Origin: a virus
Length of the DNA stretch: 34,695 nucleotides
IMG/VR virus record: IMGVR_UViG_3300020442_002959
Location: 1 to 34,695 of that record
Reading direction: 5' to 3' (one strand)
The position numbers and the translations under genes are program-made. Positions 1-34,695 of the stretch are shown in pieces (the stretch's first letter is position 1; every line of letters starts with the position of its first letter). The notes under the pieces are model-generated. The model did not search any database and was not told the origin of the DNA. It was given only the letters and a program-made list of their open reading frames with translations.

Positions 1-72
1 TCAGATGACGAAGAAGTTGATGAATCAGATGACGAAGAAGTTGATGAATCAGATGACGATGAATTAGAAGAA
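1..72 (+). repeat. 24-bp in-frame tandem repeat (Asp/Glu-rich)
   Basis: Two identical 24-bp units (1-24 and 25-48) and a degenerate third (49-72) each encode an octapeptide, SDDEEVDE in the intact copies. The array may extend left of the window. Being in frame, copy-number change would lengthen or shorten the acidic tract without breaking the gene. Confidence 0.85.
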
Positions 73-894
73 TCAAGTCATAAAAAAGATGACGAAGACG
101 AAGAGGTTGACGAAAATGATGAGCAAGAGGTTGAAGAAGGCGACGACGAAGAAGTTGACGAGGACTTTAATTTGGATGAGTTCGAAGTAGAAGCAGAACC
201 AGAAATGGATATGATGGGCGGTGATGCTGCTGACGATATGGAAATGGACATGGGCGACGAAGGTGACATGGATGCCGACATGGGCGGTGATGAGCCTGTA
301 ACCCAAGACGATTTACAAGACTTAGAAGCAGAACTTGCAGACCTAAAAGCAGAATTTGAAGAGTTAATGGCTGGTCAAGGTGATGAAGGTGACATGGACA
401 TGGATGATGATGAAGGTGACATGGACATGGATGATGAAGAAGGTGACATGGACATGGATGATGAAGAAATGCCTGAAGAAAATTTCAGTTATGAATCTAA
501 ATCAAATATGTCACAAGCAGAACTCATGCGTGAATATGTAAACAAAATTGGCGGTGAACAATATCATCAATTTGGCAAAATGGGCGACAACGGTACAAAT
601 ACCAAGTCTCCAGTAGCTGGAAAAAATGACATGGGCGGAACATCACAAAACATTTTACGAAATGATACAGAAGCAGGTGTTGAAGCAAACAAAGGTAATT
701 TACACGGCAATCCAGTAAGTGATCAAAATCCAAAAGATATGAGCACAGGAAACGTAAATGTACCAGGCGGTAAAGCTTCAAAGTCAATGAAAGCTCAATC
801 AGCTGGACACGGAGCTGAAAGAAAAGGTAAACCAGAAAGTGCAGACAAAGGCGCAGGTAGCCCACTTAACGGTGCACCAAAAAGAGCAAAATAA
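1..894 (+). CDS. Acidic prohead/core protein (5' partial)
   Basis: The reading frame is open from base 1, so the gene starts left of the window; 297 codons are visible. A TTG at 172 could be read as a start but has no ribosome site, and the acidic sequence upstream continues in frame, so it is not the true start. The visible protein is extremely acidic: the first ~160 residues are mostly Asp and Glu with two tandem repeat blocks and a short helical stretch (QDLEAELADLKAEFEELM). The C-terminal ~130 residues are Gly/Asn/Lys-rich and low in complexity. In T4-like phages the slot just before protease gene 21 holds prohead core proteins (gp67, gp68), which are acidic, so a scaffold-core role is inferred from position and composition. 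It is much longer than T4 gp67, so the orthology is uncertain. The stop is 10 bases before gene 21. Confidence 0.6.
   Translation, partial: SDDEEVDESDDEEVDESDDDELEESSHKKDDEDEEVDENDEQEVEEGDDEEVDEDFNLDEFEVEAEPEMDMMGGDAADDMEMDMGDEGDMDADMGGDEPVTQDDLQDLEAELADLKAEFEELMAGQGDEGDMDMDDDEGDMDMDDEEGDMDMDDEEMPEENFSYESKSNMSQAELMREYVNKIGGEQYHQFGKMGDNGTNTKSPVAGKNDMGGTSQNILRNDTEAGVEANKGNLHGNPVSDQNPKDMSTGNVNVPGGKASKSMKAQSAGHGAERKGKPESADKGAGSPLNGAPKRAK
385..465 (+). repeat. 27-bp in-frame tandem repeat (EGDMDMDDx)
   Basis: Three 27-bp units at 385-411, 412-438 and 439-465 encode EGDMDMDDD, EGDMDMDDE and EGDMDMDDE. They differ only at the last codon position. Shorter related GDEGDMD motifs precede them near 250-290, which suggests stepwise expansion. 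Confidence 0.9.
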
Positions 895-904
895 GGACCA
901 ATAG

Positions 905-1528
905 ATGAATTTACTACGAGAGCATTTGACCTTTGATCAAGCAGGAGTAATCGTTGAGAATGCCAACGAAGGTAAAGATTTGTATATGAAAGGAATTTGT
1001 ATACAAGGCGGAGTACGTAACGCAAATCAGCGTGTATATCCTGTAAATGAAATTGGCAGGGCTGTCAAAACTCTCAGCGAGCAGATACAAGGTGGATATA
1101 GTGTTCTCGGTGAAGTAGATCATCCTGATGGTTTAACAGTTAATTTGGATCGCGTCAGCCATATGATAACTGAAATGTGGATGGACGGTCCAAATGGCTA
1201 TGGTAAAATGAAAATTTTACCAACACCTATGGGACAACTTGTACGCACTATGCTTGAAAGTGGTGTTAAATTAGGCGTATCAAGTAGAGGATCAGGCAAT
1301 GTATCAGAAGATGGAAGTGGAAATGTAAGTGATTTTGAAATAATCACTGTAGATGTAGTAGCACAACCAAGTGCGCCAGGAGCGTATCCTACACCTATTT
1401 ACGAACATTTAATGAATACACGCAATGGTTACAAGGCATATGAATTAGCACAGGCAACTAAAGAAGATAAAAAGGCACAGAAATATTTAAAAGAATCGTT
1501 GATTAACATAATCAATCGACTCCAATAA
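905..1528 (+). CDS. 21: Prohead maturation protease gp21 (S77 family)
   Basis: A 207-aa protein matching the T4 gp21-type prohead protease, which cuts the scaffold and trims capsid proteins before DNA packaging. The assemblin-type catalytic features are visible: His73 in GEVDHPDG and Ser126/Ser127 in GVSSRGSG, about 53 residues apart, followed by a conserved region ending VDVVAQPSAPGAYP. The start ATG has an AAGGA site seven bases upstream. It lies between an acidic core protein and gp22/gp23, the canonical T4 order. The C-terminus contains KYLKES (residues 193-198), the same hexapeptide as near the gp23 N-terminus, so it may be a self-cleavage site that matches the (L/I)-x-E rule of T4 gp21. 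The length is close to that of T4 gp21. Confidence 0.93.
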   Translation: MNLLREHLTFDQAGVIVENANEGKDLYMKGICIQGGVRNANQRVYPVNEIGRAVKTLSEQIQGGYSVLGEVDHPDGLTVNLDRVSHMITEMWMDGPNGYGKMKILPTPMGQLVRTMLESGVKLGVSSRGSGNVSEDGSGNVSDFEIITVDVVAQPSAPGAYPTPIYEHLMNTRNGYKAYELAQATKEDKKAQKYLKESLINIINRLQ

Positions 1529-1540
1529 GAGGAGAATTAC

Positions 1541-2629
1541 ATGTTGGATGCACTTAAAGCACTTTTTGAGAATAACGTAGTTTCAGAAGATGTGCGCCAA
1601 GAAATTGAAGAAGCATGGAACGCTAAGGTAAAAGAAAATCGCCTAAGTGTTACTGCAGAACTTCGTGAAGAATTTGCTAACAAATACGAGCATGATAAAA
1701 GCTTGATGGTTGAAGCAGTTGATAAAATGGTCAGTGAAAAACTAGAAGCAGAAATGGCTGAACTTGTTGAAGACCGTAAGCAACTTGTAGAAGCTAAGGC
1801 AAAATATGCAAGAGCTATGCGAGAAAATTCAAAGTTGTTAAAAAGCTTTGTAACACATAGCTTAGTAAAAGAAGTAAATGAATTGCATGAAGATCAAAAA
1901 TCTATGGCAGACAAATTTAAGATGCTTGAAGACTTTATTGTTGAGAGTCTTGCATCGGAAATTGCAGAATTCCAGATAGATAAAAAAGATTTGGCAGAAA
2001 CGAAAGTTAGATTAGTTCGCGAAGCCAAAACACATTTTAACAAATTGAAAGTTAAATTTGTTGAATCAAGTTCACAAAAAGTTTCAGGTATTGTGGATCG
2101 AATTTTAAAGAGAGAAATACATCAATTAAAAGAAGATATACATGCTGCTAGAAAAAATGATTTTGGACGTAGATTATTTGAAGCATTTGCTACTGAATAC
2201 AGTAACAGTTATTTGAATGAAAAATCAGAAACTGCAAAGTTGTTGAAAGTAGTAGATATTAAAAACAAACAACTACATGAAGCAAAGAAATTAGTTGTTG
2301 GACATAAGAATTTAGTTCAATCTAAAGATAAAGAAATTAAAAAATTATCTGAGTCATTTAGAAGGAAAGAAATTATATCAGAACTTACTGATCCGTTAAA
2401 TAAATCTCAGAAAGAAATTATGATGGATTTATTAGAAAGCGTACAAACAGATAGATTGAAAACATCATTTGATAGATATCTACCAACTGTATTAGACGGA
2501 AAAGAAAAACCAAAAAAGGCAATAATTACAGAAGGCAAAGAAGTTACAGGCAACAAAAAACAACAAGAAATGACAACAGGTGCAAGGGATAATGTCATTG
2601 ACATTCGTAGACTTGCAGGACTTAATTAA
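1541..2629 (+). CDS. 22: Prohead scaffold protein gp22
   Basis: A 362-aa, highly charged, almost entirely helical protein rich in Glu, Lys, Leu and Ala with heptad-like spacing, as expected of a coiled-coil scaffold. It lies directly between gp21 and gp23, as gp22 does in T4, where it forms the inner core of the prohead and is then degraded by gp21. Several L-x-E or I-x-E tripeptides (for example LVE, IAE, LAE) could serve as protease sites. The C-terminal ~50 residues are Lys/Gln-rich and end in a short segment (VIDIRRLAGLN) of the kind that could contact the capsid protein; that contact is inferred. A strong GAGGAGAA site precedes the ATG. It is longer than T4 gp22 (about 270 aa). Confidence 0.88.
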   Translation: MLDALKALFENNVVSEDVRQEIEEAWNAKVKENRLSVTAELREEFANKYEHDKSLMVEAVDKMVSEKLEAEMAELVEDRKQLVEAKAKYARAMRENSKLLKSFVTHSLVKEVNELHEDQKSMADKFKMLEDFIVESLASEIAEFQIDKKDLAETKVRLVREAKTHFNKLKVKFVESSSQKVSGIVDRILKREIHQLKEDIHAARKNDFGRRLFEAFATEYSNSYLNEKSETAKLLKVVDIKNKQLHEAKKLVVGHKNLVQSKDKEIKKLSESFRRKEIISELTDPLNKSQKEIMMDLLESVQTDRLKTSFDRYLPTVLDGKEKPKKAIITEGKEVTGNKKQQEMTTGARDNVIDIRRLAGLN

Positions 2630-2641
2630 GGAGAAAAAAAG

Positions 2642-3823
2642 ATGTCAGAATTATTAGAGAGTCGCTGGCAGGATACTAGAGCTGCACTTCTAGAAGGCCT
2701 ACAAGGCACGAAAAAAAGCGTAATGGCAACGACTTTAGAAAATACAAGAAAGTATTTGAAAGAAAGTGCAACTGCTGGAAGCACGGCTGCTGGAAACGTA
2801 GCAACTCTAAACAGAGTTATCCTACCAGTTATTAGAAGAGTAATGCCTACAGTTATTGCAAATGAGATTGTCGGCGTACAACCAATGACAGGACCAGTTG
2901 GACAAATTCATACACTAAGAGTACGTTACAGTGATGATTTCACCACAACAAATGGTGGAACTGACGTTACTGCAGGTGAAGAAGCATTGTCACCATTCAA
3001 GATTGCTGAAGGTTATTCCGGTAACGAAGCTGATGAAAAAGCCGCAGCTACAGCAGCACTTGAAGGACAAGCTGGTAAAAGAATGTCAATTCAAATCTTA
3101 AAGCAAACTGTTGAAGCTAAAACCAGAAAGCTAAGTGCTCGCTGGACCTTCGAAGCTGCACAAGATGCTCAAGCTATGCATGGAATTGACGTAGAAGCTG
3201 AAATTATGGCTGCTTTAGCCCAAGAAATTACCGCTGAAATTGACCAAGAAGTTCTTGCAAGTCTAAGAGCTTTATCCGGTGCCTTAGCAACTGGGTATGA
3301 TCAAACAGCAGTTTCTGGTACAGCTACATTTGTAGGTGACGAGCATGCTGCATTAGCAGTATTGATTAACAGAGCTGCAAATATTGTTGCTCAGAGAACA
3401 AGAAGAGGCGCTGCTAACTGGGCAGTTGTTTCTCCATTTGCCTTAACAATTCTACAAAGTGCTACAACAAGTGCATTTGCTAGAACAACAGAAGGTACAT
3501 TTGAAGCTCCAACAAATACCAAGATGGTAGGCACATTAAATAATGCAATGAAAGTATATGTTGATACATATGCTGCTGATAATGCACCAGTATTAATTGG
3601 ATATAAAGGTTCAAGTGAAAGTGATGCTGCGGCATTCTATTGCCCATACATTCCGTTAATGAGTAGCGGAGTTGTACTAGATCCTGCAACATTCGAACCA
3701 GTCGTAAGCTTTATGACAAGATATGGATATGTAGAATTAACAAATACAGCTTCATCTCTTGGTAATGCTGCCGATTACTTGAATAAGATTCCAATGGATT
3801 CAGCTACAGTAAGCTTTACATAA
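2642..3823 (+). CDS. 23: Major capsid protein gp23
   Basis: A 393-aa HK97-fold major capsid protein of the T4 type. The N-terminal region (MSELLESRWQDTRAALLEG) is followed by the conserved TLNRVILPVIRRVMPTVIAN segment and a middle part with KRMSIQILKQTVEAKTRKL and RWTFEAAQDA. It forms the hexagonal lattice of the head. A likely maturation site is LKE41|S42 in KYLKES, which would remove 41 residues; T4 gp23 loses 65. The protein is about 130 residues shorter than T4 gp23, suggesting loss of the surface insertion domain; this comparison is from memory. It has a strong AAGGAG site and stops 25 bases before a perfect terminator hairpin. No gp24 vertex paralog follows. Confidence 0.96.
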   Translation: MSELLESRWQDTRAALLEGLQGTKKSVMATTLENTRKYLKESATAGSTAAGNVATLNRVILPVIRRVMPTVIANEIVGVQPMTGPVGQIHTLRVRYSDDFTTTNGGTDVTAGEEALSPFKIAEGYSGNEADEKAAATAALEGQAGKRMSIQILKQTVEAKTRKLSARWTFEAAQDAQAMHGIDVEAEIMAALAQEITAEIDQEVLASLRALSGALATGYDQTAVSGTATFVGDEHAALAVLINRAANIVAQRTRRGAANWAVVSPFALTILQSATTSAFARTTEGTFEAPTNTKMVGTLNNAMKVYVDTYAADNAPVLIGYKGSSESDAAAFYCPYIPLMSSGVVLDPATFEPVVSFMTRYGYVELTNTASSLGNAADYLNKIPMDSATVSFT

Positions 3824-3847
3824 TCTGTAAAAGTTTATAATAAATTA

Positions 3848-3882
3848 GGGTTCTATAAATACTTTTATAGAACCCTTTTTTT
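3848..3882 (+). terminator. Strong intrinsic terminator after gene 23
   Basis: A perfect 12-bp stem (3848-3859 with 3864-3875), four-base loop TACT, and seven T residues (3876-3882). It lies 25 bases after the gp23 stop and should end most transcripts of the head operon. A late promoter motif is embedded in its left arm and loop. Confidence 0.92.
3854..3861 (+). promoter_or_regulatory. T4-type late promoter box for iscU
   Basis: An exact TATAAATA, the T4 late consensus recognised by the gp55-type sigma factor. It overlaps the left arm and loop of the terminator hairpin. Initiation would fall roughly 6-10 bases downstream, within the right arm, so the new transcript would escape the hairpin. 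The iscU start is 36 bases after the box. Confidence 0.75.
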
Positions 3883-3896
3883 ATGGAGAAAAAACC

Positions 3897-4283
3897 ATGG
3901 CATATACAGACGCAGTTATAGAACATTATAATAATCCTAAGAATGTTGGCAGCTTAGATAAAACAGCAGCAGATGTTGGTACAGGATTAGTAGGTGCACC
4001 AGAATGCGGTGACGTTATGAAATTACAAATCCGTGTAGAGGATGAAAAAATTGTTGATGCGAAATTTAAAACATTTGGTTGCGGATCAGCTATTGCAAGT
4101 AGTAGTTTAGCAACAGAATGGGTAAAGGGCAAGACAATTAACGAAGCTTTTGAAATTAAAAATACAGAAATAGTAGAAGAACTAGCACTACCTCCAGTAA
4201 AAATTCATTGTTCAGTATTAGCAGAAGATGCAATAAAAGCAGCAATAAAAGATTACAGGAGTAAGCAATGCACAGAGAATTAG
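3897..4283 (+). CDS. iscU: IscU-type Fe-S cluster assembly scaffold protein
   Basis: A 128-aa protein that aligns over its whole length with bacterial IscU, on which [2Fe-2S] and [4Fe-4S] clusters are built before transfer to target proteins. All known functional residues are present: Cys37, Asp39 (PECGDVMKL), Cys62 (FGCGSAIASSS), His104 and Cys105 (KIHCS). The LPPVK motif (98-102) bound by the HscA chaperone is also kept. The start ATG lies after GGAG and matches the bacterial N-terminus (MAYxxxVIxHYxNPxNVGS). It lies between the major capsid gene and tail genes behind its own late promoter, so it should be made late with virion proteins. No IscS, IscA, HscA/B or ferredoxin gene is in the window, so it would rely on host partners. 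Similar genes are known as auxiliary metabolic genes in marine viral sequences. Active-site retention argues for function. Confidence 0.97.
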   Translation: MAYTDAVIEHYNNPKNVGSLDKTAADVGTGLVGAPECGDVMKLQIRVEDEKIVDAKFKTFGCGSAIASSSLATEWVKGKTINEAFEIKNTEIVEELALPPVKIHCSVLAEDAIKAAIKDYRSKQCTEN

Positions 4284-4396
4284 TAGATCAAGATGAAAAT
4301 GAACAAATAGGCTTAACAAACTACCGCTTTAAAGATTTACCAAATTGGGCTAAGAAAGCATGGCTAAAACAAAAACAAAACAAGCCTAAAACTTGA
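4268..4396 (+). CDS. Small 42-aa basic hypothetical protein overlapping iscU
   Basis: An ATG at 4268 opens a 42-codon frame that overlaps the last 16 bases of iscU and stops in the next late promoter. The protein begins MHRELVDQDENEQIG and continues through a Trp/Lys-rich segment (FKDLPNWAKKAWLKQKQNK) that could form a short amphipathic helix. A weak purine-rich site (AGGAGTAAG at 4257-4265) precedes the start. It fills the space between iscU and the promoter, and this tight translational overlap supports a real gene, but I do not recognise a family. It is not IscX or a ferredoxin (no cysteines). Confidence 0.5.
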   Translation: MHRELVDQDENEQIGLTNYRFKDLPNWAKKAWLKQKQNKPKT

Positions 4397-4402
4397 TAAA
4401 TA
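4395..4402 (+). promoter_or_regulatory. Late promoter box (GATAAATA)
   Basis: A one-base variant of the T4 late consensus, starting at the stop codon of the small ORF and 93 bases upstream of the next start. Three further GATAAATA boxes occur in this window in equivalent intergenic positions, which supports function. Confidence 0.65.
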
Positions 4403-4408
4403 CTTTGT

Positions 4409-4488
4409 ACGATAGTGTGCCACAAAGGTGGACTTATGCTGACCCACAGCGTACCGGATAGAACCCGGATCGGACTTCTAACAAGGAG
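4409..4488 (+). promoter_or_regulatory. GC-rich structured 5' leader
   Basis: The non-coding stretch between the late promoter and the ribosome site is about 53% GC, far above the surrounding DNA. It can form several stem-loops: CCAC/GTGG at 4420-4431, a seven-pair hairpin at 4435-4453 with loop ACCCA and one G-U pair, and a CCGG/CCGG hairpin at 4454-4468. The AAGGAG ribosome site (4483-4488) follows directly. This looks like a structured leader RNA that could affect stability or translation of the downstream gene; no known riboswitch family was recognised. Confidence 0.45.
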
Positions 4489-4494
4489 AAAAAA

Positions 4495-4944
4495 ATGGGA
4501 AGACCAATTAATAAAAGATATTTTGGTACACCTACAGCAGGTGGTGATCAAATCAAATGTACATTTAATTACGGTGCAGGACCAACAGATGGTTTTATAG
4601 TAAGACAAAAAGCAACAAAAAAATTCTTATGCCAAGATGCTACAGGTGTACAACATATGTGTAAATTATTACAAGTTGCGACAAATTCAGCAGCAGTTGG
4701 TGTAGGCGAAATGACTATAAATGTAAAACTTGATAACACAGATGTTGTACAAGTTGTAAAAATTGCTAATCGCGTTATGACGGCTACAGATGGAAATAGA
4801 TATCCATGGAACTTCTCAACAAGCACAACAGACGGAGCAGCACAAATGGAAGAAGCTGGAGTGGGTATTAACGACGGCGGAACACCAAATGATCCAGCAG
4901 ATGATACATTAGATACACCAACTGACTTTGGTGATCCATCCTAA
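4495..4944 (+). CDS. Putative virion structural protein (GRPINKRYFG type)
   Basis: A 149-aa protein starting MGRPINKRYFG, an N-terminus that I associate with abundant small structural proteins of marine T4-like phages. The central ~90 residues alternate hydrophobic and polar positions (beta-rich), and the last 30 are Asp/Thr/Pro-rich. No catalytic motif or signal peptide is visible. The gene has an excellent AAGGAG site and its own late promoter and structured leader, so high late expression is likely. A head decoration or tail-associated role is possible; neither can be decided from sequence alone. Confidence 0.6.
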   Translation: MGRPINKRYFGTPTAGGDQIKCTFNYGAGPTDGFIVRQKATKKFLCQDATGVQHMCKLLQVATNSAAVGVGEMTINVKLDNTDVVQVVKIANRVMTATDGNRYPWNFSTSTTDGAAQMEEAGVGINDGGTPNDPADDTLDTPTDFGDPS

Positions 4945-4954
4945 TAACTTTGTA

Positions 4955-4975
4955 TAGGGGAGTAACACTCCCCTA
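4955..4975 (+). other. Perfect 9-bp stem-loop between structural genes
   Basis: A stem of TAGGGGAGT and ACTCCCCTA with a three-base loop (AAC) lies 10 bases after the preceding stop and 14 bases before the next start. It lacks a T-run, so it is not a classical terminator; it may be a 3'-end stabiliser, a processing site or an attenuator. Confidence 0.7.
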
Positions 4976-4989
4976 CTTTGGAATAAAAT

Positions 4990-6033
4990 ATGTCAAAAGT
5001 TTTAAGTGTAGAAAACGGCAACTATATAATTAAAGTAAAAAGCGGCAACAATATTATACTAGATACTAGCAGGGGAGAAGTTGATAACAACGGTGACCTA
5101 GTAGGTGAAGTAGTTATTAACGGCGGGCTATTGGTACGAGGAACAACCACAACAGTTAACAGCCAAAATACTAATATAAAAGACAATATTATTGTTTTAA
5201 ACAAATATGACGATCAGACTACCGGTGTCAACGGTGTAATAGATAATCAATCTGGAATAGAAATTGATAGAGGAGGCTTACCTAGAGTAAGAATGGTATT
5301 TGATGAAACTATTACTTGGGAAGCAGGCGGCGTAAGCGGAAATGGAACATTTACTTTTGAAAATGACGATTATGGATTTCCATTACCTATATATGTAGGA
5401 GGAATAAAATCACCTGGGACACTTTACATTGACGTATCAAACGAAGTTATAAGTGTAACTAACAGTGTTGCATATGAACAACAAGTTTGGAACTACGTTG
5501 GCAATTCAATAGTAGATAATGGTAATGATGCAATAATTAATGATGATTTTATTCCTAATGCAAGGGCAGTTGTTGATTATATTAATTATGCGTTTAACAC
5601 TATCGGTACAGGTGCAGTTATTCAAAATTTTGATACCGATGTTGTTGTATATGATTTTGAGCAAGATGGCTCAGAAAGCAGAGCTGAAACAAAAATAGAT
5701 GGACAACTTAAATTTGCAGTATATAGTGATAGGGTAGAAACAGAAACAGTAAAACTACAAAATTCAACAATTTCTCCAATGACTGTAGATACTGATTTGA
5801 TTTTAGAAGCACCTGGTGTTGCATCTGTAAAAATCAATGATGTATTAGAAATTACAAAAACTCCACATGCAGATGACATTAAAATTGATCCATTTGCTCC
5901 AGTTGATGGTATAAAATTATATAGTAAACAAGCAAGCACTGGAAACACTGGACTATTTTACATAAATGAAAATGAACAACAAGACGAAATAATCAGCAAG
6001 AATAGAGCTATATTATATAGTATGATTTTTTAA
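4990..6033 (+). CDS. Fibre-like virion protein, 347 aa
   Basis: A beta-rich protein lacking enzyme motifs. Residues ~50-75 contain TTTVNSQNTNIKDNIIVLN, a segment typical of tail-fibre-like proteins of marine T4-like phages. Around 185-205 lies IPNARAVVDYINYAF, a variant of the fibre motif PTxxAIxxYI seen at the ends of the two giant fibres here. The C-terminus, RAILYSMIF, resembles the ends of the fibres ending at 9508 (AIAMSIVFG) and 16247 (AIAYSVALS). The start ATG is just after a stem-loop and has only a weak TTTGGA site. It is probably a trimeric fibre or fibre-attached subunit; its exact position in the tail is unknown. Confidence 0.65.
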   Translation: MSKVLSVENGNYIIKVKSGNNIILDTSRGEVDNNGDLVGEVVINGGLLVRGTTTTVNSQNTNIKDNIIVLNKYDDQTTGVNGVIDNQSGIEIDRGGLPRVRMVFDETITWEAGGVSGNGTFTFENDDYGFPLPIYVGGIKSPGTLYIDVSNEVISVTNSVAYEQQVWNYVGNSIVDNGNDAIINDDFIPNARAVVDYINYAFNTIGTGAVIQNFDTDVVVYDFEQDGSESRAETKIDGQLKFAVYSDRVETETVKLQNSTISPMTVDTDLILEAPGVASVKINDVLEITKTPHADDIKIDPFAPVDGIKLYSKQASTGNTGLFYINENEQQDEIISKNRAILYSMIF

Positions 6034-6043
6034 AGGATAAACA

Positions 6044-6475
6044 ATGGCGTTAAAAGGATTTAGACTACAAAACACATTTCTTACAATTTTAGAAGCACCT
6101 AACACCGGTAACATAGATCCTGACACTGGAAGTAATTTTACAGAAGACAAAACTTTCGCTGTAACAAGTTTGATTGTTTGTAATAATAGCTCTACAGATA
6201 CTGCATACTTTGACATGCATTTAGTTCCAAATGGGCAGCCTATTGCTGACGGAACAAATCCAGGGTTAGGTAATACAAGAGTGATAAACAATCTAGAATT
6301 AACTGCAGAAGAAACATTTACATTTGATACTGAAAAAATTGTACTTGCTCCTGGAGACAAGCTTGTACTGTTTGCACAACCACAAGACGGTGCAGATTAT
6401 CAACCAGATCCTCCTTCTGGACCTATTTATAAACTTACAAATCTAGGAGCAGTGTTAAGTTATTTGGAAGTATAA
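6044..6475 (+). CDS. Small beta-rich virion protein (family copy 1)
   Basis: A 143-aa protein with alternating beta-strand character and no enzyme motif. It shares a layout with the products at 9535 and 17185: a strand with VCNNSSTDTAYFDMHL, then APGDKLVLFAQ, then a closing strand ending in SYLEV (compare CSYEEIS and VSYAEVIQ). These look like paralogs of one beta-sandwich-type structural domain. The start follows AAGG by seven bases, and the stop codon overlaps the next start by one base (TAATG), so the two proteins are probably translationally coupled and may act together. Confidence 0.6.
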   Translation: MALKGFRLQNTFLTILEAPNTGNIDPDTGSNFTEDKTFAVTSLIVCNNSSTDTAYFDMHLVPNGQPIADGTNPGLGNTRVINNLELTAEETFTFDTEKIVLAPGDKLVLFAQPQDGADYQPDPPSGPIYKLTNLGAVLSYLEV

Positions 6476-8454
6476 TGAGATTAATAAAAAAACAAACAAC
6501 AAACGCAAGAAGCATTACCGGTAAAGGATTTAAATATGATTTATCCACAAACATAGCATCTGTTTCTGCAAATTCTTTAATTATACCTGTAGGAACAACT
6601 GCTAATAGACCTGTATTGCCTATAGACGGATCTGTAAGATTTAATTCAACAATAAATGAATTTGAATTTTATGTAAATCAAACATGGCAAGTGGTTAGAT
6701 TCAAAGAACCGGGATTGATAACAAAACAAAACATGAGCCTTGGTAATGCAACTGATACAATTTTTGGTCCATTATTGAGTAATGATTCTGCTTTTCCTGT
6801 TCCCTTATCGGCAAACAATATCCTTGTTTTTGTAGAAAATGTTTTTCAAATTGCACCAACAAACTTTACTATGGTAGAAAATCCATTCACAACCGGGACA
6901 GGAGATGAAGTAGAAGTTTTCTATTTAGTAAACGGAGAAGAATATATTATTACTAATTTAGGAACAGATCCAGCAGCTCAAACAGATTTTACGTTAATAG
7001 GCGCTAGCCAGAATCAAACTGGAACTGTTTTTACCGCAGACATTGACTTACAAGTTAATCAAATTTTAACTATAAGCAATGAAAATGCTTATGCAGGAAC
7101 AACAGAAGATTTCTTTGCGTATGCAGTTGCGGTAAGCAATGAAGCAGCAAATAGTAAAATCCTAATAGGCGCACACAAGGAAGATGATCCAACTGGGACT
7201 GAATCCGGACGAGCTTATATCTACGACCTATCAGGAACCCTATTACACACTTTAGATAATCCGTTAGCATATGGCAATACAACAGAAGATTTATTTGGTT
7301 TTTCAGTATCAATCAGTTCTATATATGCAGCAGTAGGTGCATTCCAAGAAGATGATGCAGGAGCAGGTACAGGTAACGATTCAGGTAGGGTATTCTTATA
7401 TGATCTTAGCAATGTAAATGGTGCAGTTCCTGATCACAGTTTTGCTAGTCCTAATGTAGGAGGTGTTGATACTACTGATTATTTTGGTTATGATATAACA
7501 GTAACAGACACGCATTTAATTGTAGGCGCACCAAGAGAAGATGCCATTGCTACTTCTGTAGGTGCAGTTTACCTATATGAATTTGCCACTATGGGAACTA
7601 GTCCGTATACTCACACATACATTGCAAATCCTAATCCGTCAGGGTCTTGGTTTGGGTCTGCTGTAGGAGCTAGTAACAATTACATCATTGTAGGCACGAA
7701 TCCTATCTCAGGCAGTACATATCAGAATCAAGTTTTTATATATGATATTACTGGTAATTTACTATACACATTAGATAATCCTAATACATCAACTACAGAT
7801 GACGGATTTGGTTTTAGTATAGACATTTCTAACAGATATGCTATAGTAGGTGCGTTTAATGAAGATGATGACAGTAAAGTTGATCAAGGTGTTGTTTACA
7901 TATATGAATTACCAGAAAACGATCCTGTTGCTCCAACAACATTAAGTCCTTTGTTTTATGACAATCCAAATTGGGACGGTATAACGCCAGAAGAACAATA
8001 TCTAAATGACCAGTATGGTGCTATTGCCAATCCAAATATATTTGGACTTGCGTTAGAAGATAGATTTGGTTTTAGAGTAAGTATTTCAGATGTATATGCG
8101 GTAGTAAGTTCGCACGTAGAAGATGATGCAAATGGCACAAATAGTGGTGTAGTGTATGTTTATGATTTACTTACAGGAGAAAGGTTAGGCGATATTGCTA
8201 ATCCAAATGGGTTTGGTACTGCACAAGATGATCAATTCGGAGCCGCTGTGTCTGTTTCAAACACTCATTTGATAGTAGGTGCATATCAAGAAGATGATAG
8301 TGCAGGTGATACAAGTGGTAAGGCATATGTATACACTGTGCAAGGTAAGGCGTTAGGAACTGGTTTAGTAAGACCAACTGGACAATATTTAGAGTTTACA
8401 TCCGCTCCTGATTTAGGCAAACCTATAACAGTATATCATAACTTTGACAAATAA
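6475..8454 (+). CDS. Fibre/adhesin with seven FG-GAP (integrin-like) repeats
   Basis: A 659-aa protein. Residues ~35-75 carry a common phage-fibre N-terminal motif (GTTANRPVLPIDGSVRFN...FEFYVNQTW), followed by a linker domain to ~200. From ~211 to ~625 seven repeats follow the pattern (D)xFGxxVxxSxxYxxVGAxxEDD...SGxxYxYD. Their FG or FF dipeptides are near residues 213, 274, 337, 393, 445, 531 and 588. FG-GAP repeats form seven-bladed propellers in integrin alpha chains, so one complete propeller is predicted. The EDD clusters resemble the Asp-rich loops that bind Ca2+ in such repeats. Repeat 4 lacks the EDD cluster and repeat 5 is followed by a 40-residue insertion. This is most likely a receptor- or glycan-binding tail protein. 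It is coupled to the upstream small protein. Confidence 0.82.
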   Translation: MRLIKKQTTNARSITGKGFKYDLSTNIASVSANSLIIPVGTTANRPVLPIDGSVRFNSTINEFEFYVNQTWQVVRFKEPGLITKQNMSLGNATDTIFGPLLSNDSAFPVPLSANNILVFVENVFQIAPTNFTMVENPFTTGTGDEVEVFYLVNGEEYIITNLGTDPAAQTDFTLIGASQNQTGTVFTADIDLQVNQILTISNENAYAGTTEDFFAYAVAVSNEAANSKILIGAHKEDDPTGTESGRAYIYDLSGTLLHTLDNPLAYGNTTEDLFGFSVSISSIYAAVGAFQEDDAGAGTGNDSGRVFLYDLSNVNGAVPDHSFASPNVGGVDTTDYFGYDITVTDTHLIVGAPREDAIATSVGAVYLYEFATMGTSPYTHTYIANPNPSGSWFGSAVGASNNYIIVGTNPISGSTYQNQVFIYDITGNLLYTLDNPNTSTTDDGFGFSIDISNRYAIVGAFNEDDDSKVDQGVVYIYELPENDPVAPTTLSPLFYDNPNWDGITPEEQYLNDQYGAIANPNIFGLALEDRFGFRVSISDVYAVVSSHVEDDANGTNSGVVYVYDLLTGERLGDIANPNGFGTAQDDQFGAAVSVSNTHLIVGAYQEDDSAGDTSGKAYVYTVQGKALGTGLVRPTGQYLEFTSAPDLGKPITVYHNFDK

Positions 8455-8464
8455 GGAAAAATGA

Positions 8465-9508
8465 GTGGCAATAGGACGTATATCTGGCGAAATGCTAGAG
8501 CAGAATTTAAATCTCACAGGCAATTTAACATTTAATGGTGATGCACTTACTATCGCATCAGATGGTAAAATTGGTATAAAAAATAATACTCCAGGTGTAG
8601 AATTAGATGTAACAGGCACTGCACGGGCAAACACCCTTACAGTATTAGGCGATTTATCCATGGAATGGACAATAACCATGGATGCACAAGATAACTTAAA
8701 TTTTGCGTACAATGGCAACACCCTAATAACTTATGACAATAATGGTAATTTCTCGGGTACAGTAGTAACTGAACTTGAGTTGTTAACTGATGTAGATTTT
8801 ACAACTAACACACCAACTACTACAAGCGGATTATTCCTAACTTCAGATGGTGACAGCTCATATAGTTTTACAGAAAAAATACGGATTGGTTCAAATGGAA
8901 ATACAGTGTTTACTGGAAATCTAGCTCAATATAATGCAAATTTAGTTGACTCAAATGGAACTGCGAGAAGTATATCAGGACCATTAGGCGGTTCAGATAT
9001 CTATTCAAGTCATGCAACTCTATTAGCTGCAGAAAATTCCAAATCTGTACTTGAGTTATATACATATTACGGGATGGAGTACGGTAAAATATCTTTTGGA
9101 AATGTTGGAGTTGTTGGGAGTTGGAATCCTGTCGAACAAGCTACTATATCTAGCTTCAACAATGGAGGCGGTGACGGCGGAATATTAGAGTTTAAAACAA
9201 AAGCCATTAGTGGCAGTCTTACTCAAAGAATGGTTATTACTGAAAGTGGAGAAGTAAGAATAGGCAGCGGTTACTTAAACACTGATAAGTTACAAGTAGG
9301 AGGAAATATAGCCTTTACAGGAGGTTTAAATTTAATGTCAGGATCTAACACTGTACAGTGGACAATAGATAGAGATGCTAGTAATAATTTAATTTTTAGC
9401 TACCAAGGAGCCGACAAAATGAAACTCGATACGTCTGGTAATTTAACAGAGGTTAGTAAACTTGCTTCAACTGGCAAAGCAATTGCTATGTCAATAGTTT
9501 TTGGATAA
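8465..9508 (+). CDS. Tail fibre protein, GRISG N-terminus (GTG start)
   Basis: A 347-aa fibre-like protein starting at GTG 8465, chosen because AAGGA lies seven bases upstream and because the resulting N-terminus (MAIGRISGEMLEQNL) matches that of the fibre at 15555 (MAVGRISGPLL). An ATG at 8461 is in another frame. Residues ~35-55 (GKIGIKNNTPGVELDVTGTA) are the conserved segment of this fibre type. Two copies of a WTIxxDAxxNLxFxYxG unit occur, near 60-80 and 298-318, which suggests internal duplication. The C-terminus (KAIAMSIVFG) is shared with other fibres here. It is probably a trimeric beta-structured fibre segment attached to the tail or baseplate. Confidence 0.75.
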   Translation: MAIGRISGEMLEQNLNLTGNLTFNGDALTIASDGKIGIKNNTPGVELDVTGTARANTLTVLGDLSMEWTITMDAQDNLNFAYNGNTLITYDNNGNFSGTVVTELELLTDVDFTTNTPTTTSGLFLTSDGDSSYSFTEKIRIGSNGNTVFTGNLAQYNANLVDSNGTARSISGPLGGSDIYSSHATLLAAENSKSVLELYTYYGMEYGKISFGNVGVVGSWNPVEQATISSFNNGGGDGGILEFKTKAISGSLTQRMVITESGEVRIGSGYLNTDKLQVGGNIAFTGGLNLMSGSNTVQWTIDRDASNNLIFSYQGADKMKLDTSGNLTEVSKLASTGKAIAMSIVFG

Positions 9509-9534
9509 TAATAATTTTTTAAGGGATACAAACA

Positions 9535-9924
9535 ATGGCAAATCCAAATATTGTAGATGTAACTTCAATTTATGGAAAAACTGTTCAGATTGCAGCACAA
9601 AAAGCAGCAACTGCTACTAATGGAACGCAACTGGTATCAAATGCTGCGTCAAGTGGTAAAGTATATAAGATAAACACTATATTAGCAGCGAATGTTGATA
9701 CAAACAATAATGCTCAAATTACTGTTACAATTTGGAATGAAGCTACGGCTACTTCTGCAGCAAATTATGATATTTGTAAAACAGTGACTGTTCCTGCAGA
9801 CGCAATGGTTGTAGTTTTAGATAAAAATACTGCAATTTATCTGGAAGAAGATCACTCAATTTATTGCACAGCTTCAGAAGATGGAGATATTGAAGTAACA
9901 TGCTCATACGAGGAGATTAGCTAA
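9535..9924 (+). CDS. Small beta-rich virion protein (family copy 2)
   Basis: A 129-aa protein of a type I recognise as common among T4-like marine phages, with core segment VYKINTILAANVDTNNNAQI, then VPADAMVVVLDKNTAIYLEEDHSI and the ending VTCSYEEIS. It is predicted to be all-beta and has no catalytic motif. It shares its layout with the products at 6044 and 17185. AAGGGA lies nine bases before the ATG, and its stop is two bases from the kelch-like gene downstream, so the pair are probably co-translated. It likely serves as a collar, fibre connector or decoration protein; its location in the virion is unknown. Confidence 0.62.
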   Translation: MANPNIVDVTSIYGKTVQIAAQKAATATNGTQLVSNAASSGKVYKINTILAANVDTNNNAQITVTIWNEATATSAANYDICKTVTVPADAMVVVLDKNTAIYLEEDHSIYCTASEDGDIEVTCSYEEIS

Positions 9925-9926
9925 TC

Positions 9927-10916
9927 ATGGCAGATTTTCCAACTAAATTAAACGCTAATGGAATATGGCGAATGATGGAAATACGAAATGAAATTTTAGG
10001 AAATAATTGGCCTGGAAATAGTTCTTTTGAAAATGCAATCTTTGGATTTGGTTATACAACCGCTAGAGTAAACACCATAACCAGATTTGATAACACAGGT
10101 ACTTATGTAGGTTCAGAAGAAACTGCTGGATTAGCGAGATATACTTTAGCAGCGGCAAGTTATGGTGTTGACAAAGTAATCTTTGGATTTGGTAATGAAG
10201 GCGTTGGTATGACTAATAGACCCATAACAAGATTTGATAACACTGGTACTTATGTAAGTGAAGAAGAAACTACTGCAACAGACAGAAGTTCTTTAGCAGC
10301 AGCAACTTATGGTGGTGATAAAGCAATGTTTGGCTTTGGTATTGGAGCAGCATTATCAAACACCATCTCAAGATTTGACAATACAGGAACCTATGTAGGT
10401 TCAGAAGAAACCGCTGGAACAGCAAGATCTTATTTAGGAGCAGCAAGTTATGGTGGTGATAAAGCAATCTTTGGATTTGGTTATTATAATCCAAATGGGG
10501 ATGCATGGGGAACAACAAGGATAAACACCATAACCAGATTTGACAATACTGGTACTTATGTAGGTTCAGAAGAAACCGCTGGAACATCAAGATATTATGT
10601 AGCAGCAGCAACCTATGGTAGAGATAAAGCAATCTTTGGATTTGGATTTACATCAGGAAATTCAAACACCATAACAAGATTTGACAATACAGGAACTTAT
10701 GTAGGTTCAGAAGAAACTGCTGGAACAGCAAGGTATGCGGTAGCAGCAGCAGGTTATGGTGTTGAAAATGCAATCTTTGGCTTCGGTCGAATAACATCAT
10801 CATCATCAACAAACGTTAACACTATAAATAGATTTGACAACACTGGATCTCAAATAGGTGCTGAAGACACTGCTGGATCATCAAGATATTTTTTAGCAGC
10901 AGCAAGTTATGGATAA
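9927..10916 (+). CDS. Kelch-like repeat tail protein, copy 1
   Basis: A 329-aa protein consisting of a ~35-residue N-terminal segment (MADFPTKLNANGIWRMMEIR) and six repeats of about 46-55 residues. Each follows K(A/V)IFGFG...NTITRFDNTGTYVGSEETAGTxR, then xLAAASYGGD. The sequence style and blade length match kelch/galactose-oxidase-type beta-propellers, so a six-bladed propeller is predicted. Length variation is confined to the loop after FGFG, where a receptor-facing surface would vary. It ends exactly at the sixth SYG, so nothing follows the propeller. AGGAG is 11 bases upstream, within the preceding gene. The second copy at 11600 has the same plan. A receptor- or glycan-binding role is inferred. 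Confidence 0.75.
   Translation: MADFPTKLNANGIWRMMEIRNEILGNNWPGNSSFENAIFGFGYTTARVNTITRFDNTGTYVGSEETAGLARYTLAAASYGVDKVIFGFGNEGVGMTNRPITRFDNTGTYVSEEETTATDRSSLAAATYGGDKAMFGFGIGAALSNTISRFDNTGTYVGSEETAGTARSYLGAASYGGDKAIFGFGYYNPNGDAWGTTRINTITRFDNTGTYVGSEETAGTSRYYVAAATYGRDKAIFGFGFTSGNSNTITRFDNTGTYVGSEETAGTARYAVAAAGYGVENAIFGFGRITSSSSTNVNTINRFDNTGSQIGAEDTAGSSRYFLAAASYG
10032..10913 (+). repeat. Six tandem kelch-type coding repeats
   Basis: Six in-frame units of roughly 140-165 bp. Long stretches are near identical at the DNA level: 10665-10733 matches 11756-11824 in the other copy at 67 of 69 positions. This allows recombination within and between the two genes. Confidence 0.85.
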
Positions 10917-10943
10917 TAACAATTAATAATTATTATAAGAATT

Positions 10944-11567
10944 ATGGCTACACGATTAAACACTGAATTTAACTATCGATATGTTGTACTTGGAGATACT
11001 CCTTGGGCAAGATTAAAAACAATTAAAGAATTTTTAAATGATAGAAAACGTGCGGTAAAAACCGAAAAAATTGCCGAATTAAAATACGAAGCAAAAAAAG
11101 CAGAACTTGAATATGCAAAGGCCAACAATAAACCAAAGCACAAGATAATTGAGTTGGAGATTGAAATTTTAGAACGTGAAATGAACATTGATATTGAGAA
11201 GGAAGCGATTGCTTTATGTAAAAAAGAAGTAGAAGTGTTGGAAAAATTGTTAAAAGAACTTTATGAAATCGTTGAGCCAACTAGACTTCCTGGGTACTCA
11301 GATGATGATATGTTTGAATTGAATTCTGCTAATGAGTATACTGCAATGATTGCCAAAGATATTCAAAGTGAAATCATTGCAACAGGAAGACCAAGTGCTT
11401 CAAAGATTCGTAACGCTATGTCAAATCCATACACATGGAATGCATTAAAAAAGATTGGAATCATTCCAGAAGACTTGAAAGTTCTACAGACAAATTATGA
11501 TCCATCTGAGAAAATAGAACTTAGAGAAGGTCTGCCATTGCTAACAAACGATAAGGAGTTTTTATAA
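10944..11567 (+). CDS. Coiled-coil hypothetical protein between the kelch-like genes
   Basis: A 207-aa protein. Residues ~20-115 are a highly charged helical region (Lys/Glu/Leu heptads, three Ala-rich helices) predicted as coiled coil. The C-terminal ~85 residues are a compact segment with the motif MSNPYTWNALKKIGIIPEDL. It is flanked by two propeller proteins that share a DNA repeat. In T4-like phages, chaperones or assembly factors often follow adhesin genes, so a fibre-assembly role is possible but unproven. No clear ribosome site precedes the ATG; an alternative start downstream is possible but would cut the conserved N-terminus (NTEFNYRYVVLGDTPW). Confidence 0.55.
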   Translation: MATRLNTEFNYRYVVLGDTPWARLKTIKEFLNDRKRAVKTEKIAELKYEAKKAELEYAKANNKPKHKIIELEIEILEREMNIDIEKEAIALCKKEVEVLEKLLKELYEIVEPTRLPGYSDDDMFELNSANEYTAMIAKDIQSEIIATGRPSASKIRNAMSNPYTWNALKKIGIIPEDLKVLQTNYDPSEKIELREGLPLLTNDKEFL

Positions 11568-11599
11568 TGTTTCCAAAAATTGTAGTATAAGGAAAACAC

Positions 11600-12556
11600 A
11601 TGGCTTATTTTCCTAACAAGACAAGTACAGGTGGTGATGGAATTTGGAAACTTAGAGATTTTTCAAAATATATTCAAGCAAACAATTTTCCTGGAATTGG
11701 AAATGCCATCTTTGGATTTGGTTTTGATGGTTTAACCAACTTTGGTTCAAATTTAAACACCATAACAAGATTTGACAATACAGGAACCTATGTAGGTTCA
11801 GAAGAAACCGCTGGAACAGCAAGGCATGCTTTAGCAGCAGCATCCTATGGCGTTGATAAAGCAATCTTTGGATTTGGTTATATAACCGCTAGAGTAAACA
11901 CCATAACCAGATTTGACCATACAGGAACCTATGTAGGATCTGAAGAAACTGCTGGAACAACAAGTCGTTATCCAGCAGCAGCAAGTTATGGTAGTGATAA
12001 AGCAATCTTTGGATATGGTAATGGAGGAAACACCATAACCAGATTTGATAACACTGGCGTTTATGTAGGATCTGAAGAAACTGCTGGAACAGCAAGAAAT
12101 TATCCAGCAGCAGCAAGTTATGGTGGTGATAAAGCAATCTTTGGATTTGGATTTCAATCAAACACCATAACCAGATTTGACAATACAGGAACCTATGTAG
12201 GTTCAGAAGAAACTGCTGGAACAGCAAGATATTATTTAGCAGCAGCAAGTTATGGCGGTGATAAAGCAATTTTTGGATTTGGTTATTCATCATTAGGTGG
12301 CACTTTCACACGTGTAAACACCATAACAAGATTTGACAACACTGGCGTTTATGTAGGCTCTGAGGAAAATGCTGGAACAGCAAGATATGGTTTAGCAGCA
12401 GCAAGTTATGGTGGTGACAAAGCAATCTTTGGATATGGTGATACATCAGCATTAGTAAACACCATAACAAGATTCGACAACACTGGCGCTTATGTAGATT
12501 ATGAAGACACTGCTGGAACAGCAAGAAGATATCTAGCAGCAGCAAGTTATGGATAA
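11600..12556 (+). CDS. Kelch-like repeat tail protein, copy 2
   Basis: A 318-aa paralog of the product at 9927. Its N-terminal segment has the same style (MAYFPNKTSTGGDGIWKLRD...NNFPG) and is followed by six repeats of the same KAIFGFG...NTITRFDNTG...YVGSEETAGTAR pattern. Repeats 3 and 4 have the shortest loops (GNGGNTIT, FQSNTIT), while 1 and 5 have the longest. The blade cores are nearly invariant, so loops make most of the difference between the two proteins, and a six-bladed propeller is predicted. A start ATG follows ATAAGGAAAACAC. The two copies may be alternative receptor-binding proteins or parts of one complex. Confidence 0.75.
   Translation: MAYFPNKTSTGGDGIWKLRDFSKYIQANNFPGIGNAIFGFGFDGLTNFGSNLNTITRFDNTGTYVGSEETAGTARHALAAASYGVDKAIFGFGYITARVNTITRFDHTGTYVGSEETAGTTSRYPAAASYGSDKAIFGYGNGGNTITRFDNTGVYVGSEETAGTARNYPAAASYGGDKAIFGFGFQSNTITRFDNTGTYVGSEETAGTARYYLAAASYGGDKAIFGFGYSSLGGTFTRVNTITRFDNTGVYVGSEENAGTARYGLAAASYGGDKAIFGYGDTSALVNTITRFDNTGAYVDYEDTAGTARRYLAAASYG
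11702..12553 (+). repeat. Six tandem kelch-type coding repeats (second array)
   Basis: Six in-frame units homologous to the array at 10032-10913, sharing many near-identical DNA tracts with it. The two arrays are separated by about 790 bases that hold one unrelated gene, so recombination between arrays could delete that gene or create hybrids. Confidence 0.85.
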
Positions 12557-12581
12557 AGTTGCATGAACAAGGTTTTTTCCT

Positions 12582-12589
12582 ACTAAATA
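12582..12589 (+). promoter_or_regulatory. Late promoter-like box (ACTAAATA)
   Basis: A late-promoter-like ACTAAATA in the 60-base gap between a kelch-like gene and the fibre gene starting at 12617, followed by a good ribosome site. It differs at two positions from the T4 consensus but has the form (CTAAATA) reported for T4-like cyanophages. Confidence 0.5.
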
Positions 12590-12616
12590 CTGTTGTAATT
12601 CTTAAGGAGAATATAA

Positions 12617-14779
12617 TTGACCTTACGTACATCTGGATCCTTATCCATAGCTGAGATAGCTAGTGAATTTTTTGATCCAGCACCGCACAGGATGACAGAA
12701 TTTTATGGCAGAGCGGACGGTTTACCGGATGTTGGACCTATAGGTATTAAAACTTTTTATGGAAAGGCTGCTCCTGATGTGCCTGTTGTAGAGAATCTAA
12801 CTTTTGGACCATCTGCAGCAACTAATTTCCTAACATCTGGAGGATACAATACAACTAGCTGGAGTTCAGGTACTTCTACGGGAACTTGGACATTTGCTAT
12901 GAACAGTTGGATGACGGCTGGTGAAAATGAATGGAAACATCTTGTAGGGAACACTGCTATATCTATTGGTGATTCCGTTTACTTTAGATTAAATGGCAGA
13001 CAAAACACAGGAGGAGCAACAGGAGATGTATTTTACGTAGGGTTAGTTAGCAGTTCGGCTGATCAAAATATTATTAATACAGGATGGACTGGTAATACTG
13101 ACGAACAACGATTAGGTTTTCGATTAGTTTTAAGCACAAATCTATCGCGTAGTGAAGGAGCATTTATTTTTGGGTCAACAAATGCAGATGGACAATTAAT
13201 TATAAATGGAACTTTAGATGATAATATTGAGATTGCTATACAATATGTAAAAAATGACGAAGTTAACGAACAACAAACATTCTTAGTAGGAATTAAACAC
13301 AGCTCAACATATTCTGCAGACACATTTGAGAATGCTTCATATGTTTATGAAGTTTTTGTAAACTCTGCAGATACGACTTGGTATCCTGCACTTGCTGCTG
13401 ATGGAACAGGAGTAACAGTTGCCGATGTTGATCTTGGACAGTATGAGCTACCACATCCTGAAGGTGGAGATGTATATTACATGACAGGAACGAGTCAAAA
13501 AACTACCCTTACAAGGAATAGATACAGTGAAACAGATGATGCAAATTTAATGGATACAAGGGTAGCAAATAGTCTAGGACCTGACTATCGTGCAGCAGAT
13601 TGGAACGATTACAGCTCTATGACAGAAGCGCAATTTGGAGTAATGATAGATACATTTTCTTCAAAGACTGGTTTTAATTCGACTCAAACTGCAGATTATA
13701 CCATAGGTAACATACAATTAAACAATAGCACAGGACCCTACGCACCTAGACGATACTTTATGAGTTATCATAATCATTCTAAACCTAGCTACTATACTGA
13801 CCATTCAAATTATCATAATTACTATGTTACTCTTGGATCTTGGTATGGAACGAATTTGTTTACTATGGCTATATCAACAGCATATGCGGTGTTGTTAGGT
13901 GGTTCATTTTATGACGCACCTAGTAATACAAATTATACACAAGAAAATTATACCCGACGAGCATGGAATACTGGGTCTGGAGATACAAACTTTGGTACTT
14001 TAGGACAAACAACAAGTAGTGGTGCTGGATCGACAAATACCAGCACAATGATGATAACTGGTTATGACGGAATGACAGGAAACCAAAGGGTATTTTTAAA
14101 AGATTTAGCAAGTAATTTCAAAGCAATCTCATGGGGATCATGTGCAGCACCGCATTACATAGGGAAAGCTGCTTCTACGCCAGGTATTTGTATTTTCGCA
14201 GGCGGGTATTACAATCCAAATAGTGTTGGTGGCGAAGCACCTAATACTAAAGTAGTGTCATACAAAAGCTATGACACTGCGACTACAAATGTTAACTATG
14301 GTCAGTTGCTTACTCGCGGAAGACGATCTAATTTTACCACTAGTGATTACGATAATATAGCTTTAGTAGGTGCCGGAGACTGGAGTACTGCTAGATTGAG
14401 CGATACTCAACGAATAGATTTTACAACACAATCAATCGTAAATAGTGCAGGCTTAGGAGAAGTAATGTATGTAATGCAATCAGCATCAAACAATACAACA
14501 GCATACATTACAGGTAATTACGGTAACTCACCATACACTCCGAGAAACTATGTTAAAAGATATGACTATGCAAGTGGGTCGATGAATACAAACTACATGA
14601 ATTTAACTGTGAGTAGCGGTGGAGTAAGTATAAGTGATTTGAATGATATAGTGCTACATGGAGCAGGAACAACATCAAACAGAGTTTGGAGAAAGTTGAG
14701 TTTGAGCAGTAATACTGCTGCAGTAAATTTTGGATCAACAGATTTTAATTCAAGTGCAACCGGACATGGACCAGGATGA
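12617..14779 (+). CDS. Large fibre/adhesin, 720 aa (TTG start)
   Basis: The start is TTG, six bases after a strong AAGGAGA; no in-frame ATG lies near. The N-terminus (SGSLSIAEIASEFFDPAPHRMTEFYGRA...IGIKTFYG) is the short repeated (L/I)xxIAxEF...EFYG unit often found at the start of phage virion proteins. The middle (~50-260) is beta-rich and includes a carbohydrate-binding-module-like stretch (WTFAMNSWMTAGENEWKHL). The last ~350 residues show loosely repeated units of ~50 residues with hydrophobic-GG/GAG strands (VLLGGSF, MITGYDG, IFAGGYY, ALVGAGD, AYITGNY, VLHGAGT), resembling a degenerate kelch-like propeller with about six blades. A host-binding role is inferred. Its stop overlaps the next start (ATGA). 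Confidence 0.65.
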   Translation: MTLRTSGSLSIAEIASEFFDPAPHRMTEFYGRADGLPDVGPIGIKTFYGKAAPDVPVVENLTFGPSAATNFLTSGGYNTTSWSSGTSTGTWTFAMNSWMTAGENEWKHLVGNTAISIGDSVYFRLNGRQNTGGATGDVFYVGLVSSSADQNIINTGWTGNTDEQRLGFRLVLSTNLSRSEGAFIFGSTNADGQLIINGTLDDNIEIAIQYVKNDEVNEQQTFLVGIKHSSTYSADTFENASYVYEVFVNSADTTWYPALAADGTGVTVADVDLGQYELPHPEGGDVYYMTGTSQKTTLTRNRYSETDDANLMDTRVANSLGPDYRAADWNDYSSMTEAQFGVMIDTFSSKTGFNSTQTADYTIGNIQLNNSTGPYAPRRYFMSYHNHSKPSYYTDHSNYHNYYVTLGSWYGTNLFTMAISTAYAVLLGGSFYDAPSNTNYTQENYTRRAWNTGSGDTNFGTLGQTTSSGAGSTNTSTMMITGYDGMTGNQRVFLKDLASNFKAISWGSCAAPHYIGKAASTPGICIFAGGYYNPNSVGGEAPNTKVVSYKSYDTATTNVNYGQLLTRGRRSNFTTSDYDNIALVGAGDWSTARLSDTQRIDFTTQSIVNSAGLGEVMYVMQSASNNTTAYITGNYGNSPYTPRNYVKRYDYASGSMNTNYMNLTVSSGGVSISDLNDIVLHGAGTTSNRVWRKLSLSSNTAAVNFGSTDFNSSATGHGPG

Positions 14780-15528
14780 ATGAGCTTATAGAAAAAAAAG
14801 ATTTTTCAATCACAAAAATTGACCTTAAATTACAGGAATTTGAAAAAACAATTGCTCCTGTATTTAACGAATTAGAAAATATTAAACGAGTAATAGGAAC
14901 AGAACAGACATCGCATGAGAGAGAAATAGGAAATTTGCAAATGAGCGGCAATTCTCCTCTTATTTGGTTAAAACAATGCTATGCTCAAATTAATCAGCGT
15001 TTAGAAGCATCTACAGATACTTTTTATCGTTTACAAGAATTCAAATTACAAATACAAAAATATGAACTAAAAGAAAATTTAACTCCAAAACAACAGATTA
15101 AACTTGCAAAGTATAAAACAAATTATATTTCTACAGAAGGGTATTTAGAAAATAGTATAAAAGAAATTCTACACTACAAAAAAACAGCAGAACAAATAAA
15201 AAAATCATTCAATATCAACGATATTGTATCAGATGAAGAAATGGATCAAGCAAGCACAGAAGATCATGTTAAAACTGCCTTTAAGCAAGCAATACAAGAT
15301 ATGACACAACAAGGTAGCATAAGTAAAGGCACATTTGGTCATTTAGAACAATGGGGAATACACCCATACGCAGCCAAATTTTATGTTTTAAATTATATAA
15401 AAAATTGTGACGATCTATTAGTAGAAGGAAAAACACCTAACATTACCCATCTATATGCTTTTTTAGAAGACATGTATACTCTATTCAAAGATGCTTATTT
15501 GGACAATAAAACTCGTTTAGGAATCTAG
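14776..15528 (+). CDS. Helical hypothetical protein, possible fibre-assembly factor
   Basis: A 250-aa protein, mainly helical, with a charged N-terminal coiled-coil region (~1-50), a conserved-looking segment GNLQMSGNSPLIWLKQCYAQ (~55-75), more coiled coil (~80-140) and a compact C-terminal helical domain. The start overlaps the fibre stop by four bases, so it should be made in proportion to the fibre. Such coupling is usual for phage fibre chaperones or connector proteins, but I do not recognise this family. It may be functionally equivalent to the product at 10944, which has a similar coiled-coil plus compact-domain layout, although no clear alignment is visible. Confidence 0.55.
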   Translation: MNELIEKKDFSITKIDLKLQEFEKTIAPVFNELENIKRVIGTEQTSHEREIGNLQMSGNSPLIWLKQCYAQINQRLEASTDTFYRLQEFKLQIQKYELKENLTPKQQIKLAKYKTNYISTEGYLENSIKEILHYKKTAEQIKKSFNINDIVSDEEMDQASTEDHVKTAFKQAIQDMTQQGSISKGTFGHLEQWGIHPYAAKFYVLNYIKNCDDLLVEGKTPNITHLYAFLEDMYTLFKDAYLDNKTRLGI

Positions 15529-15535
15529 ATAAATA
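15528..15535 (+). promoter_or_regulatory. Late promoter box (GATAAATA)
   Basis: GATAAATA shares its first base with the stop codon of the upstream gene and lies 19 bases before a TTG start, giving a leader of only about a dozen bases that contains the AGGAGA ribosome site. Confidence 0.65.
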
Positions 15536-15554
15536 GATTAAATAGGAGAATACA

Positions 15555-16247
15555 TTGGCAGTAGGAAGAATTTCCGGACCATTGTTAACATCTACGCTTG
15601 AAAGAGAGATAGATTTAACATTTAAAGGCGCTGAAGATCAAGCGAATCCAGATCAAGCAAATATTTTACATTTAGATTTTACCAATAATAGGATTGGTGT
15701 AAAAAAAACAAATCCTGTCTATCCTCTTGATATTGAAGGTATTGCATTTGCAACTCAATTAAGTGGTGAGAGATTAGAAATTGACAATGTTTATATTGAC
15801 GGACAAATAATAGGAACGACAAGTGGCGATCTTAGACTTGAACCAGCTCAGATAACTGACAAAGTTGTAATACCAGGAAATTTAGAAGTAGGCGGAAATA
15901 TAACATCTCCTGCAGGTGTAACAGTCTCAGCATCAGATAATCCTCCAGGTGCACCTGTAAATGGTTCTATATGGATGGATACAGATACAATGGGATTGTA
16001 CATATACTTCCAAGATGCAGACAGTGCCCAATGGATACAGCCTAACATTGGATTAGCTGATGTAAATGCATTCAGTGCAGTTCAAGTAGATACAACTGTA
16101 ATTGATTCAATTGGAACAGATACATTGTTTTTTGAAGCTGGTAATGGAATTGATATTATATTAACTGAATCTAGCAATACCATTACAATTGCAAGCACAG
16201 GATTAACTACAGAACAAGCAATAGCATATAGCGTTGCTCTATCATAA
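15555..16247 (+). CDS. Tail fibre protein, GRISG N-terminus (TTG start)
   Basis: A 230-aa fibre-like protein. The TTG start is supported by AGGAGA six bases upstream and by the N-terminus MAVGRISGPLLTSTLEREID, matching the fibre at 8465. Residues ~34-60 hold the conserved LHLDFTNNRIGVKKTNPVYPLDIEG-type segment (kept here in short form). The middle (~125-160) has a PPGAPVNGSIWMDTDTMGLYIY segment, a known phage fibre motif for a small beta domain. The C-terminus is AIAYSVALS, like other fibres here. It is shorter than the 347-aa paralog, mainly through loss of the central region. Confidence 0.75.
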   Translation: MAVGRISGPLLTSTLEREIDLTFKGAEDQANPDQANILHLDFTNNRIGVKKTNPVYPLDIEGIAFATQLSGERLEIDNVYIDGQIIGTTSGDLRLEPAQITDKVVIPGNLEVGGNITSPAGVTVSASDNPPGAPVNGSIWMDTDTMGLYIYFQDADSAQWIQPNIGLADVNAFSAVQVDTTVIDSIGTDTLFFEAGNGIDIILTESSNTITIASTGLTTEQAIAYSVALS

Positions 16248-16256
16248 GGATTTTTC

Positions 16257-17135
16257 ATGGCTTTAAATTTTCCTAATAATCCACAAGTAGGCGATACATT
16301 TAATACAGCTGGCGCTTTGTGGTCGTATGACGGTCTTGTTTGGAATATAGTTACAAATGATCCAAACGCACTACAAATTATCAATTATGTAGACAAAACA
16401 ACAAATTCTCCTGATAGTGTAGGTGGATTAGTGCTTACTTCCGTGGGAGACGGAACTTATGATTTCCAATCACCAATTAACGAACTACAAAATTTATTAG
16501 ACATTGATAATAGCACAAACAGTCCATTGATCAATCAAAATTTATTCCTAAAATCAGACGGTGACGGCACTTTTAGTTTTACACAAATACCTAATTCATT
16601 AGTAGGATTAACTGATGTTGATGGTGTTACAAACGATCCTGCAAATAATGCTAACTTAGTTTTACAATCAGACGGCAACGGTGGTTATGCCTTTGATTTA
16701 CTCACAATGAGTCAAATTTCAAACATTAACCTAACTGCTAATAGTCCCAATACATTTGGTGATTTAGTTTTAACAAGTTTAACGAACGGGCAATTTGGTT
16801 TCAAATCTTTAGACGACATTTCTAATAACTTTTTATCAAGCAGTGATATAGATGTTGTAAATGGAGTTTTAGGTTATGATCAAAATTTAAATGATTTTAT
16901 CACAGCATTTACATTACCTACTAGTAATGTAAACGGCGGCTTTTTATTTAATAACGCAGGAACTTTAACTATCACTAACAACATATTTACAAATTTAAAT
17001 GGATGGTTGTTAACTACTAATGCAAATAATGATTTAATTTTCCAATACAATGGCGTAAATATGGTAAAATTTACAATCACAGGTGAAATCGAAGCAAAGG
17101 ATGATATTATTGCTATGGTTGGCACAGTAGTATAA
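16257..17135 (+). CDS. Tail fibre-like protein with repeated DxTTNSP units
   Basis: A 292-aa protein starting ALNFPNNPQVGDTF followed by LWSYDGLVW, the widespread FPxxPxxGxxY...WxWxGxxW fibre motif. Four or five repeats of ~45 residues follow, each with a DNSTNSP/DGVTNDP/LTANSP core and then LVLxSxGxGxYxF. A similar unit occurs once in the fibre at 8465 (DFTTNTPTTTSGLFLTSDGD). The C-terminus (LIFQYNGVNMVKFTITGEI...IIAMVGTVV) is homologous to the C-terminal unit of that fibre. It is probably a trimeric beta-structured fibre shaft. AAGGA lies six bases before the ATG. Confidence 0.7.
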   Translation: MALNFPNNPQVGDTFNTAGALWSYDGLVWNIVTNDPNALQIINYVDKTTNSPDSVGGLVLTSVGDGTYDFQSPINELQNLLDIDNSTNSPLINQNLFLKSDGDGTFSFTQIPNSLVGLTDVDGVTNDPANNANLVLQSDGNGGYAFDLLTMSQISNINLTANSPNTFGDLVLTSLTNGQFGFKSLDDISNNFLSSSDIDVVNGVLGYDQNLNDFITAFTLPTSNVNGGFLFNNAGTLTITNNIFTNLNGWLLTTNANNDLIFQYNGVNMVKFTITGEIEAKDDIIAMVGTVV

Positions 17136-17154
17136 TACTGAGAACAAATTTCTT

Positions 17155-17162
17155 GATAAATA
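17155..17162 (+). promoter_or_regulatory. Late promoter box (GATAAATA)
   Basis: GATAAATA in the 49-base gap after a fibre gene and 22 bases before the next start. It probably drives the small-protein pair and may read into the first giant fibre. Confidence 0.65.
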
Positions 17163-17184
17163 ACTGTATTATTAGGTAACATAC

Positions 17185-17517
17185 ATGCCCACAATTATAA
17201 AGAATGCAGTTGTTAAAAATATTGGTACAGAACCTACATTAATATTAGAAACTGATTTAGCACGGACTATGACAATCATAGGCCTAAGTCTAACAAATGT
17301 GCTCGATACCGTTACATATGTAGATGTAACGATAAAAACAGATGAGTCAGTAGAAGTCCATTTTCTAAAAAATACACTTATTCCATTTAACTCAAGTTTA
17401 CGAGCAGTTAGCTCTGGCGAAAAATTAGTGTTAGGATATAATGACCAATTGTACGTAGTCGCATCTAAAGCTGATTCAGTAGATGCGATAGTAAGTTATG
17501 CAGAGGTAATACAATGA
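17185..17517 (+). CDS. Small beta-rich virion protein (family copy 3)
   Basis: A 110-aa protein with the same strand pattern as the products at 6044 and 9535: MTIIGLSLTNVLDTVTYVDVTI, then LIPFNSSLRAVSSGEKLVLG, YNDQLYVVAS and a final VSYAEVIQ. It has no cysteines and no catalytic motif. No strong ribosome site is seen (TAGGTAACATAC). Its stop overlaps the next start by four bases (ATGA). It is probably a structural connector or decoration protein. Confidence 0.6.
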   Translation: MPTIIKNAVVKNIGTEPTLILETDLARTMTIIGLSLTNVLDTVTYVDVTIKTDESVEVHFLKNTLIPFNSSLRAVSSGEKLVLGYNDQLYVVASKADSVDAIVSYAEVIQ

Positions 17518-17843
17518 CATACTATATAGGTTTATCTCCTACTGATATCTTGAATAGTTACACGAAAAGATATTTTTATGGAATACGCAGGACAGATGAG
17601 GGTGATTTATTCTTAGGAAAATATGACCAACTAAGCACTGAAACTTTGATTCTCAACAAGCCAGGAAATGATGTTGATAATTTTCCAAACTTTGTAGAAG
17701 GACAAGATTTTTATGAAGGAAGAGACCAAGATCACGAATTAATTTATGATAATTTAAATTATGAGCAATTTAGATGGGATGCTAGAAGCATAACATATGA
17801 AATTAGCGATGATGGTGAATTTGTTATGAAAACAGATGGATAA
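17514..17843 (+). CDS. Conserved small virion-associated protein, 109 aa
   Basis: A 109-aa acidic, Tyr/Asp-rich protein with segments I recognise from T4-like marine phages: YFYGIRRTDEGDLFLGKYDQ, NKPGNDVDNFPNFVEGQDF and YEQFRWDARSITYEI. Its function is unknown. It is translationally coupled to the upstream small protein and sits 10 bases before the first giant fibre, so it likely belongs to the same virion substructure. Confidence 0.65.
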   Translation: MTYYIGLSPTDILNSYTKRYFYGIRRTDEGDLFLGKYDQLSTETLILNKPGNDVDNFPNFVEGQDFYEGRDQDHELIYDNLNYEQFRWDARSITYEISDDGEFVMKTDG

Positions 17844-17853
17844 GGAAAATTGA

Positions 17854-20800
17854 ATGGCAGATTTTAATATACAGAGATTAAAATATACATGGAGAGGCAG
17901 TTGGAATCCTGGTGTAGAATTTAAAAAAGATGATATTGCTTACTATGCAGGCAAAAGTTATTCTGCGCTAAGTGCCCATACGTCATCGGCTAACTTTGTT
18001 AACGACTTGTTAGCATCGCAGGTTGATACGACCTACACAATCACAGTTAGCACCGACACATTTAATTTGCAAGCACAGGGGCATTTTTATGTAGATGGTG
18101 TTGAGAGTCCATTTTTAACCCTACTACGTGGAAGAAAATATATTTTTAATCAAGACGCTGATTCAAATGTGGATTATAACGGACAGGTAAATATTTTCTT
18201 ATTGAGTACAATAGAAAATGGCACACTCAGCGGAGGAGGCCCTTATTTGGAAGGAACAACATTTTACCTAGACAACGAGGAAAAAACCTACACTGAGTAT
18301 GTTGCTGAATTTGCTACAGCAACTGAGAGAAGATTTGAAATAATTATTCCACCTATTGCTCCAAACGCATTATATTACTACAGTTATAATAATATTGATT
18401 TAGGCGCAAAATGTAACTCAAAGTATACAAGCTATTGGGAATTGGTTTTTAATGGTAGAGTATGGAGAGGTGATTGGGCAGATGCACAATACTATCCTGC
18501 AGGTAGTATTGTCAAACTGAACGGTAAAGTGTATGAATGCTTGACTACTCATTTATCTACTACAACAATTGATGAAAATATAAATTTTTGGACTTACATA
18601 ATTTCTGGTTATTCCTGGCAAGGTAATTGGCAAGCAGACACTTATTACAATATCGGAGATGTAGTTAAAACAACATCAAATACATATTATTGTATCCAAG
18701 CGCATGAATCAGAAGCAGAATTAAGTGCTTTAGAAGTTTTAACAGAAAAATGGTTATTGATTAGCATAGGCAATTTATGGATGCAAGACTGGGCTAGAGA
18801 AAGATATTATAACCAAAACGATATTGTACGGTATGGCGGAAATATCTATAAATGTATAGAAAGCCATACGAGCACAAGTAACGATGATGAAGGTATTTTT
18901 GCTGCAGGTTTGTGGGAATTGTTAGTGAGCGGGTTTGTCTACATTGGTGATTATCCAGTAGATCCTACCTTACTCAAAGTAAACGATGTAGTAAAGTACG
19001 GAGGAACGTTATTTCAATGTATTGAAGAACATTTTGCTTATCCAGGAATGATAGATGAGAAATTCCAAATTTTTGTACCAGGTTTAGAATTTGAAAATTT
19101 ATGGAGTGAAGAGCTTATTTATAATAAGGGAGATATTGTTTTATATGGAGGATATAGTTATACTGCCTTAGAAAACAATTTCCAAGCAATACCATCAGAT
19201 TCTAGTTCCTGGGAATTATTACTAAAAGGTTACAATTTTGTAGGAGAGTTTAGTTCATTTGTAGGCGATTCTTTTTATACAGGAGACGTAGTTAGTCATG
19301 CTGGATCACTTTACTTAGCGATAAGTGATACAAATACAGAAAATGCACCAGGAGCAAACAACAGTTTTTGGCAAATATTAGTACCTGGTGAAAATTTTAA
19401 AGCAGAATGGGAACAGAATGTAACATATTATCCTAATAATCTAGTAAATTATGCAGGGACATTATACAAAGCACTCCGAGAACATCGATCAGATGAATCG
19501 GATAGTAGGCCTGATCTTGATAAAGATTTAACAAGTATTGCTTATTGGGAAGTTTTCATTCAAGGGTCTCCTAATAATGTTTTAAGCACATTTGGAGATA
19601 TAAAAACCTATACAAATCAAATAGAAAAATTAGCAATAGGAGAATTAGGTAGTGTATTAAACAAAAACTCAGAAAACAATGTTGTGCAATATACAAAGTA
19701 TGATTATGTACCAAATATTTTTTATGTTTCTATGGATGGAGTAGATTCAGTAACACATGGTGTTACCCCTACTGCACCTTTCGCAACTGTAAAATATGCT
19801 TGTGATTACATTCTTGCTAATGTAGATACAACAGCTAACAACACTACTATATTTGTCAAATCAGGATTTTACCAAGAAATTTTACCTATCAGTGTGCCTG
19901 CTAATTGTGCTATCGTCGGAGACGAATTAAGAAGCACTAGCATACAACCGGCTACTGGTTACGAATTATCAAATATGTTCTACGTAAGAAATGGTTCTGG
20001 TATTAGGAATTTAAGTTTACAAGGTTTAAATGGTACACTTGGAGAACAGAATGAATTTTTAACTAAACGACCAACTGCAGGTGCATATGTAAGTTTAGAT
20101 CCAGGAGCAGGCACAGAAGATGAGTCAGTTTGGATCACAAGTAAATCTCCTTATATTCAAAATGTAAGCACTTTTGGTAATGGCTGTATTGGAATGAAAA
20201 TTGATGGTGCATTACACGATGGAGGTAATGATTCTATAGTTGCTAACGATTTTACTCAGATTTTAAGTGACGGCATAGGTTATTGGGCAGACAATTTAGG
20301 TAGATCAGAACTTGTGTCCGTTTTTACATATTATTGTCATATTGGATACCTGTGTACAAATGGTGGAATCCTACGTGCAACTAATGGAAATAACAGTTAT
20401 GGAGAATATGGATCAGTTGCTGAAGGATTTGATGCAAATGAAACGCCTGTTACTGCAGATATTGATAATAGAACAAATGAAGCCCAATTTGGAGAAGCAA
20501 TTACATTTGGTACTACACAACAAACTGTAATAGCAATTGCTTATTCTCATGCTGGTCAAGATTATACAAATGCTGCAATTTCATTCGGAGGAGCAGGATT
20601 TGGAGCTGTAGGATATTATGATGAATTTAGATACAATGCAATAAGCAATTTAAGAATAATTTCTGCAGATATGTCTACTTTGCCTGGAGGCGCTAATTAC
20701 ACCGAACGCGAAAACACTGCAGTTACAGGAACCGCTACAAACATAAGACTATCAAATGCAGAAACAATCACAACAGATGAAATTGTAGGACAAAGGATAA

Positions 20801-22935
20801 TTATTAAGGCAGGATTAGGTGTAGGTCAATATGCTAAAGTTACAGCCTATGATGAAGGGACTTTTATTGCAGATGTAGTAAAAGAAACAACTGGTGTTGC
20901 TGGATGGGACCATTTTCAACCAGGTTGGCCAATAGAATCAGCTTTGAATGATACTACAAGATATGTGATAGAGCCATGTGTCAGTGTAAGTGATCCTGCA
21001 AGAGTTTTATCATCATTAACACCTCCAGGAGGTTTTACATGGAGTTTTATAGAGTTTTGTAATGGCAAATGGTTAGCTATGACTGACGGAAGTAGCACAC
21101 TAAATTCTGCTATAACAGAAAATGATGGTGTTAATTGGTCAGTAACTTCAAATATAGGCGGATATGTAATTTCCAACATTGCTGGTACAATGACAAGTTG
21201 GTATGCGGCTGTAAATTCTTATGGCGGAAATCAAAGCAATATATTATTAAAATATACAGAAAGTAATGGTTGGCAGGAAATAGTATTACCAGCAACAGAT
21301 ACTTGGAATGATGTAACTACAGATAAAGATCAAAAAATTTGGGTATTGGGCACAGCTGGTAATGTAGCTTATTCAGCAGATGACGGCGCAAATTGGACAC
21401 TTTTTTCTTTAGGATCAAATGGTTGGACTTGTATAAAATACAGTAGGTTAATATTAGTTGCAACAAAAATTGCGCCTTCTCCAGAAATACAGTTTTCAGT
21501 AGATAGTGGTTTGAGTTGGAGTATTTCTACAACAGCATTTCCCCTTACTACAGATATTGAAGATATCACTTATGGTAACAACAGATTTGTTGCAGTCGGA
21601 GTATCAGAAGCATGTTACAGTTTTGACGGCGATACATGGTATAATACTACCTTACCAGTGGTAGGAAAACGTGTAGCTTATGGTAATGGCATTTTTATTA
21701 CATGTGGAATTGATGGTAGTAATAACGACACATATGCTTTGAGTAAAGATGGAAAAGATTGGTTCACCTCAGATACAGCAGGTACTTTTGCATTATTCCA
21801 GCAATCAAGTTGGACAGATTGTTCATATGGCAACGGTTTTTTTCTAGTAACAAATTCTTCAGCCAATACCTGGAACAAAATAGCAACAGGAGCAAAAGCA
21901 GTAATTAGACCTCAGATAGCCGGAGGAGTGATACAGCAACTGGTGTTATATGATGTTGGCGGAGGTTATAATTCAGCACCAATAGTTGATGTAATCGACA
22001 ATGCTAACACTACTGATGCAGATTTACAAGTATTTGTAAGATCCGGAGTATTATCTCAACCAGAAATGTTTAGCAGAGGACAAGGATATACAACTATAAC
22101 AGCTGAAATCACAGGAGATGGATTTGCTGAAATTTATCAAAATGGTAGGCAAATTAAAATAACAAACTTATCAAAAATACCAAGTCCTGGAGCAAATTTA
22201 GATTTTTTAGCTCTTCCGGGAGAAAAATACAGTCTATCAAGAATAAATTCTTTATCAGGAAATGGTCCATATGACGCTGAGATTGAGATTGCGCCGAGTA
22301 TAGACATAACAGAAAGTATTGAGCATTTATCGAAATTAGAAATACGCGAAAAATATAGCCAAATTCGGCTAACAGGTCATGATTTCTTAGATATAGGAAC
22401 TGGTAATTTCAATAATACAGATTATCCTGATTTATACCTTGTAGGAGAAACAACCCTTAATGCAAGACAACCGTTTAATGAAACTGTTGCAAGTGGAGGA
22501 GGAAGGGTATTTTATACTTCTACGGATCAAGATGGAAATTTCCGAGTAGGGGAACTATTTAAAGTAGAACAATCAACTGGTGTAGTAACTATAAGTGCAT
22601 CTCAGTTTGATCTAGGAGGCTTAACTGAAATTAATTTAGGAGGGATTCAAATAGGTGGTACTGCTGTTATAATTAGAGAATTTTCAAAAGATAAATTATT
22701 AGCTGCAAATTCTAATAACATAGTCCCAACACAAGCTGCAATAAAAGCATATATAGAATCACGAGTATCTGGCGGAGGAGCAAATGCAACAACAAACGAA
22801 CTAGTTGCTGCACAAGTGGTTATATCAGAAAATAATATAACAACCCGCACAGAAACAGCTATCAACTACGAAGTAAAAGATAACATTCTCGCTGGTATTG
22901 ACGGGCATTATTTAGCAACAATGTTGCAGGACTAA
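17854..22935 (+). CDS. Giant modular tail fibre A (CBM-like modules, beta-helix, Asp-box insert)
   Basis: A 1693-aa protein. Residues ~8-590 hold eight modules with the pattern WxGxWxxxxxYxxGDxVxYxGxxYxCxxxHxS...W, like chitin/carbohydrate-binding modules (CBM5/12 style); module 1 is split by a ~130-residue insertion (FYVDGVESPFLTLLRGRKYIF). From ~619 a pectate-lyase-like beta-helix begins (IFYVSMDGVDS...PTAPFATVKYA) and includes VPANCAIVGDELRSTSI and NGSGIRNLSL. A strongly conserved block, STFGNGCIGMKIDG to CHIGYLCTNGG, spans ~770-840. Residues ~1049-1339 are an insertion with repeated SxDxGxxW Asp-boxes, as in sialidase-like propellers. The C-terminal part holds YTSTDQDGNFRVGELFKVEQ and PTQAAIKAYI. 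No catalytic residues could be assigned. It is a host-recognition fibre by inference; AAGGAAAA precedes the ATG. Confidence 0.82.
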   Translation: MADFNIQRLKYTWRGSWNPGVEFKKDDIAYYAGKSYSALSAHTSSANFVNDLLASQVDTTYTITVSTDTFNLQAQGHFYVDGVESPFLTLLRGRKYIFNQDADSNVDYNGQVNIFLLSTIENGTLSGGGPYLEGTTFYLDNEEKTYTEYVAEFATATERRFEIIIPPIAPNALYYYSYNNIDLGAKCNSKYTSYWELVFNGRVWRGDWADAQYYPAGSIVKLNGKVYECLTTHLSTTTIDENINFWTYIISGYSWQGNWQADTYYNIGDVVKTTSNTYYCIQAHESEAELSALEVLTEKWLLISIGNLWMQDWARERYYNQNDIVRYGGNIYKCIESHTSTSNDDEGIFAAGLWELLVSGFVYIGDYPVDPTLLKVNDVVKYGGTLFQCIEEHFAYPGMIDEKFQIFVPGLEFENLWSEELIYNKGDIVLYGGYSYTALENNFQAIPSDSSSWELLLKGYNFVGEFSSFVGDSFYTGDVVSHAGSLYLAISDTNTENAPGANNSFWQILVPGENFKAEWEQNVTYYPNNLVNYAGTLYKALREHRSDESDSRPDLDKDLTSIAYWEVFIQGSPNNVLSTFGDIKTYTNQIEKLAIGELGSVLNKNSENNVVQYTKYDYVPNIFYVSMDGVDSVTHGVTPTAPFATVKYACDYILANVDTTANNTTIFVKSGFYQEILPISVPANCAIVGDELRSTSIQPATGYELSNMFYVRNGSGIRNLSLQGLNGTLGEQNEFLTKRPTAGAYVSLDPGAGTEDESVWITSKSPYIQNVSTFGNGCIGMKIDGALHDGGNDSIVANDFTQILSDGIGYWADNLGRSELVSVFTYYCHIGYLCTNGGILRATNGNNSYGEYGSVAEGFDANETPVTADIDNRTNEAQFGEAITFGTTQQTVIAIAYSHAGQDYTNAAISFGGAGFGAVGYYDEFRYNAISNLRIISADMSTLPGGANYTERENTAVTGTATNIRLSNAETITTDEIVGQRIIIKAGLGVGQYAKVTAYDEGTFIADVVKETTGVAGWDHFQPGWPIESALNDTTRYVIEPCVSVSDPARVLSSLTPPGGFTWSFIEFCNGKWLAMTDGSSTLNSAITENDGVNWSVTSNIGGYVISNIAGTMTSWYAAVNSYGGNQSNILLKYTESNGWQEIVLPATDTWNDVTTDKDQKIWVLGTAGNVAYSADDGANWTLFSLGSNGWTCIKYSRLILVATKIAPSPEIQFSVDSGLSWSISTTAFPLTTDIEDITYGNNRFVAVGVSEACYSFDGDTWYNTTLPVVGKRVAYGNGIFITCGIDGSNNDTYALSKDGKDWFTSDTAGTFALFQQSSWTDCSYGNGFFLVTNSSANTWNKIATGAKAVIRPQIAGGVIQQLVLYDVGGGYNSAPIVDVIDNANTTDADLQVFVRSGVLSQPEMFSRGQGYTTITAEITGDGFAEIYQNGRQIKITNLSKIPSPGANLDFLALPGEKYSLSRINSLSGNGPYDAEIEIAPSIDITESIEHLSKLEIREKYSQIRLTGHDFLDIGTGNFNNTDYPDLYLVGETTLNARQPFNETVASGGGRVFYTSTDQDGNFRVGELFKVEQSTGVVTISASQFDLGGLTEINLGGIQIGGTAVIIREFSKDKLLAANSNNIVPTQAAIKAYIESRVSGGGANATTNELVAAQVVISENNITTRTETAINYEVKDNILAGIDGHYLATMLQD

Positions 22936-22940
22936 TTTAA

Positions 22941-22948
22941 GATAAATA
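22941..22948 (+). promoter_or_regulatory. Late promoter box (GATAAATA)
   Basis: GATAAATA lies six bases after the stop of fibre A and 24 bases before fibre B, so the second giant fibre probably has its own late transcript. Confidence 0.65.
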
Positions 22949-22972
22949 AACTATAGGATATCGGAGTTGTAA

Positions 22973-25900
22973 ATGGCAGAAATTAGATTAGGTAGAATTA
23001 AATTTATTTGGAAAAATGAATGGCAAACAAACACTGAATATTTTAAAGATGATTTAGTCAAATATGGAGGTAATACCTATGTTTGTGTTGCTAGGCATAT
23101 AAGTTCTGTTTTTGCAAATGATTTTGCATCATCTTGGAATAGTATTTCAGATGGACAAGAATGGAGAGGCGCATGGACTGTATCTACCTATTACAGAGTA
23201 AACGACATTGTACAATACGGTGGAAAACAATATATTGCAAATACTGAACATCAAAGCACAAGTAATATATATGATGGACTCGTAATTGATATAGAAAAAT
23301 GGACGCCTTTTGGTGAAAATTTTGACTGGAAGGGAGATTGGACTGTTACAACGGTCTATAAGGTCAATGATCTTGTAAAATATAACAGTACAATATACCT
23401 TTGTATAGAACACCATACTTCGACCGACACTGTAGAAGCAGGACTTGAATCACAAATAGATAAATGGATAGTTTATTCTTCTAGTTTAAACTGGACTTCT
23501 AGTTGGTCTACTGATACAAGATATGCAGAAAGAGATCTTGTTAAATATGGTGGAATAATTTATTTGTGTAACACAGGGCATTTAAGTAATGCTGATTTTG
23601 ATTTAGGATTAGAAGCAGATATAACCAAATGGGACGTATTCCATGAAGGAATTGATTATACAGGTGAATGGCAAGCTAGTTATAGATACAAGAAAAATGA
23701 CCTAGTCAAAAAAGGTGGTGGAATATGGATCTGCACACAATATCACAACAGCAATATATTCTCGTCTGATAGTTTAAATTGGCAGCAATTTGTTGAAGGT
23801 TTAGAATTTGAAAATTCTTGGTCAGAGATTGAAAAATATCAACCAGGCGACACAGTTACGTATGGAGGATATGTATATATAACTAATCAGTTACATTCAA
23901 ATAAAGTACCAACAGAAAATCCAGACGTATGGGAACTTTTTTCAACTGGATTTAGATTTAGGGGAGATTGGGGAGAAGATAGTTCACTCCAGGACTATTA
24001 TGTCGGAGATGTAGTTAGATTAGGTGGATATACATATCTATGCATAGAAGATCATCAAAATCAAAAACCGCCAAATACAACATATTGGGAAAGACTTAAT
24101 TCAGGTATATATTGGAAGAGCACATGGACAAATGCAACTGTTTATGATTTAGGCGATTCTGTAAGATACGGTGATAATTCCTACATATGTATATTGGGGC
24201 ACACAGCAGATGATGCTGTGGACCAAAATAGACCTGATCAAACTACAGGCTTTGGTACTGGTGCCACATACTGGGATATTTTATCAGGAGGTCCTGAAAA
24301 CAACGTATTAAATACTCAAGGCGACCTTGTTTATTACAGCGGTGTAGGACCAGCTCGGCTACCAATCGGAAAAGTTGGTCAAGTTTTAGCAGTTAATGCT
24401 GATGGCACTGCTCCTGAATGGAAATATATTGGTCAAATAAATCATGTGGTTTACGTAGAGGGTAACAACGGAGTCAATAAACCGTTGCCTACATATGGTG
24501 GAACTATAAACCATCCGTTTAAAACAATCAGATATGCACTAGAGCAAATAGATAAAGGACCATTGTTTCCTGAAGCAACATATTTATTAGAAGTAAACAG
24601 AGCATTCATCCAAAATGCAGTTGTAGTTTGGGTTGACGCACAAATTACAGCAGGTAATGGAATATGGAGTGGATTTACAAATGATAATATAGAATCATGC
24701 AGGAGAGACATTGGGTTAATATTAGACGCAGTAATTTATGACATGAGACACGGCGGTAATGAAAAAATACGCCTTGCTACACTTACTTACTTTGATAATG
24801 GATCATTAATAGCTGCAATTGCAGATGAAAATGAACAACTTGTTGCATCTATACAACAAATGATAGTTATCATTGATGCAGTAATCAGTAATTTAGATTA
24901 TACTGATGCTAATAACACACTTGTTCAGTATAAGGATAGTAATTATTTAGAAGAGCAAGATGCTCAAATTAGGATTGAAAATTTATTACAGGTTATAATA
25001 CAACCTCTTGCAGCAGAAAACATTGATAATTTAGCAAGAGAATATAAACCTAATAGCACAGTATTTGTAAAAACAGGAAAGTTTGAAGAAACATTACCTA
25101 TGATTGTTCCGCAAAATACTGCTGTTGTAGGTGATGAACTTAGATCTACAAGTATCTATCCTGCAGAAAGTATAACTCACATTTCAGACACTACATACAG
25201 TTTGCAGTCTTTAACACATATGTCTTCATTTATTTCTGATATAATTACAAATACTGCAATAACACCTACCACAGGTAATAGTGAAACGCAATATACCCTA
25301 GGAGTTTCAGGTACAGTAGGAGATGCAACTGCATCTACAAGAATTACAACTGGTGCAACTGAGATAAAAAATATTATAGAAAATGGTGTAGATTCTGCCA
25401 CGGCACTTACATTTTCTGATCCTGGGGTTGTAACAGAACGTCTTTATGCCCGTGAATTAATTCAAGCAAACAAAGATTTTTTATTTTCTGAGATAGAAAC
25501 CTACATAAATGCACAAGTCTCAGCTGCAACTGCTGGAAGTATTTGGGAAAATTTTGATTATGATTCAATCAAGGCAGCAGCATGTGAAAGAGATGTTGCT
25601 TTAATTTTAGATGCTGCAAGTTATGATGTGCAATACAACAGTAGATGGGCAAGTATAATTATTGCAAGAAATTATTATGATAGTTTAGCATTAACTTTAG
25701 AACCAGATGAAAGATTGCCTACAGCTGATGTGTATGATACTTTAGCTGGTTATGTTTCAGATGTTGTAGAGGGAACATATCCTGGACAAACTCTACTTGC
25801 TACACCAGGCAACGTAGGAACAGTAACTGAAGCAGCATATGCATCATCTATGATAAACATTGTAGAGGATGTAATTAGAGATGGGACTTTAGATAACCTA

Positions 25901-28900
25901 CCTGCAGTTGTATATCCAGACCTAACGCATGTTAGCTCAATAATCCAAACTTCAGTTGCAACTATACTTGACAGGAAAAGTAGGATCCAAAACGAAGCAG
26001 TAAGTTATATCCAAAGAGCAAATCCTACTCTTGAATTTAACAAAACAACATGTTTAAGAGATGCAGGATACATGATAGATGCTCTCGTATACGATATGGC
26101 ATTAGATACAAATTATCAGACTCGTTTATCAGGAATATCTTACTACAAAGTTACAACATCTGCTCAAACAGTTTTAAATTATCAGCTATCAGATACCCTG
26201 AGAGCTGTTGACTATTTAGATACAAGTTTAAGTAATCTATCTATAGGCGGACCTGGCGCTAAAGCAGAAGCGTTAATTTCAACAATTCAAGATTATATTA
26301 ATAGCAAAATAAACAGCACAGGCACTGAACCTATAATGACAGGTAGTAATGAACCATTAACTGATACAGATCATACTTATGCAGTTGAAACTATTGAAAA
26401 AAACAGAAAATTTATTGTTAGTGAAATTAATGCATATATTGCAACTACATTTACAGCTACAATACAAGCTTTGTCAGGTACGAATGTAAACACAGATGGA
26501 ACAAATTCTGATTGGTTACAAGTTGGAACAGCAGTTACGTTTTCAAATGTGATAGGTAGTGAAATACAAGCTAATACAACCTATTATGTACATAGTAAAA
26601 CTGATGCAAATAATTTTACTATAAAAGCAGCAAGGACAGACACTGCTCCGATTACCTGGGATGCAGCGGTTGGATCAATGACTATGGATCTAGCATACAA
26701 TGCCGGGTCATGTGAAAGAGATATTAATTCTTACATTGATGCAATAAAATATGATTTGATTTACCCAGGTAATTACAAATCAATATATGCAGGAATTTAT
26801 TACTCAAATGCTGTAACAGGTTCTAAGCTTGAAAACATGTTCCTAATGCACAATGGATCAGGATTAAGAAACTGTTCATTGAATTCTTTAGATGGCAGGA
26901 GCGACGGAACTACTGTAAATCAAAGTATAACTGGTTTAACAGAGGTAAACCCTAACGGTACAGCTAGACCTTTAGCAGGTGCATATGTAAGTCTAGATCC
27001 TGGATGGAATCCACAAGACACAAAACCATGGATTAGGACTAAATCGCCATATGTCCAAAATGTCAGTACTTTTGGAACTGCATGTATCGGTATGAAGGTT
27101 GACGGCGAACTTCATGCAGGTGGCAATGATTCTATAGTTGCAAACGATTTTACACAAATATTGAGTGACGGAATAGGATATTGGGTAACAAACCTTGGAA
27201 GATCAGAATTAGTTTCTGTTTTTACATATTATTGTCATATTGGATATCTAGCAGAAAATGGCGGAAAAGTTAGAGCAACTAACGGTAATAATTCTTATGG
27301 AGATTTTGGATCAGTTTCAGAAGGTGTAGATATTACAGAAATTCCAGTTACTGGTCAAGTAAACAACTATGCATTTACACCTGTTGTTGATAGAGTGTTA
27401 ACTGACGGTAATGAAATAATTGCTTTTGAATATTTAAATGCTGGAAAAGAATTTACTGCTGCAAACACAACAATAACTGTTGTAGGAGACGGTTTTGGTT
27501 ATGTAATTGATTCTGCTCAAACGGTAGACGGAGGTGTGTTTGAGGTACGTATGCTAGATTTAGATGACTCTAGTGGAATTTTTGGCGGTCAAGGTTATTA
27601 TTTTGCTACAAACAGTGCTCAAAATGGTACAACAAACCAAATTACATTATCTAATACTGATGTTGGGTTAGCTTCGCAAGTTATAGGTTTATCAATTTAT
27701 ATTACCGGCGGTAAAGGCACAGGACAGTATGGACAAATTTCAAATTACAATGAAAATACGAAGCTTGCTGATATTGTTAAAATAAGTGACGGAACTGCAG
27801 GATGGGATCAAATGGTAGCCGGTAGAGCTATCGAAGCAACATTAGATGCTACTACAGTCTATACAGTCGAACCATTAATTCAGTTTAGTGATTCAGATAC
27901 ACATCCTGGAGATTACAGTAAAAAAGCAAAAGGCAGACCATTTGTTGAAAATGAGCAAATTGTTAAAATATTAATTTGGGATCCAGGAGAAGGATATACA
28001 GCCGAACCGACAATAACAATTACTGATCCTAACAATATTGCACTAGGTAATCAAGCAGTAACTGATGCTCCAACTCAAGCTAGGATAGGCGATGGTGTAC
28101 TTACCCAACCGCTATGGGCAGCTAACGGACGAGGTAGTGATTTTACAACAGCGACTGTAGAAATTGTAGGAGACGGATACGCTGATTTCTATCAACCAGG
28201 TAATTTATTGCAAGTACAAAATTTGTCCGGTATTCCGTTAGCCGGTTCAAATATAGTGTTTGATCATTTACCTGGACAAGTATTTAAATTAGTAGTAGTA
28301 AGATCTTTGTTAGGAAGTGGTCAAGCAGGGGATCAACCTCCATTTACCGCTCAATTACAAGTTTCACCAGATATTCAAATATCTGAAGCACCAGAAAATA
28401 ATGAAAATTTAACCCTAAGGATTAGGTACAGTCAAATAAGATTAACAGGACATGATTTCCTTGATATTGGAACTGGTAATTTTGTTAACACAAACTATCC
28501 AGGGATTCCGTTACAAGAACCTATCCCTGCCAACGAAACATTAGAAAGCACTGGTGGTAGAGTATTCTTTACGTCAACAGATCAAGATGGAAATTTCCGA
28601 GTTGGAGATTTATTCTCAGTTGAGCAATCAACTGGTGTCGCAACATTGAATGCAGATGCCTTCAATATCAGTGGCCTAAATGAATTGTCACTCGGAGAAC
28701 TTGGATTAGGGCAGACAGGAGCAACTATTACAGAATTTAGTACAGACGGAACATTTACTGCAAATAGTGATGAAATTGTTCCTACCCAAAAAGCTATCAG
28801 GACTTACATTACGTCACAAATTGGAGGCGGTTCGTCTACACTTAACGTAAATAGTATTACTGCTGGCGATATTTTAATTACAGGTACAGAGATTACAACT

Positions 28901-28996
28901 GTAACAGGAAATCAAATCAACATGGAGCAAAAAGTCTATTACAAAAAAGGAGTAGACGGTGTTCCTGTCGCAATGAATTATTTACTTAAAAATTAA
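22973..28996 (+). CDS. Giant modular tail fibre B (CBM-like modules, beta-helix, CxRD repeats)
   Basis: A 2007-aa paralog of fibre A. Eight CBM-like modules fill residues ~8-450, six with the CxxxH motif (for example YVCVARHIS, YLCIEHHTS). A beta-helix begins near 488 (VYVEGNNGVNKP...HPFKTIRYA) but is interrupted twice. The interruptions are at ~535-690 and ~730-1285 and contain four Cys-x-Arg-Asp helical units: CRRDIGLILDAVIYD (~575), CERDVALILDAASYD (~871), CLRDAGYMIDALVYD (~1026) and CERDINSYIDAIKYD (~1246). After the second insertion the helix resumes (FLMHNGSGLRNCSLNSLDG), with the STFGTACIGMKVDG to CHIGYL block shared with fibre A and the C-terminal FTSTDQDGNFRVGDLFSVEQ and PTQKAIRTYI. 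The Asp-box domain of fibre A is absent. A fibre or adhesin role is inferred. GGAG lies six bases before the ATG. Confidence 0.82.
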   Translation: MAEIRLGRIKFIWKNEWQTNTEYFKDDLVKYGGNTYVCVARHISSVFANDFASSWNSISDGQEWRGAWTVSTYYRVNDIVQYGGKQYIANTEHQSTSNIYDGLVIDIEKWTPFGENFDWKGDWTVTTVYKVNDLVKYNSTIYLCIEHHTSTDTVEAGLESQIDKWIVYSSSLNWTSSWSTDTRYAERDLVKYGGIIYLCNTGHLSNADFDLGLEADITKWDVFHEGIDYTGEWQASYRYKKNDLVKKGGGIWICTQYHNSNIFSSDSLNWQQFVEGLEFENSWSEIEKYQPGDTVTYGGYVYITNQLHSNKVPTENPDVWELFSTGFRFRGDWGEDSSLQDYYVGDVVRLGGYTYLCIEDHQNQKPPNTTYWERLNSGIYWKSTWTNATVYDLGDSVRYGDNSYICILGHTADDAVDQNRPDQTTGFGTGATYWDILSGGPENNVLNTQGDLVYYSGVGPARLPIGKVGQVLAVNADGTAPEWKYIGQINHVVYVEGNNGVNKPLPTYGGTINHPFKTIRYALEQIDKGPLFPEATYLLEVNRAFIQNAVVVWVDAQITAGNGIWSGFTNDNIESCRRDIGLILDAVIYDMRHGGNEKIRLATLTYFDNGSLIAAIADENEQLVASIQQMIVIIDAVISNLDYTDANNTLVQYKDSNYLEEQDAQIRIENLLQVIIQPLAAENIDNLAREYKPNSTVFVKTGKFEETLPMIVPQNTAVVGDELRSTSIYPAESITHISDTTYSLQSLTHMSSFISDIITNTAITPTTGNSETQYTLGVSGTVGDATASTRITTGATEIKNIIENGVDSATALTFSDPGVVTERLYARELIQANKDFLFSEIETYINAQVSAATAGSIWENFDYDSIKAAACERDVALILDAASYDVQYNSRWASIIIARNYYDSLALTLEPDERLPTADVYDTLAGYVSDVVEGTYPGQTLLATPGNVGTVTEAAYASSMINIVEDVIRDGTLDNLPAVVYPDLTHVSSIIQTSVATILDRKSRIQNEAVSYIQRANPTLEFNKTTCLRDAGYMIDALVYDMALDTNYQTRLSGISYYKVTTSAQTVLNYQLSDTLRAVDYLDTSLSNLSIGGPGAKAEALISTIQDYINSKINSTGTEPIMTGSNEPLTDTDHTYAVETIEKNRKFIVSEINAYIATTFTATIQALSGTNVNTDGTNSDWLQVGTAVTFSNVIGSEIQANTTYYVHSKTDANNFTIKAARTDTAPITWDAAVGSMTMDLAYNAGSCERDINSYIDAIKYDLIYPGNYKSIYAGIYYSNAVTGSKLENMFLMHNGSGLRNCSLNSLDGRSDGTTVNQSITGLTEVNPNGTARPLAGAYVSLDPGWNPQDTKPWIRTKSPYVQNVSTFGTACIGMKVDGELHAGGNDSIVANDFTQILSDGIGYWVTNLGRSELVSVFTYYCHIGYLAENGGKVRATNGNNSYGDFGSVSEGVDITEIPVTGQVNNYAFTPVVDRVLTDGNEIIAFEYLNAGKEFTAANTTITVVGDGFGYVIDSAQTVDGGVFEVRMLDLDDSSGIFGGQGYYFATNSAQNGTTNQITLSNTDVGLASQVIGLSIYITGGKGTGQYGQISNYNENTKLADIVKISDGTAGWDQMVAGRAIEATLDATTVYTVEPLIQFSDSDTHPGDYSKKAKGRPFVENEQIVKILIWDPGEGYTAEPTITITDPNNIALGNQAVTDAPTQARIGDGVLTQPLWAANGRGSDFTTATVEIVGDGYADFYQPGNLLQVQNLSGIPLAGSNIVFDHLPGQVFKLVVVRSLLGSGQAGDQPPFTAQLQVSPDIQISEAPENNENLTLRIRYSQIRLTGHDFLDIGTGNFVNTNYPGIPLQEPIPANETLESTGGRVFFTSTDQDGNFRVGDLFSVEQSTGVATLNADAFNISGLNELSLGELGLGQTGATITEFSTDGTFTANSDEIVPTQKAIRTYITSQIGGGSSTLNVNSITAGDILITGTEITTVTGNQINMEQKVYYKKGVDGVPVAMNYLLKN

Positions 28997-29008
28997 TGGA
29001 GATAAAAA

Positions 29009-29329
29009 ATGGCAACTGGTAGACTTGGAGTAGCAGATTTAGCATTAGATACTCTTACAACTTTATATCAAGTTCCTGTAGACACATTTACTGTTGCTAC
29101 AGTGTCTTTTTGTAATAGAGGAAATGCACCTATCACAGTTAGGGTAGCAGTAGCAGCTGATGTAACTCCTGCGCTTGCAGAATATATAGAATATGATTGT
29201 GAAATAATGCCAAAAGGTGTATTGGAAAGAACAGGTATTGTTATGGATGCTGAAAAACGCATTATTGTTTGGTCGTCTGCTGCGAATGTTTCTGCAATGG
29301 CCTTTGGTATAGAGACAACAACTTTATAA
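29009..29329 (+). CDS. Conserved small virion protein (GRLGVADL type)
   Basis: A 106-aa beta-rich protein with MATGRLGVADLALDTLTTLY, VATVSFCNRGNAPITVRVAV, EYIEYDCEIMPKGVLERTGI and VSAMAFGIE, features of a small structural protein common in marine T4-like phages. The N-terminal GRLG recalls the GRISG start of fibres, though beyond this it follows the small beta-sandwich style of the products at 6044, 9535 and 17185 only loosely. It has two cysteines. GGAG is seven bases before the ATG. Its stop codon overlaps the next late promoter. A connector or fibre-base role is possible. Confidence 0.65.
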   Translation: MATGRLGVADLALDTLTTLYQVPVDTFTVATVSFCNRGNAPITVRVAVAADVTPALAEYIEYDCEIMPKGVLERTGIVMDAEKRIIVWSSAANVSAMAFGIETTTL

Positions 29330-29332
29330 ATA
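29325..29332 (+). promoter_or_regulatory. T4-type late promoter box (TATAAATA)
   Basis: An exact TATAAATA overlapping the stop codon of the upstream gene, 18 bases before the next start. It is well placed to drive the 109-aa protein and the three Cys-rich genes behind it. Confidence 0.75.
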
Positions 29333-29350
29333 CAGTAAGAAGGAAAATAC

Positions 29351-29680
29351 ATGGGAAGATATATATCGACTACAGGAACAGCTGGTGCTGTTTTTCGGCA
29401 AGTATCTAATAATTATGTAGCAAAAGTTAATGATAGAATGTTACTTGACAGCAGTTCAATTGCATTTACTGTTACTTTACCTGCACCAGGTACGCTATTA
29501 GAAAATGATACTGTGCAATTTTTAGACATAGGTCAATTTTTAACAACTAACAATGTTACAGTAGATGCGAACGGTGGAGAAATCATGGGAGATAGCGATC
29601 TTATCCTAAACGTAAACGGTACAACTGTTACTCTCGTTTATACCGGAGTTGCAGGCATTGGTTGGTTTGTATCTGCATAA
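29351..29680 (+). CDS. Small fibre-domain virion protein, 109 aa
   Basis: A 109-aa beta-rich protein in a form common among phage fibre domains: NNYVAKVNDRMLLDSSSIAF, then VTLPAPGTLLENDTVQFLD, NVTVDANGGEIMGDSDLIL and VTLVYTGVAGIGWFV. In other phages this domain is often part of a longer fibre; here it stands alone. AAGGAAAA is six bases before the ATG. It is transcribed just ahead of the three Cys-rich adhesins and may connect them to the virion; this is inference. Confidence 0.62.
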   Translation: MGRYISTTGTAGAVFRQVSNNYVAKVNDRMLLDSSSIAFTVTLPAPGTLLENDTVQFLDIGQFLTTNNVTVDANGGEIMGDSDLILNVNGTTVTLVYTGVAGIGWFVSA

Positions 29681-29692
29681 TTTGGAGAAAAA

Positions 29693-30631
29693 ATGGCAAA
29701 ATTGTCACAACTAGTCCAATCTAAGAACTTAGACAACTATGTAGATGTAGGATTAGAAAAAGGAGAAATATGGGGATATGCTCCTGCAATGGATTTAGGA
29801 TTTGCTCCCCAAATAAAATGGCAACCTAGTGGGCCAGGTAGAGCTATAGTTGAAGTGTGGGGTGCTGGCGGCTCTGGAGCTAGAATGTGCTGTTGTGGAT
29901 ACGGCCTACCAGGAAATTCAGGTGCGTATGCTAGGAAAACATTATGTTTTACACCTAGTAACTATTCAACATCATATATCTGCGGATGCATAGGACAATC
30001 ATGCGGTAATGCCAGTTCTTTATGCTGCAGAGGTACATCAAGTCCAACTTGTTTATTTTACACATTTGATAATGAAACAACAACCGCTGTAATCTGTGCT
30101 CAAGGAGGAAAAGGTGGATGGTCTATATGTGAAACTAGCGGATGCAATATCCCTGCTGGTATATTAAAAAATACACCTTGCTCAGGAGGATGTTGTACTT
30201 GGTGTGGCTTAGCTTTTGGAGGAGACATTAATTGTCCGTCTAATATTTCTTGCTTATGGTTAAGTACAAATATAGCTAATTGTCCATGTTCATATGTTGA
30301 AACTATCGCAGGACCTCCATATCAATACAGCACTGGAGGAGCCTGTATGATGGTGCAACCAGGTGCTGATAATGTAACAACAATGTGGTCAGGAGGCGGA
30401 CCTGAACATTCATATGTTATCTCAGCAACAAGTAGGAATCCTAGCCAAGGCAATCCATGGACATTTTGTTGGGGTGCCAAAGCATGCGGTTGCTATGAAA
30501 ACGAAGGATGTGTTTATTATACCCCACCAGGACACGGAGGTTATCCGGCACACCCATGTCCAAGTGTTAGGGATCATGGCGGAAGAGGCGGATCTGGAGC
30601 TATAAGAATAAGATTTGTAAAGGATAGTTAA
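29693..30631 (+). CDS. Cys/Gly-rich putative adhesin, paralog 1
   Basis: A 312-aa protein with 27 cysteines (8.7%) and abundant glycine, without signal peptide or membrane segment. The N-terminal ~50 residues (MAKLSQLVQSKNLDNYVDVG) form an attachment-like region. Then come VEVWGAGGSGARMCCCGYG, PGNSGAYARK, CAQGGKGGW, FGGDINCPSNIS, CGCYENEGCVYYTPP and the C-terminal RDHGGRGGSGAIRIRFV. The WGAGGSG start and GGRGGSGAIRIRF end are typical of Gly-rich phage tail proteins (Gly_rich_2-like), but the high Cys content is unusual and suggests disulfides or bound metal. It is first of three adjacent paralogs; GGAG lies six bases before the ATG. A receptor-binding role is inferred from position and family style. 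Confidence 0.75.
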   Translation: MAKLSQLVQSKNLDNYVDVGLEKGEIWGYAPAMDLGFAPQIKWQPSGPGRAIVEVWGAGGSGARMCCCGYGLPGNSGAYARKTLCFTPSNYSTSYICGCIGQSCGNASSLCCRGTSSPTCLFYTFDNETTTAVICAQGGKGGWSICETSGCNIPAGILKNTPCSGGCCTWCGLAFGGDINCPSNISCLWLSTNIANCPCSYVETIAGPPYQYSTGGACMMVQPGADNVTTMWSGGGPEHSYVISATSRNPSQGNPWTFCWGAKACGCYENEGCVYYTPPGHGGYPAHPCPSVRDHGGRGGSGAIRIRFVKDS

Positions 30632-30637
30632 TCAAAA

Positions 30638-31666
30638 ATGGCAAATTTATCAGATTTAATTCAAAAAAAGGTTGACTTTTTTGAATACGAAAGACTAGAA
30701 ACAGGAAATATTTCTACATACGCTCCTCAAGGTTACGTAAATTATTGTCGAAATATCCATTGGGTATGCGTTAACAGCGGAAAAATGACTATAGAAATAT
30801 GGGGGTCAGGAGGATCTGGAGCTAAGATGTGTTGTTGTGGAGTAGGAATACCTGGCAACCCAGGCGCTTATGCTAGGAAAACTTTCTACTATCATGCAAA
30901 CGATGTTGTATGTGGATACACAGGTAAATCATGCAACAATTCAAACGATCTTTGTTTTAGAGGCTGTAGTCAGGCAAGTTGTGCATACTATGTATCATGT
31001 GATAGTAGATACCAAGATAGAAATTGGTGTATGTGTGCCCAAGGTGGTCGAGGCGGAGTGAGTTACTGCTCAACTACTACATCAGGCGTATGCTGCTTTG
31101 GAGGCAATGGTTATTGTAGGACCATATGCGGCGATAGATGCGGAATTGCCTGTAACTATCATCAAAGTTGTATGAACTTTAATCCTGCTCAGGCATATGG
31201 TGGCGATGTGAATTGTCCGGGATCTTTCAGTTGCACTGTATGGCACTGTTTGCATCCAAATAGACCATGCAATATTACATATTCAATATCAGGACCTCCT
31301 GGAATGTTTTCAGACAAAGGTGTAAAATTAAATTTCCCTATTGAAGAAAATACAATGCATTCGAATTGGTCAGGAAATGGTCCGTTCCAGTATGTCTATG
31401 CCCTCAATGGTGCGAGTAAAATGCCTTCGGGCGGAGGTACTGAAACAAGATGTATTAATAACGCAAGACATTGTGGTTGTTATGATCATCACGGATGCAT
31501 AGAATATGTACCTCCTGGTTTTCCAGGATTACCACCTAGTCAGTGTGCTGGTGTAAGAGACCATGCAACACGCGGTGGCAGCGGAATGGTAAGGATAAAA
31601 TTTATTCCTGAAGGAGAACCGGACTTCACTGATCAATATTACCATAGATTAACAGGAACAGGATAA
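30638..31666 (+). CDS. Cys/Gly-rich putative adhesin, paralog 2
   Basis: A 342-aa paralog with 30 cysteines (8.8%). Conserved blocks are IEIWGSGGSGAKMCCCGVG, PGNPGAYARK, CAQGGRGGV, YGGDVNCPG, CGCYDHHGCIEYVPP and RGGSGMVRIKF. Between QGGRGG and YGGDVN it carries a variable stretch dense in Cys (YCRTICGDRCGIACNYHQSC). A C-terminal extension of about 20 residues (EGEPDFTDQYYHRL) is unique to this copy. It begins six bases after the previous stop with a weak ribosome site, so coupling to the upstream gene is likely. Function as for paralog 1. Confidence 0.75.
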   Translation: MANLSDLIQKKVDFFEYERLETGNISTYAPQGYVNYCRNIHWVCVNSGKMTIEIWGSGGSGAKMCCCGVGIPGNPGAYARKTFYYHANDVVCGYTGKSCNNSNDLCFRGCSQASCAYYVSCDSRYQDRNWCMCAQGGRGGVSYCSTTTSGVCCFGGNGYCRTICGDRCGIACNYHQSCMNFNPAQAYGGDVNCPGSFSCTVWHCLHPNRPCNITYSISGPPGMFSDKGVKLNFPIEENTMHSNWSGNGPFQYVYALNGASKMPSGGGTETRCINNARHCGCYDHHGCIEYVPPGFPGLPPSQCAGVRDHATRGGSGMVRIKFIPEGEPDFTDQYYHRLTGTG

Positions 31667-31669
31667 GAA

Positions 31670-32668
31670 ATGAATTTAAGACAACTAGTTTATGAACGCT
31701 CGATAACAGATAGAATGGAACATAATTTGGAACAAGGTGAACTTTGGGTCTATACAAATGGAAATGTTCTTGCAAATTGGCGTAGTCAGCATAATGGTGA
31801 CGGGAGCATATGTTGGAAGTCTCCTGGAGACGGAACTGCAGTTATTGAGATTTGGGGATCAGGCGGATCACAAGGACGGATGTGTTGTTGTGGAGTAGGA
31901 TTACCTGGAAATTCTGGTGCATATTCAAAAAAGTCAATAACTGTAAATTCATCAAGTTACATTTACGCAAAACCTGCAATATCTCTAAAAAGTGAAACAT
32001 TATGCTTTGCTGGATGCGGTGATGCTACATGTCTTTGTTGGATTGGATCCACAGGTAATGGTTGTATGTGTGCCCAAGGAGGACTAGGCGGTAACGCTAT
32101 TTGCCAAACAAGTACAACTTCGTCATATTGTTGCTATGTAGCATTAGGATTCTGTAATGATAGATTTGGCCTTAGTGATTTTTGTGGAAGAATTTGTAAT
32201 TTATCTTCATCAAGATCATGGGAAGCAAATGCGTACGGCGGCGATATAAATTGCCCAGGAAACATAAGCCAAGCAATTTTTTATTGTTGCGGTGGTGGAA
32301 CGCTTAACACTAGATGTAAAACGTATTACTTTACTGCACCACCTCCAGGCATGTACGCAGATGGCGGCGGAGGCGGAATGATGTACACTGGAATGGATGA
32401 TGCACGTAACTCACCTTTACCAGGAATGATGATGAACCAAGCTGGCGGGAGTTATGGAATGATGTCGCACAGTCCAAGTAGAGGAATACCGAGATCTGCT
32501 TGTTGGAGATCTTTGCGACAATGCTCATGTTATGAACATAATTATTCTTGTGTTCCTTACACACCTCCTGCATGGGGTGCTCCAGGTTCAATGATGTGTG
32601 CCAATATTAGAGATTCAGGCGGCCGTGGAGGCATGGGCGTTGTCAGAATAAGATTTATAGAAAGTTAA
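31670..32668 (+). CDS. Cys/Gly-rich putative adhesin, paralog 3
   Basis: A 332-aa paralog with 25 cysteines (7.5%). Shared blocks are IEIWGSGGSQGRMCCCGVG, PGNSGAYSKK, CAQGGLGGN, YGGDINCPG, CSCYEHNYSCVPYTPP and RDSGGRGGMGVVRIRF. A Met/Gly-rich loop (GGGGGMMYTGMDD, then PGMMMNQAGG) is specific to this copy and replaces sequence present in the others. It starts three bases after the previous stop. The three copies have diverged well beyond DNA near-identity, so the duplications are not recent. They may form a heteromeric tip or be alternative adhesins. Confidence 0.75.
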   Translation: MNLRQLVYERSITDRMEHNLEQGELWVYTNGNVLANWRSQHNGDGSICWKSPGDGTAVIEIWGSGGSQGRMCCCGVGLPGNSGAYSKKSITVNSSSYIYAKPAISLKSETLCFAGCGDATCLCWIGSTGNGCMCAQGGLGGNAICQTSTTSSYCCYVALGFCNDRFGLSDFCGRICNLSSSRSWEANAYGGDINCPGNISQAIFYCCGGGTLNTRCKTYYFTAPPPGMYADGGGGGMMYTGMDDARNSPLPGMMMNQAGGSYGMMSHSPSRGIPRSACWRSLRQCSCYEHNYSCVPYTPPAWGAPGSMMCANIRDSGGRGGMGVVRIRFIES

Positions 32669-32679
32669 AAAGGAAAAAT

Positions 32680-33321
32680 ATGAAAAAAGCATTTACAGCA
32701 GTTATACCAGATGCACCATATTCAGGTGTAGTTACTCAAAATAAGACAGTAAATTGCATGTACAACGGATACAGATATCATGTGATAGCAGTTAATAGAG
32801 TATCAAAAATCGTAGATTACGTGTCTGGATCGTATGAAACCTTAGATGACATTAACATCTCGCATCACACAGATGAGGATCCAAATATTTATTTTATAAC
32901 ATTAGATGCGAATGAAAATCCATGGGAAGCTGCATACATCACAGAAGAGTATACACATGACCCGGTACCAGATTATGTAGAAGAATTACCAGATGGTACA
33001 GAATATCGCTATATATATTCTCAAGATAATGTTGTTACAGAAGTATACAATCATTTACAACTGCAATATGAAAATGGAAATTTTATTAAGCCCAGTTATA
33101 GGACTCATATGATTTCAAAAGAAGATTATTGGGCAGGTGTAGATGAACATATTGCAAATGTAGAAAGTGAATTAGCCAATCACAGCGATAAATATCTACC
33201 AGAAGATATACAAGTTTTACAAGAAGCATTACAGGGGATGCAAAATCTAAAAACCCAAATGGCAGATGTAGATCATTGGAAACTTGATTGGCCGTGGATG
33301 TTGCCAGATCGCAACATTTAA
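32680..33321 (+). CDS. Hypothetical protein after the adhesin cluster
   Basis: A 213-aa acidic, Tyr/Asp/Glu-rich protein. The N-terminal ~110 residues look mixed alpha/beta; the C-terminal ~90 are helical (YLPEDIQVLQEALQGMQNL) and end in a Trp-rich tail (VDHWKLDWPWMLPDRNI). No family is recognised. It is last in the adhesin block, with AAGGAAAA ahead of its ATG; the position suits a fibre-assembly chaperone, as with T4 gp38, but this is weak inference. A hairpin and T-run overlap its stop. Confidence 0.55.
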   Translation: MKKAFTAVIPDAPYSGVVTQNKTVNCMYNGYRYHVIAVNRVSKIVDYVSGSYETLDDINISHHTDEDPNIYFITLDANENPWEAAYITEEYTHDPVPDYVEELPDGTEYRYIYSQDNVVTEVYNHLQLQYENGNFIKPSYRTHMISKEDYWAGVDEHIANVESELANHSDKYLPEDIQVLQEALQGMQNLKTQMADVDHWKLDWPWMLPDRNI

Positions 33322-33332
33322 CCATATTTTTT
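33296..33332 (+). terminator. Possible weak terminator after the adhesin block
   Basis: A seven-bp stem (33298-33304 with 33311-33317, loop CAGATC), extendable by G-U pairs, spans the end of the upstream gene. Seven T residues follow at 33326-33332, separated from the stem by eight bases. The separation makes it weak, but it lies where the structural block gives way to enzyme genes. Confidence 0.3.
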
Positions 33333-33374
33333 TATATCCGTTGATAACTTGCATATATAAAGTAATAGTTACCA

Positions 33375-34322
33375 ATGGAGAATATGGAAAGATCAAAGGC
33401 GTTTTTTATAAATGGGGGAGCAGGCAGGGTTATCTGTTCTGTTCCTGCGTTTGAACTTTACGAACAAGAATCAACTGATAAAGATTTTATTATTGTATGC
33501 GAGGGTGGAACTGAATTATTTAAAGGCCATCCTACATTAGATCAACGAACTTACGATATTTGGCACAAAAATTTATTCAAAGATCAGCTTGTCAATAGGA
33601 ATATTGTCAGTTTAGAACCTTATAGGATTTGGGAATATTATAACCAAAAATGCAGTTTATCCCAAGCTTTTGATATAGAAATAAACAATAAAGGGATTAG
33701 AGATCTACCTAAACCTACACTCCAACTGTCTAAGCATGAACTTTTGTTGGGCAGACAATTAACTAGTGAAATTAAAAAAACATTAAATAAACAAAAAATT
33801 ATTGTTGTTCAACCATTTGGTAGAGGTATTGAGCACATAGACGGATCATTTGTAGATAGTACGTCTAGAAGTATAGAGTATGCTGATTTAAAGTCTTTAA
33901 TAAAAAAATTACAAGACAAACATTTTGCTGTTGTATTAATGTCAGAAATGAAACTGGACACCTCTACATTTGGATGCAAAGACGATATTGCACAACCAGA
34001 AAATTTAAATTTACGGCAGTGGGCAGCAGTTATAAAACAATCTAATCATTTTTTTGGTTGTGATAGTTTAGGTCAACATCTAGCGTATGCAGTCAAATGT
34101 CCTACTACTGTAGTTATAGGTTCAACATTTCCAATTAATGTATCATATCCTAATGAAAAAACTTTTAATATTTTAGACTTAGGCGAATTCCAAAGAGAGT
34201 ACAGTCCTATTAGGATAACAATGGATGAAAGGATTGATCGAAAACATGAGACAATTATGGCTATGACTCCTGAAATCCAAGATTACACTATTAACGCTAT
34301 ATTAGGAAAAAAACAAAAATGA
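33375..34322 (+). CDS. GT9-like (heptosyltransferase-type) glycosyltransferase
   Basis: A 315-aa protein with a GT-B fold signature of family GT9. The N-terminal residues FINGGAGRVICSVPAFELY match the phosphate-loop region near the start of heptosyltransferases. Residues 228-251 (GCDSLGQHLAYAV, then TTVVIGST) match their nucleotide-sugar site (usually GxDTGxxHLAxA...xxLFGxT). It would transfer a sugar from a nucleotide donor; substrate and acceptor are unknown. The start is uncertain: ATG 33375 lacks a ribosome site, and ATG 33384 has GGAG only three bases upstream. Its end overlaps the next gene by four bases (ATGA). Phages use such genes to alter host surface glycans or to decorate their own proteins; here the pairing with a carbamoyltransferase suggests glycan biosynthesis. 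Confidence 0.75.
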   Translation: MENMERSKAFFINGGAGRVICSVPAFELYEQESTDKDFIIVCEGGTELFKGHPTLDQRTYDIWHKNLFKDQLVNRNIVSLEPYRIWEYYNQKCSLSQAFDIEINNKGIRDLPKPTLQLSKHELLLGRQLTSEIKKTLNKQKIIVVQPFGRGIEHIDGSFVDSTSRSIEYADLKSLIKKLQDKHFAVVLMSEMKLDTSTFGCKDDIAQPENLNLRQWAAVIKQSNHFFGCDSLGQHLAYAVKCPTTVVIGSTFPINVSYPNEKTFNILDLGEFQREYSPIRITMDERIDRKHETIMAMTPEIQDYTINAILGKKQK

Positions 34323-34695
34323 ATTTATTTTCTGATTTAAAATTAAAAACTGGATATATTGCTGCAATTACGAGAGGACACAATGCTGGAGTATGCTTGT
34401 TAAAAGATGGAGAAATTTTATTTTCTATAGAGGAAGAAAGACTTAGCAGGCAAAAATATGACGGTGGACCACTTGCTTCTATTGTGAAAATTAAAGAATA
34501 CACTGATAAAATAGATTACTTATTAGTTGCTCATACAACTCCTCTACACAATACTGCAGGAACAATAGATTACTCGGGAGATGACATATATACTGGCTTA
34601 GCTAGAAAGTTAGGACTAGTAGAATCAAATGTAAACATAGATAACAGGAATCACCCTCAAGTAATTGATTTAAGTGGTATCCATCATAAATTGCA
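34319..34695 (+). CDS. Carbamoyltransferase, NodU/CmcH family (3' partial)
   Basis: 125 complete codons are visible before the window ends. The N-terminus fits the ASKHA-fold domain of O-carbamoyltransferases: GHNAGVCLLKDGEIL with His21, followed by FSIEEERLSRQKYDG with the characteristic EEER at 38-41. The last codons read IHHKL plus an incomplete CA, probably the beginning of the HHxxHA metal-binding motif of this family. The start overlaps the glycosyltransferase stop by four bases, so the two are coupled. The enzyme uses carbamoyl phosphate and ATP to carbamoylate a sugar or other hydroxyl. Such genes are known in T4-like marine phages. The target is unknown. Confidence 0.85.
   Translation, partial: MNLFSDLKLKTGYIAAITRGHNAGVCLLKDGEILFSIEEERLSRQKYDGGPLASIVKIKEYTDKIDYLLVAHTTPLHNTAGTIDYSGDDIYTGLARKLGLVESNVNIDNRNHPQVIDLSGIHHKL

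Follow-up and report, generated by a model that had tools for sequence, protein, structure and literature searches.

Three adjacent cysteine-rich proteins of a T4-like phage, most likely tail-fibre-tip adhesins, share a conserved cysteine core

Three adjacent genes of an aquatic T4-like phage encode proteins that carry 25 to 30 cysteines each and that are most likely tail-fibre-tip adhesins, because the structure predicted for one of them shows a TNF-like plus glycine-rich ('TG') fold and finds its best solved match in the fibre of cyanophage Pam3. That the three proteins are adhesins, whatever their cysteines do, we hold with high confidence. The fuller proposal, in which they sit at the long tail fibre tip as receptor-binding adhesins and their core cysteines form disulfides after release of the particle, has in our judgement an even chance of being correct as a whole. 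The cysteine-rich adhesin form is widespread and is undescribed in the open-access literature searched; the fold itself is already known for phage adhesins.

The window (i.e., the whole 34.7 kb virus record that was analysed) encodes a head maturation protease and a Gp23-type major capsid protein (E 8.1e-98), a match that places the virus among the T4-like phages; Gp23-type capsid proteins were found in 14 of 16 records. Within the window, the three open reading frames at 29693-32668 follow a large tail fibre gene and two small genes (Table 1); in nearly all relatives, too, the cysteine-rich genes directly adjoin a pair of small tail genes preceded by a large fibre gene. The best of the eight CBM_5_12 (carbohydrate-binding) matches in the tail fibre lies at residues 16-46. 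Genes of 106 aa occupy the matching position in S-CAM1, S-CAM3, and P-SSM2, and S-CAM1 and P-SSM2 also have, between the module and a carbamoyltransferase gene, a gene similar in size to the first one past the module in the window. A cyanobacterial host for the clade of the window was considered and found unsupported, as psbA was absent in 15 relatives, including records of 353 and 364 kb.

Table 1. Features of the window, with positions counted from its first nucleotide
Feature	Coordinates	Strand	Remarks
T4-type major capsid protein match	2798..3751	+	Gp23, PF07068
2007 aa tail fibre	22973..28996	+	phrog_9851; eight CBM_5_12-like repeats; presumed shaft bearing the adhesins
106 aa conserved gene	29009..29329	+	tail-fibre-like; candidate connector
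109 aa conserved gene	29351..29680	+	tail-protein-like; directly upstream of the trio; candidate connector
Cys-rich adhesin copy 1 (putative)	29693..30631	+	312 aa, 27 C; Pfam Gly_rich_2, phrog_4205
MCCCGYG motif of copy 1	29885..29905	+	first glycine-rich loop; strongly conserved
Cys-rich adhesin copy 2 (putative)	30638..31666	+	342 aa, 30 C; predicted TNF-like + glycine-rich fold
MCCCGVG motif of copy 2	30827..30847	+	counterpart of the MCCCG loop motif
Cys-rich adhesin copy 3 (putative)	31670..32668	+	332 aa, 25 C
MCCCGVG motif of copy 3	31880..31900	+	counterpart of the MCCCG loop motif
213 aa protein	32680..33321	+	phrog_9740 family; after the trio in nearly all relatives; candidate assembly chaperone
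phrog_8954 protein	33375..34322	+	weak glycosyltransferase-9 match; first gene past the module

A preliminary description of this DNA had pointed to three adjacent proteins of 312-342 aa with 7.5-9% cysteine, and both the genes and their composition are as described; cysteine makes up 8.7, 8.8, and 7.5% of copies 1, 2, and 3 (27, 30, and 25 residues), respectively, against a background of 0.56% (56/10067) in the 26 other genes of the window (binomial tails of 2e-23, 5e-26, and 2e-20). Cysteine and glycine together account for 22.5-24% of each copy. The copies are about 40% identical to one another, and the motifs said to be kept across them are indeed present in all three, namely MCCCGxG, NCP, and CxCY...C..Y.PP, the last with one extra residue inserted in copy 3. 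The phrog_4205 profile matches all three copies over most of the protein (E 5.6e-13, 1.4e-12, and 2.3e-18), and Pfam Gly_rich_2 (PF21722) matches copy 1 at 28.5 bits, above its gathering cut-off of 24.3; the same profile search gave no match at E 1 for copies 2 and 3. Both phrog_4205 and phrog_35878 are labelled 'unknown function', and the annotations examined for these two families and for Gly_rich_2 do not record cysteine-richness.

Evidence for the adhesin assignment, which had been a guess in the preliminary description and is now backed by a predicted structure, comes from a single-chain AF2 model of copy 2 built on an alignment of 91 sequences from the window and the fetched loci (pLDDT 82.9, pTM 0.84). 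Its best solved match is the Pam3 fibre 7ypx (Z 14.5, rmsd 3.5, 195 residues aligned), followed by the Bxb1 tail tip (Z 11.7) and the TG domains of ALK/LTK (Z ~8-9), while unrelated entries in the comparison stayed at Z <4. For copies 1 and 3, the same predicted fold is assumed by homology, at the identity given above; a search by sequence returned no relatives with a solved structure. Residues 22-328 of the copy 2 model resemble the TNF-like sandwich and glycine-rich loop domain of Pam3 gp24 (PDB 7ypx, 7yfw), and 28 of the 30 cysteines fall within residues 56-316, the glycine-rich loop part between TNF-like strands, which corresponds to the place of the glycine loops in Pam3. By analogy with Pam3, the CCC of the first loop WGSGGSGAKMCCCGVGIPGNPGAY would point towards the distal turn.

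There are also differences from Pam3. Pam3 has one fibre gene, for which no cysteines are discussed, whereas the window has three genes with about 30 cysteines each; its glycine-rich domain comprises 125 residues (PMC9608196) with 39% glycine, whereas the loop part here runs to about 260 residues and is poorer in glycine; and its long N-terminal helical shaft docks to the baseplate, whereas copy 2 has at its N-terminus only a 10-residue helix (residues 4-13), predicted with low confidence. The glycine-rich adhesins of T4-like phages (S16 gp38 type; Syn9 gp36 and gp38) are likewise rich in glycine and adjoin the tail fibre. The middle domain of S16 gp38 is a beta-helix (PMC9608196), and the S16 gp38-type polyglycine-II adhesin 6F45 is absent among the matches listed for the copy 2 model. 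Syn9 gp38 was found as a BFVD structural match; it has 2 cysteines and 22% glycine, and Syn9 gp36 has 8 cysteines and 35% glycine, compared with 25-30 cysteines in the trio. Since these adhesin-like proteins of a related phage have only 2-8 cysteines, the cysteine-rich form is a variant and not a requirement of the fold. The TG domain of ALK/LTK, a ligand-binding domain of animal receptors, shows a similar arrangement, for which no homology with the trio is claimed.

A possible further likeness to Pam3 concerns the gene that follows the trio. Pam3 gp24 works with the chaperone gp25, which combines a beta-sandwich with a helical part, and the 213 aa protein, modelled with high confidence (pLDDT 93.9), has a beta-rich N-terminal part and a C-terminal helical hairpin, in line with the gp25 build. 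A comparison of the model against the PDB gave no significant match, gp25 and TfaMu included; by position and build, the protein is a candidate assembly chaperone. Its phrog_9740 match is weak (0.006), while a relative and the S-CAM1 protein match at 3e-8 and 2e-122, respectively.

Five relatives were found in a first scan, and the homologue search that had been proposed, carried out as an alignment-based scan, confirmed 239 stretches as related, of which the best 80 of 239 (79 distinct loci) were kept. In nearly all of the 79 loci the order is a large fibre gene, a 106 aa gene, a 108-110 aa gene, three cysteine-rich genes, and a gene of about 215 aa. Loci L053 and L060 have four cysteine-rich copies; L005, L083, L084, and L085 have a single copy, preceded by other genes (~320, 112, and 166-172 aa). 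An additional copy at L006:116-478 is cut off near the start of that stretch. Locus L088 (PAOW01000006), binned as a marine euryarchaeote ('Euryarchaeota archaeon' MAG), carries two copies followed by a 216 aa gene and is probably a mis-binned phage contig, because its gene content matches the phage module.

Cultured cyanophages also carry two or three cysteine-rich genes at the equivalent locus, annotated 'hypothetical protein'; the sets contain 36, 31, and 25 cysteines in S-CAM1, 36, 35, and 24 in S-CAM3, 36 and 36 in P-SSM2, 28, 28, and 25 in Sf-FS3, and 29, 28, and 30 in S-SSM7. The isolate proteins tested match PHROGs labelled 'unknown function', with phrog_4205 as the best for S-CAM1 (3e-94) and Sf-FS3, and copies from S-CAM1, S-CAM3, and Sf-FS3 pass the Gly_rich_2 cut-off. 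A tblastn search against phages found S-CAM1 with copy 3 as query and gave no match with copy 1 or a copy from L006. No description of cysteine-rich cyanophage tips, of these genes, or of their PHROG was found in the open-access literature. Two annotated prolyl-4-hydroxylase/2OG-Fe(II) dioxygenase genes lie near the Sf-FS3 trio (L092:8588-9220 and 13411-13956), and a 2OG-Fe(II) oxygenase is found in the neighbourhood of the S-SSM7 genes; these enzymes are possible modifiers of the adhesins. Marine virus AG-345-P14 (MH319766; L094:5117-5962) encodes, after a fibre gene and a 105-106 aa gene, a 282 aa protein with 26 cysteines (9.2%) that occupies the same locus as the trio and has no detectable sequence relation to its family; from this case, cysteine enrichment may track the tip position instead of one fold.

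The preliminary description had also held that many of the cysteines are under selection, and conservation within the family bears this out. In an alignment of 179 non-identical sequences, 22 columns are at least 85% cysteine among the full-length rows, from which column percentages were taken; copies 1, 2, and 3 of the window hold 15, 20, and 20 of these 22 core cysteines, respectively. Across 72 independent close pairs (mean identity 84%), core cysteines were retained in 99.2% of cases, more than any other residue, compared with 86.8% for other cysteines, 86.4% for glycine, and 80.2% for tryptophan; cysteines that vary freely among homologues, named beforehand as a refuting result, are thus absent from the core columns. 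Column entropy is 0.84 bits for cysteine and 2.02 bits for residues other than cysteine and glycine, which argues for a scaffold with variable residues between its fixed points; the first loop is the best-conserved part, at 0.75 bits. Some cysteine columns change together, among them 605-609 and 352-774, and a pair map by co-variation was attempted and set aside, as there were too few changes and few pairs passed the multiple-test limit.

As roles for the cysteines, the preliminary description had offered a tip locked by disulfides, metal or Fe-S binding, or a covalent network. For the core cysteines, the most likely role is in disulfides formed after lysis, which we favour because these parts of the protein would be outside the cell, in water, and because loops longer and poorer in glycine than those of Pam3 would need bracing. 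If all cysteines were paired within the chain, mostly even counts would be expected; however, 50 of 96 representatives have even and 46 odd counts, the cysteine sum of the trio is even in 26 of 57 cases, and 16 of the 37 close pairs with any cysteine difference differ at exactly one. This balance, together with the single changes, argues against all cysteines being disulfide-bonded, and full pairing is not supported. A near-constant core with a singly changing periphery suits either disulfides or metal sites in the core, together with extra thiols. Three cysteines in a row (CCC) make an awkward arrangement for disulfide bonding. A search for a phage-encoded Erv-type sulfhydryl oxidase gave no match, as did its search control; of 16 records, one has thioredoxin and three have glutaredoxin.

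The CCC, CxC, and CC clusters and the lack of preference for even counts would also suit thiolate metal sites (Zn, Fe, or Fe-S) that build a compact distal cap, in the way that iron contributes to the tail tips of some other phages, and a precedent may exist in an Alteromonas phage tail fibre, for which six potential iron-binding domains have been proposed (PMC11705849); however, the invariant columns include no conserved histidine, the cysteines are scattered over all loops, and about 30 thiols far exceed what one metal site needs, so that we consider metal binding unlikely. Cysteines that stay mostly reduced, either as small packing residues in a glycine lattice or as thiols that bind or exchange with a receptor on the host surface, could account for the tolerance of single changes outside the core and for a combined cysteine and glycine content close to that of the cysteine-poor Syn9 gp38 (22.6%). 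Replacements of cysteine in close relatives are, however, most commonly T, Q, S, R, and N and rarely A, unlike what simple packing would predict, and thiols left free in oxygenated water are prone to oxidation; this explanation, too, seems improbable. We regard as more doubtful still a redox- or metal-gated heterotrimeric cap, formed by the three orthologous Cys-rich TG subunits, that is reduced and flexible in the cell and, on release, locks by oxidation or metal uptake or reacts with thiols on the host surface; if it were true, infectivity would depend on water chemistry.

As to why there are three copies, in a tree of 160 sequences they cluster according to their position even between distant phages, and two lineages show re-duplication; the position labels require 11 changes compared with a mean of 62 and a minimum of 50 in 1000 shuffles within loci. 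The three copies are thus positional orthologues, kept over deep divergence, and three distinct chains have been maintained. This orthology, the near-constant presence of three copies in relatives, and the trimeric state of the TNF-like fibre of Pam3 (PMC9608196) would all suit one obligate heterotrimer on a threefold fibre tip, a tentative idea that we hold to be possible but not probable, given that P-SSM2 has two copies, that L053 and L060 have four and L005 and L083-L085 one, that copies were re-duplicated, and that orthology by itself is no proof of contact. Three separate homotrimeric adhesins, forming a receptor repertoire, fit the data as well.

Taken together with the proposed disulfide formation in the core, the adhesin reading suggests the following mechanism. 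In each protein, a short N-terminal helix would dock on the long tail fibre of the T4-like phage. Next to it would come a TNF-like beta sandwich and then, in the distal part, long glycine-rich loops, the same layout as in Pam3 gp24; in this lineage the distal part would have roughly double the length of its Pam3 counterpart and hold almost all the ~30 cysteines. Presumably located at the fibre tip, the proteins may assemble as trimers or as a heterotrimer. Once the particle has left the reducing cell, the roughly 22 core cysteines would form disulfides that staple the loops into a rigid scaffold for variable residues, which may contact the receptor, and peripheral cysteines beyond the core would be gained and lost singly.

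About 30 cysteines per protein, made in a reducing bacterial cytoplasm and with core positions better conserved than glycine or tryptophan, pose a real folding question. As the family is present in the cultured phages P-SSM2, S-SSM7, and S-CAM1, any dependence of host recognition in natural waters on disulfides or metals is testable there. Many uncultured T4-like phages are also given a likely receptor-binding protein.
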